Source: Mammaliicoccus vitulinus (GTDB lineage Bacteria > Bacillota > Bacilli > Staphylococcales > Staphylococcaceae). Taken from it: 64,000 nt of DNA. Each line of letters opens with the position of its first letter. Positions within the stretch are counted from its first letter, which is position 1. The notes under the pieces were generated by a model that made no database searches, was not told the origin of the DNA, and saw nothing but the letters and a program-made list of their open reading frames with translations. The stretch lies in NCBI RefSeq assembly GCF_029024305.1, contig NZ_CP118974.1, positions 2,077,069 through 2,141,068 on the forward strand, read 5' to 3'. The translations under genes were made by a program, and so were the position numbers. Positions 1-64,000 of the stretch are shown one piece after another.

Positions 1-1629
<1,629 letters not shown>

Positions 1630-1672
1630 GACTTGTCTTCCTCCTCTAGATAATAGAAAATGCGATATGATT

Positions 1673-1707
1673 AAAAATAAGCGGTGAAGCGATGTGCTCC
1701 CCGCTTA
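1673..1707 (-). terminator. Hairpin with T-run between gapA and pgk (attenuating terminator)
   Basis: On the minus strand TAAGCGG pairs with CCGCTTA around a 16-base interior and is followed directly by TTTTT. It lies inside the otherwise continuous gapA-pgk-tpiA unit, so it may act as a partial terminator or mRNA 3'-end stabiliser that favours gapA. Seen in the sequence; the functional role is inferred. Confidence 0.55.
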
Positions 1708-1743
1708 CTCATAAGCATAACCTATTTAGTTCATTTTTTTAAA

Positions 1744-2754
1744 TTATTTGTTAGCTTGAGCTGCTAAATATTCTAAAGTACGAACTAATTGTGAAGTGTA
1801 AGACATTTCATTGTCATACCAAGATACAGTTTTAACTAATTGACGATCTCCAACAGTCATTACACGAGTTTGAGTTGCATCGAATAATGAACCGTAAGTG
1901 ATACCAATGATATCAGAAGAAACGATTTCGTCTTCAGTGTAACCGAATGAATCATTTGTAGCATTTTTCATAGCTTCATTGATTTCTTCTACTGAAACTT
2001 CTTTGTCTAATACTGCTGTTAATTCTGTTACTGAACCAGTTGCTACTGGTACACGTTGAGCTGATCCATCTAATTTACCTTTTAAGTCTGGGATTACTAA
2101 GCCGATTGCTTTAGCAGCACCAGTTGAGTTAGGTACGATGTTTTGAGCCGCAGCACGAGCACGACGGAAGTCACCTTTAGAATGTGGAGCATCTAAAGTA
2201 TTTTGGTCACCAGTGTAAGCGTGAATAGTCATCATTAGACCTTCAACGATACCGAATTGGTTATTTAATACTTGAGCCATTGGAGCTAAACAGTTAGTTG
2301 TACAAGACGCACCTGAAACGATTTCTTCTGAACCGTCTAATTCGTCATGGTTAACGTTATAAACGATTGTTTTTAAATCGCCTGAAGCTGGAGCTGAAAT
2401 TAATACTTTTTTAGCGCCTGCATCGATGTGAGCTGAAGCTTTTTCTTTATCAGCGAAGAAACCAGTACATTCTAATACTACGTCGATATCTAAATCGCCC
2501 CATGGTAATTCTTTAGGGTTAGGATTTTCGAAAGTTTTGATTTCTTTACCGTTTACGCGGAATCCGCCTTCGATAACTTCTACTTCATCTTTGAAACGAC
2601 CTTGTGTTGAATCGTATTTTAATAAATGAGCTAACATTGCGTCATCTGTTAAATCGTTGATTGCTACTACTTCGATATTTTCTACCTCTTGTAATCTTCT
2701 GAATGCTAAACGACCTATTCTTCCAAAACCATTAATTGCTACTTTAGTTGCCAT
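1744..2754 (-). CDS. gapA: Glyceraldehyde-3-phosphate dehydrogenase (glycolytic, NAD type)
   Basis: Oxidises and phosphorylates glyceraldehyde 3-phosphate to 1,3-bisphosphoglycerate with NAD+. The 336-aa protein has the Rossmann loop INGFGRIG (residues 7-14) and the active-site SGASCTTNC with catalytic Cys151. An Asp at 34 in AINDLTD is consistent with NAD preference. The ATG has a strong AAAGGAGG site. It lies directly downstream of cggR, the gene for its presumed repressor, as in Bacillus and staphylococci, which marks it as the glycolytic GapA rather than the gluconeogenic GapB. Confidence 0.98.
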
Positions 2755-2804
2755 GAATGATGGCCTCCTTTATATTTGTTATTTCAAAAAGGGTTTGAAA
2801 CCTT

Positions 2805-3821
2805 TTATTCCAAGTTAATCATTGCTTTTGCAGCACCTTCATCTGTTATAAGAATGGTGTTCTTAGGTGCTATCTCAAGATAAGCTTTAATTGCTTCTGC
2901 TTTAGAAGCACCTCCCGCTACTGCAAAAATGTTTGTCTTCGTTGCCAAATCTTCTAGTTGCAAACCGATTGTTTTAACACGATGTACGACTTCACCTTTG
3001 GAATCAAAATAATATCCAAAAGCTTCTCCGACTGCATGATGATGTTTCAATTGGCTTAATACTTCTTCAGAAGTCTTTCTTCTTTGTGCCATCTTCAGCG
3101 CATCACCAATACCGTGAATGATAAAATCTGAATGACGTATTGCATCAAGCACCTCAATAACTGCAGGTTCTTTCAACAAAGTTTCATACGAACTTTCGCT
3201 TACTTGATCTGGAACATACAAAACCTTATATGACCCGCCTGTTCGATTTGCCATACTTGCACAAATTGTATTTGCTTGGAATACTACGTTTTCTCCCAAA
3301 CCACCACGCGCTGGCGTGAACAAAATGTCTTTATCTAATGGGTGCAACGACTCACTAACCCTGGCCATTGTAGAACCACCAGTTACTGAAACAGAAGCAT
3401 TATCATATAATGACTGTTCGAGTAATTCAGCTGTCACTGTACCCATTTCTGCTTTAACCGTCTCATCTGAATCTGAATTACCTCTTACTATATGTGCTTT
3501 CACACCATATCGATTAAATATTTCTTCCTCAATATGATTAAAGCTTGAATATAGCGTTAAGTAATGTGATAACGAAGCGAGAATGCGCTCCCCTGTTTCG
3601 GTCAATTTCATACCTGTTGACTGAACGCTGACTAAATCTTGTTGTTTTAAAATTTCTATTTCAGTTCTCAATACCCGCTCAGTAACATTCATAACATCAC
3701 TTAACGTTCTTCGACCAATAGGTTGCTTCTTCTCAATCGTCGATAAAATATTAAAACGTCGATACATCTTGTCAATCAAGTCAGGAACTAGTCTATGTTG
3801 TATCTTCAATAAATCTTCCAT
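2805..3821 (-). CDS. cggR: Central glycolytic genes regulator (SorC family)
   Basis: Transcriptional repressor of the gapA operon, relieved in the family by fructose 1,6-bisphosphate. The protein is 338 aa with an N-terminal winged helix-turn-helix (about residues 15-80) and a C-terminal SorC-type sugar-phosphate domain carrying TGGSTMA and TPARGGLGE. I chose the ATG at 3821 because AAGGAGG sits ten bases upstream; an in-frame TTG two codons earlier would be too close to that site. It is first in the operon and probably autoregulated through the palindrome and GGGAC-N6-CGTC element just upstream. Confidence 0.95.
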   Translation of the reverse strand: MEDLLKIQHRLVPDLIDKMYRRFNILSTIEKKQPIGRRTLSDVMNVTERVLRTEIEILKQQDLVSVQSTGMKLTETGERILASLSHYLTLYSSFNHIEEEIFNRYGVKAHIVRGNSDSDETVKAEMGTVTAELLEQSLYDNASVSVTGGSTMARVSESLHPLDKDILFTPARGGLGENVVFQANTICASMANRTGGSYKVLYVPDQVSESSYETLLKEPAVIEVLDAIRHSDFIIHGIGDALKMAQRRKTSEEVLSQLKHHHAVGEAFGYYFDSKGEVVHRVKTIGLQLEDLATKTNIFAVAGGASKAEAIKAYLEIAPKNTILITDEGAAKAMINLE

Positions 3822-3860
3822 AAACAAGTCGCCTCCTTATAGATTAACAGATGGGCAAAA

Positions 3861-3889
3861 TCTAACCTAGGTTAGACGTTTTTCGTCCC
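3861..3889 (-). promoter_or_regulatory. Candidate CggR operator with perfect palindrome
   Basis: The 16-bp perfect palindrome TCTAACCTAGGTTAGA occupies 3861-3876. Next to it the minus strand reads GGGACGAAAAACGTC (3875-3889), which fits the GGGAC-N6-(T/C)GTC half-repeat known for the Bacillus CggR operator. It lies downstream of the likely start point, matching a roadblock-type operator. The palindrome is observed; which protein binds it is inferred. Confidence 0.65.
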
Positions 3890-3925
3890 ATGCGGGTCAA
3901 AAAAATAATATCTGTTTACAGTTTT

Positions 3926-3954
3926 ATAATACACCCCCCATATAGAGATTGCAA
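3926..3954 (-). promoter_or_regulatory. Promoter of the cggR-gapA operon
   Basis: Minus strand -35 TTGCAA (3949-3954) and -10 TATTAT (3926-3931) with exactly 17 bp between. It is 105 bases upstream of the cggR start and immediately upstream of the operator-like sequence. SigA-type promoter by inspection. Confidence 0.7.
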
Positions 3955-3971
3955 GTTAAAAGCGTCTCACA

Positions 3972-4232
3972 TTAGTTCAAGTCATCATACGCTTCAATCA
4001 AAGTGACAAAATCAATATGCCCTTCTTGCAACACAACACCTTTATACTCAACAACTGGCACTCTTAGCATAAATTTTTCATGTAATGTATCGTCTTCTTC
4101 TATATTAATAGTATCAACCTTAATATCATGATTATATGATTCTTTAAAAAAATCTATTTGTATTTTCGCATCTTCACACAACCCACAATTTAATCCAACA
4201 TAAAATTTGATAGTCATAAAATCATCCTTCAT
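3972..4232 (-). CDS. Glutaredoxin/thioredoxin-fold small protein
   Basis: Small protein (86 aa from the ATG at 4232) of the glutaredoxin-like DUF836 type. MTIKFYVGLNCGLCEDAK has a CxxC pair (CGLC) in the redox position, followed by a strand with RVPV, the conserved cis-proline region of thioredoxin folds. A GGAGG lies nine bases before 4232; an internal ATG at 4217 with AAGGATG is a possible alternative start. A longer reading from 4268 would run into the tRNA-Arg gene and is unlikely. The same gene sits between cggR and clpP in other staphylococci as I recall. Substrate unknown. Confidence 0.8.
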   Translation of the reverse strand: MKDDFMTIKFYVGLNCGLCEDAKIQIDFFKESYNHDIKVDTINIEEDDTLHEKFMLRVPVVEYKGVVLQEGHIDFVTLIEAYDDLN

Positions 4233-4241
4233 TATAATAAG

Positions 4242-4313
4242 CCTCCCCGAGACGAATTGAACGCCCATCTCAAGAACCGGAATCTTGCGTGTTATCCTTT
4301 ACACTACGGAGAG
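4242..4313 (-). tRNA. tRNA-Arg (anticodon CCG)
   Basis: The minus strand folds into a full cloverleaf. A 7-bp acceptor stem pairs CTCTCCG with CGGGGAG (one G-T). The D stem is GTGT/ACAC. The anticodon stem CAAGA/TCTTG holds the loop TTCCGGT with anticodon CCG. The T arm is GGGCG-TTCAATT-CGTCT. The CCA end is not encoded. The tRNA ends 9 bases before the start of the neighbouring redox-protein gene. Confidence 0.93.
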
Positions 4314-4357
4314 TTAAATCTTAATTATTAATTTATATTCACTTAACATCTTACACA

Positions 4358-4363
4358 TATAAT
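4358..4363 (+). promoter_or_regulatory. -10 element TATAAT ahead of the small broken ORF
   Basis: A consensus TATAAT lies 33 bases upstream of the ATG at 4396. No good -35 is visible at 16-18 bp, so this is a weak promoter call. Confidence 0.35.
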
Positions 4364-4395
4364 AGAACTATCAACTATAAGGAGTGAGAAGATTT

Positions 4396-4566
4396 ATGAC
4401 GATTAATCAAGCAGAAAACATCATTAGAAAAAGATGTGAACACTTTAATATATAAGTCACTCAAATCCATTGCACTCAGCTCGTTGATTACGGAAACTAT
4501 TATATCATTTATGCGAACATTGACAACTCATGTCGCAAATTTCCAGTGTATAAATCAGCTATTTAA
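4396..4566 (+). pseudogene. Small ORF interrupted by one in-frame TAA
   Basis: A well placed AAGGAGTGAGAAG site precedes ATG at 4396. The first 19 codons end in TAA at 4453-4455. The same frame then continues open for 36 more codons to TAA at 4564, giving protein-like sequence (DYGNYYIIYANIDNSCRKFP). Read through, it would be a compact 56-residue protein. The simplest reading is a conserved small staphylococcal protein disabled by a single nonsense change. The alternative is a genuine 19-residue peptide. I do not recognise a function. It lies between tRNA-Arg and clpP and shares no features with the CtsR promoter downstream. Confidence 0.5.
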
Positions 4567-4595
4567 GTTATAATATTCATCAGTAGGTCATATAT

Positions 4596-4626
4596 TTTGA
4601 CCATGTTTGACTTTGTAGTGTATGAT
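4596..4626 (+). promoter_or_regulatory. CtsR operator and promoter of clpP
   Basis: TTTGACC (4596-4602), three bases, then TTTGACT (4606-4612): the heptad direct repeat of the CtsR box, read as its complement. The first heptad contains the -35 TTGACC, and TATGAT at 4621-4626 is the -10 at 18 bp. Binding by CtsR would therefore block RNA polymerase, giving heat-shock control of clpP. Confidence 0.88.
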
Positions 4627-4660
4627 ATGGTCATTAAGATATTCAAAGGAGGATTAACTG

Positions 4661-5257
4661 ATGAATTTAATACCAACAGTTATCGAAACAACAAATCGCG
4701 GAGAACGCGCTTATGATATTTACTCACGTTTACTGAAAGACCGCATTATTATGTTAGGTTCAGCTATTGATGACAACGTAGCGAACTCAATCGTATCGCA
4801 ATTATTATTCTTACAAGCACAAGACTCTGAGAAAGATATATACTTATATATCAACTCACCAGGCGGAAGCGTAACAGCTGGTTTCGCTATTTATGATACA
4901 ATTCAACACATCAAACCAGACGTACAAACAATTTGTATCGGTATGGCTGCATCAATGGGTTCATTCCTATTATCAGCTGGTGCAAAAGGTAAACGTTTCG
5001 CACTACCTAACAGTGAAGTAATGATTCACCAACCATTAGGTGGCGCACAAGGACAAGCTACAGAAATCGAAATTGCAGCTCGTCATATTTTACGCACACG
5101 TGAAAAATTAAATAAAATTTTATCTGAAAGAACTGGACAACCAATTGAAAAAATTGAAAAAGACACAGATCGTGATAACTTCTTAACAGCTGAAGAAGCT
5201 AAAGAATATGGTTTAATCGATGATGTTATGCATCCAGAAGATATCAAATCAAATTAA
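4661..5257 (+). CDS. clpP: ATP-dependent Clp protease proteolytic subunit
   Basis: Serine peptidase that forms the tetradecameric barrel served by ClpX and ClpC. The length of 198 aa is standard. The catalytic triad is visible as Ser98 in GMAASMG, His123 in MIHQP and Asp172 in the DRDNF block; the NSPGGS oxyanion loop is at 65-70. A strong AAAGGAGG precedes the ATG. It is monocistronic between a CtsR-type promoter and a strong terminator, so it is expected to be induced by heat and protein-misfolding stress. Confidence 0.98.
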
Positions 5258-5260
5258 TAT

Positions 5261-5303
5261 AAAAAAAGCATCCGGGACTATAATAGTCTCGGATGCTTTT
5301 TTA
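5261..5303 (+). terminator. clpP terminator
   Basis: AAAAAGCATCC-GGGACTA pairs with TAGTCTC-GGATGCTTTTTT, a long stem with a T-run on the plus strand, beginning five bases after the clpP stop. A-rich on its left side, so it could also work in reverse. Confidence 0.85.
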
Positions 5304-5401
5304 AGTTCATAAACGAAGTTTAAATCCAATACTTTATCAACTTTTCTTAATAAATTTTCATCTATATTAAAAAATATTTTGGTAATATTCGGTATTTTTT
5401 T

Positions 5402-5476
5402 AGCGCTGACTCCTGCGGGAACAGCATGATTCGAAGACTACAGGCTGAGAACATGCCCGCGGAAAGCATGGCATAA
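5402..5476. repeat. Divergent copy of the GC-rich palindromic intergenic element
   Basis: GC-rich stretch in an AT-rich gap with the layout GCGCTGAC, GCGGGAA, then GACTACAGGCT, then CATGCCCGCGG and AAGCATGGC. It matches the order of motifs in the three longer copies near 13.75, 23.04 and 53.35 kb (GTGCTGACGCCC, GACTACAGGCTCGA, AAGCATGC), but its flanking CGATTTTGT ends are missing. No coding potential seen; the rest of 5304-5531 holds nothing I can assign. Confidence 0.6.
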
Positions 5477-5531
5477 AAAAATATATGTGTTCAACGTACT
5501 ATACAATAATAATCAGACTTTCATTTATACC

Positions 5532-6473
5532 TTATTGTATTGTTTCGCCGCTTCTAATTTTCTCTGCCATTTCGTTTAGTTTACGTAGTCTATGGTTTAT
5601 ACCTGATTTAGAAATTTTCCCTGTACTCACCATTTCTCCTAATTCTTTGATAGATACATCTTGGTTATCTATTCTTAATTTCGCTACTTCTCGCAGTCGA
5701 TCTGGTAAATTATCAATTCCAATTTCTTTGTCGATCAGTTGAATACTTTCTACTTGTTTCATTGCGGCACTTACTGTTTTATTTAAATTGGCAGTTTCAC
5801 AATTGACGAGTCTATTTACAGAGTTTCTCATATCACGAATAATTCTAACATCTTCAAATTTCAGTAATGCTTGATAGCCTCCGATTAAACTTAGAAAGTC
5901 AGAGATTTTTTCTGCCTCTTTTAAATAACTTATATATCCTTTTTTGCGTTCTAATTGTTTAGCATTTAAATCGTATTGATTCATAAGCGCTGTCAGATCT
6001 GCTGAGTGCTCTTCATATAAAGAAAATATTTCTAGATGATAAGAAGATGTTTCTGGATTATTGACTGATCCTCCTGCTAGAAAAGCACCTCTTAAATAAC
6101 TTCTTTTACAACAATCATTTTTCAAAATATCTTTGTCGATTACTTGTTTAAATACACCTTCTTGTAAAATACCTAGCTCATCTAATATTTCTTTAGCTTT
6201 TACTTTTATTCTACTGATATATATATTATTTTTCTTAAGTTTCATTTTCTTTCTCACCAATAACTCAACTTCTACTCCGAAGCATTTTTTTATGAGAGAA
6301 AAAATACGACGTGCTATCGCTGCATTTTCAGTTTGTACATTTATGACAAATTGTTGATTAGAAATACTTAAATTACCATTCATTCTAATCAAAGCTGAAA
6401 GTTCTGCCTTTGCGCAACAATCATCTACTTCAATTCTTGTTAGTTCATTTTTCATTTCTGAAGCAAAGCTCAC
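5532..6473 (-). CDS. whiA: DNA-binding protein WhiA
   Basis: Member of the WhiA family (313 aa): an N-terminal LAGLIDADG-homing-endonuclease-like fold ([11 protein letters not shown] onward, about 1-215) joined to a C-terminal helix-turn-helix (about 220-305, [12 protein letters not shown]...[21 protein letters not shown]). In firmicutes it affects cell division and chromosome segregation rather than sporulation. The start is GTG at 6473 after AGGGTGG, giving the usual MSFASE beginning. It is the last gene after rapZ and glmR, but a terminator-like hairpin behind glmR suggests separate expression at least part of the time. Confidence 0.95.
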
Positions 6474-6606
6474 AGCAGACCACCCTTTCTTAATTTATAT
6501 GCACATAAAAATAATGATATGCCTAAAGACATATCATACGTTTTGTATCTATTTTATATTACATGGAATAGCCGGGCGTATCAAGTTTTTCAACTTAAAC
6601 AATTTA

Positions 6607-6756
6607 TTATTTTCTTTTTGTTTCTTTTATGATGCCAAATAACAACATTGCTAAACCAATTACTAAGAAACTTATGCCTATTTGCTGATTAGTCATTAAA
6701 CCAATAAGTAGAAATATGCATCCTACTAATACCATTATGATTTGAACGTTCTTCAT
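6607..6756 (-). CDS. 49-residue two-helix membrane protein
   Basis: Too short for most gene finders, but well formed: GAGGTGATGATTG before the ATG at 6756, 49 codons, stop TAA. The product MKNVQIIMVLVGCIFLLIG...ISFLVIGLAMLLFGIIKETKRK has two hydrophobic segments (about 4-20 and 28-43) separated by a short TNQQ turn and a positive C-terminus, so both ends probably face one side. It lies between glmR and whiA on the same strand. I do not recognise the family; small integral membrane protein of unknown function. Confidence 0.65.
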   Translation of the reverse strand: MKNVQIIMVLVGCIFLLIGLMTNQQIGISFLVIGLAMLLFGIIKETKRK

Positions 6757-6807
6757 CAATCATCACCTCATCTTGAAAGCCCTTACACTAATATTACTTG
6801 ATTTCCA

Positions 6808-6850
6808 TAAAAAAATATAGTTACAACTCATCTAATCGTTGTAACTATAT
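6808..6850 (-). terminator. Terminator after glmR
   Basis: ATATAGTTACAAC and GTTGTAACTATAT form a 13-bp perfect stem around a 10-base loop. On the minus strand the stem is followed by TTTTTT. It begins 8 bases past the glmR stop and separates rapZ-glmR from the small membrane gene and whiA. Confidence 0.8.
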
Positions 6851-6857
6851 CGTTAAT

Positions 6858-7844
6858 TTATTTATCTTTTTTATATTGAATTGTACTAATTTCTCGTAAC
6901 GCAATTTCATATATAAGTTGTGCTAACACTTTGTTGTTATGTCTTATATATTGATGAGGTGTAATACTTACTAAATTATTATCATGGATGCATTGCACAC
7001 CCATTTCTGTTAATTTGTCACCATCAAATTCAACTTGCTTTGCATCTTCTTGTTCGTATCTCAATAAAATTTCTTCATTAAAACGTTTATTTTGACAGAT
7101 TACAAAATCAATAAATTCTTCGCCAACATGATCATGAATAGCTTTCACATGGTCACTAACTGAATAACCTGTTGTTTCGCCCTTTTGAGTCATAAGATTA
7201 CATACATATAATCTTTCAGCTTCAGTATTTATAATAGCATCTTTAACTTTATTTAAAATCAAATTAGGCATTATACTCGTATATAACGAACCAGGTCCCA
7301 TCACAATTAAATCTGCTTCTTCAATTGCATCAATGGCCTCTTTCATTGGTTCAATATCTTCAGGCGTTAAAAATACTTTTTCAATTTTCTTTGACGTTTT
7401 AGGAATATTAGACTCTCCAACTATAATCTCACCGTCTGACATCACAGCATTTAATACAACACTTTTAGTCGTAGATGGAATGACTTGGCCTTTAATATTT
7501 AAAATTTTACTTAATTCTTTAACTGCATGACCAAAATCATTCGTTATATTCGTCATAGCTGCTAATAGTAAATTTCCTATAGAGTGTCCGCCTATCTTTT
7601 CTTCTTCAAAACGGTATTGAAACAGTTGTTCAAGCATAGGTTCAGTATCACTTAAAGCTGCTAGCACGTTTCTAATATCTCCAGGAGCAGGTATATCCAT
7701 CACATCACGAATTTTACCTGTACTGCCGCCATCGTCTGCAACTGTTACGATAGCTGTAATATCTATTTGATACTCTTTCAGTCCTCTCGCTAATACTGAA
7801 AGTCCTGTTCCGCCTCCAATTAAGACGACTTTTAATTTTTTCAT
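6858..7844 (-). CDS. glmR: Gluconeogenesis factor GlmR (YvcK)
   Basis: YvcK/GlmR family protein (328 aa) that binds UDP-sugars and in Bacillus promotes GlmS activity, steering carbon into cell-wall precursors; needed on gluconeogenic carbon sources. It resembles 2-phospho-L-lactate transferase CofD. GGGTGLS at residues 10-16 and GPGSLYTS near 180 are the ligand-binding loops. The start ATG overlaps the rapZ stop as ATGA, so the two are translationally coupled. That partner, RapZ, also acts on amino-sugar supply in other bacteria. Confidence 0.93.
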
Positions 7845-8746
7845 TTTTTCTTTTTACTTTCAATATGTGCATCGCGATGTGACGTATACACAACATAGTC
7901 AAAGTTCTCTTTAATATCTTCTCCTAAACGTTTTGCAAGTGCAACTGATCTATGTTGACCACCTGTACATCCTATAGCAATTGTTAATTGGGATTTACCT
8001 TCTTTTTTGTAACCTGGCAACATAAACATTAATAATTCACTAAATTTTTTATAAAATGTATTTGTTTCTTTCCATTTCATAACATATTGGTAAACTTCAT
8101 CATCTAGACCAGTCAACGGTCTTAATTCATCTACATAGTATGGGTTAGGTAAAAACCTTACATCAAATACGATATCTGCATCGATGGGCATTCCATGTTT
8201 GAAACCAAAACTTAACACTCGAACTTGGAATGTTGTAGAAGGATCTTTTTCAAACGTTGCAATCAATTCTTGTTTTAATGCTTTAGGTTTCTTTTCAGTA
8301 GTATCTATTACAAAGTTGCTGATACCTTTTATATCACCTAATAATTCTCTCTCTTGTTCAATAGCTGATAATAAGCTACCTTTCTCACTTAGAGGATGTG
8401 TTCTTCTTGTTTCTTTATATCGCGAAATCAATTTTTTATCATTTGCTTCTAAAAATAAAATATCTACAATAACTCTTTTTTCACTTTGTATATAATCTAG
8501 TTCTTCTCTTAAGTCACCAAAGAAATCTTTACCTCTTAAATCAATACCTATTGCAACTTTGGATAAAGACGGATTACCTTGATCCATTAAGTCTACAAAC
8601 TTTTGCAATAAAATTGGTGGTAAATTATCAACGCAAAAATATCCTAAATCTTCTAACGCTTGTAATGCGACTGATTTTCCCGCACCAGACATACCAGTTA
8701 CAACGAGCAATTCATTTTTTACATTACTTTTATCGATAGGTTGCAT
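7841..8746 (-). CDS. rapZ: RNase adapter / nucleotide-binding protein RapZ (YvcJ)
   Basis: 301-aa P-loop protein. Walker A is GMSGAGKS at residues 18-25; the C-terminal domain has [11 protein letters not shown], the hallmark of the RapZ sensing domain. In E. coli it directs decay of the GlmZ small RNA; in Bacillus YvcJ hydrolyses GTP and influences competence, so the exact role here is open. ATG follows AAAGGAG. First gene of the rapZ-glmR pair. Confidence 0.93.
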
Positions 8747-8875
8747 AACACTTCTCCTTTAACGATCATATATACCTTTATCTTACATGATAATACGATA
8801 AAAAACATTAATTAAATGGCTGTTCAACTGTGTAATCATCAGTAACAACGAGTATTTGTAATCAAAAAATGCACA

Positions 8876-8906
8876 TAAAAAAACTGTCGACTTTATCGAC
8901 AGTTTT
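8876..8906 (-). terminator. trxB terminator
   Basis: AAAACTGTCGA and TCGACAGTTTT form an 11-bp stem with a four-base loop. Minus strand continues with a T-run. It starts a few bases after the trxB stop. Confidence 0.85.
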
Positions 8907-8912
8907 GTTGAA

Positions 8913-9860
<948 letters not shown>

Positions 9861-9923
9861 TTATAAACTGCCTCCTCTTATTAATTCAGTAGAATTGTAC
9901 ATCAATATATTTATTAAGTATAA

Positions 9924-11360
9924 CTATATGCTCACTATAGCATTAATTGCTTTATTCAAGCGATACGTCGTAATATTGAATGAATTTTTAATTTCTTTTT
10001 TGGTTATTTTTATATTTAACATTTTTAAATAAATATATACTGAGGCTGCTACGTAATGATCAACTGTTTCAATTGATTCATTATCTGCAATTAACATCTC
10101 AGCATGTTCAATCCATGATACGAATAATTCTTTTCCATAATGTTGATATTCTGATTGTTCAATGAGTTTCATACCTTTATCAATAAAGCCTATCTTATTA
10201 AGATGAAGTTTTTGAAAAGTATACGTTATATATAACCTTTCGTAATCAGGTAAATTTTCTAGAACTTCCCATACTTCATGAGACATCACGAGTTCACGAT
10301 GTTTCATATGACCTAATAAAAATATGCCATACAATCTATATCTGTAGTCTTCATCTTTTAATAACGGTAACACATGACTATCTAACATATCTTTAAGTTC
10401 ATCAATTTTCCATGGTGGTAATTGACTATGATATTGTACACTATCCTCAAATCTCTGCCAATGTCTTTTCGCTTCTTCTTCATAACCTAAATGATAATAA
10501 TTATAACTTAACGCATGATGAAGTTGTGGCATAGAAGCTTGTGCTTTTTTCAAAAGTGGCACTAGTAGTTGATTAGAAGGTTTATGTTTTCCTAAATAGC
10601 TTAAAACGACACCTAACTTAAAAGATTCTTCATCGTTAATCGGATGTAATTTACTTAATTGATCTAAATATAGCTTAAAACGTTCCATCTGTTCTGTGTT
10701 GTATAATAACAAAGTCATATGGCATAAAGCATATATGTCTGACGGATTGTCTTCCAATATAGTTTGAAGCAAAGCCTCTGCCTCTTCATATTGGTTATTG
10801 TATAGCATCGACATCGCTTTTAAATTCATAATATGCTGATCTTCTTGCATCGTCGCACGTTGTCTCTCTATAAAATCGTTCGCTTCTTGTAATTTACCTT
10901 TGGAGAATAAATATTGAAAAATATGCTGTATGACAAAGCGCTCTGCTTCTTCTTCAACGGCAGTTTGGTTATCATACTTCACTTCGAACATTTGAATCAT
11001 TTCTTCAAAATAATCTTGATCGTCTTCTTCTGTTACATAACGTAACCCGAATAAAAATGCCTTATTAGGCTCATTTGTCTTCATAAACATTTGACTTAAA
11101 TAAAAATAATAATCCGTAACAAAATTATCTTTCGCAATTTGATCATACATCATTTCTTCTGCTTTTGTAGTTTGGTTAAGCTCCACAAGGCATTCAGCAT
11201 AAGGCGGTATAATAACAAAATCATCAGGTGATAGTTCAAGTGCTTTTTTAAATAAAGACTCGGCATACACAAAATCTTGTTGTCTCATTTTCTCCATCGC
11301 TTTATGATAGTAGAAGTCTTTATCAAACTTTACGTGTATTATATTTGAATTGTCTCCCAA
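9924..11360 (-). CDS. Tetratricopeptide-repeat protein (YvcD-like)
   Basis: 478-aa cytosolic protein made almost entirely of helical TPR-type repeats, clearest at residues 17-60 (KAMEKMRQQDFVYAESLFKKALELSPDD) and 150-230. No signal peptide or membrane segment. The start is TTG at 11360 preceded by GGTGAG, with no better ATG. Homologues sit between lgt and trxB in bacilli and staphylococci; they are taken as protein-interaction scaffolds with no proven partner. It starts 8 bases after the acyltransferase stop, indicating one transcript. Confidence 0.82.
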   Translation of the reverse strand: MGDNSNIIHVKFDKDFYYHKAMEKMRQQDFVYAESLFKKALELSPDDFVIIPPYAECLVELNQTTKAEEMMYDQIAKDNFVTDYYFYLSQMFMKTNEPNKAFLFGLRYVTEEDDQDYFEEMIQMFEVKYDNQTAVEEEAERFVIQHIFQYLFSKGKLQEANDFIERQRATMQEDQHIMNLKAMSMLYNNQYEEAEALLQTILEDNPSDIYALCHMTLLLYNTEQMERFKLYLDQLSKLHPINDEESFKLGVVLSYLGKHKPSNQLLVPLLKKAQASMPQLHHALSYNYYHLGYEEEAKRHWQRFEDSVQYHSQLPPWKIDELKDMLDSHVLPLLKDEDYRYRLYGIFLLGHMKHRELVMSHEVWEVLENLPDYERLYITYTFQKLHLNKIGFIDKGMKLIEQSEYQHYGKELFVSWIEHAEMLIADNESIETVDHYVAASVYIYLKMLNIKITKKEIKNSFNITTYRLNKAINAIVSI

Positions 11361-11368
11361 CGACTAAC

Positions 11369-11851
11369 TCACCGCCTTTTTTTAAGTTGCATTGGATTAC
11401 CGAATGCCATCAAACCATCTGGAACATCTTTCGTAACAATTGTCCCGCTAGCGACAGTGGCATTACTCCCTATATTAACGCCTGCTAATATAGTTGCATT
11501 AGCACCAATTAATACATTATCTCCAATATTTACATGCCCAATTCTATATTCATCTACTAAATATTCATGACATAGAATGGTTGCATTATATCCTATAACA
11601 CAATTTTTACCGATTGATATAAGCTCTGGAAACATGATATCCGGCGTAGCCTTAAATGCAAAAGCTGTTTCGTTACCGATTTTCATATTTAATCCTTTTC
11701 TATATATGAAATGTTTCCATTTAACACTCGGCATATATCTACTAATTTCAATGATAATAACATTTTTAAACACTTTTATAAAATGTATTGTTTCATACAT
11801 TTTCCATAATGGGTTTGCCCCAGATACTTTTTTAGTTTTTAATGCCCTCAC
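11369..11851 (-). CDS. Hexapeptide-repeat acyltransferase
   Basis: About 160 aa. The C-terminal 100 residues form left-handed beta-helix hexapeptide repeats (IGKNCVIGYNATI, IGDNVLIGANATILAGVNIGSNATVASGTIVTKDVP) typical of O-acetyl- or CoA-dependent acyltransferases; the end FGNPMQL is also characteristic. I prefer the GTG at 11851, 20 bases past the lgt stop, because a start at 11896 would overlap lgt; the ribosome site there is weak. Substrate unknown; adjacency to lgt suggests an envelope or sugar acceptor but does not prove it. Confidence 0.8.
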   Translation of the reverse strand: MRALKTKKVSGANPLWKMYETIHFIKVFKNVIIIEISRYMPSVKWKHFIYRKGLNMKIGNETAFAFKATPDIMFPELISIGKNCVIGYNATILCHEYLVDEYRIGHVNIGDNVLIGANATILAGVNIGSNATVASGTIVTKDVPDGLMAFGNPMQLKKRR

Positions 11852-11870
11852 ATAAACACTTCTTTCAACT

Positions 11871-12689
11871 TTAGTTATGATAATAACCTGTAACATCTCT
11901 GAATTTTTCCGGATTATAGCGTATTCTTCTATAAATAATACAAGCTATTGAAACAACGATGATAACAATTGAAATCACTTGAGCGATTCTTAAGTTTTCA
12001 GTAAGCATCAAACTATCCGTTCTTAAACCTTCGATATAGAATCTACCAATTGAGTAATAAATTAAATAAGCAAAGAAAGTCTCACCAATTTTCAATTGTG
12101 GACGTATCAATAATAACAAAATAAATCCAATAATGTTCCATAGTGATTCATATAAAAATGTTGGGTGATAATAAATACCGTCAATTTGCATATGATTAAT
12201 AATAAATTCTGGTATATGTAAATTCTCTAGGAAGCTTCTTGATACAGGACCTCCATGCGCTTCTTGATTCATGAAGTTTCCCCATCTTCCGATAGCTTGT
12301 GCCAATATGATACTTGGCGCTACAATATCAACCATTTGGAAAAATGATAAGTTTTTCTTTCTACATATAATAAATCCAGTTAAGAACGCCCCAATTAATC
12401 CACCATGAATCGCAATGCCACCGTTCATAATAAGGGGTATCTCTACTAAATGTTGACTATAATATTGCCACTCAAATGCTACATAATAAATTCGCGCGCA
12501 TATAATTGCCATGACGACACACCAAATAATGAGATCAATGAGCGTATCTTCTTTTATGCCAATTTTTTTAGCTGTTCTTTGTGCGACTAAATATCCTATT
12601 AAGATACCTGAAGCAATGATGATGCCATACCATCGTATTGCTAAAGGTCCTAATTGTATCGCTACTGGGTCAATACCTAACACACCCAT
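11871..12689 (-). CDS. lgt: Prolipoprotein diacylglyceryl transferase
   Basis: Integral membrane enzyme that moves diacylglycerol from phosphatidylglycerol to the lipobox cysteine of preprolipoproteins. 272 aa with about seven membrane helices. The Lgt signature is present as [13 protein letters not shown], along with HGGLIGAF and the C-terminal [12 protein letters not shown]. It overlaps the hprK stop by one base. It serves the lipoproteins encoded elsewhere in this window (SstD, cytochrome c-551, YtkA-like and others). Confidence 0.97.
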
Positions 12690-13621
12690 TATTCATTCTC
12701 CTTACGTGCATTCTTCAAAATTTCTGCATTAAGTCTATTATTAAATTCTTCTGCAGTATTAATACCCATGTTATTTAATCGATAATTCATCGCAGCAACT
12801 TCGATAATAACAGCTAAGTTTCTACCAGGTCTAACAGGTATCGTTTTCTTAGTGATTTTAGAATCTAATATTTTTAAAGTTTCTTCATTTAATCCGACTC
12901 TGTCATAAATTTTTTCTCTATTCCATGTTTCTAAATTTATGTTCAGCTTAATTCTTTTTTCCATCAATATTGAACCTGCACCAAATAAAGCCATAACATT
13001 TATAATGCCTAATCCTCGAATTTCAAGTAAATGTTCTATTATTTTTGGTGCTTTCCCGATTAATTCATTTTTATTAATTTCTTTGATTTCAACATTGTCG
13101 TCTGCTACAAGTCTATGTCCACGTTTTACAAGTTCAAGTGCCGTTTCACTTTTACCTACACCACTATCACCTGTAATCAGAACACCAACACCATACACAT
13201 CTACTAGTACACCATGTAATGAAGTTTCAGGTGCTAATTCTCTTTCAAGATATCCTGTTACTTGTCCCATTAATTTCGTGGTAGAAGACTCACTTTTTAA
13301 AAGTGGTGTATTCTCTTTGTTACAACTCTCAATCAGTTCTACTGGTGCATCTAAACCACGTGTAATAATAATTGCTGGCGTTTCAGGTCTACATAATTTC
13401 GCCATTCTGCCTTTCTTTTCTTCGTCCGGCAATAAATTATAAAATGATAATTCAGTCGTACCTAATACTTGAATGCGGTCTGAAGAGTAATGCGAAAAAT
13501 ACCCTGCCATTTCCAAACCAGGGCGTGATAAATCAGTCTCAGTTATTTTACGATGTAGTCCTGCTTTTCCAGCAATGACTTCCATATTAAATTGCTCTAT
13601 TAATTTACTACTTGATATCAT
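12689..13621 (-). CDS. hprK: HPr kinase/phosphorylase
   Basis: Phosphorylates HPr on Ser46 and reverses it, setting carbon catabolite repression through CcpA. 310 aa from the ATG at 13621, chosen because GAGGTG lies six bases upstream and 310 is the usual staphylococcal length. Walker A GDSGVGKS at 151-158, catalytic-site His136 in LHGVLVD, and the family signature [11 protein letters not shown] near 200. First gene of the hprK-lgt-acyltransferase-TPR cluster. Confidence 0.97.
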
Positions 13622-13745
13622 AGGGTTCACCTCTAGGTTAATATATGTTAATTCTAATGAACTTTAACCATAACTGCAATCATTATAAATATTAGATCGA
13701 TATCTTTAAAATATAAAAGAAGTTGGGATTTTTTATAAAACCATG

Positions 13746-13840
13746 CGATTTTGTTCGTGCATGCTTGCCTAGGGTATGATTCGAGCCTGTAGTCGCGCGC
13801 GGCATACTTTTCCCCCGGGCGTCAGCACTTCACAAAATCG
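13746..13840. repeat. GC-rich palindromic intergenic element, copy B
   Basis: About 95 bp with ends CGATTTTGT and ACAAAATCG (9-bp perfect inverted repeat). The interior is GC-rich and self-complementary: GTGCATGCTTGCC against GGGCGTCAGCAC, with CGAGCCTGTAGTC in the middle. Same family and orientation as the copy at 53.35 kb, opposite to that at 23.04 kb. Non-coding. Confidence 0.85.
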
Positions 13841-13897
13841 TGAGGAATATTCATTTTACTTATATTTTTTTCATTTGTTCTTTTAAGAACATGATAA

Positions 13898-14216
13898 ATG
13901 TTGCAAGACTAACCAAACAAGCAACATAGAACGTCCGAATGTTGCAAGACTACCTAAACAAGCAACATAGAACGTCTGTATGTTGCAAGACTGACTAAAC
14001 AAGCAACATAGAACGCCTCTATGTTGCAAGACTAACCAAACAAGCAACATAGAACGCCTCTATGTTGCAAGACTGATCAAACTAGCGACATAGAACGTCC
14101 GAATGTTGCAAGACTACCTAAACAAGCAACATAGAACGTCCGAATGTTGCAAGACTGACCAAACTAGCGACATAGAACGTCTGTATGTTGCAAGACTTAC
14201 TAAACAAGCTACATTC
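13898..14216. repeat. Tandem array of eight 41-bp hairpin units
   Basis: Units begin at 13898, 13939, 13980, 14021, 14062, 14103, 14144 and 14185, exactly 41 bp apart; the last is degenerate at its end. Each has ATGTTGC and GCAACAT as a 7-bp inverted pair around AAGACTNNCNAAACAA, then AGAACGYC. Units 5 and 7 read GCGACAT, which still pairs as RNA through one G-U. Preceded by TGTTCTTTTAAGAACA. Single copies occur at about 22.95 and 53.29 kb. The 13.63-14.36 kb gap holds only this array, the palindromic element, the terminator and the boundary motif. Confidence 0.92.
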
Positions 14217-14282
14217 AGACCCCGACCTCTCTCACCAACCTTATCCAATTACAAAATCGTTACAAATATCTAATTTCATATA

Positions 14283-14328
14283 AAAAAGAGCAGAAATTCA
14301 ATTTTAAAAATGAATTTCTGCTCTTTTT
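14283..14328 (-). terminator. Terminator after the SHOCT-like gene
   Basis: AAAAAGAGCAGAAATTCA and TGAATTTCTGCTCTTTTT form an 18-bp perfect stem around a 10-base loop. Nearly the same sequence recurs as the 46-bp palindrome at 36.9 kb. Followed at 14337-14353 by AGGACATTTATGTCCC, a short palindromic motif also found beside other terminators here. Confidence 0.88.
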
Positions 14329-14364
14329 AAGTTTTCAGGACATTTATGTCCCAACCTCAATTAA

Positions 14365-14691
14365 TTATATACCTTTATTTTGGTCGTTATTTTTGTTAAA
14401 AGATCTAATGATATTTCTTAAAGATTCATCTAATTGTTGAATTGGGTCATGCTCTGATCTTTCTCTATCATTAAACTGTTTCTCAAATTCAGATTTACCT
14501 GATTTAGCAGTTGTTTTAACTTTACCTAATAAGTCTTCAAATAATTGTTCTACATTTTCTTTTGACTTATTTGTGAATGCTGACGTTGATTTTGGATTAT
14601 TTGAAGTTGCTTCAAGTAATTTTACAGCTTCTTCTACTGTGATTTTACCGCTTTCGATAAGTTCTAATATCTTTAATTGTACTTCGTTCAT
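14365..14691 (-). CDS. SHOCT-like small cytosolic protein
   Basis: 108 aa, no membrane segment. Residues 1-32 (NEVQLKILELIESGKITVEEAVKLLEAT) match the short two-helix SHOCT-like module found at the N-terminus of YvlB-type bacterial proteins, often seen in oligomerising or membrane-associated proteins. The remainder is polar and probably disordered (ERSEHDPIQQLDESLRNIIRSFNKNNDQ). ATG follows GGGAGGGAACA. It lies 16 bases downstream of uvrA and so is likely transcribed with it. Function unknown. Confidence 0.8.
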   Translation of the reverse strand: MNEVQLKILELIESGKITVEEAVKLLEATSNNPKSTSAFTNKSKENVEQLFEDLLGKVKTTAKSGKSEFEKQFNDRERSEHDPIQQLDESLRNIIRSFNKNNDQNKGI

Positions 14692-14707
14692 ATTGTTCCC
14701 TCCCGGA

Positions 14708-17542
14708 TTATGTTCGATCTCTTTCCAAGATCGGTTTTAAATATTTACCAGTATAAGATGCGTCTACTTTCACTATATCTTCTGGAGTACCGGTTGCAAT
14801 AATTTCTCCACCACCGTCTCCACCTTCAGGACCTAAGTCTATGATATAGTCAGCTGTTTTAATGACATCTAAATTATGTTCTATAATAATGACAGAGTCA
14901 CCATTTTCAACAAGTCTATTCAATACACTTAACAAGCGTTTAATATCATCTACATGCAATCCAGTTGTTGGTTCATCTAGAATGTATAACGACTTACCGT
15001 TAGAGCGTCTATGAAGCTCTGATGCAAGTTTGACACGTTGTGCTTCACCACCTGATAAAGTTGTAGCTGGTTGTCCTAGTTTTACATAACCTAGTCCAAC
15101 ATCAACGATTGTTTTTAATTTTCTATTTATCTTCGGCAAACTTTCAAAAAAGTGATAAGCATCTTCTACAGTCATTTCTAACACATCAGAAATACTTTTA
15201 CCTTTGTAAGTTACTTCTAATGTTTCTCTATTATACCTTTTTCCATCGCAAACTTCACACGGAACGTATACATCAGGTAGAAAATGCATTTCAATTTTAA
15301 TGATTCCGTCTCCTTTACATGCTTCACAACGGCCACCTTTAACATTAAAACTAAATCTACCTTTTTGATAACCTCTTACTTTGGCTTCATTAGTTTGACT
15401 AAATACATCTCTTATATCGTCAAACACACCTGTATATGTTGCTGGGTTAGATCGTGGTGTTCTACCAATTGGAGATTGGTCAATATCTATAATTTTCTCT
15501 ATTTCATTAACACCTTTAATAGATTTATGAGCACCTGGTTTAGTTTTCGTATTGTACAATTGCTTTTGTAATCCTTTATATAACACTTCATTAACTAAAG
15601 AACTTTTACCTGAACCCGAAACGCCCGTTACACATGTCATAACTGACAATGGAAAGTCTACATCAACATCTTTCAAGTTATTACTCGTTGCGCCTTTAAC
15701 AGATATTTTTCGTTTCGTTATTTTTCTGCGCTTTGATGGTACGTATACTTTTTCTTTGCCGCTTAAATATCGACCCGTTAATGAGTTTTCATTTTGCATA
15801 ACTTCTTCAGGTGTACCACTAGCTACAACCTCTCCTCCATGAACACCCGCTTTTGGTCCGATATCCACTAAGTAGTCTGCAGCTTTCATTGTATCTTCAT
15901 CGTGTTCAACAACTATTAAAGTATTTCCCATATCTCTCATAGATTTCAAAGTGTTGATTAATCGTTCATTATCTCTTTGATGAAGACCGATAGAAGGTTC
16001 ATCTAATACATATAGAACACCTGATAATCTCGAACCAATTTGTGTCGCCAATCTAATACGTTGCGCTTCACCACCAGATAAAGTTCCTGAAGCTCGATTC
16101 AGCGTTAAATATTCTAAACCAACATTGTTTAAGAATGAAAGTCTCTCGTGTATTTCTTTTAAAATAAGTTTAGCAATTTTTCTTTCAGTTTCATCTAAAT
16201 TTAAATGATCGAAGTGTTCAATCGCATTATAAATTGAGTATCTCACAACTTCACCAATGTGCTGTCCATCAATTTTAACTGACAACACTTTTTCATTTAA
16301 ACGGTATCCATCACACGTTTCACATGTTTTTTCGACCATGTATTTTTGCATAACTTCTCTAACGTACTCAGATGGTGAATCATGATAACGTCGTTCAATG
16401 TTATTTAATACACCTTCAAACGCCATCGTTCTTTTACGTTTCGTTTTAACGCCATAATCTTGATTAAATTCAAACTCAATTTCATCTTCATGTCCACGTA
16501 ATACAATATTCTTTTCTTTTTTTGTTAATTTATTAAATGGTTTATCCATATCAATTTTAAAATGTTCACAAGCTTGTTTTAATAAAGTTGGATAATAATT
16601 TGAACTGATTGGTTGCCAAGGTAAAATAGCACCATCATTTAAACTTAATGTTTTATCTGGTACAACTAAATCAACATCAACAGTTAATTTCATGCCGAGA
16701 CCATCACAAGATGGACATGCGCCAAATGGGCTATTAAATGAAAACATTCTAGGTTCTAATTGATCAACTGAAAACCCACAAATAGGACAAGCATGATGTT
16801 CAGAAAATTTAATTTCATCACCATCAATAATATCCGCTACAGCATTACCTTCAGCTAATTCCAAAGCTGTTTGTAACGAATCTGCTAATCTCGCTTCTAT
16901 TCCAGGTTTAATCACAAGTCTATCTATTACAACATCGATTGAGTGGTTTTGATTTTTATTTAAATCTGGTACATCATCCACATCTAAAATATCGCCATCA
17001 ACTTTTAATCTTGCATAACCTTTTTTAGCGATATCTTCGATTAATTTTTTATGCGTGCCTTTACGTCCAGAAATAATTGGAGACAGAATTTGTAATTTTG
17101 TTCTATCTTCTAATTCCATAACTTGATCGACCATTTGTTGCACAGTTTGTGATTTAATTTCAATACCATGGTTTGGACAAATTGGTCTACCTACTCTTGC
17201 ATATAATAATCTCAAATAATCATAAATTTCTGTAACCGTCGCTACAGTTGATCTAGGATTTTTACTTGTTGTCTTTTGATCTATTGATATCGCTGGAGAA
17301 AGGCCTTCAATTAAATCTACATCTGGTTTATCCATTTGACCTAAAAATTGTCTAGCATATGCACTTAATGATTCAACATATCGTCTTTGACCTTCAGCAT
17401 AAATTGTATCAAACGCTAATGATGATTTCCCTGATCCTGATAAACCTGTCATCACAACAAGTTGATCTTTTGGTATTTCTATATCTATATCTTTTAAATT
17501 ATGTGCTCTTGCACCTTTTACGATGATGGATTTGTTTTTCAT
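14708..17542 (-). CDS. uvrA: Excinuclease ABC subunit A
   Basis: Damage-recognition ATPase of nucleotide excision repair; works as a dimer with UvrB. 944 aa with two ABC modules: Walker A GLSGSGKS near residue 32 and GVSGSGKSS near 645, each with an LSGGEAQR signature. Zinc motifs are CPICGF...CPSCDG and CEACKGDG...[10 protein letters not shown] place the start at ATG 17542 because AGAAAGG, which is the end of uvrB, is correctly spaced; a GTG three codons earlier overlaps the uvrB stop. Same transcript as uvrB, so SOS control is expected. Confidence 0.97.
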
Positions 17543-17547
17543 CTCAG

Positions 17548-19530
17548 TCACCTTTCTGCTTTTAGTTCAAATAATATATCTCTTAATTCAGATGCACGCT
17601 CGAAATCTAAATCTTTCGCAGCACCTTTCATTTCTTTTTCTATCCGCTCGATTGTCTTTTCTCTTTCTTTTTTCGTAAGCTTCTTCGGCGCTTTTTTCTT
17701 ATCTTTATCGTTTACTTCATCTGTTTCTACAGTAGCTGATATGACATCTCTAATTTTTTTATTAATTGTTTGTGGTGTAATATTATTTTCTTCGTTATAA
17801 GCTTTTTGGGTTACACGTCTTCTACTTGTTTCATCTATTGCCGTTCTCATAGAATCTGTAATTCTATCTGCATACATAATAACTTTACCTTTATCATTAC
17901 GTGCTGCACGTCCAATCGTTTGGATAAGCGCACGCTCTGACCTTAAGAATCCTTCTTTATCAGCATCTAAAATTGTGACAAGCGATACTTCTGGTATATC
18001 TAAACCTTCACGTAGTAAATTAATACCAACTAATACATCGTAAACGCCCATTCTTAAATCCCTTATAATTTCTATACGTTCTAACGTTTTAATTTCAGAA
18101 TGTAAGTAATTTACTTTAATGCCCGCTTCTTTTAAATAAGTCGTTAAATCTTCACTCATTTTCTTCGTTAATGTAGTGATTAACACACGCTCATTACTTT
18201 CTACTCTTTCGTTAATTTGAGCCATTAAATCATCGATTTGATTTTCACTCGGTCTAACTTCTATTACAGGATCTAATAATCCAGTTGGTCGTATAATTTG
18301 TTCCACCATTTCATCAGTATGTTCAATTTCATACGGACCTGGTGTGGCAGACACATAAACAAGTTGTTTAGTCTTCTTATCAAATTCTTCAAATTTAAGT
18401 GGTCTATTGTCTAAAGCACTTGGTAATCTAAATCCATGTTCAACCAAAACATTTTTTCTAGCTTGGTCACCATTATACATACCTCTTATTTGAGGAATCG
18501 TAACATGTGATTCATCAATCATTACGAGCCAATCATCACCAAAATAATCTAATAACGTATATGGTGTGGAGCCTTTAGGACGTAACGTTAAATGAACTGA
18601 ATAGTTCTCAATTCCCGAACAGAATCCCATTTCTCGCATCATTTCTAAGTCATAATTTGTTCTTTGTTCTAATCTTTGAGCTTCTAATAACTTATTATCT
18701 TTTCTAAGTTCTTCTAAACGTTCTTTAAGCTCTTTCTCAATACGTTCAATAGCTTCTTTCATCTTTTCTTCACGTGTTACGAAGTGAGAAGCTGGATAAA
18801 ATAGAAAATGTTCTCTTTCAGCTATCACTTCACCCGTTAAATAGTTCACTTCTCTAATTCGGTCAATTTCGTCTCCGAAAAATTCAACTCTCACACACAA
18901 TTCATCTCGTGATGCTGGGAAAATTTCAACTACATCGCCTCTTACTCTGAAAGTACCACGTCTAAAATCAATATCATTTCTCGAATATTGGTTGTCGACA
19001 AGCTTTCTTAATAGTTCGTTACGTTCCATTTCCATACCTACACGCGTGCTTACGACTAAGTCTTTATATTCTTCCGGATTACCTAAACCATATATACAAC
19101 TGACACTTGCGATTACAATAACATCATCTCGTTCAAACAATGCACTCGTAGCAGAATGTCGCAGTTTATCTATTTCATCATTAATGGATGCATCTTTTTC
19201 AATAAATGTATCTGTTTGAGGAACATATGCTTCTGGTTGATAATAATCATAATAACTTACAAAATATTCAACTCTGTTTTCAGGAAAATACTCTTTAAAC
19301 TCACTATACAATTGACCTGCTAATGTTTTATTATGCGCAATGATAAGGGTAGGCTTTCCTACTTGTTTAATAACATTACTCATTGTGAACGTTTTACCTG
19401 TTCCTGTTGCACCAAGTAGCGTTTGGTGTCTCTTACCATCCTTTATACCTTTAACGAGAGATTTAATAGCTTCGGGCTGATCTCCTTGAGGTGAATAGTC
19501 TGAATGTATTTTAAAAGGAAAATGTTGCAT
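17548..19530 (-). CDS. uvrB: Excinuclease ABC subunit B
   Basis: DNA helicase-like subunit that verifies damage and loads UvrC. 660 aa. Walker A GATGTGKT at 40-47, the beta-hairpin [12 protein letters not shown] near 95, DESH motif (IDESH) and a C-terminal UVR domain ([17 protein letters not shown]) that contacts UvrC. ATG follows AAGGAGG. A LexA-type box 60 bases upstream and a terminator behind csbA show it starts its own SOS-regulated transcript with uvrA. Confidence 0.97.
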
Positions 19531-19591
19531 AGAAACCTCCTTAAATTCTGTAATATATAAATATATTTTATCAAAAAATCGTAAAAATGAC

Positions 19592-19605
19592 CAAACATTT
19601 GTTCG
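19592..19605 (-). promoter_or_regulatory. LexA (SOS) box of uvrBA
   Basis: Minus strand CGAACAAATGTTTG differs from the firmicute consensus CGAACATATGTTCG at two positions, keeping the CGAAC half intact. It overlaps a plausible -35 (TTGGTC) with TAAAAT 18 bp downstream, and lies 62 bases before the uvrB ATG. Confidence 0.75.
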
Positions 19606-19626
19606 TTTTATGACTTTTTAAATACA

Positions 19627-19661
19627 AATAAGAGGAAAAATCATAATGATTTATCCTCTTA
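19627..19661 (-). terminator. csbA terminator
   Basis: ATAAGAGGA and TCCTCTTAT form a 9-bp stem with internal ATCAT/ATGAT pairing, immediately after the csbA stop. T-richness is modest on the minus strand. Confidence 0.65.
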
Positions 19662-19662
19662 T

Positions 19663-19893
19663 CTATCTTGATTCAATTTTATCTACTTTAAGGGTGTCCA
19701 CTATATAATATCCGACCACTAAACTGACAACATCTAGCATAATGATAACTTCATTATTAAAAAAGCCTTTATATACTGAAACGCCAATTATAATACTGGA
19801 TACGAGTAAGCCTACCCATTTGTTTTGAGCAATTTGCGTGAAAATAATAACCATTAAACAAGGGAGAAACAAAGCAAGAATCGGCCAAATCAT
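19663..19893 (-). CDS. csbA: CsbA family membrane protein
   Basis: 76-aa protein with two to three hydrophobic segments (about 3-20, 26-44, 51-68) and the LDVVSLVVGYY motif that aligns with Bacillus CsbA, a SigB-controlled protein encoded upstream of uvrB there as well. The molecular role is unknown. ATG follows AAAAAGGAG. It begins 8 bases after the HD hydrolase stop, so it is likely the last gene of that unit. Confidence 0.85.
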   Translation of the reverse strand: MIWPILALFLPCLMVIIFTQIAQNKWVGLLVSSIIIGVSVYKGFFNNEVIIMLDVVSLVVGYYIVDTLKVDKIESR

Positions 19894-19901
19894 TCAACTC
19901 A

Positions 19902-20552
19902 CTAACTCCTTTTTGTTTCACGTTTCTCAAGAATCGTCATTGTTATTTCTCTTAATTCCGAACGTGGAATAAATTTTTCTTGCAACATATCAGGAATAAT
20001 ATGCTGTATAAAATCTTGTACAGATGACAAATGATCAAATTGCATAATCGTTTCTAATGAACTTTCATATATTTCAAAGAATAAAGGTTCTGGATTTCTT
20101 TTTTGTATTTCACCAAAAGATTCATAAAGCAGATCAATTTTGTCTGCAACACTAAGTATTTGTCCTTCTATACTATCATCTTTGCCTTCTTGCAGTCTAT
20201 GTCTATATATGTCTTGATACTGCTCTGGAAATTCTTCTGTTATAAATTTATCTATCATTTCTTCTTCAACTTGAGAGAATAGTTTTTTGATTTCATAAGA
20301 GGCATATTTAACAGGTGTTTTAATATCTCCAGTGAATATTTCAGGATAGTCATGATTCAACGCTTTTTCGTAAACAAGTTTCCAGTCTATTTCTTGACCA
20401 TTTTGTTCTTCAACTGTTGCTAAATATTGCGCAATTTTTGTTACTTTAAAAGAGTGCGCTGCAACGTTATGATCTTGATATTTAAATTTTCCTGGACATC
20501 TTACTAATTTTTCTAAATCAGATAAACTTTTAAAATATTGATGTACCCCCAT
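19902..20552 (-). CDS. HD-domain hydrolase (YfbR-like)
   Basis: 216 aa. Metal-binding HD residues are visible: His33 (AAHS), His67-Asp68 (LNHDYPE) and a later Asp in SVADKIDLL. This arrangement is that of the YfbR group, which includes deoxyribonucleoside 5'-monophosphatases, so a nucleotidase is the best guess rather than a cyclic-dinucleotide enzyme. The ATG shares its sequence with the end of the upstream gene (TAATG), indicating translational coupling to the thioredoxin-like gene. Confidence 0.83.
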   Translation of the reverse strand: MGVHQYFKSLSDLEKLVRCPGKFKYQDHNVAAHSFKVTKIAQYLATVEEQNGQEIDWKLVYEKALNHDYPEIFTGDIKTPVKYASYEIKKLFSQVEEEMIDKFITEEFPEQYQDIYRHRLQEGKDDSIEGQILSVADKIDLLYESFGEIQKRNPEPLFFEIYESSLETIMQFDHLSSVQDFIQHIIPDMLQEKFIPRSELREITMTILEKRETKRS

Positions 20553-21127
20553 TAATTCTCCTCCTTAACTTGTGTAACTAAGTTGTTCAGTGTCTTTTCA
20601 GATAATTCACCTAAATACACTTTTTTTATTTCGCCATTTTTGTCTACAAATAATGTTGTAGGAATATTGTAAGTTTTAAACTTTTTAAGAAAATCATCTT
20701 GTGCAACGTAAATGCTATAATTCACATTAACGTCATGAATTAATTGTTCAGCTGGTTTACGTTTATCTTTAACGTTTAAACCAACTAACTCGACACCATT
20801 TTCTTTGTTTTTTGCATATTTTACAAGTTCAGGCATTTCTCGTTTGCAAGGATCACACCAAGAAGCGAACAAATTAATAACTGTTATATCATTTTTAGAC
20901 GTAACTTCTTGTAAATTTGTAGATTCTTCGGTCGCAAACGTCTTAACGGTTTCATCATTTACATTTAATCCTGTAGCAGGATGACTATTTTGAAATGATT
21001 GCTTTCCTTGTTGTTCTTTAAATTGATCTTTAGTTTGAAACTTATTAATATCTATTACTTTATATACACTAAAACCAACTATGCTTATTAAAAATAGTAC
21101 TAATATGATTTTTAACCCTTTTTTCAT
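20552..21127 (-). CDS. Membrane-anchored thiol-disulfide oxidoreductase (ResA/TlpA-like)
   Basis: 191 aa. One N-terminal helix (about 5-22) anchors a thioredoxin fold on the outer face. The redox centre is Cys91-x-x-Cys94 in FASWCDPCKRE, and IPTTLFVD is the cis-proline loop. Such proteins reduce secreted thiols, for example apocytochrome c before haem attachment. A c-type cytochrome gene lies 1.4 kb away, which fits, but several other roles are possible. First gene of the unit with the HD hydrolase and csbA. Confidence 0.85.
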   Translation of the reverse strand: MKKGLKIILVLFLISIVGFSVYKVIDINKFQTKDQFKEQQGKQSFQNSHPATGLNVNDETVKTFATEESTNLQEVTSKNDITVINLFASWCDPCKREMPELVKYAKNKENGVELVGLNVKDKRKPAEQLIHDVNVNYSIYVAQDDFLKKFKTYNIPTTLFVDKNGEIKKVYLGELSEKTLNNLVTQVKEEN

Positions 21128-21178
21128 GTTTTCAAACCTCTATACACTCATTTACGTTTATTATATCAACTATAGAAA

Positions 21179-21232
21179 TAAAAAAAAGCAAATAGTTAAA
21201 ATTCTTACTTAGAATTAACTACTTGCTTACTT
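21179..21232 (-). terminator. Terminator of the LysM-CHAP gene
   Basis: GCAAATAGTTAAAATTC faces GAATTAACTACTTGC, an imperfect 14-bp stem with a seven-base loop. The minus strand then runs into TTTTTTT. Confidence 0.75.
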
Positions 21233-21248
21233 GTTTGTTTATTAAAAA

Positions 21249-22127
21249 CTAGTGAATATAATTATATGCTCCTGCTGCTGATGCTGAAATCGTACGTGAT
21301 GAAACAACACCAACACCTTGATAATTCATTTCAGAAACTTGAATTGATCCATCAGAGTTTACTCTATCAACATATGCTACATGACCATATCCGCCAGCAG
21401 TTGATTGTAAAATAGCACCTGCAGATGGGCTATTATTTACTGTGTAACCTGATTGAGCTGCTGCATTAGCCCAGTTATTAGCATTCCCCCAAGTATTTCC
21501 GATATCTGGACGTTTGCTAAATGCATAATAAGTACATTGACCTGAAGTATATAAATTATTGCCACCACCTGAAGATGGTCTGCTATATGAAACAGGTGCT
21601 GAATATTGAGATTCGCTATTTGAATTAAAACTTGGCACATCATATGCTTGTGTATTTTCATTATTATATGCATAACCATTTGAAGTTTGTGCATATGCAG
21701 TTCTCTTTAAATCTTCTTGTGCTGGTGATGCTGGTGCATTAACTGTTAAGCTTGTCGGCTCAGCCGTTATTTCTGATGGTTCTTCAGCTACAGTTAATTT
21801 GTCTCCTACAATAATTAAATCAGAAGATAAGTTATTCCATTCTTTTAATTCTGAAACTGTTATATCAAATTTTTCTGCTATTTTGTAAAGCGTGTCGCCT
21901 TCTTGAATTGTATATATATCGTCTTTTAATACTTTTAAATTTTGTCCAACTGTAACGTTGTCGATGTTGTTTAATGATTTAAGTTCTGAAATTGAAGTCC
22001 CGTATTCTTGTGCGATTGTTTCCAAAGTTTGTCCGTCTTTAACTTTAATATCTGCTGCGAATGCAGAAGTGCTTGATAATGTAGTTAAAGCTGTGACAGA
22101 TGCTAAAGTAATGAATGTCTTCTTCAT
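21249..22127 (-). CDS. Secreted LysM-CHAP cell-wall hydrolase
   Basis: 292 aa. Signal peptide 1-24 ending SAFA. LysM repeats at about 26-68 and 71-114 bind peptidoglycan. A Ser/Asn-rich linker follows, then a CHAP domain (188-292) with catalytic Cys198 (GQCTYYAF) and His249 (YGHVAYV), giving an amidase or endopeptidase similar to Sle1/Aaa and SsaA-type proteins. The ATG at 22127 is preceded by GGGAGG; a TTG six codons upstream overlaps that site and is rejected. It probably helps daughter-cell separation. An 11-bp inverted repeat lies in the upstream region. Confidence 0.9.
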
Positions 22128-22215
22128 GATGACATATCCTCCCAAGGTTTATATGTTTTTATTTATATTTTTATTTTATAGGGTACTCCCCAACTAATAC
22201 TGGAAATAATATATC

Positions 22216-22242
22216 ACAAACAAATACCTCATATTTGTTTGT
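22216..22242. repeat. Perfect 11-bp inverted repeat upstream of the LysM-CHAP gene
   Basis: ACAAACAAATA (22216-22226), five bases, TATTTGTTTGT (22232-22242). It is 90 bases before the hydrolase start. It is AT-rich with no T-run, so it is more likely an operator or 5'-UTR hairpin than a terminator. The binding partner is unknown. Confidence 0.6.
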
Positions 22243-22320
22243 TACAAATTCGTAATATAAACGTTAAGAACCTATAATTTTTTCGACAAAAATGTTACTC
22301 AAGACTGTCATAGAAGTATT

Positions 22321-22372
22321 TAAAAGAGCACTATTATTTGTATTTTTACAATTAATAGTGCTCTTTTTTACT
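22321..22372 (-). terminator. Terminator after cytochrome c-551 gene
   Basis: AAGAGCACTATTA and TAATAGTGCTCTT form a 13-bp stem. It is about 100 bases beyond the cytochrome stop and has T-runs on both strands (longer on plus). The rest of the gap up to the hydrolase promoter region shows no gene. Confidence 0.75.
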
Positions 22373-22473
22373 ATCATATTCAATTTACAAAGTGTCTTTT
22401 ATCCCACATCTAATTCCCAATTCATATACTCATTAAATATAATTCATGTATATTAATATGGAAATTCATAGGA

Positions 22474-22794
22474 TTATTTTTGTTCAGCTAACCACTTCGC
22501 GACTTCTTTAGCTTCTTTTTCATCTACAACTTTGCTTGGCATATTACCTTTACCTTCATTTATGGTCTTTTCGATATCTGCTTCAGACATTTTAGAACCA
22601 ACTTTTTTCAAAGACGGTCCTGAAGCACCCTCAAGATCTTTACCGTGACAACCAACACAAGAATTGTTTTTAAAAATTTCTTCCCCTTTTGAACTATGTT
22701 CTTCTGTTTTGTTATCATCGTTCGACTGACCACAACCAGCAAAAATTAACGCCGATAATGCTAATACAGAAATCATGCCCATTTTGATTTTCAT
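22474..22794 (-). CDS. Lipoprotein cytochrome c-551
   Basis: 106 aa. Signal with lipobox FAGC and Cys21, so the protein is anchored to the outer face of the membrane. Single haem site C46-V-G-C-H50 and a probable axial Met85 in KGNMPS. Length and layout match the Bacillus CccB/c-551 group of electron carriers. The ATG at 22794 follows GGGGTG; an ATG six codons earlier overlaps that site. Likely partner is the aerobic respiratory chain. A gene symbol is withheld because CccA and CccB types are hard to separate by eye. Confidence 0.9.
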   Translation of the reverse strand: MKIKMGMISVLALSALIFAGCGQSNDDNKTEEHSSKGEEIFKNNSCVGCHGKDLEGASGPSLKKVGSKMSEADIEKTINEGKGNMPSKVVDEKEAKEVAKWLAEQK

Positions 22795-22950
22795 ATGTAA
22801 CACCCCATTCATTATATTATCAAGTATATTTTATCATGATATTCAGAATTTCGACATCCTTTTGTGCGAAAATTCACAAAATAAATTGTGTCTATTTATA
22901 TATAAAGAAAAAGGTTTGGGACATAAATTCCAACTTAAAATATACAGACG

Positions 22951-22996
22951 TTCTATGTTGCTTGTTTAGTCAGTCTTGCAACATTTATCATGTTCT
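22951..22996. repeat. Single 41-bp hairpin unit, inverted, with conserved linker
   Basis: On the minus strand this reads ATGTTGCAAGACTGACTA then AACAAGCAACATAGAACGTC, one unit of the 13.9-kb array, preceded by the same TGTTCTTTTAAGAACATG linker that joins array and palindromic element at 13.84-13.90 kb. The whole block 22950-23137 is thus an inverted copy of about 13746-13938. Confidence 0.88.
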
Positions 22997-23038
22997 TAAA
23001 AGAACAAATGAAAAAATATTATAGAAATGAATATCCTC

Positions 23039-23137
23039 CACGATTTTGTAAAGTGCTGACGCCCGGGGGAATAGTATGCGTGAGAGACTACAGGCTCGAA
23101 CCATACCCCCAGGCAAGCATGCACGAACAAAATCGTG
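23039..23137. repeat. GC-rich palindromic intergenic element, copy C (11-bp inverted ends)
   Basis: 99 bp with perfect ends CACGATTTTGT and ACAAAATCGTG. The GC-rich interior is GTGCTGACGCCCGGGGG, GACTACAGGCTCGAA, CCCCCAGGCAAGCATGCAC, so it can fold into one long hairpin. No transposase-like ORF and no obvious target duplication seen. Orientation is opposite to copies B and D. Confidence 0.88.
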
Positions 23138-23150
23138 AGATTTTAAAATA

Positions 23151-23199
23151 AAAAAGATTTCTTCACTAGGCTTAACTAATGAAGAAATCTTTTATTTTG
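23151..23199 (-). terminator. prfB terminator
   Basis: AAAGATTTCTTCACTAG and its near complement CTAATGAAGAAATCTTT form a long stem. The same hairpin plus its downstream TATTTTGAGAATGG sequence recurs, inverted, at 53.2 kb, so this terminator is itself a dispersed repeat. Confidence 0.82.
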
Positions 23200-23235
23200 A
23201 GAATGGTTCTTTATGTCGCAGACTCCATTTTTTTA

Positions 23236-24346
23236 TTATTTTTCATCTATCTGACTTCTTAAGTATGCATCTATAAATGGTTCGATATGCCCATCCATCA
23301 CTGCATTCGTGTTACCTGTTTCTTCATTGGTTCTATGGTCTTTAACCATAGCATATGGGTGAAATACATAAGAACGTATTTGGCTTCCCCATCCAATTTC
23401 TTTTTGCTCGCCTCTAATTTCATCAAGCGCTGCTGCTTGTTCTTCAAGCTCTTTTTGATATAGTTTAGCTTTCAACATTTTCATCGCTTGTTCTCTGTTT
23501 TTAATTTGAGATCTTTCATTTTGACAAGTTACGACAATTCCTGTTGGTTGATGTGTAATACGTACAGCTGAATCAGTCGTGTTAACGTGCTGTCCACCTG
23601 CTCCTGAAGCTCTATACGTATCAACTGTAATATCTTCAGAATTAACTTCGATTTCAATTTTATCATTATCAAATTCAGGTGTAACATCACATGAAACGAA
23701 AGAAGTATGCCTTCTGCCAGATGAATCAAATGGAGATATGCGCACTAATCTATGAACACCTTTTTCAGCTTTTAGATAACCATAAGCATTATGTCCTTTA
23801 ACTAGAATCGTAACACTCTTAATTCCAGCTTCATCACCAGATTGATAATCTAACGTTTCAACTTTGAATCCTTTTTGTTCAGCGAAACGTTGATACATTC
23901 GAAGTAACATAGATCCCCAATCTTGTGATTCAGTTCCACCTGCTCCTGGATGTAACTCTAAAATAGCATTGTTTTCATCGTGTTCTCCATTAAGCAATAA
24001 CTTCAACTCAAATTGATCAATATCGCTTTGGAGTGTTTTTAAATCTTGCTCCAAACTTTCATGCATATCTTCATCATACTCTTCTTGAAGAAGTTCAACA
24101 GTAGTTAGTAAATCGTCAGTTTGATGCGCTAATTTATGAAAATCTCCCACTACTGATTTTAAAGCGTTATTTTTATTAATAATATCTTGCGCTTTATTTT
24201 GGTCATCCCAAAAGCTTGGATCAACCATCATCTCTTCATATTCTTGAATGTTAGTCTCTTTGTTTTCTAAGTCAAAGAGACCCCCTGATATTCATTAATT
24301 TCTCATTATTTTTATTTAATGTTTGTCTAATTTCAGTTAATTCCAT
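23236..24346 (-). CDS. prfB: Peptide chain release factor 2, with programmed +1 frameshift
   Basis: Recognises UGA and UAA stop codons and triggers peptide release. Translation starts at ATG 24346 after AAGGAG. Codon 25 is TGA (24274-24272) in the context AGGGGGTCTCTTTGAC: a Shine-Dalgarno-like AGGGGG, slippery CTT, then TGA-C, the classic RF2 autoregulatory shift. After the +1 shift the frame stays open to 23236, giving 369 aa in total. SPF (stop-codon recognition) and GAGGQHVN (GGQ catalytic loop) are present. It lies 12 bases after the secA stop, so secA-prfB are co-transcribed. Confidence 0.97.
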
Positions 24347-24358
24347 AACTTTACTCCT

Positions 24359-26890
24359 TTATGATTGGCCGTGACAGTTTTTATATTTTTTTCCACTTCC
24401 ACACGGACATGGGTCATTACGACCTATTTGTTCATCTTTAACGATTGGTTTAGGTTTAACTTTTTCTTTACCATCGTTTGCACCAACGTGTTTAGCTTCA
24501 CCTATTTCAACTTGTTCACGTTCAACTTGTTCGCCACGATCAATTGTTGATTTAAGAATATATTTACTAACTTCATCTTCTATTTCATTCAACATCGTTT
24601 CAAATAAATCTAAACCTTCATTTTGATATTCACGAAGTGGATTGATTTGACCATAAGATCTTAAATGAATACCTGTACGTAATTGATCCATTGTATCGAT
24701 ATGATCTGTCCACTTACGATCAATCGTTCTTAAGACAATCATGCGTTCAAATTCAGACATTTGATCTCCAAAGTCTTCTTGTTGCGCATTATATTGTTCT
24801 TTAATTTTTTCCAATACAATTTCTACGATGTCTTCATAGTCTCTACCACGAATATCATCTGCTTTAATGACATCTTGGTGTAAATAAGAATCTTCAACAA
24901 ATTGTACAAGTGCTTCATAATCAATTTCTTCTTCATTAGTCGCTAAGTGATAATTAATGCCACGTTCAAGAGAAGACTTAATCATATCTTTAACAATATC
25001 TTGCACATCTTCTTTTTCGATAATATCATTACGCTCTCCGTAAATGATTTCACGTTGTTTTCTTAATACATCATCATATTCTAACAGACGTTTACGCGCA
25101 TCGAAGTTGTTACCTTCAACACGTTTTTGAGCTGATTCAACCGCTCTAGATACCATTTTAGATTCTATCGGTGTATCGTCGTCCATTCCTAATTTACCCA
25201 TCAATGATTGCATGCGTTCAGAGCCGAATCTTACCATTAACTCATCTTCTAATGATAGGTAGAATCTACTGCGACCTACGTCACCTTGACGACCAGAACG
25301 ACCTCTAAGTTGGTCATCGATACGTCTAGATTCATGTCGCTCAGTACCGATTACAGCTAGTCCGCCTACTTCAACAACACCATCGCCTAGCTTGATGTCT
25401 GTACCACGACCAGCCATGTTTGTTGCGATCGTTACCGCGCCTTTTTGACCTGCATTTAAAATGATGTCCGCTTCACGTTCATGGTTTTTAGCATTTAAGA
25501 CATTATGTCTAACGCCTTTTTTCTTTAATAATTGTGAAATGTATTCACTTGTTTCTACAGCTACAGTACCTAATAATACTGGCTGTCCTTTTTTGTGAAA
25601 TTCAATAACGTCTTTTACAACAGCATCGAATTTACCTTTTTGAGATGAGAAAATTAAATCTGCTTCATCTAGACGTTGTATCGGTCTATTTGTTGGTATT
25701 TGAGTAACAGTCATATTATAAATATTTCTAAATTCTTCTTCTTCTGTCTTAGCTGTACCAGTCATACCAGATAATTTATTGTACATTCTAAAGAAGTTTT
25801 GGAATGTAATAGAAGCCATTGTTTTTGATTCATTTTGAATTTCTAAACCTTCTTTAGCTTCTATTGCTTGGTGTAAACCGTCTGAGAATCGACGTCCAGG
25901 CATTGTACGACCAGTAAATTGGTCAACAATCATAATTTCGCCATCTTCAACAACATAATCTTTATCTTTAAACATTGTTTTGTTTGCTTTTAAAGCTATA
26001 TTAATGTGATGCATTAAGTTTACATTTTTAACATCGAATAAATTTTCTATTTTGAACATGCGTTCAGCTTTATCAATACCTTGTTCCGTTAATGTAATGG
26101 CTTTAGTCTTCTCGTCATAACTGTAGTCATCTTCACCTTTAAGCATTTTTACAAACACGTTTGCTTGAGTGTATAAAGTTGTTGATTTTTCAGCTTCACC
26201 AGAAATGATTAATGGTGTTCGCGCTTCATCAATTAAAATTGAATCGACCTCATCAATAATTGCAAAGTTTAAAGGTCTCATAACACGGTCTTTTTTATAA
26301 GTAACCATGTTATCTCTCAAATAATCAAATCCAAGCTCATTATTTGTACTATACGTAATATCTGAAGCGTATGCTTCACGTTTTTGATCCGTATCCATTG
26401 AGTTTAAATTTAGACCTACTGATAATCCTAAGAAATTATACAATTGAGCCATTTCTTCACTTTGTGAACTTGATAAATATTCGTTGACTGTAACAACGTG
26501 AACGCCTCTACCTGTTAATGCATTTAAATATACAGGCATCGTTGCTGTTAATGTTTTACCTTCACCAGTCTTCATTTCAGAAATATCTCCACGATGAATA
26601 GCAATACCACCCATAATTTGCACTCTAAAAGGTGTCATTTTGAATACTCGTGTTGAAGCCTCTCTAACGATTGCATAGGCTTCTGGCAATATTTTCTCTA
26701 AGTATTTTTCTTGCTTTTTATAATCTTCTATTTCAGCTAATTCTTTTTTAAATTGTTCTGTCTTTTCTCTTAATTGTTCATCTGTTAATTTAGCAATTTC
26801 GTCCTCTAAATTAATGACTTGATCTGCTAACTTTCCGAGTGATTTTACAACTCGTTTGTTACCATCAGCTATTTTTGATAAAAAACCCAT
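24359..26890 (-). CDS. secA: Protein translocase ATPase SecA
   Basis: Motor that drives preproteins through SecYEG. 843 aa from ATG 26890, which follows GGAGAG; a longer reading adds a non-conserved 17-residue lead. Walker A MKTGEGKT (about 106-113), DEVD (about 213-216), the helicase domain GRGTDIKLG, and the C-terminal zinc motif [14 protein letters not shown] (SEC-C). This is SecA1, the housekeeping form; no SecA2 features. First gene of the secA-prfB pair. Confidence 0.97.
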
Positions 26891-27017
26891 TTTGTTCTCT
26901 CCTTCAACTAGGAAACTAGTAATCTTACAACAATATATCATAACACTTTTATCTCTCTTTTTATACTATTTAAGATTACCACCTCTGTAAATGAAAAGCT
27001 ATTAATAGCCAAAGAAA

Positions 27018-27040
27018 CTGGTGCAGAAATTCTGCACCAG
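27018..27040 (-). terminator. hpf terminator
   Basis: CTGGTGCAGAA and TTCTGCACCAG form a perfect 11-bp stem with a one-base centre or short loop, 17 bases past the hpf stop. The T-run is short (TTTCTTT). Confidence 0.72.
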
Positions 27041-27056
27041 TCCACCTTGTTAACAT

Positions 27057-27626
27057 TTATTGTATTGAAGTTTCAATTAATCCATATTTACCATCTTTAC
27101 GTTTATAAACAATGCTTGTTTCATCTGTTTCTGCATCTGTAAAAATGTAAAAATCATGACCTAATAAATTCATTTGTAATACTGCTTCTTCAGAATCCAT
27201 TGGTTTTAATGCAAATTGTTTAGAACGGATGATTTCAATTTCATTGTCACTGTCGTTATCTTCGCTTTCATCAGATGTTGAATCCCCACCTGCTGCAAAG
27301 ATATCTTTTTCTCGCCCTTTATCGCGGTATTTTCTGTTAACTTTTGTTTTGTACTTACGTACTTGTCTCTCTAGTTTACTTGTTATTAAGTCGATTCCAG
27401 CATATAAATCTTCATGTCTTTCCTCAGCTCTTAAAGTAACATCTTTCAACGGAATAGTTACTTCAATTTTACTTCTAGAATCCTGATAAGTTTTAATTTT
27501 GACATGAGCTATCGCCTCTGGGATATTAGTAAAGTATCTTTCAAGTTTACTTACTTTATCCTCAATATAATTTCTTATCGGATCAGTCACTGTGATGTTT
27601 TCACCATGAATTTCAAATCTGATCAT
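27057..27626 (-). CDS. hpf: Ribosome hibernation promoting factor, long form
   Basis: 189 aa. N-terminal S30AE/YfiA domain (about 1-100, [14 protein letters not shown]...[13 protein letters not shown]) that binds the 30S decoding centre, an acidic linker ([15 protein letters not shown]), and a C-terminal dimerisation domain (about 130-189, [27 protein letters not shown]). This long type forms 100S ribosome dimers on its own. ATG follows AAAGGAG. Monocistronic by its flanking terminator. Confidence 0.96.
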
Positions 27627-27692
27627 AAAGCACCGACTCCTTTAACGCTCTATTTCTCTTGTGTTTCTTCCTACTTATATTTTACCATTTTT

Positions 27693-28358
27693 TCACCCTC
27701 TTGCAAATGTTAAGGCGTCTATTTTTCTGATTTTTCTAACTATTAAAAGTTCAGCTAATCGATGTATTGTTAACCCTGTTGTATAAATATCATCAACGAG
27801 CAGAATTTTCTTGTTTTCTAATTCTAAGTCCCTTTTAATTTTGAATGGATTATGTTGTAAGGCGCGCGCTCTTTTAGACAAATCAGACTGTTTTAATCTT
27901 TCTTCAGTCTCAAAAATTTGCGTGTATTTTATATTTTGACTATCTAAAACGAATGTAACGTGATCAAACGTTCTTTTCGCTAATTTATTTGGATGTATTG
28001 GTGCAGGAATAACATAGTCATACTGTTTCATTATACTTCTAGGTAATTGAAATATTTGAGCAATTGCAACATCTCCTACGAGTTTATATTGCTGAATTAA
28101 ATCTTTAGCTAGTCCTTGATAATCATAGATTGTATAAAGTTGATTAATCAATGTATAGTTCTTCGATAACCAAACACAATCTAGGCATTCTTGTTCTTCA
28201 TCTGAAAGAATTTTTAAACAGCGTGGACACCTTCTCGCAGCATGATTAAATGTTAATTTTAATTCACAATCTTTACATACATCAGATATAGGCGAAAAAA
28301 AGTTTAATAAGTCTACCACTTCAATGATTGGATTTTGACATATCATACAGCGCTTCAT
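27693..28358 (-). CDS. comFC: ComF family protein ComFC
   Basis: 221 aa. N-terminal cysteine pairs (CMICQ, CKDCE, CPRC, CLDC) form zinc ribbons; the C-terminal half is a type I phosphoribosyltransferase fold with LLVDDIYTTGLT as the PRPP loop. In Bacillus and Helicobacter homologues assist DNA uptake or handling during transformation. The start ATG at 28358 overlaps the comFA stop as ATGA, with AAAGG nine bases upstream. The usual com regulation by ComK is expected but I see no clear K-box. Confidence 0.9.
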   Translation of the reverse strand: MKRCMICQNPIIEVVDLLNFFSPISDVCKDCELKLTFNHAARRCPRCLKILSDEEQECLDCVWLSKNYTLINQLYTIYDYQGLAKDLIQQYKLVGDVAIAQIFQLPRSIMKQYDYVIPAPIHPNKLAKRTFDHVTFVLDSQNIKYTQIFETEERLKQSDLSKRARALQHNPFKIKRDLELENKKILLVDDIYTTGLTIHRLAELLIVRKIRKIDALTFARG

Positions 28359-29641
28359 GTTATCCATCCTTTCTGAAATGCAAGACGGTTCATTTTTACA
28401 ATTTCATTTTTCGCATGCATCATATGTTTAGTTAAACCTTCGTGGTAGCACAGAACTTTTCCATTTGGATATGCTATCTTACGATCAACACGTCCTGCGA
28501 TTTGAATAATTGCGCTACTATTGAATTTTTCTGTGTTCACGATGACGACATCTAATTTTTCAAGTGTAATACCTCTTTCAAGTATTGTTGTTGTAAACAT
28601 AATGTCGATTTCATTATTTCTTAAACGCATTACTTTTTCATGGCGCTTAGAATCAATGCTTGAAACATATTCAATTTTTGAAAAATAATGTCTATAAATA
28701 TTAAAGACTTTTTCCATGAAACGAATATCATGAAAAAACACAAAGGTTTTTCTTTCATTTTCAATTTGCTGCTTTAAGAATTTTAATAATTTTGGATTTA
28801 ACTTTGTTTCTTTTATTGTATTGAACTGAAATTCTGGAATAGGTAGTGGATGTCCGTGGTATCTTGCTGGGAGTTTAATGATTTGAGAATGGTTAAATTG
28901 CGATAGTAGTCGTTTATTAGGAGTTGCCGTTAAATAAATATGACTGGCAGAAGTGGCGGAAGCTTTTTGAATTGTATGCATGAGTTGCTGATCCATCTCT
29001 AAAGGGAATGCATCCACCTCGTCTACAATGACAACATTAAAGTGACCATCATAGCGCATTAATTGATGAACAGTCGCTACAACAAATGTACTATTATATT
29101 GCGCAAACTGACCTTCATACATTAGATCAATCTGTTCGTCTTTAAAAGCGTTTGTTAATCTTAAATACACTTCTTTAACGACATCGACTCGAGGAGAAAC
29201 AACAGCGATGTTGTCACCTTTTTGTCTAGCCGCAGATATGCCAGCAAATATCATTTCTGTTTTTCCTGCACCGGTTACGGCATGAAGCAATAAATGTTCA
29301 TACTTTAATACAGCTCTCTGAATGTTCTCTGAAGCTATACGTTGTTGTTCACTCAGTTCAAAATCCAATCGGTATTTACCATCTGTTTGATGTCGTTTAC
29401 TTTCAATGATATAAATGTCTTTGCAACTTTGAGCTTTACCAAAGTTAACACAATATCTACAATAAGTTGTTTCTTTATTACAATGATGGCAATAATATTG
29501 AAAAAACAATGTTTGATCGGTGTTACCACATTGATGGCATATATATTTACCTTGTACATTTGAAACACCAGGTTTTGAAGCTTTTAATTTTTCTGTTGTT
29601 ATATTGTTTAAATCATGACATATACGTCCGTATAATTTCAT
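28355..29641 (-). CDS. comFA: Late competence helicase ComFA
   Basis: DEAD-like DNA translocase thought to drive internalisation of transforming DNA. 428 aa from ATG 29641, which follows GGAGGTAAAG; an 18-residue upstream extension crosses the degV terminator and is rejected. Zinc cluster CHQCG...CHHC...CRYC (about 36-66), Walker A AVTGAGKTEM, DEVD box (VIVDEVDAF), helicase motif VI GRVDRK. Appears intact, so this part of the competence machinery is not decayed. Confidence 0.93.
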   Translation of the reverse strand: MKLYGRICHDLNNITTEKLKASKPGVSNVQGKYICHQCGNTDQTLFFQYYCHHCNKETTYCRYCVNFGKAQSCKDIYIIESKRHQTDGKYRLDFELSEQQRIASENIQRAVLKYEHLLLHAVTGAGKTEMIFAGISAARQKGDNIAVVSPRVDVVKEVYLRLTNAFKDEQIDLMYEGQFAQYNSTFVVATVHQLMRYDGHFNVVIVDEVDAFPLEMDQQLMHTIQKASATSASHIYLTATPNKRLLSQFNHSQIIKLPARYHGHPLPIPEFQFNTIKETKLNPKLLKFLKQQIENERKTFVFFHDIRFMEKVFNIYRHYFSKIEYVSSIDSKRHEKVMRLRNNEIDIMFTTTILERGITLEKLDVVIVNTEKFNSSAIIQIAGRVDRKIAYPNGKVLCYHEGLTKHMMHAKNEIVKMNRLAFQKGWIT

Positions 29642-29653
29642 CTTTACCTCCAA

Positions 29654-29683
29654 TAAAAAAACACAAAAAGCTTTTGCTTTTTG
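29654..29683 (-). terminator. degV terminator
   Basis: CAAAAAGC-TTTT-GCTTTTTG, a perfect 8-bp stem followed on the minus strand by TGTTTTTTT. It sits between degV and comFA. Confidence 0.75.
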
Positions 29684-29696
29684 CGCTGTAGTCATT

Positions 29697-30563
29697 TTAT
29701 TTAGATAAATCTAATTCTGTCGTAGTAAATCCTAATCCTAATGCACCTTCACCTAAATGCGTACCAATTACTGGTCCAAAATAACTTAATATTACATGGG
29801 CTCCAGGAAACTTCTCTTCAATTTGAGTTTTCCACAAAAGTGCATTTTCTTTATCATTACCTTCAATAATGACGATAGATAAGTTTTTATAACCATCGAC
29901 CTCTTTAGCTAATTGCTCTTCGATTCGTTTCATAGCTCTCTTTTTAGTTCTGACTTTATCATAAGGAACAATTTTAGTATCTACAAAGTGGAGCAAAGGT
30001 TTAACTTGTAACATAGTACCTACAAAAGCTTGAGCACTATTTAAGCGTCCACCTTTTTTCAAGTTATTTAAATCATCCACTATGAAATATGCGTTAGTCG
30101 TTTGTTTCATGCTTTCTAATTGTTCAAGAATATTATCCACAACTGTCATACCTTGTTGTACAAGTTGAGCAGCTTTTATAGCATAGAAACCTTGAACAGC
30201 ACATGAAATTTCTGAATCGAATGGGTGGACTTGAATATCTTCGACCATAGCATTTGCTGTCACCGCACTTTGGAATGTACCACTTATACCACTAGATAAG
30301 TGAACAGCAATTACATCTGTATAACCTTCTTCTTTTAAACTTTCGAGTAACTGTACATACTCTCCCATTGCTGGTTGAGAAGTTGTCGGTAATTGTGTCT
30401 CATTTCTCATTCTTTTATAAAAATCATCTGTGTTGAGTTCTGATAATTCTTTATATGTTTTGTCTTTAAAAATAACATTTAAAGCGATTGTTTTAATTTG
30501 ATATTTTTCTAAATAAGCTTGATCTAAATATGCTGTTGAATCTGTTAGAACAGCAATCTTCAT
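29697..30563 (-). CDS. DegV family fatty-acid-binding protein
   Basis: 288 aa. DegV proteins bind a fatty acid; staphylococcal FakB proteins of this fold present it to kinase FakA. DSTAYLD near residue 7, TSQPAMGEY near 80 and HLSSGISGTFQ near 107 are the lipid-contact signature. ATG at 30563 has GGAGG at good spacing; the upstream extension is not conserved. Whether this is a FakB or another DegV paralogue cannot be decided here because FakA is not in the window. Confidence 0.88.
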   Translation of the reverse strand: MKIAVLTDSTAYLDQAYLEKYQIKTIALNVIFKDKTYKELSELNTDDFYKRMRNETQLPTTSQPAMGEYVQLLESLKEEGYTDVIAVHLSSGISGTFQSAVTANAMVEDIQVHPFDSEISCAVQGFYAIKAAQLVQQGMTVVDNILEQLESMKQTTNAYFIVDDLNNLKKGGRLNSAQAFVGTMLQVKPLLHFVDTKIVPYDKVRTKKRAMKRIEEQLAKEVDGYKNLSIVIIEGNDKENALLWKTQIEEKFPGAHVILSYFGPVIGTHLGEGALGLGFTTTELDLSK

Positions 30564-30636
30564 AAAGTTATCCTCCTTGATTCTCTTCCATAACAATCAT
30601 ATCTAATTCTCACTTATTTGAAAAGAAGTTTATTCA

Positions 30637-31152
30637 CTAAATAGCTGCTTGTGCCATTTTAGAAAATTTATAAGTGCCATCCTTTTTAACAAGTGTTACA
30701 ACTTCATTAAAAGATTTCTTTTCATCTTCACTACCATTCTTTGGATGTGCTGTTGTTTCAACATTATAAAATACAACAATTTGATCTTTTTTCTTCTCTA
30801 AGAATTTAATATTGGATATCTTTTTATCAAACTTATAATTTTCAAGCGTATCTTTCAAAACTTTTTCTTCTTCTTTAACATCAAGTTGTTTAGAGTCTGT
30901 ATCTATCGTTTTTATATATTCATCAACATTGCCATCATTTAAAGATTTTCTGTTCTTTTCTATAGTATCTTTAACTGCCTTCTCAGTTTTTTCATCAACT
31001 TGAATTGTATCTTTAGGATTTCCTTTGTCATCTAACAGTAAACCTTGGCTGTCATCTGCATCGTCAGTCGTTTGTTTCGGCTCCTCTTTCGACCCACAAG
31101 CCACTAACACTAGAGACAATACTAAACATAAAAGTAATAATTTATTTTTCAA
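30637..31152 (-). CDS. Small lipoprotein of unknown function
   Basis: About 171 aa. Signal with lipobox LVAC-G, then a polar spacer (KEEPKQTTDDADDSQG) and a compact domain ending in KDGTYKFSKMAQAAI, reminiscent of DUF4878/NTF2-like lipoproteins: alternating strands with a helix-rich first half. I favour TTG at 31152 because AAAGGA lies nine bases before it; an ATG at 31182 is also possible. Surface-exposed on the membrane; no partner suggested by the neighbours. Confidence 0.75.
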   Translation of the reverse strand: MKNKLLLLCLVLSLVLVACGSKEEPKQTTDDADDSQGLLLDDKGNPKDTIQVDEKTEKAVKDTIEKNRKSLNDGNVDEYIKTIDTDSKQLDVKEEEKVLKDTLENYKFDKKISNIKFLEKKKDQIVVFYNVETTAHPKNGSEDEKKSFNEVVTLVKKDGTYKFSKMAQAAI

Positions 31153-31232
31153 TTCATACAATCCTTTCCCGACTAATTTCAATAGTATATAATAATCGTA
31201 ACAGATTATGATGTAAAGGGAGAAGTATAAAC

Positions 31233-31883
31233 ATGGCAGAAGGACTTATTACAATAAAATCAGCACATGAAACTGAAATTGTTATCAATAAATCAAGGTT
31301 TATTGCAAGTATACATCCAGCTGAAACAGAAGAAGAAGCTAAAGCATTTATACAACTTAAGAAAAAAGAACATCATGATGCCACACATAATTGTTCAAGC
31401 TATATTATAGGTCCAACCATGCTCATACAAAAAGCTAACGATGACGGTGAACCATCAGGAACTGCTGGCGTACCCATGTTAGAAGTATTAAAAAAACAAC
31501 AACTCCATAATGTCGTCGTTGTTGTTACAAGATATTTTGGTGGTATTAAATTAGGAGCTGGCGGACTTATAAGAGCATATGGAAGTGCAGTCAGCCAAGT
31601 TATTAAAGAAATCGGACGTATCATATTATTAGATGCCATTCCGTTCGAAGTCACACTCGATTATGATCAAACTGGCCGCTTCGAACATGAATTACAACAA
31701 ACAGATTATCAGCTTGTGGATACATCTTATACAGACAAAGTAACATATACAATTCACGTGATTGCATCTGAAGAAGATCATTTCATATCATTCTTGAATG
31801 AAATAAACCAAGGCAAATACGATTTAAACAAACAAGACATGATCGCTTTGCCATTTCCATATAACAAAGAAGAAGAACGCTAA
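31233..31883 (+). CDS. YigZ/IMPACT family protein
   Basis: 216 aa. N-terminal Impact domain (about 1-125) with KSRFIAS, HDATHNCSSYIIG, DDGEPSGTAGVPML and RYFGGIKLGAGGLIRAY, the family signatures, followed by a DUF1949 ferredoxin-like domain. Bacterial members are linked to translation or RNA binding; no enzymatic role is proved. Convergent with tagO: the two stop codons lie within one shared hairpin. Confidence 0.9.
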   Translation: MAEGLITIKSAHETEIVINKSRFIASIHPAETEEEAKAFIQLKKKEHHDATHNCSSYIIGPTMLIQKANDDGEPSGTAGVPMLEVLKKQQLHNVVVVVTRYFGGIKLGAGGLIRAYGSAVSQVIKEIGRIILLDAIPFEVTLDYDQTGRFEHELQQTDYQLVDTSYTDKVTYTIHVIASEEDHFISFLNEINQGKYDLNKQDMIALPFPYNKEEER

Positions 31884-31900
31884 TCAAAAAATTAGCGTTC
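31875..31900. terminator. Shared bidirectional terminator, yigZ-like gene and tagO
   Basis: GAACGCTAAT and ATTAGCGTTC form a perfect 10-bp stem around CAAAAA. Both gene ends are inside it: the plus-strand stop is at 31881-31883 and the minus-strand gene ends at 31892. Confidence 0.8.
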
Positions 31901-32947
31901 TTTCTTGTATCTTGTTCTTGTTAACAAGTTAAGGATAGGTCTATAGTTTGCATTGATAAGTCCTGTAAATTCTACGATTAGTTCTATTGTAATCAATATC
32001 ATAACAAACATCATTAAGACGCCATATGGTGGTGATAAATAAAGTATTACACTTGATATACTAAATAGAATGGCTATCATATATATTAATATGACCGTTT
32101 GCCTATGTGTATAACCTAAATCGAGCAACTTGTGATGTAAATGCGATTTATCCGCTTGTACGATTGATTGACGATTATGTAACCTACGAATGACTGCAAA
32201 TAACATATCTATAAATGGAACAGCAAGGATAACCATTGGGAAGAATAACGATATTAAGGTGATGTTTTTAAAACCTAATAACGATAACACACCAATGATA
32301 TAACCTAGAAGTAATGCACCGCTGTCTCCTAAGAATATTTTTGCGGGATGTGAATTAAACACTAGGAATCCTAATAAAGAACCGATTAATACACTACAAA
32401 TCATCATAATAAAAATGTTTTGTTGTAGAATTGCGATAAACCCTATCGTGATTAAAGCGATACAAGATATACCTGAAGCTAATCCGTCTAACCCATCTAT
32501 TAAGTTTATTGCATTCATAACTGCAACTACCCAAAAAATTGTCATTGGAATACTAAATATCCCAAATTCTATTACAATGCCAAAAGGTAACGTAATAAAA
32601 TCAAGTGTGACACCGTTTAAGACTACAATTAAAGAAACAGCTATTTGTCCTGCAAGTTTAATGAGTGGTTTCATATCATATAGATCATCAACTAAACCAA
32701 TTAAATATATAACAATCGCACCTAATATAATAGGAATGATTTCATGTTCAACTGGTTTACCCCACCATAATCCGATAAGAAAAGATAATAAAATGACTGA
32801 GCCGCCTAATACTGATACGGGTTTAGTATGAACTTTCCTAACATTTGGCATATCTACAGCACCAATTTTTTTAGAAAGAACGATAACTAAAGGTGTTAGT
32901 ATTAAACTTACAATCATGGATAGTAATATTAGTTGCAAAGTAAACAT
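31892..32947 (-). CDS. tagO: Undecaprenyl-phosphate N-acetylglucosaminyl 1-phosphate transferase
   Basis: First committed step of wall teichoic acid synthesis: moves GlcNAc-1-phosphate from UDP-GlcNAc to undecaprenyl phosphate at the inner membrane face. 351 aa with about eleven helices. Catalytic loops visible: LVDDLYDMKPLIK and NAINLIDGLDGLASG, plus the HLHHKLLDLG loop of the MraY/WecA/TagO superfamily. ATG at 32947 has GAAGGTGAA; ten upstream residues are rejected. Called tarO in S. aureus. Confidence 0.94.
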   Translation of the reverse strand: MFTLQLILLSMIVSLILTPLVIVLSKKIGAVDMPNVRKVHTKPVSVLGGSVILLSFLIGLWWGKPVEHEIIPIILGAIVIYLIGLVDDLYDMKPLIKLAGQIAVSLIVVLNGVTLDFITLPFGIVIEFGIFSIPMTIFWVVAVMNAINLIDGLDGLASGISCIALITIGFIAILQQNIFIMMICSVLIGSLLGFLVFNSHPAKIFLGDSGALLLGYIIGVLSLLGFKNITLISLFFPMVILAVPFIDMLFAVIRRLHNRQSIVQADKSHLHHKLLDLGYTHRQTVILIYMIAILFSISSVILYLSPPYGVLMMFVMILITIELIVEFTGLINANYRPILNLLTRTRYKKER

Positions 32948-33142
32948 GGATTCACCTTCATTTTGTATTTGAAGCATTATTTTAATTTAAACATTACTTT
33001 TAGAATATCAAAATTTTTCTGTACATGCCATAAAAACAATAGTATACCACATATTTAAAGTCAAAGAATTCTACATCTAATCTGAACAAGAAATCGTTTA
33101 TGTGAAAAAAGAAACTTTTTTAACAAAATAACCTGTTATACC

Positions 33143-33170
33143 GTGACAAACGTCACCTAATAGATTACAA
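33143..33170 (+). promoter_or_regulatory. Candidate gdpS promoter with GTGAC-N4-GTCAC palindrome
   Basis: GTGAC (33143-33147), AAAC, GTCAC (33152-33156). TGACAA inside it can act as -35 with TACAAT about 16 bp on. The palindrome overlapping the -35 resembles an operator, but no regulator can be named. The rest of 32948-33205 shows no gene. Confidence 0.45.
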
Positions 33171-33205
33171 TATCATATGGCTTACTAAAAGAAGGATGGT
33201 GTTAA

Positions 33206-34276
33206 ATGATACAAGCAATTATATTTAATATATCAGTAACTATTGCAGCATTTTATCTATACCATCGAATACAATATAACGAAACGAGAACTGTGACTTT
33301 TTCTCAAAATTATATCACCCTCTTAATGACAGGTGTTGCCATATTATTAATAACCAATCCCATACAATATCATGAACACGTTATTACATTAAGTTTTATA
33401 CCGATACTTTTCTTAGGAAGATTTACTAATTTATTTTATTCCGTTGTGAGTGCAGGTATAGTATTACTTGTTGATATGTTCGTATTTGGAACACCCTTTT
33501 TAGATAATTTGCATTTGCTTATTATCGCAATTGTAGTTGGTTTCATAGGTCCATTTCTTAAACAAAGTGATTTCGTTAGTATTCAATTATTATATTTAAT
33601 CAGCATCATTATTATTGCAATTACACTTATATTTTTAAATCCAGATTCATGGTTAAATGAGTGGTTGTTTCTTGTACCCGTTTCCTTTATCCTAAGTATT
33701 ATAAGTGCAAGTGTTTATCGAGACATTTGGATCTTGAAAAATTTAATTTCAAGATATGAAAATGAAGAATCAGTTGATTACTTAACAGGTTTAGGAAATG
33801 TTAAAGAATTTGATCGTTATTTAAATAAGACAACTGAACAAATTACTGAAGAAAATCAATCTATGGCCTTATTATTAATTGATATTGACGGCTTTAAAGA
33901 TGTGAACGATGCACATTCACATAAAGCTGGAGATGCTGTTCTCAAACAAATGTCACAATTATTGATTAATTATTTACCGAAAGATGTGAAAGCTTTTCGT
34001 AACGGTGGAGAAGAATTTTCAATTATTCTTGTCGGTGAAACGCTAGATAGCGCAATCAAACTAGCTGAAAGTATTCGTGACAGTGTGCAACGATCTACTT
34101 TCCATTTACCTAATAAAGAAACAATTAAATTATCTGTTTCTATTGGTGTAGGTTACTTGAGCGAAGAAGATAATAAATCTAAGCGTCGTGTGTTTAAAGA
34201 TGCTGATGATATGTTACACGAAGCAAAATTACAAGGTCAAAACAAAGTAATGTTCAATCCAATTATTAAGTTATAA
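33206..34276 (+). CDS. gdpS: GGDEF-domain membrane protein GdpS
   Basis: 356 aa. About six membrane helices (residues 1-180, of the 5TM-LYT receptor type) followed by a GGDEF domain with GGEEF at 267-271 and the metal/substrate block LLLIDIDGFKDVND. Staphylococci normally carry only this one GGDEF protein, and published work on S. epidermidis and S. aureus found that its effects do not depend on cyclic-di-GMP synthesis. The intact catalytic loop here is therefore noteworthy. ATG follows AGAAGGATGG. Confidence 0.92.
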   Translation: MIQAIIFNISVTIAAFYLYHRIQYNETRTVTFSQNYITLLMTGVAILLITNPIQYHEHVITLSFIPILFLGRFTNLFYSVVSAGIVLLVDMFVFGTPFLDNLHLLIIAIVVGFIGPFLKQSDFVSIQLLYLISIIIIAITLIFLNPDSWLNEWLFLVPVSFILSIISASVYRDIWILKNLISRYENEESVDYLTGLGNVKEFDRYLNKTTEQITEENQSMALLLIDIDGFKDVNDAHSHKAGDAVLKQMSQLLINYLPKDVKAFRNGGEEFSIILVGETLDSAIKLAESIRDSVQRSTFHLPNKETIKLSVSIGVGYLSEEDNKSKRRVFKDADDMLHEAKLQGQNKVMFNPIIKL

Positions 34277-34280
34277 AATG

Positions 34281-34317
34281 AACATAGAATTGCCTATAGC
34301 AATTCTATGTTTTTTGT
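34281..34317 (+). terminator. gdpS terminator
   Basis: AACATAGAATTGC and GCAATTCTATGTT form a 13-bp perfect stem followed by TTTTT. It lies between gdpS and the exporter genes. Confidence 0.85.
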
Positions 34318-34373
34318 TGAATAGTTTTTATTTTGTCGATTTACATAAATTCAATGTGAAACTGGAGGTTAAT

Positions 34374-35141
34374 ATGGAAGAGATACAAGACTTCACTATT
34401 ATAGATGAGAATAAAATAATTGATGTTGTCATGACAGCTGGCCGAATACTTTTAGAGAGTGGTGCTGAAACGTATAGAGTTGAAGATACGATGGCACGAA
34501 TTGCGACGAGCTACGGCTTAGAAAATACCCATAGCTTTGTAACTTCCACTGCTATTATTTTCTCGTTAAATGACAGAACAAATACACGTCTTATAAGAAT
34601 AGACGAACGCACAACAGACTTAGAAAAGATTTCATTAACAAATCAAATTTCTCGTAAAATCGCAAATAACGAATTATCGATAGACGAAGCTAAGTCTGAA
34701 CTTATACATTTGCATCATGCAGCATTGCAATTTCCATTTTGGTTAAAAGTATTAGCTGCTGCTATTGCATCAGCCTGTTTTTTACCTATGTTTGGTGGTA
34801 AACAAGCAGAAGTAATACCATCATTTATAGCAGGTGGTACCGGATATTTAACAATGTCTATTGTACATAATACAATTAGAATCAAATTCTTTACCGAGTT
34901 TATTAGTTCATTAATTATCGCTACAATTGCAACCATTAGCGTTAATTTCTTTATTGGTGTTAATTTAAGCTTAATAACAATCGCTTCAGTAATGCCACTC
35001 GTACCAGGTGTACTCATTACAAATGCTATTAGAGACTTAATGGCTGGCCAATTACTTGCTGGTATTTCTAAAGGTGTTGAAGCGGCGCTAACAGCTTTCG
35101 CTATCGGTGCTGGTGTTGCCATTGTGTTATTACTAAGTTAA
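34374..35141 (+). CDS. ThrE-type threonine/serine exporter, large subunit
   Basis: 255 aa, DUF1212 (ThrE N-terminal) family. Residues 1-110 are soluble with MTAGRILLESGAETYRVEDTM, then five membrane helices. I start at ATG 34374 because TGGAGG is ideally placed and because an earlier ATG at 34278 would sit inside the gdpS terminator. It works with the following small ThrE_2 gene as a split exporter, as in many firmicutes. Substrate predicted from family: Thr, Ser or related small metabolites. Confidence 0.85.
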   Translation: MEEIQDFTIIDENKIIDVVMTAGRILLESGAETYRVEDTMARIATSYGLENTHSFVTSTAIIFSLNDRTNTRLIRIDERTTDLEKISLTNQISRKIANNELSIDEAKSELIHLHHAALQFPFWLKVLAAAIASACFLPMFGGKQAEVIPSFIAGGTGYLTMSIVHNTIRIKFFTEFISSLIIATIATISVNFFIGVNLSLITIASVMPLVPGVLITNAIRDLMAGQLLAGISKGVEAALTAFAIGAGVAIVLLLS

Positions 35142-35154
35142 GGAGGTGCTTTAA

Positions 35155-35619
35155 ATGTTAGATTATATATATCAAATTTTATTAAGTTTTACAGCAACGT
35201 TATTTTTCTCTGTCATTTTCAACGCACCTAAAAGACTTTTAGTAGCTTGCGGTATCGTTGGTGCAATGGGCTGGATGATTTACTCAATTTCATTAGACTT
35301 CGGTATAGATAAAGTTCAAGCTTCATTCTATGGTAGTTTCGCATTAGCTTTAATGAGCCATATTATGAGCCGTTATTATAAACGACCTATGATTATATTT
35401 ATAGTTGCGGGCATCATTCCCCTAGTACCTGGTGGATTAGCTTATGACGCTACTAAAAATTTAGTCATAAACAATTATGATGTCGCAATCAATACTACAT
35501 TACAAGCTACATTGATATCAGGTGCAATCGCATTTGGAATATTATGTTCAGAAATTATCTTCCAAATCTACATTCGTTCAAAGCGTTCTTTTGCTTCTCG
35601 TAAACAAAAGAGCGTATAA
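35155..35619 (+). CDS. ThrE-type exporter, small subunit (ThrE_2 / DUF3815)
   Basis: 154 aa with five hydrophobic segments and the motif PLVPGG, mirrored by PLVPGV in the upstream gene: the two halves carry equivalent loops. It lies 13 bases after the large subunit with its own AAGGAGG, so the pair is an operon. Probably forms the permease with the larger protein. Confidence 0.85.
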
Positions 35620-35657
35620 TAAATAGCGTAAATAGATGTAAAAAGGGAGCGAGCAAT

Positions 35658-36884
35658 TTGAAACAACGTCTAATTGAGCGATTAGAAAGATATGTAAAAA
35701 TAGATACACAAGCTGATCCACATAGTCAAACTACACCATCTACAAAGAAACAGTGGGACTTAATCAACTTACTTCAAGACGAAATCAAAGATTTAAACCT
35801 TGAAGTAGAAGTAGATGACAAAGGCTATTTAATGGCAACTTTGCCGTCAAATACAGATAAAAAAGTACCTACTATAGGCTTATTAGCACATATCGATACA
35901 TCTCCAGACTATAATGCATCAAACGTCAAACCTTTAATAGTCGAAAAATATGACGGTGAGGAAATTCGTTTAGGTGATTCAGAAAAAGTACTGAGTCCAA
36001 AAACATTTCCACAATTAAAAAAAGTAATCGGACATACTTTGATGACAACAGATGGCACTTCACTGCTCGGTGCAGATGATAAAGCTGGGGTTACCGAAAT
36101 TATGGAAGCTATTATTTATTTAATGGAACATCCAGAAATTAAACACGGTGATATTAGATTTAGTTTTACACCAGATGAAGAAATTGGTAGAGGGCCACAT
36201 CACTTTGATGTAGAACGTTTTAATGCAGATTTTGCTTACACATTAGATGGTAGCCTTGAAGGCGAATTACAATACGAAAGCTTTAATGCTGCATCTGCAG
36301 TAGTAGAAGTAAATGGCGTCAATGTACATCCTGGTTCTGCAAAAGACGTAATGGTAAACGCCAATACATTAGCAATGGCATTCAATGACCAATTACCTAG
36401 TGATGAAGCACCAGAACACACTGAAGGCTATGAAGGTTTTTACCATTTGTCAGATATGTCAGGCACAGTTGAAAAAGCAACACTTCAATATATAATACGA
36501 GATCATGATAAAGCTCAATTTGAGCGTAGAAAAAATCATTTACTAGATATAGCTAAGAATTTAAACCATAAATATAATAATGAACTCATTTCCGTTACAA
36601 TCAATGATCAGTATTATAATATGGGTGAAAAAATCAAGCCGCTTCCTGAGCTTATTAACATACCAGAGAAAGTTATCCAATCATTAGGCATGTCCCCTAT
36701 CATAGAACCAATACGAGGCGGGACAGACGGTTCACAACTTTCATATATGGGATTGCCAACACCAAACTTATTTACAGGTGGCGCAAACTTCCACGGACCA
36801 TTTGAATATGCATCAATAGATGTCATGGAAAAAGCAGTCCACACGATTGTTGGTATAGTATCCGAATTTGAAAAACAATCATAA
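35658..36884 (+). CDS. pepT: Peptidase T (tripeptide aminopeptidase)
   Basis: Zinc aminopeptidase of the M20B family that removes the N-terminal residue of tripeptides in the cytosol. 408 aa. Metal ligands lie in [17 protein letters not shown] and the general-base pair DEEIGRG; HFDV and [10 protein letters not shown] complete the family pattern. The start is TTG at 35658 after GGGAGCGAG. Functionally it fits the POT peptide importers further along, though it is not in the same operon. Confidence 0.95.
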
Positions 36885-36916
36885 AAATAATCCGAGACAT
36901 CAATGTCTTAGAAATT

Positions 36917-36963
36917 AAAAAAGAGCAGAAATTCATTTGTACAAATGAATTTCTGCTCTTTTT
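36917..36963. terminator. 46-bp perfect palindrome acting as bidirectional terminator
   Basis: AAAAAGAGCAGAAATTCATT...AATGAATTTCTGCTCTTTTT is a continuous perfect palindrome with T-runs on both strands. It separates convergent pepT and glxK. Almost the same arms occur at 14283-14328. Confidence 0.9.
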
Positions 36964-36979
36964 AATATCTGTTCGTTAT

Positions 36980-38101
36980 TTATAATGAAGTCTTTACTAG
37001 TCTAAGTGATTGTGTTGTTAAGTGTCTTAACGCGATACCCATTTCTAAATCACTCATTGTATATTGGTCTTTGTTAAATACTTTAAACATTGCTGTCACA
37101 TCTTGCTCTATATATTGATTGAACTTTTCATCTGTGGCACATATCGCAATATTTATTTTGTTGTATTTTTTACAGATTTCAGCTATTCTCACTGACGTTG
37201 TTTCCAACAGTTGTTGATTCGGTTTCAAGCCTTCACCAAATACAACTAAATCTGCTTGCTCTATTAATTGATCTAAATATGTCAGTTCATTTACAACATC
37301 CCCACCTGTTACAAGTTGAGCGTTCCATAAACTATTAAATAAAGCTGCTAAACCACTTCCTGATCCGCCACGTTCTTCTTTACCTAGTAATATTTTATGC
37401 TGACTTTTAAATAATTCACTTATATACCATAAAGCATTATCGATTGAAGTCGCATCTTCTGAAGTGATTTGATTCAATTCTAGTTCTTTCATAACACGGC
37501 TATTTTTACCGTAGTATTTAGACTCAAAGTCTGTAATCACTTTAATGTTTTTATTATTTAATCTTTTATCTAAATCATATAAATCAATTGTTCTAATATA
37601 TTTAATCCATTTAGCACCTTTACTAATATCTACTAAGCTTCCTTCAGCATCGTAGAATTTAGCACCTAATGCTTGTAACATACCAAGTCCGCCATCGTAA
37701 CTCGCCACATTACCTACAGATATCAACATTTCTTCACTATCTTCATTTAGTGCTTCTAAGATGACTTCCCCTAATCCATATGAAGATGTATTAAGCGGGT
37801 TCTTGACTTCTTCACTCGAAGTTAGGATATTCCCTGCCTCTACTACCGTTATATTTTTCTCTGTCACGACGTAAACAGATGATTTTGGTCTCATATCCGC
37901 ATCATGATGATTCACTGAATATTTCGTGCCAGATTGCCATAATAATACTGAATCTATAACTTCTCTTTGTCCATTAAATAATGGAACTTGGACAATATCC
38001 GCTTCATTAAATTGAGACTTTATTGCTTCTTCGACAAATCGATTTGCATGGTAACTAGATAAAATACTATCAAACTCATCCATCGCAACTAATACTCTCA
38101 T
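36980..38101 (-). CDS. Glycerate kinase (GlxK family)
   Basis: Phosphorylates D-glycerate with ATP. 373 aa from ATG 38101, which has GAGGTG eight bases upstream. MDEFDSILSSYHANRFVEEAI near the N-terminus corresponds to the FKGSLSA/EAA region of the family; GKEERGGSGSGLAALF and VVFGEGLKPNQ match the GAAGG and the T/SGEG loops. The usual FK is replaced by FD (EFDSILSS), so activity is plausible but not assured. Monocistronic. Confidence 0.8.
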   Translation of the reverse strand: MRVLVAMDEFDSILSSYHANRFVEEAIKSQFNEADIVQVPLFNGQREVIDSVLLWQSGTKYSVNHHDADMRPKSSVYVVTEKNITVVEAGNILTSSEEVKNPLNTSSYGLGEVILEALNEDSEEMLISVGNVASYDGGLGMLQALGAKFYDAEGSLVDISKGAKWIKYIRTIDLYDLDKRLNNKNIKVITDFESKYYGKNSRVMKELELNQITSEDATSIDNALWYISELFKSQHKILLGKEERGGSGSGLAALFNSLWNAQLVTGGDVVNELTYLDQLIEQADLVVFGEGLKPNQQLLETTSVRIAEICKKYNKINIAICATDEKFNQYIEQDVTAMFKVFNKDQYTMSDLEMGIALRHLTTQSLRLVKTSL

Positions 38102-38160
38102 AATTTTCACCTCATGCTTTTTATCTTAATTCATTATACTGTTTTTTTGCGCAATTAACA

Positions 38161-38190
38161 AAAAACAAACAGTCTTTTGACTGTTTGCTT
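38161..38190 (-). terminator. brxC terminator
   Basis: CAAACAGTC-TTTT-GACTGTTTG, perfect 9-bp stem, then TTTTTT on the minus strand. 14 bases after the brxC stop. Confidence 0.85.
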
Positions 38191-38200
38191 ATTATTAGTA

Positions 38201-38521
38201 TTACTCTTCTGCTTTCGATAAACTTGCTACTGTGATATTTTCATGACTCGCATCCCATTCAGCATTCCCGTTTACAAAATAAAATGCTTGCGGCGATTCA
38301 TGTTTGACTCCAGTTTTGTCAGCTATATAATCAGACAATTCTCTTTCTTCTTGAACAATTACGTAATAACCGTCCATGTCTCTTTCATATAAGAATTTGT
38401 TAAATTGATCATATGCACTTGCTGAAATAGGACAAGTACTGCTGTGTTTCATAACAAATACGTTTGGATTATCATTGAGTACTTTTTCAAATTGATCGAT
38501 GGAAGTTAATTTCACGACCAT
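38201..38521 (-). CDS. brxC: Bacillithiol system redox protein BrxC (YtxJ)
   Basis: 106-aa monothiol thioredoxin-fold protein. The active site reads SSTCPISASA, matching the TCPIS motif of YtxJ/BrxC proteins that remove bacillithiol or related thiols from oxidised proteins. HESPQAFYF is the cis-proline region. ATG follows AGAGGTG. It fits an organism that uses bacillithiol, as staphylococci do. Confidence 0.88.
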   Translation of the reverse strand: MVVKLTSIDQFEKVLNDNPNVFVMKHSSTCPISASAYDQFNKFLYERDMDGYYVIVQEERELSDYIADKTGVKHESPQAFYFVNGNAEWDASHENITVASLSKAEE

Positions 38522-38684
38522 TTTAATTCACCTCTATCATAATTTAACCAATACAATTGAACACTATATCATTTATCCATTTATATGGCAAATTCTATTT
38601 TATTAATTATCTCTACCCGTAATCTACAATATTAACCACAACACAACTTTGGTATACTAGTTATATATTAAGGAGGTGCAAGAT

Positions 38685-38912
38685 TTGTCCAAAAATACGA
38701 CACCCATCCTTATTAAAAGATGGGGCATGATTGATACTATTAATGCATGTTTACTTATTATTTCTATCCTGTTTTTATTTGATTTTAAAAATCAACCTGC
38801 ATTATCGTACATTCTTATCATCGCATTTACTATTTGGTTCATATCACTTGTTGGTAAAAACATCTATCTATCAAAGAACCGTAACGATAAAGAAACAATA
38901 AATAAAAAATAA
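38685..38912 (+). CDS. Small two-helix membrane protein
   Basis: 75 aa. A short polar start (SKNTTPILIKRWG), two membrane helices (about 17-32 and 39-57) and a charged tail (SKNRNDKETINKK). The start is TTG at 38685, eight bases after AGGAGG; a GTG three codons earlier overlaps that site. TATACT upstream may be the -10. Family not recognised; no clue from its neighbours. Confidence 0.65.
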   Translation: MSKNTTPILIKRWGMIDTINACLLIISILFLFDFKNQPALSYILIIAFTIWFISLVGKNIYLSKNRNDKETINKK

Positions 38913-38914
38913 AT

Positions 38915-38958
38915 AAAAAACACACCGATTACACAAAACAATGTATTTGGTGTGTTTA
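38915..38958. terminator. Convergent terminator
   Basis: AAACACACC and GGTGTGTTT, 9-bp stem with a large loop, between the small membrane gene and the coiled-coil lipoprotein; its right arm includes the lipoprotein stop. Confidence 0.65.
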
Positions 38959-39846
38959 TTTGTTTAATCTTTCAATCGCTTTGTCGTATTTTTCATCTTT
39001 GCCTAGATAACTAAACTGAGAACTTACACCATTTGCTACTTGTACTTTTTGAAGTTTTTCTTCAATTATAATACCTTTTTTGCGTTCTTTATAGTAATTA
39101 ATAAGCGTATAATACACTTCTATTTGAGCTTGTCTCATTTGGTTAACTCTTTTAGATGATATATTCGTTTGATTCAATGATTTCACATTTTTTGAAAATA
39201 GTGGAATAATCTCTTTTTCAATATAATCTGCTCTATCTTGAACATTTTGAGTTTCGTTTAAATATTTAGCTTTGGTACTTAACTCTTCACTATTTTTATC
39301 AATTACTGATACGAGCGCTTCATAATCTTCTTTGTCTTCAGGATTATTTTTAGCTAGCTTCGCATTTTTTTCAGCGTCAGATTTATTTTGCTCAAAAATA
39401 TTTGTATATTCTAATATTTTTTCATTAGATTTAATAGATTGCTTAAATAATGAAATGTATTCATTTAACTCTGTTATTGTTTCTTCTTTCTTTTTCATGT
39501 TACTCATGTAAATATTATGAGCATCTTTAACTTCATTTGTGCTTACATTTATATTTTCAGCTTGTTTTCTAAGATCTTTAACTTCAGGTATAATCCGCTT
39601 TTCAAGCTTATCTTGAAGTTCATTCAACTCTTTACGTTTCTCAACTGTTACTTCTGTACCTATAAGTTGATCTAACTGGTTTAATCTTAATTCATCTATA
39701 TCTTTAAGAATTGAATTTTCTTTTTTATAAATAGGTTTCATATCCCTTTTATACTTTTGAAGATCTGAATGTAATTCATTACTACAAGCTGCAATAATTA
39801 AGACAAGAACAAACATCATTAAATAAAGTAATTTAATTTTCATCAT
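38956..39846 (-). CDS. Coiled-coil lipoprotein (YkyA / EMYY-motif-like)
   Basis: 296 aa. Signal peptide with lipobox IAAC-S, then nearly continuous heptad-rich helix (about 28-250) and a short globular end. EVYYTLINYY at 243-252 resembles the EMYY motif used to name a staphylococcal lipoprotein family; the coiled-coil character also resembles YkyA (PF10368), a putative cell-wall-binding lipoprotein. It should be anchored outside the membrane and reach into the wall. Function unknown. Confidence 0.75.
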   Translation of the reverse strand: MMKIKLLYLMMFVLVLIIAACSNELHSDLQKYKRDMKPIYKKENSILKDIDELRLNQLDQLIGTEVTVEKRKELNELQDKLEKRIIPEVKDLRKQAENINVSTNEVKDAHNIYMSNMKKKEETITELNEYISLFKQSIKSNEKILEYTNIFEQNKSDAEKNAKLAKNNPEDKEDYEALVSVIDKNSEELSTKAKYLNETQNVQDRADYIEKEIIPLFSKNVKSLNQTNISSKRVNQMRQAQIEVYYTLINYYKERKKGIIIEEKLQKVQVANGVSSQFSYLGKDEKYDKAIERLNK

Positions 39847-39939
39847 TGCACCTCTGCTTCCCTTGTATTATACATAATTTCATGGATAATGAAAATGTTA
39901 TATTATATATTCATGTATGTGTTATAGAAAGGAGTACTT

Positions 39940-40461
39940 ATGTTAAAACTTCCACAGCCCTTTATTCAATTACAATCATCAGATGATTTTAAACCAAAAT
40001 TTAAAATGATTCAACAATTATTATTGGAACTGTTAGATTCGCCAGTGATAGCAGTCTATCACATAGGTGGCACTAAGCAAACACATTATTCTACTGAGCC
40101 AATTATTGATGTTCTTGTAACAGTAAAGTCGTTACATGACATTACGAGCTTAGACGAAAAAAGACTAAACTATCATCAAATATATCGATTGCATAATGGC
40201 TATCACAAAAAAATTATAATGGCTCAATTTCAAGACATGGTTGCGTTAAATCAAATTGCACGTTTACATATTGTTGAACAAAACAACCAAATGTTATATG
40301 ATTATTTAACTGTAGAGGCACTTTTAACAAATGATACAAATATTATAAAGACTTTCGAATCATTTAAGATAGAGGCTTTACATAATTCTAGAAGTATTAA
40401 AGACTACGAAAACCAAAAACAAAAATGGTTTCAACAACTCATAAATAAACATAAAAAATAA
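39940..40461 (+). CDS. GrpB-like nucleotidyltransferase-fold protein
   Basis: 173 aa, UPF0157/GrpB family. YHIGGTKQTHYSTEPIIDVLV (about 50-70) corresponds to the GS-x9-DxD-like nucleotidyltransferase signature, here GG and IID with Asp preserved. Divergent from the usual IGSTSVPGL form, so catalytic competence is uncertain. Start ATG has AAAGGAG. It lies 70 bases before murB on the same strand and may share its transcript. Confidence 0.72.
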   Translation: MLKLPQPFIQLQSSDDFKPKFKMIQQLLLELLDSPVIAVYHIGGTKQTHYSTEPIIDVLVTVKSLHDITSLDEKRLNYHQIYRLHNGYHKKIIMAQFQDMVALNQIARLHIVEQNNQMLYDYLTVEALLTNDTNIIKTFESFKIEALHNSRSIKDYENQKQKWFQQLINKHKK

Positions 40462-40531
40462 CCTATTAGCTTAAGATTATAAATCTTGATATAATAGTAT
40501 TAAGCGCACAATAAAGAAAGGACGTCGTACG

Positions 40532-41452
40532 TTGGATAATCATACTATTTTGGAGGCGTTAACTACTTTCCTCCCTAAATCACTTATAAAGGTAGACGAG
40601 CCACTAAAAAGATATACATTCACTAAAACTGGTGGCAAAGCGGACTTTTATTTATCACCCACTTCACATATAGAAGTACAAAAGATTATAGAATTTGCAT
40701 ATAATAATCAAATTCCATTAACATTTTTAGGAAATGGTTCAAATATCATCATTCGAGATGGTGGTATAAGAGGCATTGTTATAAGCTTATTACAATTCAA
40801 TCAAATAACCGTTAATAATCAATCCATTACTTGCGGAAGCGGCGCAGCTATTATTGATGTATCTAGACGTGCTAGAAATCATCATTTAACAGGTTTAGAA
40901 TTTGCCTGTGGGATACCAGGTTCTGTTGGTGGAGCAGTATACATGAATGCTGGTGCATATGGCGGCGAAGTGAAAGATTGTATAGATTACATTAAGGCGG
41001 TAGATGATACAGGTCAATTACACGTCATTAAAGGTGAAGATTTAGAATTAGACTATCGTACAAGCATTGTTCAACGAAAACATTTAGTCGTATTAGAAGC
41101 AACATTCAAATTAAAAGACGGTGACATTAATTCAATTCAAGCAACTATGGATGACTTAACACAACGTCGTGAAGATAAACAACCATTAGAATATCCTTCA
41201 TGTGGAAGTGTCTTCCAAAGACCACCTAATCATTTTGCTGGTAAACTTATTCAAGATGCAGGACTACAAGGTCATAGAATTGGTGGCGTAGAAGTATCTA
41301 CTAAGCATGCCGGATTTATCGTGAATGTAGATAATGGTACAGCCACAGACTATGAAAACATCATTAAACATGTCCAAAGCGTAGTTAAAGAAAAATTTGA
41401 CGTAGAATTAAAAAGAGAAGTAAGAATCATCGGAGAAAGATTAAAAGATTAA
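40532..41452 (+). CDS. murB: UDP-N-acetylenolpyruvoylglucosamine reductase
   Basis: FAD enzyme that reduces enolpyruvyl-UDP-GlcNAc to UDP-MurNAc with NADPH. 306 aa, type II (short) Mur[26 protein letters not shown] and [20 protein letters not shown] are FAD contacts; the catalytic Ser lies in [18 protein letters not shown] and the final Glu region follow. The start is TTG at 40532 after AAAGGA, preferred to a later internal start. Own terminator follows. Confidence 0.96.
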
Positions 41453-41490
41453 AAAAGACAAGCGATTAATTAATATCGCTTGTCTTTTTT
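41451..41490. terminator. murB terminator, bidirectional with sstD
   Basis: AAAAAAGACAAGCGAT-TAATTAAT-ATCGCTTGTCTTTTTT, a perfect 16-bp stem with T-runs on both strands, between convergent murB and sstD. Confidence 0.92.
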
Positions 41491-41494
41491 ACTT

Positions 41495-42535
41495 TTATTC
41501 TAAACCTTTAATGACTTCGTCTACTTGTTTTTCAGTTGTTCTTACGCCACCTGAAGCTAAGTACCATAATTCTGGATCAACATTAATGACTTTATCATTT
41601 TTAATAGCATCTACATCTTTAATGACATCATTTGATAATGCTTTGTTTGAACTTTCTTTACCACCAATAGCTTTACCTCTATCCATTGCATAAATGATAC
41701 CTGGATTTTTCTCAGTAACATATTCATAACTGATTGGTTGTCCGTGGCCGCTTGCTTTAATATTTTTATCGACAGGTTTAATATCTAATACGTCATAAAT
41801 TAAGCTACCAAATCGAGCACCTGGACCATATGTAGATAATTCACCTTCGTTAACTAATAAGAACATTGCTTTGTCGTCTACTTTTTTAGCTTTTGCTTTA
41901 GCTGTTTTCACTTTTTTATCTAAATCTGCATTTAATTCTTTTGCTTTATCTTCTTTATCAAAGATTTTACCTAAATTCGTCGTATTTTCTTCAACTGAAT
42001 TTAATAAATCTTTATCATCTGCACCAACATATAATCTCGCTGCATCTGGAGCTGCTTTTTTCAATTCATCTTGTACTTCTGTACCAGCTGTACGGCCAGA
42101 GAACAAGATTAAGTCTGGTTGGATTTCAGCTATTTTATCATAGTTTACTTCTTTTACTGAACCAGTGTTAACAACGTCGTCACCTTTAAATGTATTTAAG
42201 AAGTCAGGTAATGATGCGCCACCTTCCCCTTTGGGAGCACCTTTAACTGTATCTTTTGCACCTAAAGCTTCAACTGTATCTAAAGCACCATAATCTAATA
42301 CAACTACTTTTTTAGGATTAACTGGTACTTTAACTTTTTCTTCGATATTTTTAGAATCACTGCCATCTTTCTTCTCACCGCGAACTTGATATTTCGATTG
42401 AATTTCTATTGTTTTTGACTCACTTTTAGTATCATCTTTTGATGATTTTTCCTCTTTGCTGCTTGAGTTACTTCCACATGCCACAAGTACTACTGATAAT
42501 ACTGCAATTAATATAAAACTGAATACTTTTTTCAT
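41495..42535 (-). CDS. sstD: Siderophore-binding lipoprotein SstD
   Basis: 346 aa. Signal with lipobox LVAC (Cys20), then an acidic linker and a type III helical-backbone binding protein (KVVVLDYGALDTVEALG, LILFSGRT, WYLASGGV). By position and partners it is SstD, the receptor of the staphylococcal Sst importer for iron-catechol complexes, including host catecholamine hormones. AAGGAGAATC precedes the ATG. The 105-base gap after sstC may hold a separate promoter. Iron control expected from the Fur box upstream of sstA. Confidence 0.9.
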   Translation of the reverse strand: MKKVFSFILIAVLSVVLVACGSNSSSKEEKSSKDDTKSESKTIEIQSKYQVRGEKKDGSDSKNIEEKVKVPVNPKKVVVLDYGALDTVEALGAKDTVKGAPKGEGGASLPDFLNTFKGDDVVNTGSVKEVNYDKIAEIQPDLILFSGRTAGTEVQDELKKAAPDAARLYVGADDKDLLNSVEENTTNLGKIFDKEDKAKELNADLDKKVKTAKAKAKKVDDKAMFLLVNEGELSTYGPGARFGSLIYDVLDIKPVDKNIKASGHGQPISYEYVTEKNPGIIYAMDRGKAIGGKESSNKALSNDVIKDVDAIKNDKVINVDPELWYLASGGVRTTEKQVDEVIKGLE

Positions 42536-42640
42536 TGACTATGATTCTCCTTCTGATTGAATGATGTAAAATGTGTCCAAAAACCTATCTGCCCATCTAA
42601 TATCAAGCATCACTCCCTTCAATGTATGAAACTTAATCCA

Positions 42641-43441
42641 TTACATCGCTAACGTTTTTATTTCATCTGCTTCAATGTATTCATTATCAAAATAAACGCA
42701 TATACGTTGACCATTAATTTCTTCTATTTTAATATCTAAATCATAAATATCACTCAATACTGGTTCATTGATAACCTCATTTTTAAGGCCTGCTATTTCT
42801 ACTTTACCTTCTTTAATCGCAATAATTTTATCCGAGTAACAAGATGCAAAATTAATATCGTGTATCACAATCACAATCGTTTTGTTCATTTCTTTAACAA
42901 GTCTTCTTAAAATTTTCATAATTTGTACAGAATGTTTCATGTCTAAATTATTTAATGGTTCGTCTAATAATATATAATCTGTATCTTGAGCGATTGTCAT
43001 CGCAATATATGCTCTTTGTTTTTGCCCACCAGATAACTCACCTAAATATTTATTTTGAATGTTCGTTAATCCTAAATATTCTAATGCTTTATCAATCATG
43101 ATATGGTCTTCTTTTTTTAATTTACCTTTTGAATAAGGAAATCTACCAAAACTCACGAGTTGTCTTACAGAAATCTTAAGTTCTGTATGGTTCGTTTGTT
43201 TTAAAATAGAGAGCTTTTTAGCAAGTTCATTACTTTTCATTGAAGAGATATCTTGGTTATCTATTTTAATATTACCTTCATCTGTTTCAATCAATCGGCT
43301 AACCATAGCTAAAACCGTACTTTTCCCAGCACCATTCGGTCCAATAAAAGAAGTGATTTTACCTTTTTCAATTTCTATATCAACGTCATCAACGACTTTG
43401 CTCTGATGATAAGCTTTTGTTAAACCTTGAACTTTAATCAT
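42641..43441 (-). CDS. sstC: Siderophore ABC transporter ATPase SstC
   Basis: 266 aa. Walker A GPNGAGKS (34-41), signature LSGGQKQR (about 135-142), Walker B YILLDEP and the H-loop VIHDINFAS. Belongs to the FecE type ATPases of iron-siderophore importers. Its start overlaps the sstB stop by four bases, so translation is coupled. It powers the SstA-SstB channel in the membrane. Confidence 0.93.
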   Translation of the reverse strand: MIKVQGLTKAYHQSKVVDDVDIEIEKGKITSFIGPNGAGKSTVLAMVSRLIETDEGNIKIDNQDISSMKSNELAKKLSILKQTNHTELKISVRQLVSFGRFPYSKGKLKKEDHIMIDKALEYLGLTNIQNKYLGELSGGQKQRAYIAMTIAQDTDYILLDEPLNNLDMKHSVQIMKILRRLVKEMNKTIVIVIHDINFASCYSDKIIAIKEGKVEIAGLKNEVINEPVLSDIYDLDIKIEEINGQRICVYFDNEYIEADEIKTLAM

Positions 43442-44403
43442 GCTACATTACGCTCCTTTAAAATTAAGAATATAAAGTAAATACCGCCTATAAAGTTAAT
43501 CATGATACTAATTTCTGTGTTTCCTTCAAATATGTGTTCGACTACCCATTGACCTAAAAACAAACTGATCCAACTTATGAGTATAGAAGCTGGCAGTATA
43601 TATTTGTGTTCAAATTCTTTCATAAATTCATGTGCTAAATTAACGACGAGTAGACCTAAAAATGTAATAGGACCTACAAGCGCAGTTGAAATTGTAACAA
43701 GCAATGCAACCATAACCATGAGCCATCTTGTCACATTCATATAATTAACGCCAAGATTGATGGCATGATCTCTTCCTAATGACAATACATCTAAATATGG
43801 CTTAATCTTAAATGCTATTACAATCATGATTAAAAGTGCTGTACCTGATATTACGAGCAACTTTTCATTAATAGCACTAAAACTTGCAAACATTGCACTT
43901 TGTATAGATAAAAATTCTTCAGGATCAATCATCATTTCAATAAAGCTAGATAAACTAGAGAAGAATGTACCAAACACAATACCTAATAATAATATGAAGA
44001 ATACATTCTGATCTTTAGATCTAAATAATATTTGGAATAAAAACAAACTAAATAAAATCATTCCGACAAGCGTAATTATAAAATTCAATTGATAGTTTAA
44101 TACAATTGTCGAAGTTGAACCAAATACAAATATTAAAGAAGTCTTAATAAACATATATACAGCATCTAAACCTATAATAGATGGTGTTAAAATCCTGTTA
44201 TTCGTAATCGTTTGGAAAACTACTGTAGACACCGCAATACTTCCACCTACTAATAACATAGCAATTACTTTTCTTACACGCCCCGTTAATTGATACTCTA
44301 GAATATTTGGATTAATATTATAAAACAAATACAATGCTGCAATCAGTAGTGTTAAAACAGATAAAAGGATTAATTTATGTACAGGTGATAATCTATTGAG
44401 CAT
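43438..44403 (-). CDS. sstB: FecCD-family siderophore permease SstB
   Basis: 321 aa with about nine to ten membrane helices. The FecCD cytoplasmic loop is visible as LGRDHAINLGVNYM, and GPITFLGLLVVNLAHE is the family's conserved end. It overlaps sstA by 11 bases and sstC by four, forming a tight operon. Pairs with SstA to make the permease. Confidence 0.92.
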   Translation of the reverse strand: MLNRLSPVHKLILLSVLTLLIAALYLFYNINPNILEYQLTGRVRKVIAMLLVGGSIAVSTVVFQTITNNRILTPSIIGLDAVYMFIKTSLIFVFGSTSTIVLNYQLNFIITLVGMILFSLFLFQILFRSKDQNVFFILLLGIVFGTFFSSLSSFIEMMIDPEEFLSIQSAMFASFSAINEKLLVISGTALLIMIVIAFKIKPYLDVLSLGRDHAINLGVNYMNVTRWLMVMVALLVTISTALVGPITFLGLLVVNLAHEFMKEFEHKYILPASILISWISLFLGQWVVEHIFEGNTEISIMINFIGGIYFIFLILKERNVA

Positions 44404-45364
44404 TTCTTGATCGTCCTTTCATCAGCATTACTATAAAAATAAAACTACCAATTACACCAATCGTTAATCCAATTGTAATTTCATAAGGGAAAATGATGAG
44501 TCTACCTAATACATCACAAATCATAACAAACAATGCGCCGAAAATAGCTGTATGTGGAAGTGCATTTTTTAAATGATCACCTCTAAACATTGATATTAAG
44601 TTTGGAATAATCAATCCTAAGAAAGGCATCATCCCAACTGTTACAACAACGAGCGCGGTAATAATTGATGCGATAATCAGCCCGATATTGACGACTTTTT
44701 GATAATTAAGTCCTAAGTTCACACTAAAATCTTTACCCATTCCAGCAATCGTAAATTGATTTGCAAATATAAATGCAAGAATCAATAACGGAATACTTAT
44801 ATATAAAATTTCATATCTACCGCTTGTAATAATCGAAAAATTACCTTGCATGAAATTCCCTATACTTTGCACAGCATTCGTTCTTAAAGCAACAAAAGAT
44901 GAAAAACTAGAAACGATATTTCCGAGCATAATACCAACTAGTGGAATGAATATGACATCTTTGAATTGAATTCTTTGTAGAATTTGCATGAATAACATTG
45001 TTCCTAACAAACTCAACAATGTAGCAAATAGTAATTTAACTAATATATTTGCCTCTGGAAAAGCAATTAAAGAAATTAAAATACCTAATCTAGCCCAGTC
45101 CATTGTTCCAGCCGTTGTTGGCGAAACAAATTTATTACGCGTGAGCTGTTGCATAATAAGCCCACAAATTGCTAAAGAGCTACCCGAAATAATAATACTT
45201 ACTGTTCTTGGAATCCTACTCGATACTAATATATTTTTTTGTTCATCAGATAGATTAAATATATGTAAAGGTTTTACCTCAGAGACACCTATAAAAATCG
45301 AGAAGAATGTTGCGATTACTAATAATATAGCTAAAACATCTAAACGCATTAAAAACTTTCCCAT
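44393..45364 (-). CDS. sstA: FecCD-family siderophore permease SstA
   Basis: 323 aa, about nine membrane helices. GMGKDFSVNLGLNYQKV is the ATPase-contact loop and GMMPFLGLIIPNLISMFRG the conserved C-terminal motif. First gene of sstABCD, the same order as S. aureus, where the locus is also next to murB. The upstream Fur box and promoter predict repression in iron-replete cells. Confidence 0.92.
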   Translation of the reverse strand: MGKFLMRLDVLAILLVIATFFSIFIGVSEVKPLHIFNLSDEQKNILVSSRIPRTVSIIISGSSLAICGLIMQQLTRNKFVSPTTAGTMDWARLGILISLIAFPEANILVKLLFATLLSLLGTMLFMQILQRIQFKDVIFIPLVGIMLGNIVSSFSSFVALRTNAVQSIGNFMQGNFSIITSGRYEILYISIPLLILAFIFANQFTIAGMGKDFSVNLGLNYQKVVNIGLIIASIITALVVVTVGMMPFLGLIIPNLISMFRGDHLKNALPHTAIFGALFVMICDVLGRLIIFPYEITIGLTIGVIGSFIFIVMLMKGRSRNAQ

Positions 45365-45388
45365 GTCACACCCTACTTCTCATTAGTT

Positions 45389-45407
45389 GATAACGATTAT
45401 CATTATC
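45389..45407 (-). promoter_or_regulatory. Fur box of sstABCD
   Basis: GATAACGATTATCATTATC matches the 19-bp Fur consensus GATAATGATTATCATTATC at 18 of 19 positions. It sits at the start point of the promoter described next, where Fur would block transcription. Confidence 0.92.
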
Positions 45408-45410
45408 TCT

Positions 45411-45439
45411 ATTGTAATGAAGAATAAAATTAAATGCAA
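45411..45439 (-). promoter_or_regulatory. Promoter of sstABCD
   Basis: Minus strand -35 TTGCAT (45434-45439), 17 bp, -10 TACAAT (45411-45416), directly upstream of the Fur box. Confidence 0.7.
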
Positions 45440-45449
45440 TGCTATTTTA

Positions 45450-45484
45450 AAAAAGAGCAATGGAATTATATTCCACTACTCTTT
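45450..45484 (-). terminator. Terminator after the YtkA-like gene
   Basis: AAAGAGCAATGGAAT and ATTCCACTACTCTTT, a long stem with two mismatches, 6 bases after the YtkA-like stop; T-run on the minus strand. Confidence 0.72.
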
Positions 45485-45489
45485 AATAA

Positions 45490-45906
45490 TTATTTAATAT
45501 TAATATTTTGATTAGGCATTGTATGTTGATCCCTAGCTGTAACATGGCTCGTTACATTGTATTTACCAGCTTCTTTAAACTTATATTTCAAAGTATATAC
45601 GCCATCTTTATTTTCTTTAACTTTCTTCATTTCAGAAGAAGCCTTGTCCCCATCTTTAACAATTTCAAACATTACTTCATCTGCATCTTTAACCTTTTCA
45701 TCCCCAAGTTTAACTTCCGCTGATAATTCAACTTCTTCCCCACTCTTAGCTTCTTTAGGTACATTTAAAGCTACTTCTAAAGCTTGAGGTTTATCAGAAG
45801 ACTTATGTTCTGAATGATTATGCTCATCTTCCTTCTTATCATTTCCACATGCTGCAAGCATAGAAATCATTAATACCGTTAAAATACTTATCACAATTCT
45901 TTTCAT
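45490..45906 (-). CDS. YtkA-like lipoprotein
   Basis: 138 aa. Signal with lipobox LAAC-G, a His-rich spacer (DEHNHSEH), and a YtkA-like immunoglobulin-type beta domain ending GKYNVTSHVTARDQHTMPNQ. The His cluster and the MP-rich end suggest metal, perhaps copper, handling, as proposed for related FixH/YtkA proteins; this is inference. Adjacent to the iron importer but without a visible Fur box. Confidence 0.8.
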   Translation of the reverse strand: MKRIVISILTVLMISMLAACGNDKKEDEHNHSEHKSSDKPQALEVALNVPKEAKSGEEVELSAEVKLGDEKVKDADEVMFEIVKDGDKASSEMKKVKENKDGVYTLKYKFKEAGKYNVTSHVTARDQHTMPNQNINIK

Positions 45907-46051
45907 GAGTAAAATCCACCTTTCATGCTATTACACTCATTATAAACAATAAATCCATTTTAAATTCAATAAATAATGAAAAATATGTTAACTTTTTAAT
46001 GCCTATCAATTATAAAAGATCATTTAAGACGAAGTGTGCAAACAATATAGT

Positions 46052-46096
46052 AAAAAGAGCGTAAACTCTTATTTTCGAAGAATTTACGCTCTTTTA
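46052..46096 (-). terminator. nrdF terminator
   Basis: AAAAGAGCGTAAA and TTTACGCTCTTTT, 13-bp stem, followed at 46107-46122 by AGGATGTTAATGTCCT. The same pair of motifs recurs at 53.52-53.59 kb. Confidence 0.82.
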
Positions 46097-46127
46097 TATT
46101 AATTTAGGATGTTAATGTCCTAAACTT

Positions 46128-47099
46128 TTATTTTTCATCAAAGACGAAGTCGTCATCTGTAAGTGATTCTACATTTAATGCTATTACGTAACCGTCACCT
46201 TTAACACTGAAGAAGTCATGGTTCTTAGTGCTTGTATTTAAAGCATTCTCTATAATCGGGTTGAATGCTTTTTCTTCATAGTAAGGTTCGAATCCTAAGT
46301 TTGCTAATGCTTTGTTAGCATTATATGTTACATAGTTCATTACGTCATTCGTTAATCCTATTTCATCGTACAACATTTTAGTATATTCGTATTCGTTTTT
46401 ATATAGTAAATCAAGCATACGATACATTTCTCTATCAGCTTTAATTTGTTCGTCTTGTGAAAGTTCATTTTTCAGACTTTGTGCATCTAATCCTGTAAAT
46501 ACACCATGAATCGATTCATCTAATAATATTTTACGAATAATTTCACCTGAAGTTGTCATACGACCTTGTCCAGCTAAATATAAAGGATAATAGAAGCCTG
46601 AGTAGAATAAGAATGTTTCTAAGAACACACTTGATACTCTAGCCATATATTGATCATATACAGAAGCCTCTTTAGTCCACAGTTTATGGTAGTTTCCTAC
46701 AATTATATCTGATTTGTATTTTAGATGTGGTTCTTCTACAACCCATGTATCTAATAGTTCGTTTGTTTCGCTAGATGGTAACAATGTTGTGAATATATGA
46801 GAATAACTTTTCGCATGTACTTGTTCCATCATACCCATAAATGAATACACAGCTTTTTTACGTAAATCGCTCGTGTGCATCATTATTAGTGGCATTCCAT
46901 CATCTGCTTGATGTGTATCTAAACCTGTAAGTCCTGCCAATGCTTTTTTAAATGCATTTTTTTCAGGTTCTGTAAGTGTTTCCCAACTTGCTATATCTTT
47001 AGATACTTTAAATTCTGATTCAACCCACATTTGTGAGATGTTTTGACGCCAGAACATATTTGTCATATCTTCTTGTGTATTCCAATTTACTGCCTTCAT
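46128..47099 (-). CDS. nrdF: Ribonucleotide reductase class Ib, beta subunit
   Basis: 323 aa. Carries the metal-tyrosyl radical cofactor for NrdE. Metal ligands appear in LAGLTGLDTHQADDG, MMEQVHAKSYSHIF (Glu and His ligands) and EIIRKILLDESIHGVF; the radical Tyr is in the VHAKSYS helix context. NrdF uses a dimanganese or diiron site activated by NrdI. It is 27 bases after nrdE and closes the nrdIEF operon. Confidence 0.96.
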   Translation of the reverse strand: MKAVNWNTQEDMTNMFWRQNISQMWVESEFKVSKDIASWETLTEPEKNAFKKALAGLTGLDTHQADDGMPLIMMHTSDLRKKAVYSFMGMMEQVHAKSYSHIFTTLLPSSETNELLDTWVVEEPHLKYKSDIIVGNYHKLWTKEASVYDQYMARVSSVFLETFLFYSGFYYPLYLAGQGRMTTSGEIIRKILLDESIHGVFTGLDAQSLKNELSQDEQIKADREMYRMLDLLYKNEYEYTKMLYDEIGLTNDVMNYVTYNANKALANLGFEPYYEEKAFNPIIENALNTSTKNHDFFSVKGDGYVIALNVESLTDDDFVFDEK

Positions 47100-47126
47100 G
47101 TTAGATCTCCTATCTTATTAAAATGA

Positions 47127-49232
47127 TTAAATTGAGCAACTTGTACATTCTTCAACACTTAATAATTTATTACGTGTATAGTAAAGTGATTTCAAACCTT
47201 TATGGTGAGCATATACATATAATCTTGAAAGTTCACGTGTAGAAATTTCTGAATTAACATATAAGATTGTAGAAATACCTTGGTCTACGTGCTCTTGAAT
47301 TGTTGCAATTAAATCAATTAATTTCATTTGATCTGTATTAAATGCTGATTTGTAATACCACATCGTTTCTGGTGATAAGAATGGCATTGGATAGAATGTT
47401 TCTGCATTACCATATGTTCTTCTTTCAATTTGGTCTACGATAGGCATTACTGAACTTGTAGCATTTTGCACATATGAAATACTTTGAGTTGGTGCAATAG
47501 CAAGTCTGTACGCGTGATATAATCCATTCTCTTTAACCGCTTCTGCTAATGCTTTCCAATCTTCAGCTGTTGGAACGTCAATGCCTTCAAATAATGCTGT
47601 AACATTATCAAATTGTGGTTTAATATCATTTTGAATATATTTTTCAAAATATTTACCTGAAGCATAATCAGATTTATCGAAATCAACATACGTTTCTTGT
47701 CTTTCTTTCGCAATTTCCATTGAACGTTGAATAGAATAGTAATTCATAGTCATAAAGAATACATTAGCAAAGTCTTTTGCTTGCTCAGACTCATAGCCAA
47801 TTTTGTTTTTAGCTAAATAACCATGTAAATTCATAACGCCTAAGCCAACTGAATGTAATTCACTGTTCGCTTTTCTCACACCTGGAGCATTTTTAATTTC
47901 TGTATCATCAGAAACAACTGTTAATGCGTCCATTCCGATATGAACTGAATCTTTAAATTTCTTAGATTCCATTACATTCACGATATTTAATGACCCTAAG
48001 TTACATGAAATATCACGTTTAATTTCATCTTCTGTGCCGTAATCATTAATAATAGATGTCTCTTGTAATTGGAAAATTTCCGTACATAAGTTACTCATTT
48101 TAATTTGACCAATATTTGCGTTCGGATGTACTTTATTCGCATTGTCTTTGAACATCAAATAAGGATAACCTGATTGTAATTGTGTTTGCGCAATTGTATT
48201 GAGCATATCACGAGCGTCTTTAGCTTTTTTAATAACATTAGGATTTGCAACAAGCTCATCATAATATTCATCTAGGTTAATATCGTCTAGCGTTACACCG
48301 TATTCACGTTCAACAGTGTGAGGTGCAAACATATAGAAATCTTTACCTTCTTTAGCAAGATCAAAGAATTTTGAAGGAACGATTAAGCCTGTAGATATTG
48401 TTGAAAGTCTAATATCTTCATCAGCGTTAACTTTTTTAGTATCTAAAAATTCTAGTACGTCATAGTGGAAGATGTTTAAATAAACTGCACCTGCACCAGG
48501 TCTTTGACCAAGCTGATCAGCATAACTAAATCCACCTTCTAATGATTTCGCAACTGGAAGTACGCCTTTAGCTACCCCTTTAATGCCTTTGATTGCTTCA
48601 CCACGAGCACGTAATTTAGATAAATTAATAGCTACACCGCCACCAATTTTACTCAATTGTTTAGCAGTTGAATCGATAAAGTTAATTGAATTTAAACTAT
48701 CATCTGCTTCTAGTAAGAAACAACTGACTAACTCACCACGTCTTGCTCTACCAGCATTTAAGAATGTTGGTGTTGCAGGTTGAATACGTTGTTCAATCAT
48801 ACCTTCAACAAATTGCTTAGCTTGTTTAACATTACCTTTAGCTAAATATAGCGCCACAATAATAACGTGTTCTTTATATGTTTCTAGATATTCGGATTTA
48901 TCATTAGTCTTTAATGCATAATCTTTGAAAAATTTACTTGCTGACATATAACTTGCAAATTGAAAAGGAATTGAATCTGCAAACTGGTTGATCTCTTTAA
49001 GTGATTCTTCACTGTATTCTTTAAATAAATCATAATAGAAGTCTTGATCAACTAAAAAGTGCAAGCGTTCCATTGGATCATTAAATTGGATTGTTTTTTC
49101 TGCTATTTCTTCTAAATATACTTCTAAAGCTTCTTGATCTTTTTCAATATCGAAAAAGCCGTCTTCTCTTCTTTTAGTTACTTTATTGTTTAATTCAATA
49201 TGATTTTTCTGTTGTTTGTTGATCATTTTCAT
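47127..49232 (-). CDS. nrdE: Ribonucleotide reductase class Ib, alpha subunit
   Basis: 701 aa. Reduces ribonucleoside diphosphates. One active-site Cys lies in [15 protein letters not shown] and its partner in [11 protein letters not shown]; the C-terminal CTSC pair receives electrons from a redoxin. No N-terminal ATP cone, as is usual for class Ib. ATG at 49232 has AAGGTGG at fair spacing and lies 38 bases inside nrdI, so the two genes overlap and are probably coupled. Confidence 0.96.
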
Positions 49233-49593
49233 AGAGATTAACCACCTTTTCTTTAAATTCATCTGCTATTTCTTGGTTACCGTGTAATTCAAATTTCATC
49301 AATAAAGGGACATGATATTTATTCGCGATTTCTTCACTTGCTTTCGCGAAATTCTGTCCCCAATTTCTATTTCCACTACCTGCTACCGCTCTAAGATGTT
49401 GATGATTTACATTCAAGAAATCTTGCACAGTGTCAGGTACTTGGCCGAATCCAATTGTACCTGTAACCATTATAAATGGTTCGTTTATTACATTTGTTTT
49501 GTTAGCCTCAGTGAGAGCCATTGTATCAGACAATCCAGCCCTCTGAATGAACCGTCTTACATTACCTGTTAAAGAGTAATAAATTATCTTCAT
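49195..49593 (-). CDS. nrdI: Flavodoxin-like NrdI
   Basis: 132 aa. Flavodoxin fold protein that supplies the oxidant for assembling the NrdF cofactor. [10 protein letters not shown] is the FMN phosphate loop, and the GTIGFGQVP and GSGNRNWG loops bind the isoalloxazine. First gene of nrdIEF; the next gene starts within its coding sequence. NrdR boxes lie about 100-150 bases upstream. Confidence 0.95.
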
Positions 49594-49695
49594 AAACTTT
49601 CACCTACCACATATATATACTTAACAAATTGTATTTATAAAATTAAAAATACAAAAATTTTAACACTTTATTCATTTTTGTACTAAATGTGCAAA

Positions 49696-49741
49696 ACACA
49701 AGATATAGTGTTCAATTTCTTATGCACATACTATATTGTGT
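49696..49741 (-). promoter_or_regulatory. Paired NrdR boxes upstream of nrdIEF
   Basis: Box 1 ACACAAGATATAGTGT (49696-49711) and box 2 ACATACTATATTGTGT (49726-49741) match the palindromic NrdR consensus ACACWATATATWGTGT with one and about two mismatches. Their starts are 30 bp apart, three helical turns, as is typical. The rest of 49594-49970 shows no gene. Confidence 0.85.
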
Positions 49742-49970
49742 GTTTTATTATAACACTATAAATGATTCATAACACTTATAATACCTTAATTTTTATAAAA
49801 AAATAGGCTTGACTTTCCTACATCTTCTAATAAACATTGCTATATCAACATTTAAAAATATCTTTCATTTAAAATTTATATTTAGAATCCAAATGCGTTA
49901 ACAAGACATATACTTTTTAAAGTGAATTATGATAATATATGTTCATTGATAAAAATTGGAAGGTGTATAA

Positions 49971-50855
49971 ATGAACTCTACAGTTAAAGGTATAATAGCC
50001 ATACTCATTTCATCAATAGGATTTAGTTTAATGGCTGTATTCTTCAGACTTTCTGGTGACTTACCGGTTTTTCAAAAATCACTCTTTAGAAACCTTATTG
50101 CGATGATTGTACCCATTTACTTCGTTATCAAATTTAAAGCACCCTTTTTCGGTAAATTAGAAAACCAACCATTGCTTATATTACGTTCCACACTTGGTTT
50201 AATTGGTGTGTTGCTCAATATTTATGCAATCGATCATATGGTTTTAAGTGATGCAGACATGTTAATGAAATTAAATCCATTCTGGACTATACTACTTTGT
50301 GCATTGTTTTTAAATGAAAAAGCCCGGAAATATCAAATTATTGCAATGGTTGTTGCAATTGCAGGTGCACTTTTCATCATTAAACCTACATTTGATTCAG
50401 ATACAACCCCTGCAATTATCGGATTACTATCAGGTATTTTTGCTGCTGGCGCATACACAGCTTTAAGACCATTAGGACAACGCGAAAAATCTTATACAAC
50501 AGTTTTTTATTTTTCATTCTTTTCAACAGTCGCATTAATCCCATTTGTCATATTTACATTTGAACCGATGACGACATCACAAGTTATCATATTGTTAATG
50601 TCGGGTGTGTTCGCAACAATTGGTCAGTTTGGCATAACAATCGCATATAGTTTTGCTGCTGCTAAAGATATTTCAATATTTGTATATGCTTCTGTAATAT
50701 TTAGTGCTTTACTCGGTTTCATCATATTTAAAGAGGTACCCGATTTATTAAGCTATCTAGGATATATCATTATATTCCTTGCAGGATATTATATGTTCAG
50801 AAAAGCTCAAAGAAATCCAAAACCGAAACAATCCATTTCAAAAGGAGAATCATAA
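49971..50855 (+). CDS. EamA-family (DMT) transporter
   Basis: 294 aa with ten predicted membrane helices in two EamA repeats (about 5-135 and 145-280). Motifs [14 protein letters not shown] and [17 protein letters not shown] fit the family repeat signature. It shares one base with queF downstream and is thus in one operon with it. A role in moving a queuosine precursor or another purine is possible from that link, but the family transports many metabolites. Confidence 0.85.
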
Positions 50856-51355
50856 TGTCAGAGGGAAGAAATAAAGAAGAATTAAAAGATATCACATTAT
50901 TAGGGAATCAAAACAATCAATATCACGATCAATATACGCCAGAGGTATTAGAAGTGTTTGACAACAAACACCAAGGTAGAGATTACTTCGTTAAATTTAA
51001 TTGTCCAGAATTCACATCATTATGCCCAATCACTGGACAACCGGATTTTGCTACTATTTATATTTCTTACATTCCAAATGTAAAAATGGTAGAATCTAAA
51101 TCTTTAAAATTATATCTGTTTAGCTTTAGAAACCACGGAGATTTTCACGAAGATTGTATGAATGTCATTATGAATGACTTAATAGAATTAATGGACCCCC
51201 ATTATATAGAAGTTTTAGGTAAATTTACGCCACGAGGTGGCATTTCAATTGATCCATATACGAACTACGGTAGACCAGATTCAAAGTATGAAAAAATGGC
51301 AGAATATCGCATGATGAATCACGACTTATATCCTGAAAATATAGATAACAGATAA
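50855..51355 (+). CDS. queF: preQ0 reductase (7-cyano-7-deazaguanine reductase)
   Basis: Reduces preQ0 to preQ1 with NADPH in queuosine tRNA modification. 166 aa, the short unimodular YkvM-type QueF. The hallmark [19 protein letters not shown] contains the nucleophilic Cys (in SLCP) and the catalytic Asp (QPDF); the QueF motif [21 protein letters not shown] follows. Other que genes and a preQ1 riboswitch are not visible in this window. Confidence 0.95.
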
Positions 51356-51362
51356 TTCATAT

Positions 51363-51396
51363 ACCACATCCCTTTATTGCGGATGTGGTTTTTTCA
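51363..51396 (+). terminator. queF terminator
   Basis: CCACATCC and GGATGTGG, 8-bp GC-rich stem, then TTTTTT, just after the queF stop. Confidence 0.85.
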
Positions 51397-51447
51397 CTAT
51401 ATAACATTTACATTTTTCACATATATAGACATATTAACCACCTATAA

Positions 51448-51462
51448 AAGAAAACGCTTACA
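51448..51462 (+). promoter_or_regulatory. Candidate CcpA cre site upstream of POT transporter 1
   Basis: AAGAAAACGCTTACA fits WTGNAANCGNWNNCW with one mismatch. It is 192 bases before the transporter start, so control is plausible but unproved. The rest of 51397-51653 is AT-rich with no ORF of note. Confidence 0.5.
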
Positions 51463-51653
51463 AAATTAATTTTTTTTAAAATTACGTGTAACCCTTGACG
51501 CTACTGTATTTAATTATTTTAAATAATCACTATTGTATGAATATTGTTAATCTTTAACTTGTGTTTATTTTACGAAACGATTACAATTTAACATGTGCTA
51601 ATTTTAAGTACATCTAAAAAATGAATACAGTTTATTATGAGGGGAAGTAAAAA

Positions 51654-53168
51654 ATGGGTAACAAACATTATACTAAAGAGGAAATTATCCAGAGTACACC
51701 GCGTACTGGTTTCTTTGGCCATCCTAAAGGCTTATCAACATTGTTCCTAACTGAATTTTGGGAAAGATTTAGTTATTATGGGATGAAGGCTATTCTTGCC
51801 TACTACATTTACTATTCAGTAGCAAAAGGCGGATTTGGCATTGATCAAGGTTTAGCACTTCAAATTGTATCTATCTACGGTGCACTTGTTTATATGAGTG
51901 GTGTCATTGGTGGATGGATTGCTGATAGAATTACAGGTACACGACATGCATTATTCTATGGTGGAATACTCATCATGATCGGTCATGTTCTATTATCACT
52001 ACCGAGCAATTTCACTTTATTATTAGTCGCACTTTTATTCTTAATCATTGGTACAGGACTATTGAAACCTAACATTTCATCAACTGTTGGTTTATTATAT
52101 GAGAAAAATGATCCAAGATTGGACTCAGCATTTACAATTTTCTACATGTCAATCAACTTAGGTGCATTACTATCACCACTATTAATCGGTTGGTTACAAG
52201 TTAACGTTGGTTTCCATGCTGGTTTCGCAGTAGCGGCAGTAGGTATGTTTCTCGGTTTAATCATTTATTTCTTAACAAACAAGAAATATTTAGGTCTAGC
52301 TGGTATAGAAGTACCGGATCCGTTAAATTCAGAAGAAAAGAAAAAAATTACAAAAATCGTTGCAATTGTCGTTGCAGTCATCGCAATTGTCTGCGTTATT
52401 CTAAGTATATTTGGTCAATTAACATTACCGAACTTTGCGAACTTCATTTCAGTTCTAGGTGTTCTATTACCAATTTATTACTTTATAAAAATTACTGTAA
52501 GTAAAAAGACGGAAGATTACGAACGTACACGTGTGTATGCGTACATACCATTATTTATAGCTGCAGTAGCGTTTTGGATGATTCAAGAACAAGGTTCTAC
52601 AGTATTAGCACAATTTGCAGATACTAAAACACAATTAAGTATGGCTAAACTAACTGGTGGTGCAATTGATTTCAACATACCAGCAGCTTGGTTCCAGTCA
52701 CTTAACCCGTTCTTCATCATTCTATTCGCACCAATATTCTCAATCTTATGGGTTAAACTAGGTAAGTTCAATCCACCTACTGTTTATAAGTTCTCTATAG
52801 GTGTATTCTTAGCAGGTCTTTCATATATCATTATGGTTGTACCTTTATCAAGTGATTCATCATTAATCAACCCAGTATGGTTATTCGCAAGTTTCTTACT
52901 AGTAACACTTGGTGAACTTTGTATCTCACCAATCGCTTTATCAACAACAACAAAATTAGCACCAAAAGCATTTACAGCTCAAATGATGAGTGTTTGGTTC
53001 TTATCAAATGCTATGGCACAAGGGTTAAATGCTCAAATGGTTAAAGTTTACACGAGTATAAGTTCAAATGATTACTTCTTATACTCAGGTATTTTAGCAA
53101 TTATTATAGCTATCTTACTTCTAGTAGCTAGTCCAAAAATCAAAACATTGATGGGCGGCATAAAATAG
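51654..53168 (+). CDS. POT-family di-/tripeptide transporter (copy 1)
   Basis: 504 aa, about fourteen membrane helices. The proton-coupled oligopeptide transporter signature is clear: EFWERFSYYGMKAILAYYIYY near 32-50 (ExxERFxYYG), GGWIADRITGTRHALFYGG, and FYMSINLGALLSPLL. SEEKKKITK marks the central loop. Similar to lactococcal DtpT. ATG follows GAGGGGAAG. Paralogue of the gene at 54.0 kb; the two are about half identical by eye across the conserved blocks. Confidence 0.93.
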   Translation: MGNKHYTKEEIIQSTPRTGFFGHPKGLSTLFLTEFWERFSYYGMKAILAYYIYYSVAKGGFGIDQGLALQIVSIYGALVYMSGVIGGWIADRITGTRHALFYGGILIMIGHVLLSLPSNFTLLLVALLFLIIGTGLLKPNISSTVGLLYEKNDPRLDSAFTIFYMSINLGALLSPLLIGWLQVNVGFHAGFAVAAVGMFLGLIIYFLTNKKYLGLAGIEVPDPLNSEEKKKITKIVAIVVAVIAIVCVILSIFGQLTLPNFANFISVLGVLLPIYYFIKITVSKKTEDYERTRVYAYIPLFIAAVAFWMIQEQGSTVLAQFADTKTQLSMAKLTGGAIDFNIPAAWFQSLNPFFIILFAPIFSILWVKLGKFNPPTVYKFSIGVFLAGLSYIIMVVPLSSDSSLINPVWLFASFLLVTLGELCISPIALSTTTKLAPKAFTAQMMSVWFLSNAMAQGLNAQMVKVYTSISSNDYFLYSGILAIIIAILLLVASPKIKTLMGGIK

Positions 53169-53180
53169 AATTTATCAAGA

Positions 53181-53199
53181 GACTGGGACATAAATATCC
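53181..53199. repeat. Left boundary motif of the 53-kb intergenic repeat block
   Basis: GACTGGGACATAAATATCC. Its inverted partner GGATGTTAATGTCCCAGTC is at 53575-53593 (17 of 19 positions match). Related GGGACATAAAT motifs are at 22.92 and 14.34 kb. Confidence 0.75.
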
Positions 53200-53202
53200 A
53201 TT

Positions 53203-53254
53203 CTCAAAATAGAAAATCTCTTCATTAGGTAAGCCTAGTGAAGAGATTTTTTAT
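53203..53254 (+). terminator. Terminator after POT transporter 1 (repeat-family hairpin)
   Basis: AAAATCTCTTCATTAGG and CCTAGTGAAGAGATTTT form a 17-bp stem with one mismatch, then TTTT. Inverted near-copy of the prfB terminator at 23.15 kb. Confidence 0.82.
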
Positions 53255-53262
53255 ATTTTAAT

Positions 53263-53366
53263 ATCTTACGATTTTGAAAGTGCATGCTGTATGTTGCAAG
53301 ACTTACCAAACAAGCAACATAGAACGCCCGTATGTTTTAAAATCTTACGATTTTGAAAGTGCATGC
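53263..53366. repeat. 25-bp direct repeats flanking a single 41-bp hairpin unit
   Basis: The same 25 bases, starting ATCTTACGATTTTG and ending GTGCATGC, occur at 53263-53287 and 53342-53366. Between them lies one 41-bp unit (ATGTTGCAAGACTTACC ... GCAACATAGAACGCCCG). The left end of the palindromic element has therefore been duplicated around the unit. Confidence 0.85.
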
Positions 53367-53444
53367 TTGCCTGGGGGTATGGCTCGAGCCTGTAGTCTCT
53401 CACTCATACTATTCCCCCGGGCGTCAGCACTTTGCAAAATCGTG
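53347..53444. repeat. GC-rich palindromic intergenic element, copy D
   Basis: About 98 bp. Ends ACGATTTTGAAAGTGC and GCACTTTGCAAAATCGT are inverted repeats differing by one inserted base. The interior TGCCTGGGGGTATG pairs with CATACTATTCCCCCGGGC around CGAGCCTGTAGTC. Same orientation as copy B. Confidence 0.87.
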
Positions 53445-53517
53445 GAGAATATTATAGTGAAATTAGTTAAAATCTAAAGTACATAAATTGGTTTAGCTTT
53501 AATGGCTACCAATATAA

Positions 53518-53566
53518 GAAAAAGAGCGTAAATTCCTATTTATTCAAGAATTTACGCTCTTTCTTG
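53518..53566. terminator. Repeat-family terminator hairpin with right boundary motif
   Basis: AAAAAGAGCGTAAATTC and GAATTTACGCTCTTT form a 15-bp stem, nearly the nrdF terminator. Followed at 53575-53593 by GGATGTTAATGTCCCAGTC. Confidence 0.72.
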
Positions 53567-53627
53567 TTAATCTAGGATGTTAATGTCCCAGTCATCTTTT
53601 TGCTATTTATCATGTGGATCCTGACTT

Positions 53628-53822
53628 GATAAATTCACGGATAAATCGCACCAAGACTCAAACAATATTGTGCGTTTTTGGTAAATTTTGGATAAAACGC
53701 ACGAAGACTCAGAAGATATTGTGCGTTTCTGATAAATTCACGGGTAAAACGCACGAAGACTCAGAAGATATTGTGCGTTTCTGATAAATTCACGGGTAAA
53801 ACGCACGAAGACTCAGAAGACT
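53628..53822. repeat. Tandem array of 52-bp hairpin units (about 3.8 copies)
   Basis: Units start near 53628, 53680, 53731 and 53783. The last full copies read GATAAATTCACGGGTAAAAC then GCACGAAGACTCAGAAGATA then TTGTGCGTTTCT. Each contains AAACGCAC and GTGCGTTT as an 8-bp inverted pair. Earlier copies are more diverged. The remaining sequence to 54016 is AT-rich and holds the promoter region of the second transporter. Confidence 0.9.
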
Positions 53823-54016
53823 GAAAATGTTTCACAAGAAAACATACGCATTATAAAAAGTGATTCTGTATGTTACTTTCCTTTTTAATATAATTTTTTT
53901 TGATTATTCAAAATTTTAGAACTTATTAAAATTTTATTGAATTTTATAATTTATAGAGTTAAAATGTTCTTTAAACTTACCTAATTGGGTGGAGTTTAGA
54001 AAGGAAGCGATTTTTT

Positions 54017-55519
54017 ATGAGCAAAATGACGCGAGAGGAAATGGTAGAAACTGTTCCTCAACATGGGTTTTTTGGTCATCCACGTGGATTAGGCATATTA
54101 TTCTTTGTAGAATTCTGGGAACGTTTTAGTTATTACGGGATGCGTGCGATTTTACTGTATTATTTATACTTTTCTGTTAGTCAAGGTGGGCTTGGATTAG
54201 ATAAAATCACAGCGCAACAAGTTATGTCAATGTATGGTTCACTCATATTTATGACTGGTATATTAGGTGGATGGGTTGCCGATAGATTACTTGGTTCACG
54301 TCGATCATTGATGTACGGAGCCGTACTTATTATGTTAGGCCACGTAGTATTATCTTTACCATTTGGTTTAGGTGCATTTTTAATATCTATGATTCTTATT
54401 ATCGTAGGTTCAGGATTAATGAAACCGAATATTTCAAACGTTGTTGGAGGTTTGTACCACAAGAGCGATAATAGACTGGATGCAGGGTTCGTTATATTCT
54501 ACATGTCAGTTAACATGGGTGCCTTAATATCACCACTTATTATTGACAAAGTGCGTGTTAGTATAGGATTTCATCAAGGTTTCTCTATCGCAGCATTTGG
54601 TATGTTATTAGCTTTAATAGCTTATGTACTATTCCAAAGAAAAAGTCTTGGAGAAGTTGAAAATCACCCTTCTAACCCTTTAAATCATAAAGAAAAGCTG
54701 AAATATTCTAAAATATTTACATATAGTGCGATAGGTATTGTTATCCTTTTAGGTATATTATATTCAATTGGACAACTTACATTTAATTCAATTAGTTTAA
54801 TCGTATTAATAGTCGGTATCGTTGTACCCTTTATATATTGGGCAATTATGTATCGCAGTCCAGATATCGATGCCACTGAAAAATCAAGACTGATAGCATA
54901 TATACCGCTTTTCTTAGCTTCAGTATTATTCTGGAGCATTCAAGAACAAGGTTCGAACGTACTTGGGGTATTTGCTCAAGAACACACTCAATTAGATTTA
55001 AATGCATATGGTATTAACTTTGTTATACCAGCAGGTTGGTTCCAATCTATAAATCCTTTCTTCATCGTTATATTTGCGCCAGTTATTTCATTCTTGTGGC
55101 AAAAGTTAGGAAAATACAATCCATCTACACCACTTAAATTTGTAATTGGTTTAACATTTGCAGGTATTTCATTTATTGCTATGATGATTGCAATGTCCAT
55201 GCAACAAGCAGAACTGATGAATCCAATATGGTTAATATTTAGCTTCTTCTTATGTGTAATCGGAGAACTGTGTTTATCACCTACTGGATCAAGTGTGTCT
55301 GTTAAACTTGCACCAAAAGCATTTTCAGCACAAATGTTAAGTCTTTGGTTCTTAACAAACGCAACAGCACAAGGTATTAACGGTCAACTCGTTAAACTTA
55401 TAGAACCATTAGGACAACAAAATTACTTCGGACTAATTGGTGCAATTGCAATTGTCGTGGCATTGATTGTATTAGCCATGACACCAAAGATCAAAAAACT
55501 TATGCAAGGTATACACTAG
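54017..55519 (+). CDS. POT-family di-/tripeptide transporter (copy 2)
   Basis: 500 aa, about fourteen helices, same motifs as copy 1: EFWERFSYYGMRAILLYYLYF, GGWVADRLLGSRRSLMYGA, FYMSVNMGALISPL, and SIQEQGSNVLGVFAQ. Same direction, 850 bases downstream of copy 1 beyond the repeat block, suggesting an old tandem duplication followed by divergence and perhaps different peptide preference. ATG follows AAAGGAAG. Confidence 0.93.
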   Translation: MSKMTREEMVETVPQHGFFGHPRGLGILFFVEFWERFSYYGMRAILLYYLYFSVSQGGLGLDKITAQQVMSMYGSLIFMTGILGGWVADRLLGSRRSLMYGAVLIMLGHVVLSLPFGLGAFLISMILIIVGSGLMKPNISNVVGGLYHKSDNRLDAGFVIFYMSVNMGALISPLIIDKVRVSIGFHQGFSIAAFGMLLALIAYVLFQRKSLGEVENHPSNPLNHKEKLKYSKIFTYSAIGIVILLGILYSIGQLTFNSISLIVLIVGIVVPFIYWAIMYRSPDIDATEKSRLIAYIPLFLASVLFWSIQEQGSNVLGVFAQEHTQLDLNAYGINFVIPAGWFQSINPFFIVIFAPVISFLWQKLGKYNPSTPLKFVIGLTFAGISFIAMMIAMSMQQAELMNPIWLIFSFFLCVIGELCLSPTGSSVSVKLAPKAFSAQMLSLWFLTNATAQGINGQLVKLIEPLGQQNYFGLIGAIAIVVALIVLAMTPKIKKLMQGIH

Positions 55520-55527
55520 TACAACAT

Positions 55528-55569
55528 AAAAATACGACATCAGCTCATTGAGCTTGATGTCGTATTTTT
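55528..55569. terminator. Bidirectional terminator, POT 2 and deoxyribonucleotidase
   Basis: AAAATACGACATCA and TGATGTCGTATTTT with inner AGCTCA/TGAGCT pairing; T-runs both sides. Convergent genes end on either side. Confidence 0.88.
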
Positions 55570-55572
55570 TAT

Positions 55573-56154
55573 TTATTTTGATGATTCTGATACAGTTTCA
55601 TGATGTTTAGCGTACTCGCCGTACTCACCTAAGAAATATTCTTCTACTTCTAGCCAGTTTTGAACTTTTGGCCATTTATCATACTCAGCATTGTGATCGG
55701 CAGCATACATAAGAGCGTGGTTATTAAAGCTTTCTAATTGTTTAGGGTTGTCATCAATTAGGTAGTCTGTATTGACGATGCCTTTATCACCGCAGAACAC
55801 AAAATGTTGTGGTGATAAAAATGGCATATGTTCTCTTAGCCAATCATATTTGTCAGCAAATGAAGTTGGTACGTCCATTGCCGCAGTGACAATATATACG
55901 TCATAATATTCATTTAATTTTTGAACGACTTCAATCGCATTCGGAAATACTTCTAAATCTCTGAAGAAGCCATCCTCTCTTAAAATACTCGTAAGAACAC
56001 CTTGGTGCTCTGGCATCATATTACGTATTTTTGTACCTTTAAGTTCTTCCATTGTTACATTTGAAGCAGTTTCTTCATTGTAACGTCTTAATAATTTTTT
56101 AATTGTGTCAGCTAGAACTTCATCCATATCAATACCGATTGTTTGCTTCGTCAT
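55573..56154 (-). CDS. 5'(3')-deoxyribonucleotidase (NT5C type)
   Basis: 193 aa HAD-superfamily phosphatase of the NT5C group that dephosphorylates deoxyribonucleoside monophosphates, limiting excess dNTP. Nucleophile motif IGIDMDEVLADT with Asp9 and Asp11; motif IV is DYLIDDNPKQLE. The start ATG has AAAGGAG. It lies 66 bases downstream of hisC on the same strand, probably co-transcribed. Confidence 0.87.
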   Translation of the reverse strand: MTKQTIGIDMDEVLADTIKKLLRRYNEETASNVTMEELKGTKIRNMMPEHQGVLTSILREDGFFRDLEVFPNAIEVVQKLNEYYDVYIVTAAMDVPTSFADKYDWLREHMPFLSPQHFVFCGDKGIVNTDYLIDDNPKQLESFNNHALMYAADHNAEYDKWPKVQNWLEVEEYFLGEYGEYAKHHETVSESSK

Positions 56155-56220
56155 TATACCTACTCCTTTATATCTATCAATGTCTACTAGTATATCAAAG
56201 AAATTAATGACTTTCCTTTT

Positions 56221-57288
56221 TTATGAATTATGCGTTTCAAAAAATGTTTCTAATACTTTTAACATTTTATCATTATGTTCACTGAAACCCATCGTAATTC
56301 GAACGCCATTTGGAAATGGTCGTGTAATAAATCCTTCTTTGATTAAATAATCATATAATACTTGAGGCTCTTCAGTATTTACATATATAAAATTCGTTTG
56401 GCTATCATAAATATGTTCTTTGAAAGAAGCATTTAAAAACTTCTCTATTTCTTGACGATTTTTTTGTGTCATTTCTTTTAAATAAGTTTGGTCTTTTATC
56501 GCTGCATCTGCTGCAACTGCAGATAAAGATGTTACGTTGAAAGGCAGTCTCACGATATCTAATTGATCTAATAAAGACTCATTCGCTATCGCATACCCTA
56601 TACGCTGTGAAGCTAGTCCATACGCTTTAGATAACGTTCTTAACACAACTACTTGGTTATATTTTGATAACAGTTCTAAACTGTTTGGGATATCGTCAGC
56701 AACTGCAAACTCTATATACGCTTCATCAATTAACACAATAATGTCATCAGGCACTTTTTTAATAAAAGATTCGATGGCATCATGTGAAAGATATGTGCCA
56801 GTAGGATTATTAGGATTACATATCCATATTAATTTAGTTTTGTCTGTGATTTGTTCATACATAGCATCTAAATCAAAATAACCATCTTTAAGTGGTGTTG
56901 TTTTAACTTGTGCACTTTCAATAATGGCATGATGTTTGTACTGTCCAAACGTCATATCACTTGTTAATATTTCATCGCCAGGCTCTAAGACAGTTCTTGA
57001 AATAATCATAATAACTTCGTCTAAACCTGAACCAAAAAAGATTTGTTCTTTTTTTACATTAAGGAATGTGCTTAATGTTTCTTTCACTTCAAACTGTTTC
57101 ACTTCTGGATAATAGAATAATTCGTCTAAATTATTTTTAATGGCTTCTTTTACTTTTGGTGAAGGACCATATAAATTTTCATTTGAAGCAAGCTTGACCA
57201 TTTCTCCATCTATGCCATACTTTTCTTTTAATTGTCTCGGTGATAAACCCGGTTGATATGCCTGTAATTCACTTAACTGTTGCTTCAT
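56221..57288 (-). CDS. hisC: Histidinol-phosphate / aromatic aminotransferase (HisC type)
   Basis: 355 aa PLP enzyme of fold type I. WICNPNNPTGTYLS binds the substrate phosphate and PLP, IDEAYIEFA has the PLP Asp, and LRTLSKAYGLASQRIGY contains the Schiff-base Lys. No other his genes are present, so it may serve phenylalanine and tyrosine synthesis as well as, or instead of, histidine; HisC proteins in bacilli do both. It follows the opuB terminator. Confidence 0.88.
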   Translation of the reverse strand: MKQQLSELQAYQPGLSPRQLKEKYGIDGEMVKLASNENLYGPSPKVKEAIKNNLDELFYYPEVKQFEVKETLSTFLNVKKEQIFFGSGLDEVIMIISRTVLEPGDEILTSDMTFGQYKHHAIIESAQVKTTPLKDGYFDLDAMYEQITDKTKLIWICNPNNPTGTYLSHDAIESFIKKVPDDIIVLIDEAYIEFAVADDIPNSLELLSKYNQVVVLRTLSKAYGLASQRIGYAIANESLLDQLDIVRLPFNVTSLSAVAADAAIKDQTYLKEMTQKNRQEIEKFLNASFKEHIYDSQTNFIYVNTEEPQVLYDYLIKEGFITRPFPNGVRITMGFSEHNDKMLKVLETFFETHNS

Positions 57289-57316
57289 AATCTAAGACCT
57301 CCAAATTGAAATATAA

Positions 57317-57344
57317 AAAACGGTAAATCGAAATTTACCGTTTT
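57317..57344 (-). terminator. Terminator of the opuB operon
   Basis: AAAACGGTAAAT-CGAA-ATTTACCGTTTT, perfect 12-bp stem with T-run on the minus strand, between opuBB and hisC. Confidence 0.88.
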
Positions 57345-57393
57345 GTAATTTATTAGTATTATAGACCTAATCATTTTCATAAATCAATGGTAT

Positions 57394-58908
57394 TTAGCTA
57401 ATCAAGTCATTCTTCTCTAAATATTCTTTTGCAACTTGATAAGCGACTTCATCTTTAATCGTTACTCTATAATTCATTTCTTGCATCTCTTCATCCGAAA
57501 TTTTACCTTTTAGTTTATTCATAGCTTTAACGACATCTGGATGCTCTTTCACAGTTTCTTTCTTCATTAAAGGTGCACCTTGATATGGTGGGAATAGCTT
57601 TTTATCATCTTCTAAGACGACCATTCCATATTCTTTAAGTTCAGCATCTGTTGAATATGCATCAATTAAATCAATGTCGTTACTTTCAAGTGCTTGATAT
57701 CTTAACTTAGGTTCCATTGTTTTGACATCTTTAAAGTTCAAGTCGTATTTTTTCTGAACACCTTTGTATCCATCTTCACGATCATTAAATTCTAATGTGA
57801 AACCAGGTCTAATATCATCTTTAACTTTATCCAAATCAGAAATCGTTTTAATATTATGCTTTTCTGCATACTCTTTTTTAACAGCTAAAGCATAAGTATT
57901 GTTATATTTCATCGGTTCAAGCAACTGCATATCGAATTTTTTGTCTAAACTATTGTTAGCTTGGTTATAGACATCTTCTTCAGTCGTTGATTTCGGCGTT
58001 TCTTTAGTCAATTCTCCTAAAACTGTTCCTGTGAATTCTAAATAACCGTCTATTTCATCAGACTTTAATGCATTAAACAAGAATGATGTTTTACCCATCC
58101 CTGCTTTTACTTCTACCGTATTATCAGTTTCTTCTTCTATTAATATTTTGTACATATTCGTAATCACTTCTGGTTCAGACCCTAGTTTGCCAGCTAAAGT
58201 AATTTTGTCACTTTTTTGGGCAAATAGAGGTATTGTAACAGACAGTAAGAAAATGATTAATATCGTCCCTAAAATAATTAACGATTTTTTGTATGAAATT
58301 TTCTCTAATATTCTTAAAAAGACATCAAAGAAAATTGCTAATATTGCAGCTGGAATCGCACCTAACAATATTAATGAGGTATTATTTCTATCAATACCTA
58401 AAAGAATTAAATCTCCGAGTCCACCAGCGCCAATTAACGCTGCTAAAGTCGCAGTACCAATGATGAGTACCATAGCAGTTCTAATACCAGCCATCATAAC
58501 AGGCATAGCAAGCGGTAATTCAACTTTAGACAACCTTCGTCCTGTTTTCATACCAATGCCTCGTGCCGCTTCAATAAGTGATGGGTCGACTTCTTTAATA
58601 CCGGTATATGTATTCCTTAAAATTGGCAATAATGCATATATAACAAGTGCAATAATTGCAGGAAGACGTCCGATTCCAAACAATGGAATCATTAAACCTA
58701 GCAATGCTAGTGATGGAATTGTTTGTAACACAGCGGCTATATTAATAATAACTTCTGCTAATTTTTTAGTTTTAGTAAGTAATATACCGAGTGGCACTGC
58801 GATCACAACAGCTATCAACAACGCAATAAATGACAGCTGTATATGTTCTAATAATGTCTCTAATAATTGACCTTTTCTGCTTGCAAGCGTTTCGAATAAT
58901 GCATTCAT
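57394..58908 (-). CDS. opuBB: Osmoprotectant ABC transporter, fused permease and binding protein
   Basis: 504 aa. Residues 1-225 are a BPD-type permease with about six helices and the ATPase-contact loop EAARGIGMKTG (113-123). Residues 235-504 are a quaternary-amine binding domain (KITLAGKLGSEPEVITNMYKIL) that faces outside, tethered by the last helix. This fusion of permease and receptor is known in several firmicutes. Imports choline, glycine betaine or carnitine; which one cannot be told here. The start overlaps the ATPase stop by one base. Confidence 0.9.
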   Translation of the reverse strand: MNALFETLASRKGQLLETLLEHIQLSFIALLIAVVIAVPLGILLTKTKKLAEVIINIAAVLQTIPSLALLGLMIPLFGIGRLPAIIALVIYALLPILRNTYTGIKEVDPSLIEAARGIGMKTGRRLSKVELPLAMPVMMAGIRTAMVLIIGTATLAALIGAGGLGDLILLGIDRNNTSLILLGAIPAAILAIFFDVFLRILEKISYKKSLIILGTILIIFLLSVTIPLFAQKSDKITLAGKLGSEPEVITNMYKILIEEETDNTVEVKAGMGKTSFLFNALKSDEIDGYLEFTGTVLGELTKETPKSTTEEDVYNQANNSLDKKFDMQLLEPMKYNNTYALAVKKEYAEKHNIKTISDLDKVKDDIRPGFTLEFNDREDGYKGVQKKYDLNFKDVKTMEPKLRYQALESNDIDLIDAYSTDAELKEYGMVVLEDDKKLFPPYQGAPLMKKETVKEHPDVVKAMNKLKGKISDEEMQEMNYRVTIKDEVAYQVAKEYLEKNDLIS

Positions 58909-59867
58909 TATGAAACACCTCTATTCTTTTCAGCCAAATAGCTAAATACATATTGTCTTGTCACAATATGGCTAGGAACATTGTCCCCTTTATCCATGAT
59001 GATTGCTTCATGTTCAGCTAATAATCCATATACGTCATCAATCGTGTGAGATGGTTCTACTTTTGGATACTGTTCAATGGATTCTATATGTACTTCTGAT
59101 ATAGGTTGTGCAATATCACCGAGTTTAACTTGTTTCAATACATGTGTATCTACATTACCAATAAATGATTTTACGAAATCATTTTTAGGTCGGTGTATAA
59201 AGTCTTCTGTCGTTCCAATTTGTTCTATATGACCTTGATTTAACAAACAAATGCGGTCTCCCATTTTCATTGCTTCCTCAATATCATGCGTTACAAAGAC
59301 GATTGTTTTTTTAATTTTTGATTGTAGCTTTAACAAATCATCTTGTAAATTCTTTCTGCTTAACGGATCCAATGCACTAAATGGTTCATCCATTAATATA
59401 ACAGGCGGATCTGCAGCAAGCGCACGTATCACACCTATACGTTGCTGTTGTCCACCAGATAGTTCTCTAGGATATCGATCTCTAAATGTATCGGGTTCTA
59501 AACCTACCATGTTTAATAATTCATCTACTCGATTAGCGATATCTTTCTTTTTCCATTTTTTCATTTCTGGAACTTGCGCGATATTTTCTTTAATCGTCAT
59601 GTGCGGAAACAGCGCGATTTGCTGAAGTACATAGCCTATATCCCATCTCATTTCTGAAACGTCATAATCGCTAATTTGTTTATCGTTAAAATATATATAC
59701 CCTTCCGATAATGGTATAAGTCTGTTAATCATTTTAAGTGTAGTCGTTTTCCCGCAACCTGAAGGTCCAATTAGAACAAAAAATTCACCTTCGTTAATGT
59801 TGAAACTCACATTATCTACTGCTTTTTTATCCCCGTATATCTTTGAAACAGCTTCAAATTTGATCAT
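58908..59867 (-). CDS. opuBA: Osmoprotectant ABC transporter ATPase
   Basis: 319 aa. Walker A GPSGCGKT (34-41), signature LSGGQQQR (about 139-146), Walker B VILMDEP and the H-loop FVTHDIEEAM. The last 70 residues correspond to the CBS region of OpuCA/OpuBA proteins, which in this family senses ionic strength or cyclic-di-AMP; only one weak CBS-like unit is visible. First gene of the two-gene operon. Confidence 0.9.
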   Translation of the reverse strand: MIKFEAVSKIYGDKKAVDNVSFNINEGEFFVLIGPSGCGKTTTLKMINRLIPLSEGYIYFNDKQISDYDVSEMRWDIGYVLQQIALFPHMTIKENIAQVPEMKKWKKKDIANRVDELLNMVGLEPDTFRDRYPRELSGGQQQRIGVIRALAADPPVILMDEPFSALDPLSRKNLQDDLLKLQSKIKKTIVFVTHDIEEAMKMGDRICLLNQGHIEQIGTTEDFIHRPKNDFVKSFIGNVDTHVLKQVKLGDIAQPISEVHIESIEQYPKVEPSHTIDDVYGLLAEHEAIIMDKGDNVPSHIVTRQYVFSYLAEKNRGVS

Positions 59868-59957
59868 TCATAGACACCACATTTCTATTTATTGTCTGTA
59901 ACGCATTTTACTCTTTCATTATTTACCCTAATTTCACAATAAAATACCTATCATCAT

Positions 59958-61736
59958 TTAAATTGGTTGCTTGTAACTTTTGATTGTGTCGATAAATATC
60001 GGACAATAATGTTTCAACTTATAGCTACCTATTCCATCTATTAAAATCATTTCTTTTTTAGATTCTGGTAACCTTTTCGCAAACTGTTCTAGAATTTGAT
60101 CTGAGAAGATAGACAAAGGTGATACTTCTAATTCTTTACTTAAATCTTTCCTTACTTCAATTAATCGTTCAAATAAAGCACGATCGACATCTGCAATTGT
60201 TTGAATATCAACTATTTCTTTCGGCTTAGATTTGAATGGCGTTGTCATAATTTCAACATTCCCTCTAAGTACTTCCATAGCGTCTTGGTCTACACTTAAT
60301 ATCTCTTTATGCTCATTTAAATAACCTTTGTAACGTAACTCATCTAATAAATGGTGACATTCATTGGTTGTATAGTCTTTTAAGATACCGTACGTACTTA
60401 GTTCATTGTATCCTAATGAGGAAATTTGAGGTGTTTGTTCTCCCCTCAATACTTGTATGATCATATTTCGTTTTTCTTTTTGTTTTAACCTTGCGACACA
60501 ACTTAATATTTTTTGTGCTTCCGTTGTCATATTATATGACTTTTCAGATTGAATACAGCTTGAACATCTGCCACATTCTTCTAATTTTTCATCTGGATTG
60601 AAGTAATGAATCATCATAGCTTCTAAACATTTAGTTGTCTTCGTATATTGAATCATTTGTCTAAGTTTTTCGCCTTGTTTTTCTTTATATTCATCATCAG
60701 CTGGGCTTGATGATATAAAGAATTTTTGAAGATCAATATCTCTGTCTGAAAACAGTAAAATACATTCACTCTCTAATTGATCTCGGCCTGCTCTACCCGC
60801 TTCTTGATAATAAGATTCAATATCTTGTGGCATATTATAGTGAATGACAAACCTGACGTTAGATTTATCAATACCCATACCAAACGCATTCGTAGCGATA
60901 GCTAGTTTGATATCATCTTCAATAAATTTACGTTGTGCACGCTCTCTTTCGTCTTTAGGCAAGCCTGCATGGTACATAACATTCTGTATATCCAAATCAT
61001 CTAATGTTTCACTCAACTGCTCTACTTGTTTTCTAGTAGAACAATAAATAATACCTGAATGTTTAATATTACTTTTCACATAATCTTTAACAAAATTGAG
61101 TCTTTGATACGTATTATTCACTTTAAATGTTAAGTTTTCACGTTTAATAGATGTTTCAACAACATCATTTTCAGCTATGCCCAACTTTTGAGAGATATCT
61201 GCTTGTACTTCTTTAGTCGCTGTTGCAGTTAAAGCCACGAGCCTAAAGTGATGAGGTAAACTCATAACATGTTTTATGACCTCTTGGTAACTCGGTCTAA
61301 AATCATGTCCCCATTTAGAAATACAATGTGCCTCATCAAACGCTATAAGTTGAACATTACACTTGTTAATCATTTGAATAAACTGCGGTTGGTTAAATCG
61401 TTCTGGTGCAATATATAGAAAATCTAACTGCCCTGAAACGAGTTCATGCTCTACTCTCTTCTTTTCCTTACTCGTTAAAGTACTATTTAAAAATTCAGCT
61501 TTAATCCCCATTGATTTTAAGCTATCAACTTGGTCTTTCATTAAAGAAATCAGTGGACTAATGACAATTGTGAGTCCATCTAAATATAGACCTGGCACTT
61601 GATAACAAATTGATTTACCGCCACCAGTAGGCATAACGCCTAAAGTAGGACGATGATTAATGACTTTATCTATAATTTCTTTCTGTCCATCTCTAAATTG
61701 CTGATATCCGAAATACTCTTTTAAAATATTTTGCAT
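59958..61736 (-). CDS. recQ: ATP-dependent DNA helicase RecQ
   Basis: 3'-5' helicase that processes stalled forks and recombination intermediates. 592 aa. Walker A PTGGGKS (about 36-42), DEAH box (134-137) followed by CISKWGHDFRP, the aromatic-rich loop; motif VI QEAGRAGRD. Zinc cysteines CLEAMM...CGRCSSC around 376-403, a winged helix, and a C-terminal HRDC domain (about 515-590). ATG follows AGAGGTG. 22 bases downstream of the ABC-F gene. Confidence 0.95.
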   Translation of the reverse strand: MQNILKEYFGYQQFRDGQKEIIDKVINHRPTLGVMPTGGGKSICYQVPGLYLDGLTIVISPLISLMKDQVDSLKSMGIKAEFLNSTLTSKEKKRVEHELVSGQLDFLYIAPERFNQPQFIQMINKCNVQLIAFDEAHCISKWGHDFRPSYQEVIKHVMSLPHHFRLVALTATATKEVQADISQKLGIAENDVVETSIKRENLTFKVNNTYQRLNFVKDYVKSNIKHSGIIYCSTRKQVEQLSETLDDLDIQNVMYHAGLPKDERERAQRKFIEDDIKLAIATNAFGMGIDKSNVRFVIHYNMPQDIESYYQEAGRAGRDQLESECILLFSDRDIDLQKFFISSSPADDEYKEKQGEKLRQMIQYTKTTKCLEAMMIHYFNPDEKLEECGRCSSCIQSEKSYNMTTEAQKILSCVARLKQKEKRNMIIQVLRGEQTPQISSLGYNELSTYGILKDYTTNECHHLLDELRYKGYLNEHKEILSVDQDAMEVLRGNVEIMTTPFKSKPKEIVDIQTIADVDRALFERLIEVRKDLSKELEVSPLSIFSDQILEQFAKRLPESKKEMILIDGIGSYKLKHYCPIFIDTIKSYKQPI

Positions 61737-61758
61737 CTATATTTACACCTCTATACGC

Positions 61759-63630
61759 TTATAATCTGTCTGATAAGGATGACCAACGCTTATAATCTTC
61801 TTCGTATTGCGCTTCAATTGATGTTTTTTCATTTGTCAGTTCGTTTAACTTTTCATAATTTGTCGCATGTTCAACCATTTCTTGTTCAATCTTTTCTAAT
61901 CTTGTTTCAATATATTCAATATTCTCTTCTAGTTGTTCAAGTTCTCGTTTTTCTTTAAATGATAATCTACCAGTTGGTTTAGATTTCGATTCAGCTTTTT
62001 GTGCTTCTTTATGTTGTTGTGAAGATTTTTTATCAACCGTTCTTTTGTACGCTAAATAATCTTCAAAAGTACCTAACATTGGTTCGATTTGTTTGTCATG
62101 AATATACCAATATTTATTAGCCACTTTATTTAAAAAGTATCTATCATGGCTTACAGTTATAACTGTTCCACCAAATTCATTAATATAAGCTTCAAGTATC
62201 GTTAATGTTTCAGTGTCTAGATCATTTGTTGGTTCATCTAAAATTAATACATTAGGCTCATGTACTAACAATTTAAGTAGATATAGTCTCTTCTGTTCGC
62301 CACCTGACAGCTTATTAATTCGAGTGCCATGCGTTTGACTAGGAAATAGAAATCTTTCAAGCAACTGGGTAACTGATACAACTGTCCCATCTTTCTCTTT
62401 CGCTACTTCACTTTCTTCTCTCAAGTAATCAATCATTCTTTCGTCAGAAGTTAAACTTTCGTCTTGCTGTTTAAAGTATGCTATTTTAACCGTTTGACCT
62501 GTAATCAAGTTACCGTCAAATGTTTGATCTAAGCCACTTATAATGTTAAGCAATGTTGTTTTACCTGCTCCATTTCCCCCAACAATTCCAATTCTATCGC
62601 CCTTTTGTATAATTGTTGTAAATGGATCAAATAAAGTTCTGTCACCTATTGATTTAGAGACATCCTCTAATTCAAAGACTTGTTTACCTAAACGTGAGTG
62701 CGCTAAATTTAAACTTGCCTCTCCTTGTGTCTTTTTATTAGACAAATCATCTTCTAAATCATTAAATCTGTTGATTCTTGCTTGTTGTTTAGTTGAACGA
62801 GCTTTAGCGCCTTGTCTCATCCAGTGTAATTCTTGTTTATAAAGTGCTTTTTTCTTAACATTTTGTTGAGCTTCTATCTCTTCTTTCTCAGCTCTTGCTT
62901 CAATATAAGACTCATAGTTACCTGGATAGCTTGTCAATTTACCATTTGAAAGTTCTACAATTCTAGTAGAAACTTGATTTAAAAAGTGACGATCATGTGT
63001 AACAAACATGATTGTATGAGGATATTGTTTTACATAATTAACGAGCCATTCAATTCCTTCAATATCTAAATGGTTTGTTGGTTCATCTAATAATAATAAA
63101 TCTGGTTTACGTATCAATTCTTTTGCTAGTGCAACTCTTTTTTGTTGACCACCGCTTAATGTCGATATTTTTTTAAGATAGTCATTTATGCCTAGTTTTG
63201 ATAGAATAGTTTTAACGTCTGCACTGTAATCCCATGCATTTAATCGATCCATATCCGATTGGTATTTCATCATAAGATCTAAATCTTTAGGATCGGCAGT
63301 CTGTTGATATTGATTTAAAGCGTTTTCGTATTGGGCAATGACTTTTGTCATTTCAGTTTCATTATTCAACACTTCATCTATTACAGTTAAAGTCGCATCG
63401 AGTTCGGGTTTCTGGCTCGCATATGCTATTTCATATTGATTAGGATAAGATATTTTCGCATCATAATCGTCATCAATATTTGCTATCACTTTAAGCAAAG
63501 TACTCTTACCTGTTCCATTTATACCAACGAGTCCAATGCGCTCTTTGTATGAAACGGATAAATCTAAATCATCAAAAATAACCTTGTCACCGTATTGCTT
63601 ATTAAGTTTTTCAATTTTATATGCTTCCAT
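61759..63630 (-). CDS. ABC-F family ATPase (Uup/YfmR-like)
   Basis: 623 aa, two ABC domains with no membrane part. First Walker A GINGTGKS (36-43), second GGNGAGKT near 350; both have LSGGQQKR or LSGGEQKR. A long linker between them and a C-terminal coiled coil (about 555-623, KEKRELEQLEENIEYIETRLEK) are typical of Uup-type ABC-F proteins. These act on the ribosome; YfmR helps resolve stalls. It is not one of the known antibiotic-resistance ABC-F by obvious features. Upstream of recQ, likely one transcript. Confidence 0.9.
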   Translation of the reverse strand: MEAYKIEKLNKQYGDKVIFDDLDLSVSYKERIGLVGINGTGKSTLLKVIANIDDDYDAKISYPNQYEIAYASQKPELDATLTVIDEVLNNETEMTKVIAQYENALNQYQQTADPKDLDLMMKYQSDMDRLNAWDYSADVKTILSKLGINDYLKKISTLSGGQQKRVALAKELIRKPDLLLLDEPTNHLDIEGIEWLVNYVKQYPHTIMFVTHDRHFLNQVSTRIVELSNGKLTSYPGNYESYIEARAEKEEIEAQQNVKKKALYKQELHWMRQGAKARSTKQQARINRFNDLEDDLSNKKTQGEASLNLAHSRLGKQVFELEDVSKSIGDRTLFDPFTTIIQKGDRIGIVGGNGAGKTTLLNIISGLDQTFDGNLITGQTVKIAYFKQQDESLTSDERMIDYLREESEVAKEKDGTVVSVTQLLERFLFPSQTHGTRINKLSGGEQKRLYLLKLLVHEPNVLILDEPTNDLDTETLTILEAYINEFGGTVITVSHDRYFLNKVANKYWYIHDKQIEPMLGTFEDYLAYKRTVDKKSSQQHKEAQKAESKSKPTGRLSFKEKRELEQLEENIEYIETRLEKIEQEMVEHATNYEKLNELTNEKTSIEAQYEEDYKRWSSLSDRL

Positions 63631-63715
63631 GAATTAACACCCTTTAATTTTCTCAGTTTTCAATTAATATATTATACACTTTTTTTCACACAAAAGATAT
63701 GAAGGAGCAAAAACT

Positions 63716-64000
63716 ATGCAAGACTTTTTTATAGAACTACCACCATATTTACATGCATTATTTGCAGGTATCATCACATGGCTGTTAACTGCATTCGGTG
63801 CATCGTTCGTTTATTTGTTTAAAGATATAGATACAAAAGTAATCAATACTATGCAAGGATTTGCAGCAGGTGTCATGATTGCAGCTAGTTTTTGGTCATT
63901 ATTACAACCTTCGATAGAGCAAAGTTCTAACTCCGCCATGCCATGGTTGCCAGCAGCAATCGGCTTTTTATTAGGTGGATTGTTCATTAGACTATTAGAC
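63716..64000 (+). CDS. ZIP-family divalent metal transporter, N-terminal part (cut by window edge)
   Basis: 95 codons visible from ATG 63716, which follows AAGGAG. Three hydrophobic segments, and GFAAGVMIAASFWSLLQPSIE matches the start of the ZIP family (ZupT-like GFGAGVMLAASxWSLL). Imports zinc, iron or manganese across the membrane. Divergent from the ABC-F gene across an 85-base gap; no Zur or Fur box is evident. The rest lies beyond base 64000. Confidence 0.9.
   Translation, partial: MQDFFIELPPYLHALFAGIITWLLTAFGASFVYLFKDIDTKVINTMQGFAAGVMIAASFWSLLQPSIEQSSNSAMPWLPAAIGFLLGGLFIRLLD

Follow-up and report, generated by a model that had tools for sequence, protein, structure and literature searches.

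The island at positions 22918-23219, between prfB and the cytochrome c-551 gene (cccB) of Mammaliicoccus vitulinus, is very probably a non-autonomous, MITE-like member of an IS1182 lineage that inserted into the terminator downstream of prfB. Positions are those of the window, i.e., the whole stretch of 64,000 nucleotides that was analyzed, and the autonomous member of the lineage is an insertion sequence referred to here as IS-A. Sequence comparison demonstrates that the island belongs to an IS-A-related family, that it is absent from relatives, and that hairpins are targeted by IS-A and by a second insertion sequence, IS-B.

Layout of the island and its inverted homologue

The island is intergenic and 302 bp long. 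Both neighboring genes are on the minus strand, with the stop of prfB at 23236 and the start of the cytochrome c-551-like gene at 22812. Seen from prfB, the island consists of an inverted repeat, a terminator-like hairpin, a long palindrome (P), an AT-rich linker, a single 41-bp unit, and the opposite inverted repeat (Table 1). It contains no transposase gene, only short open reading frames of up to about 60 aa, and the host flanks on its two sides pair imperfectly with each other. Searching the window against Rfam at the gathering score returned tRNA as the sole match, with no known RNA family at the islands.

Table 1. Components of the prfB-cccB island and related elements elsewhere in the window.
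Feature	Position	Strand	Remarks
Host flank AAAGAAAAAGGTTT	22904..22917	.	A-rich side; presumed host terminator stem (sequence)
Terminal inverted repeat, cccB side, GGGACATAAAT	22918..22928	+	11/11 identical to the left terminal inverted repeat of IS-A
Single 41-bp unit	22944..22984	-	30-bp imperfect palindrome ATGTTGC..GCAACAT plus 11 bp
AT-rich linker, unit to palindrome	22985..23038	-	Conserved with 13.85-13.9 kb and other array-bearing islands
Palindrome P, apical loop AGACTACAGGCT	23039..23137	+	99-nt hairpin; also upstream of the IS-A transposase
Terminator-like hairpin AAAGATTTCTTCA..TGAAGAAATCTTT	23153..23193	.	A/T runs on its flanks (sequence and folding)
Terminal inverted repeat, prfB side, CTTTATGTCGC	23209..23219	-	Homology to the left end of IS-A extends as far as P
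Host flank AGACTCCATTTTTTT	23220..23234	.	Opposite side; presumed host terminator stem (sequence)
Sister island	13729..14352	-	P, linker, eight 41-bp units, terminator hairpin, terminal inverted repeat
Third island	53185..53600 (full extent 53180-53600)	+	Left and right ends of IS-A enclosing one 41-bp unit and P; without transposase
IS-A right-end relic	46034..46130	.	Terminator hairpin plus GGATGTTAATGTCC; score 112 vs. shuffle maximum 29
Palindrome Q, IS-B left-end relic	5395..5485	+	Matches IS-B query positions 632-777 and 854-906

The initial annotation described this sequence as an inverted copy of the island at 13.9 kb, in which the linker, 41-bp unit, and palindrome had been copied together. 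This inverted homology is confirmed and greatly exceeds chance: 22939-23152 matches 13729-13943 on the opposite strand with 87% identity over 214 bp (E = 5.7e-68), the repeat pieces within this match measuring 83 nt (92%), 69 nt (87%), and 46 nt (85%). The palindrome, linker, and 41-bp unit all fall within one match, so the similarity is not that of a palindromic core alone, and the joint copying of the modules is supported. The two do not form a pair of original and inverted copy, however, but are two among about 100 islands of one family. The single unit noted here is confirmed, against eight at 13.9 kb. The number of units does vary, from 0 to 10 A-type units per island (with their polarity relative to P mostly one way), but neither expansion nor contraction can be assigned to this particular pair; the 41-bp arrays have presumably both expanded and contracted after insertion.

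Two inverted blocks with 87% identity could also arise if a segment of the chromosome had been duplicated in inverted orientation between 13.9 and 23 kb, without mobile elements. This is extremely unlikely, as the block at 22.9 kb has many better matches elsewhere (84-91% identity, E down to 1.5e-90), about 100 islands are dispersed over the genome, and the neighboring genes are not duplicated. Apart from this pair, the terminator hairpins at 14278-14350 and 36896-36968 are near-identical (86%, inverted) and bear GGGACATAAAT-like arms; hairpins of this type are dispersed repeats themselves.

IS-A, its ends, and the conserved palindrome

IS-A was found through an identical long open reading frame adjoining several copies of P. 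It is an insertion sequence of ~1.93 kb, present in five copies (98.6-99.3% identical) in the M. vitulinus genome. Its transposase matches the IS1182-family model NF033551 (409 bits for a cut-off of 270), as well as DDE_Tnp_1. The element starts with GGGACATAAAT... and finishes with ...ATGTCCC, and GGGACATAAAT / ATTTATGTCCC constitute its terminal inverted repeats. P and a terminator hairpin separate its left end from the start of the transposase, and the slot of the terminator-like hairpin of the prfB-cccB island is occupied in IS-A by a different hairpin. IS-A is also found in genome G006, again carrying P. The inverted end motifs previously reported for the island do exist, and are the terminal inverted repeats of this IS1182-family lineage. 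In the window, exact GGGACATAAAT occurs at three sites only (14.34, 22.92, and 53.19 kb), each of them at an island.

Alignment of the prfB-side island end to the IS-A left end, up to P, gives a score of 59, for a shuffle maximum of 28. On the cccB side, the similarity to the IS-A left end is confined to the 11-bp inverted repeat, with a marginal score (27, shuffle maximum 25); against the IS-A right end, the score is 18 (shuffle maximum 26). The third island at 53 kb, which had been missed by the initial annotation together with right-end relics at 46.0 and 53.5 kb and the spread of the family over the whole genome, matches IS-A at both its left (40 vs. 26 for the shuffle maximum) and right ends (110 vs. 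31). Given these end alignments of the 22.9-, 53-, and 46-kb sequences, the islands are best read as non-autonomous IS-A relatives. No 41-bp array was seen inside the autonomous copies. The third island is adjoined, at 53627-53842, by a 52-bp tandem array (AAACGCACGAAGACTC..GTGCGTTT), of a type which also borders P elsewhere in the genome, at several loci.

The palindrome P folds into a stable hairpin (minimum free energy -41.9 kcal/mol, z = -6.5). Among 19 homologues, taken from Mammaliicoccus and one other genus of the bacterial family (presumably Staphylococcus, judging by how large it is in the sample), nine of the 15 base pairs show changes on both sides, and the covariation score reaches 0.437, compared with 0.192 for shuffled alignments (0/500) and less than 0.08 when the pairing is slid. 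The apical AGACTACAGGCT is nearly invariant. A palindrome related to P, named Q, precedes the transposase of IS-B, a second IS1182-type insertion sequence (459 aa) present in genomes G004 and G006. Q-like sequences were found in 53 of 108 genomes of the bacterial family, in two of its five genera, and at one locus of the second genus such a sequence lies directly before an IS-B-like transposase. As P and Q occur in IS1182-type elements across genera, the fold can be considered as conserved as part of these elements, and P is probably a hairpin needed by, or regulating, IS1182-type transposition.

P could otherwise belong to a family of REP-like palindromes, mobilized by a RAYT or by an IS200/IS605 (Y1, HUH) transposase, with the rest of the island being an accretion. 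P is indeed a dispersed extragenic palindrome containing a GTAG tetranucleotide, and an association with Y1 transposases is common among REPs (PMC3733652). This origin is nevertheless very unlikely: P and Q sit within the left ends of two IS1182-type elements, the GTAG is placed in the apical loop of P and not at the hairpin foot, and the Y1 transposase (PF01797) is absent from six of the seven relatives and from the M. vitulinus genome itself, which thus lacks the cognate transposase of a REP/RAYT system.

Genomic distribution and insertion into terminator hairpins

Among named genomes, that of Mammaliicoccus fleurettii DSM 13212 comes closest by protein identity (91%). In the 2.65-Mb genome, the 24-nt core of P (up to three mismatches) has at least 117 matches and the 30-bp palindrome of the 41-bp unit at least 277, whereas the reversed patterns have none. 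With islands delimited as single stretches around matches, the 119 P or P-like matches listed correspond to about 101 islands. Nearly all of them are located at gene 3' ends: the neighbors of 100 islands form 55 convergent, 43 codirectional, and 2 divergent pairs, compared with 2, 24, and 4, respectively, for the intergenic gaps longer than 60 bp in the window. With up to two mismatches allowed, the GGGACATAAAT motif occurs on the left side of 42 and on the right side of 45 islands out of 100, whereas the reversed motif does so at 3 and 1, respectively. In more than half of the islands, the two end motifs are not both clear. Among the matches listed, there are also arrays of the 41-bp unit lacking the P core, with up to ~14 units, at 270.5k, 331.6k, 343.9k, 790.3k, 1909.0k, and 2063.3k of G000:C1.

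The strong 3'-end bias, the internal terminator hairpins, and a hairpin with compensatory changes conserved over two genera could be taken as signs of terminator or insulator cassettes that are maintained by the host and selected at gene 3' ends, P being an RNA or protein-binding element. Such a host function is unlikely to explain the islands, because orthologous sites lack them in seven species, which argues against a conserved need, and because the palindrome may be conserved as a part of mobile elements.

The orthologous empty sites, which the initial annotation had suggested searching for, are present: the prfB-cccB gap is island-free in seven other Mammaliicoccus genomes, and most of these gaps hold a short hairpin of their own (e.g., GAGGCTGAGACAATTAAATTGTCCCAGCCTC in G001). 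At further intergenic places of the window, relatives have a plain terminator in some cases and, in others, an island of a different kind that is specific to the species; for example, the place of the sister island is occupied by plain short terminators in G004 and G005. As the genomes with empty sites belong to other species, loss instead of gain is possible at each site. For the set of islands, insertion into a stem is supported by the flanks: across 30 islands, the bases just beyond the motifs pair more with the opposite flank of the same island than with a shuffled one (z = 3.6 at 10 nt; 4/5000 shuffles). This test was based on fixed-length best motif matches with a reversed-motif control, a strict motif filter keeping only 15 islands. 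The empty sites of IS-A itself are terminator hairpins (e.g., AAAAAAAGAGACTAGGCTTTCCTAGTCTCTTTTTTT in G003), and at one IS-A site of the M. vitulinus genome, the stem base AAAAAAGAGG...CCTCTTTTTTT is retained around the element.

IS-B targets the same kind of structure. On the two sides of each of its three full copies (L220, L225, and L221, in G006 and G004), an entire terminator hairpin is directly repeated without a mismatch (34, 36, and 34 bp). The L221 site, filled in G004, contains a single hairpin in G003, G006, G007, and M. vitulinus, and the flanks of IS-B in G004 overlap by 34-35 bp on single-hairpin sites. The hairpin copies at its flanks, combined with the single-hairpin empty sites, indicate that the complete stem-loop is duplicated when IS-B inserts. 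In the M. vitulinus genome, eight islands have Q and P at opposite ends, and look like IS-B derivatives. A direct duplication of the host terminator (23-56 bp) was detected by script at five of these eight, and by eye at a sixth (479 kb); none was found at the two others, at 410 and 668 kb.

On the basis of these comparisons, the prfB-cccB island would have kept the left end of IS-A, with its terminal inverted repeat, internal terminator hairpin, and subterminal P, while the transposase gene would have been replaced by the AT-rich linker and one 41-bp unit, the far end retaining the inverted repeat alone. The IS-A transposase may act in trans on the inverted repeats of the island. By analogy with what is reported for IS1272, it may attack the cruciform or hairpin that a terminator forms, which would thereby be replaced or split. 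The terminator hairpin carried inside the element would then keep the upstream gene terminated, which may make the insertion tolerable.

Stem-loop duplication could also be the engine of the arrays themselves. In sampled stretches of four related Mammaliicoccus genomes, all 17 tandem arrays found (periods of 20-60 bp were sought) have a period of 39-41 bp; many of their unit sequences are unrelated to each other, and most contain an imperfect palindrome. An insertion would double a 34-36 bp hairpin, an imprecise excision would leave two hairpins plus a few bases, and repeated rounds would build arrays of hairpin units with a near-fixed period, irrespective of sequence; P and Q would be hairpins that the transposase recognizes as folded DNA. 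This extension of the IS1182-type mechanism to the arrays is speculative and rather unlikely.

Relation to known systems and implications

The kind of system is known, since IS1272, of the IS1182 family, already targets terminator hairpins. According to the available accounts (PMC5678879, PMC4923244), it inserts into terminator stem-loops, removes part of them, and produces no short target site duplication. IS1272 and TnSha1 of staphylococci share with IS-A an IS1182-family transposase, a length of ~1.93 kb, and insertion into terminator stem-loops, but short array-bearing derivatives and a subterminal P do not appear in those accounts, as far as they are available. The duplication of a whole stem-loop, as performed by IS-B, is drawn by Wan et al. 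(2017) as a possible pathway only.

Other dispersed repeats resemble the islands in architecture. The pneumococcal BOX elements (boxA-boxB(n)-boxC) are dispersed intergenic composites with a variable tandem middle and folding ends; in this comparison of architectures, their modules appear to be of other sequence, and they have no link to IS1182-type elements or terminator loops (PMC3049150). In Porphyromonas gingivalis, BrickBuilt and MITE464/PgRS are MITEs with tandem arrays, the PgRS units even being 41 nt long, but these belong to another phylum and have IS5-type inverted repeats, and terminator targeting is not described for them (PMC4596501). The STAR elements of Staphylococcus aureus are dispersed intergenic direct repeats with a locus-specific copy number, for which neither a palindrome P nor insertion sequence ends are described (PMC3532100). 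Their 14-bp motif TDTGTTGKGGCCCM occurs in the window at chance level, with one two-mismatch match at 43015, outside the islands, for a chance mean of 1.14; identity with STAR was thus rejected. A literature search returned no paper on IS1182-derived MITEs at the level of titles and the beginnings of abstracts, which does not establish their absence. The features that seem novel are the array-bearing MITEs, the palindrome that the elements share, and the clean duplication of stem-loops.

The origin and spread of small dispersed staphylococcal repeats, such as STAR, are not known (PMC3532100). Since the repeats of the present family are connected with a named transposase family, a target (terminator hairpins), and empty sites, their spread can be tested. 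The IS-B insertions are clean natural cases in which a DDE-type insertion sequence has duplicated an entire palindromic target of 34-36 bp, and the islands may explain why terminators differ at orthologous places between Mammaliicoccus species.

Follow-up and report, generated by a model that had tools for sequence, protein, structure and literature searches.

The GC-rich palindrome described here from Mammaliicoccus vitulinus is best explained as a conserved folded module of IS1182-family (IS1272-like) elements, most of its copies being MITEs situated in gene-end terminators; we give this overall explanation a probability of about 0.8. It would account for a high-copy repeat family in Mammaliicoccus and its relatives, and IS1182 elements would gain a conserved non-coding part that is open to testing. 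Furthermore, three subjects kept apart in the sources consulted would become linked, namely IS1272-like elements, the small RNA tsr24 and the dru repeats of SCCmec.

The palindrome occupies 99 bp (23039-23137) of the window, by which we mean the whole analysed stretch of 64,000 nucleotides, and has perfect 11-bp ends, CACGATTTTGT and ACAAAATCGTG. Both position and ends had been given exactly by an earlier sequence-only reading of this DNA. That reading had however regarded the 11-bp inverted ends as the ends of the element, while they actually form the base of a hairpin and the limits of the mobile unit lie near 22913 and 23226. The core GACTACAGGCT was found four times in the window (5436 +, 13784 -, 23086 + and 53387 -) against 0.32 matches expected with one mismatch allowed; none of 100 shuffles reached four, and a fifth core was absent even with one mismatch. 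The further copies proposed by the same reading were recovered by alignment, with 87-93% for the copies at 13.7, 23.0 and 53.4 kb and approximately 70% for the diverged copy at 5402. The suggested folding from nearly end to end was borne out as well, since the 99-nt strand folded as RNA gave z = -6.5 and -7.4 on the two strands and none of 200 shuffles equalled either. The following features were assigned in the window:

5402-5475, + strand: palindrome of subfamily B; a terminator-like hairpin adjoins at 5271-5301, and clear unit ends were not found
13718-14358, - strand: mobile unit C, with a terminal repeat at 14341-14358, a 41-bp array and palindrome A; the other terminal repeat is decayed
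13746-13842, - strand: palindrome A of unit C
13897-14214, - strand: 41-bp tandem array of unit C, 7.8 copies, with the inverted repeat ATGTTGC...GCAACAT in each unit
22913-23226, + strand: mobile unit B (MITE), with left terminal repeat GGTTTGGGACATAAAT and right terminal repeat TTTATGTCGCAGACTCC; absent in seven of seven congeners
22934-23030, + strand: one 41-bp repeat copy, then a transposase-gene-like remnant (IS query positions about 1250-1297), assigned by sequence likeness; transposase similarity was seen beside other copies (for example 700830-700904 and 247562-247608)
23039-23137, + strand: palindrome module of subfamily A, with the loop ACTACAGG at 23087-23094
23150-23199, no strand assigned: terminator-like hairpin with A-run and T-run, downstream of prfB (prfB on the - strand)
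53178-53593, - strand: mobile unit D, in which the two terminal repeats are present as GACTGGGACATTAACATCC and TTTATGTCCCAGTCTC
53348-53444, - strand: palindrome A of unit D

Two further terminator-like hairpins of the window (36896-36968 and 46038-46133) resemble ends of IS1182-type elements and are without palindrome; they are possibly decayed unit ends.

In the complete genome (2.65 Mb, two contigs) the exact core GACTACAGGCT was present 127 times, and the reversed control gave no match. The genome-wide count that had been proposed as a check thus yielded many further copies, and these occurred in both orientations as claimed (67 + and 60 -). For detailed study 110 copies were taken, those of the window included. 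Subfamily A comprised 97 of them, with the layout CGATTTTG ... GTGCTGACGCCCGGGGGAATAGTATG ... GACTACAGGCT ... CATACCCCTAGGCAAGCATGCAC ... CAAAATCG, and subfamily B the remaining 13, with the layout GCGCTGACTCCTGCGGGAACAGCATG ... GACTACAGGCT ... CATGCCCGCGGAAAGCATGCGC. The gene context was based on greedily chosen ORFs of at least 70 aa and not on the annotation. According to this crude ORF caller the claimed intergenic placement holds, short and probably spurious ORFs overlapping 19 of the 110 copies. At least one gene 3' end adjoined 109 of 110 copies (binomial p ~ 1e-12 against an assumed 25%, with crude ORF calls), and a divergent gene pair with two gene starts was found once. The second contig (4440 bp) is a small plasmid identical to tet(K) plasmids of M. 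vitulinus and several Staphylococcus species.

Five IS copies of the same genome, 99-100% alike over the query and with more than 1 kb in common, carried the palindrome upstream of the transposase gene (tnp). This gene has 545 codons with domain matches to DDE_Tnp_1, DDE_Tnp_1_6 and DUF772, the domain set of IS1182/IS1272; the family name follows the annotation of relatives. In an alignment of four of the five copies the likeness ended at GGTTGGGACATAAATGTCC on one side and at GGGATGTTAATGTCCCAGCC on the other. The palindrome is located between the left IS end and the promoter of tnp, and its strand is the one opposite to that of the gene. A complete copy is composed of terminal repeat, terminator-like hairpin, palindrome (antisense strand), tnp promoter and gene, terminator and terminal repeat. 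Plasmids from M. sciuri and S. equorum showed the same order, and the adjoining genes there are annotated as 'IS1182 family transposase'.

The mobile units measured approximately 0.2-0.6 kb and their terminal repeats (TGGGACAT...) matched those of the five resident IS1182/IS1272-type copies, which are the transposase with matching terminal repeats that the sequence-only reading had advised to look for. Since terminal repeats and palindrome are common to both, we regard the units as MITEs of the resident IS, and their high copy number without a transposase gene (127 cores against five full IS) is in line with this. The earlier label 'MITE-like' was correct in that non-autonomous mobile units and a matching IS exist in the genome. 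It did not apply to the 99 bp themselves, which, judged from the sequence, are an internal module of mobile units and no whole element, their inverted ends not being terminal repeats.

The plainest unit without tnp was about 220 bp in size and consisted of terminal repeat, hairpin, palindrome and terminal repeat. Some palindromes were flanked by a 41-bp repeat and a remnant resembling the transposase gene. A second type of unit, the A+B composite, had palindromes of both subfamilies, one at each end, and different terminal repeats (CAGACTGTCGACAAAGTC). Both terminal repeats were found in 23 of 97 A units with up to two mismatches and not in the other 74; of the 13 B copies, 7 were without clear unit ends. 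Decay or a composite structure is thus common among the units.

A search for palindrome-free units gave nine exact terminal-repeat matches below 0.94 Mb with no listed palindrome within 0.7 kb, and one further match at 878.5 kb, adjoining a diverged palindrome, was included. A diverged or partial palindrome was carried by two of these ten sites (L346 and L344), and the other eight gave no palindrome-sized BLAST match. At L339, L340, L342, L343 and L347 the terminal repeat adjoined a terminator-like hairpin, and the matches at L338, L341 and L345 seem to be due to chance. The existence of units or ends that lack the palindrome weakens the assumption that it is strictly required.

The palindrome was co-inherited with one clade of transposases. 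In a tree of 23 IS1182-type transposases (21 from genomes, two from plasmids) it was present in 14 of 15 members of this clade, 13 being detected by script and L179 by eye, and in none of the eight members of the other; L181 groups with the palindrome clade without carrying it. In nine intact genome copies the core ended 145-151 nt before the tnp start, one broken copy deviating, and this spacing was kept even though the palindrome-bearing transposases are often only about 62-64% identical to the resident protein. Such a fixed position relative to tnp in one clade makes it improbable that the palindrome is an independent small mobile repeat, a MITE or REP of its own, which entered IS1182 elements. 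Two further findings point in the same direction: in several genera the core of the terminal repeat stands at constant distances on either side of the palindrome, as described below, and no RAYT was found in the genome. Independence would be favoured by the unrelated basal stems that carry the palindrome and by its presence in Bacilli that showed no link to IS1182.

The label 'REP-like' in its strict sense was not sustained. A Y1/RAYT transposase (PF01797) was not detected in this genome by a search that was positive in 5 of 14 control genomes. Furthermore, the element is larger and differently built: the conserved cap alone comprises about 65 nt, exceeding the REP unit of 20-40 bp (excerpt of PMC3733652). 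Many intergenic copies, a bulged hairpin and strand-specific features are shared with REP/RAYT systems, but here the element is longer and carried by a DDE-type IS, and REP/RAYT was rejected. BOX/RUP/SPRITE, bcr1, EFAR and other Firmicutes MITEs are likewise multi-copy, foldable, intergenic and non-autonomous; none is reported as IS1182-derived in the excerpts of PMC10969869 and PMC3733652, the comparison with them being one of descriptions.

STAR elements possess a GC-rich core, TTGGGGCCCC. This core had no match in the window with one mismatch allowed, and identity with STAR was rejected. A literature search with the letters of the core gave nothing relevant, judged from titles and abstract starts. 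Titles and abstract starts on staphylococcal palindromic repeats, IS1182 MITEs and Bacilli repeats did not name the palindrome family either, which is no proof of absence.

A DNA query detected relatives in 35 of the 101 genomes examined from the family, representing two of five genera. The core pattern matched 61 of 157 genomes from the order, representing 6 of 14 genera. Among the matches listed, the named genomes belonged to Staphylococcus, Mammaliicoccus, Jeotgalicoccus, Salinicoccus, Lacicoccus and Aliicoccus, and Psychrobacillus, Solibacillus, Ureibacillus, Lysinibacillus, Caryophanon and a few single hits were listed as well. The genera with the palindrome presumably represent three Bacillales families. 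The terminal-repeat core TGGGACA was present within 330 bp of 45 of 137 listed cores compared to 176 of 2360 random windows, and it occurred at fixed distances (-89/+65 in Salinicoccus, about -114/+112 in Psychrobacillus, Ureibacillus and Lysinibacillus). It was near 20 of 33 listed cores from named non-staphylococcal Bacillota genera and a MAG, 6 of 28 from Staphylococcus and 2 of 10 from S. massiliensis. The exact 7-mer was absent from all 12 listed Mammaliicoccus matches, which we attribute to divergence. In two Salinicoccus-type copies (L322 and L325) transposase genes with 55-56% identity adjoin the palindrome.

A looser half-pattern matched 35 of 299 genomes from the class, representing 18 of 119 genera, with no match in the control, and these relatives within the Bacilli have a longer apical arm. 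An IS1182 gene was near none of 20 such loci, and the terminal-repeat core was found at 3 of 21 sites. One wider Bacilli family, GACTCCTNNGGGARYAGC (L358-L377), has a longer GC-rich apical arm and reaches up to 47 sites in one genome (G405); a carrier was looked for at these loci and not found. A 3388-bp contig of Pseudoclavibacter sp. RFBB5 carried a staphylococcal-type IS1182 with the palindrome and is probably contamination.

The sites of insertion had a common character. The outer flanks of the 23 two-ended A units were mutually inverted-repeat at 5.78 of 8 bases compared to 4.96 in shuffled flanks, and none of 1000 shuffles equalled this value. Copies of one hairpin flanked five of six A+B composites with both ends found, as read by eye from printed flanks. 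The site of unit B, between a cytochrome-like gene and prfB (names taken from sequence context), was without the unit in all seven congeners, and the orthologous spacer measured 50-184 bp compared to about 350 bp here; a hairpin at this site was clear in six congeners and doubtful in the seventh. An inverted-repeat target that is replaced, or a hairpin that is duplicated, together with empty sites, is the signature of insertion by a MITE of an IS1182-family IS, and it was found here.

IS1272 replaces inverted repeats without target duplication (excerpt of PMC5678879). The transposase domains, the terminal inverted repeats and the insertion into hairpins with replacement of the inverted repeat are likenesses of the present units to IS1272/IS1182. 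Different are the whole MITE family with a conserved internal palindrome and the duplication of the hairpin by A+B composites; an alternative pathway sketched for IS1272 would duplicate a stem-loop, and the excerpt gives it as an alternative only (PMC5678879). The replacement of inverted repeats by IS1272 might also suggest that the palindrome is a mere hairpin favoured for IS insertion. This is highly improbable and was refuted for the IS copies seen here, in which the palindrome lies intact within the terminal repeats and is neither split nor duplicated around the IS.

Of the 97 A copies, 64 had a terminator-like hairpin no more than about 150 bp away, compared to 6 of 116 control windows. 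Many units therefore appear to supply a terminator at a place where one was perhaps destroyed. Taken together, the MITEs keep terminal repeats and palindrome without the transposase and would be moved in trans by the resident IS. The units land in terminator hairpins at gene 3' ends, the hairpin being replaced or duplicated, and often bring a terminator-like hairpin of their own. Insertion would then be nearly neutral, and approximately 130 copies could be tolerated. It would be a case of a MITE that spreads by replacing terminators while carrying one.

We consider it rather unlikely that the palindrome itself is a terminator or insulator which stops or blocks transcription on both sides of the element. 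Divergent gene pairs are avoided (1 of 110), and the Salinicoccus-type copies L322 and L325 have a terminator-like basal stem with A- and T-runs; both observations speak for such a role. However, a separate terminator-like hairpin usually adjoins the A copies, and the invariant loop ACTACAGG and the bulge ARYAG are left unexplained.

In 48 diverse sequences this loop and the bulge A-R-Y-A-G were nearly invariant, while the stems changed in concert. Two-sided changes occurred in 12 of 15 pairs (118 cells), none of 500 shuffles was as high and the value was far above that of slid versions. After 17 of 212 distinct cores had been left out for poor pairing, the remaining 195 contained 26 G.T and 33 A.C pairs (p = 0.43), without the excess of G.U over A.C on the RNA strand that is expected of a functional RNA, so nothing here favours RNA over DNA. 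Tandem mismatches of the apical stem on the GACTACAGGCT strand were GA/GA 122 times and TC/TC never. The sequences are related, and covariation and mismatch counts are therefore not counts of independent events.

For the role of the palindrome we tentatively prefer, at slightly below even chance, a cis structure of folded DNA (cruciform or single strand) that would be read by the transposase of this clade. The preference is due to the retention of the palindrome in units without tnp and to wobble pairs not being favoured. The next choice ranks little lower, on account of tsr24 and of the asymmetry between the strands, and we hold it to be possible with a smaller chance: the palindrome would be the stable body of a tsr24-type small RNA, transcribed outward over the tnp start and limiting transposase synthesis, and the MITEs would retain it by descent. 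Both may be true. Against the cis role, the MITEs could have kept the palindrome simply by descent.

The units of the window gave no match when the thresholds set by Rfam were applied. In a permissive search four IS copies from other Staphylococcaceae exceeded the cut-off of 50 bits for RF02577 tsr24, namely L172 and L173 (102.9 each), L175 (133.4) and L178 (112.5). The matches were on the GACTACAGGCT strand, antisense to tnp, and the modelled RNA starts approximately 12-16 nt inside tnp, which supports the antisense reading. Below the cut-off were L137 (41.8), L136 (32.4), L139 (27.0) and L179 (23.2 bits), and more distant palindromes matched part of the model with 24-46 bits. A relative of the palindrome has consequently already been catalogued as a small RNA of S. 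aureus. The statement that the family could not be matched to a named one is thus superseded in part, since IS-borne relatives correspond to tsr24, though the window copy scored 12.0 bits, far below the cut-off of 50.

Fold, bulge, stem-loop frame, strand and place in the IS are the same in tsr24, whose consensus loop is ...GAAGACCGAGGCUGAG... compared to ACTACAGG here. The Rfam line describes tsr24 as a small RNA only and names no repeat or IS. In S. aureus N315, antisense RNAs occur in pairs over the 5' parts of transposase genes (excerpt of PMC2873960), which also speaks for the antisense reading; tsr24 is not named in the excerpts of PMC2873960 and PMC5826253. The GA pairs, all on the + strand (122 to 0), fit RNA as well as folded DNA. 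Against RNA stand the lacking wobble bias, the low score of the window copy and a fold kept in more than 100 copies without tnp. Pairing of the loop with the transposase gene was rejected, as no complement of the loop was found in the tnp gene of L113. Positions 132-297 of L173 match Rfam RF02894 S35 (srn_0335), which may be another repeat of similar kind; S35 is entered as a repeated region in the excerpt of PMC5826253.

By analogy, the Bacilli-wide hairpin, formed by one strand with a fixed 5-nt bulge and with either the invariant loop ACTACAGG or, beyond these families, a longer AC...GG arm, might be an attC-like cis signal read by the transposases of one IS1182 clade, the same strand being transcribed as tsr24. 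We regard this combined form as unlikely. If true, the signal would make pairs of terminal repeats mobile, and one fold would serve mobility and self-control.

The S. aureus plasmid pRM27 (L139:2080-2600) carried, between ugpQ and IS257 beside mecA, 40-bp repeats followed by an A palindrome with the core GACTAATGGCT, then a terminator-like hairpin and TTAGGATTTATGTCCCAAGCTC. The published dru primers (excerpt of PMC3636274) were mapped on this plasmid: druGF and druGR flank the region, and the palindrome contains the sites of druR2 (2557-2576) and HVR1 (2516-2534, one mismatch). On this mapping the dru typing repeats of SCCmec, which are used for MRSA strains, are situated in a unit of the palindrome family. 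As in the units described here, the repeats lie between palindrome A and terminal-repeat sequence, but the sequence of the repeat unit is unlike the 41-bp and 52-bp arrays of the window. The excerpt of PMC3636274 describes dru as a typing locus only. A part in a transposable element is described neither there nor in the excerpts of PMC5402963 and PMC6243372, in which the word dru is absent.

In M. fleurettii DSM 13212, the two ends of the dru region were matched on two contigs, with 97% and 99% identity. A complete dru-like unit (89% over 634 bp) with about nine repeats was located downstream of a luxS-like gene, and at least 12 other contigs carried dru-like arrays. Among the matches listed for the other seven genomes, the likeness to the dru region consisted mostly of palindrome and hairpin. 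The dru unit at the mec region and the many contigs with dru-like arrays fit M. fleurettii as a source of the mec-dru segment, and variation of dru would become a matter of MITE repeat dynamics.

Three unrelated tandem arrays with a period of approximately 39-52 bp adjoin palindromes (13897-14214, 53627-53820 and B-unit loci such as L036 and L048). Each of their units contains an inverted repeat, these being ATGTTGC..GCAACAT, TTTATCA..TTGATAAA and AACGCAC..GTGCGTT. The dru repeat, with AGCAAT..ATTGCT, shows the same build.
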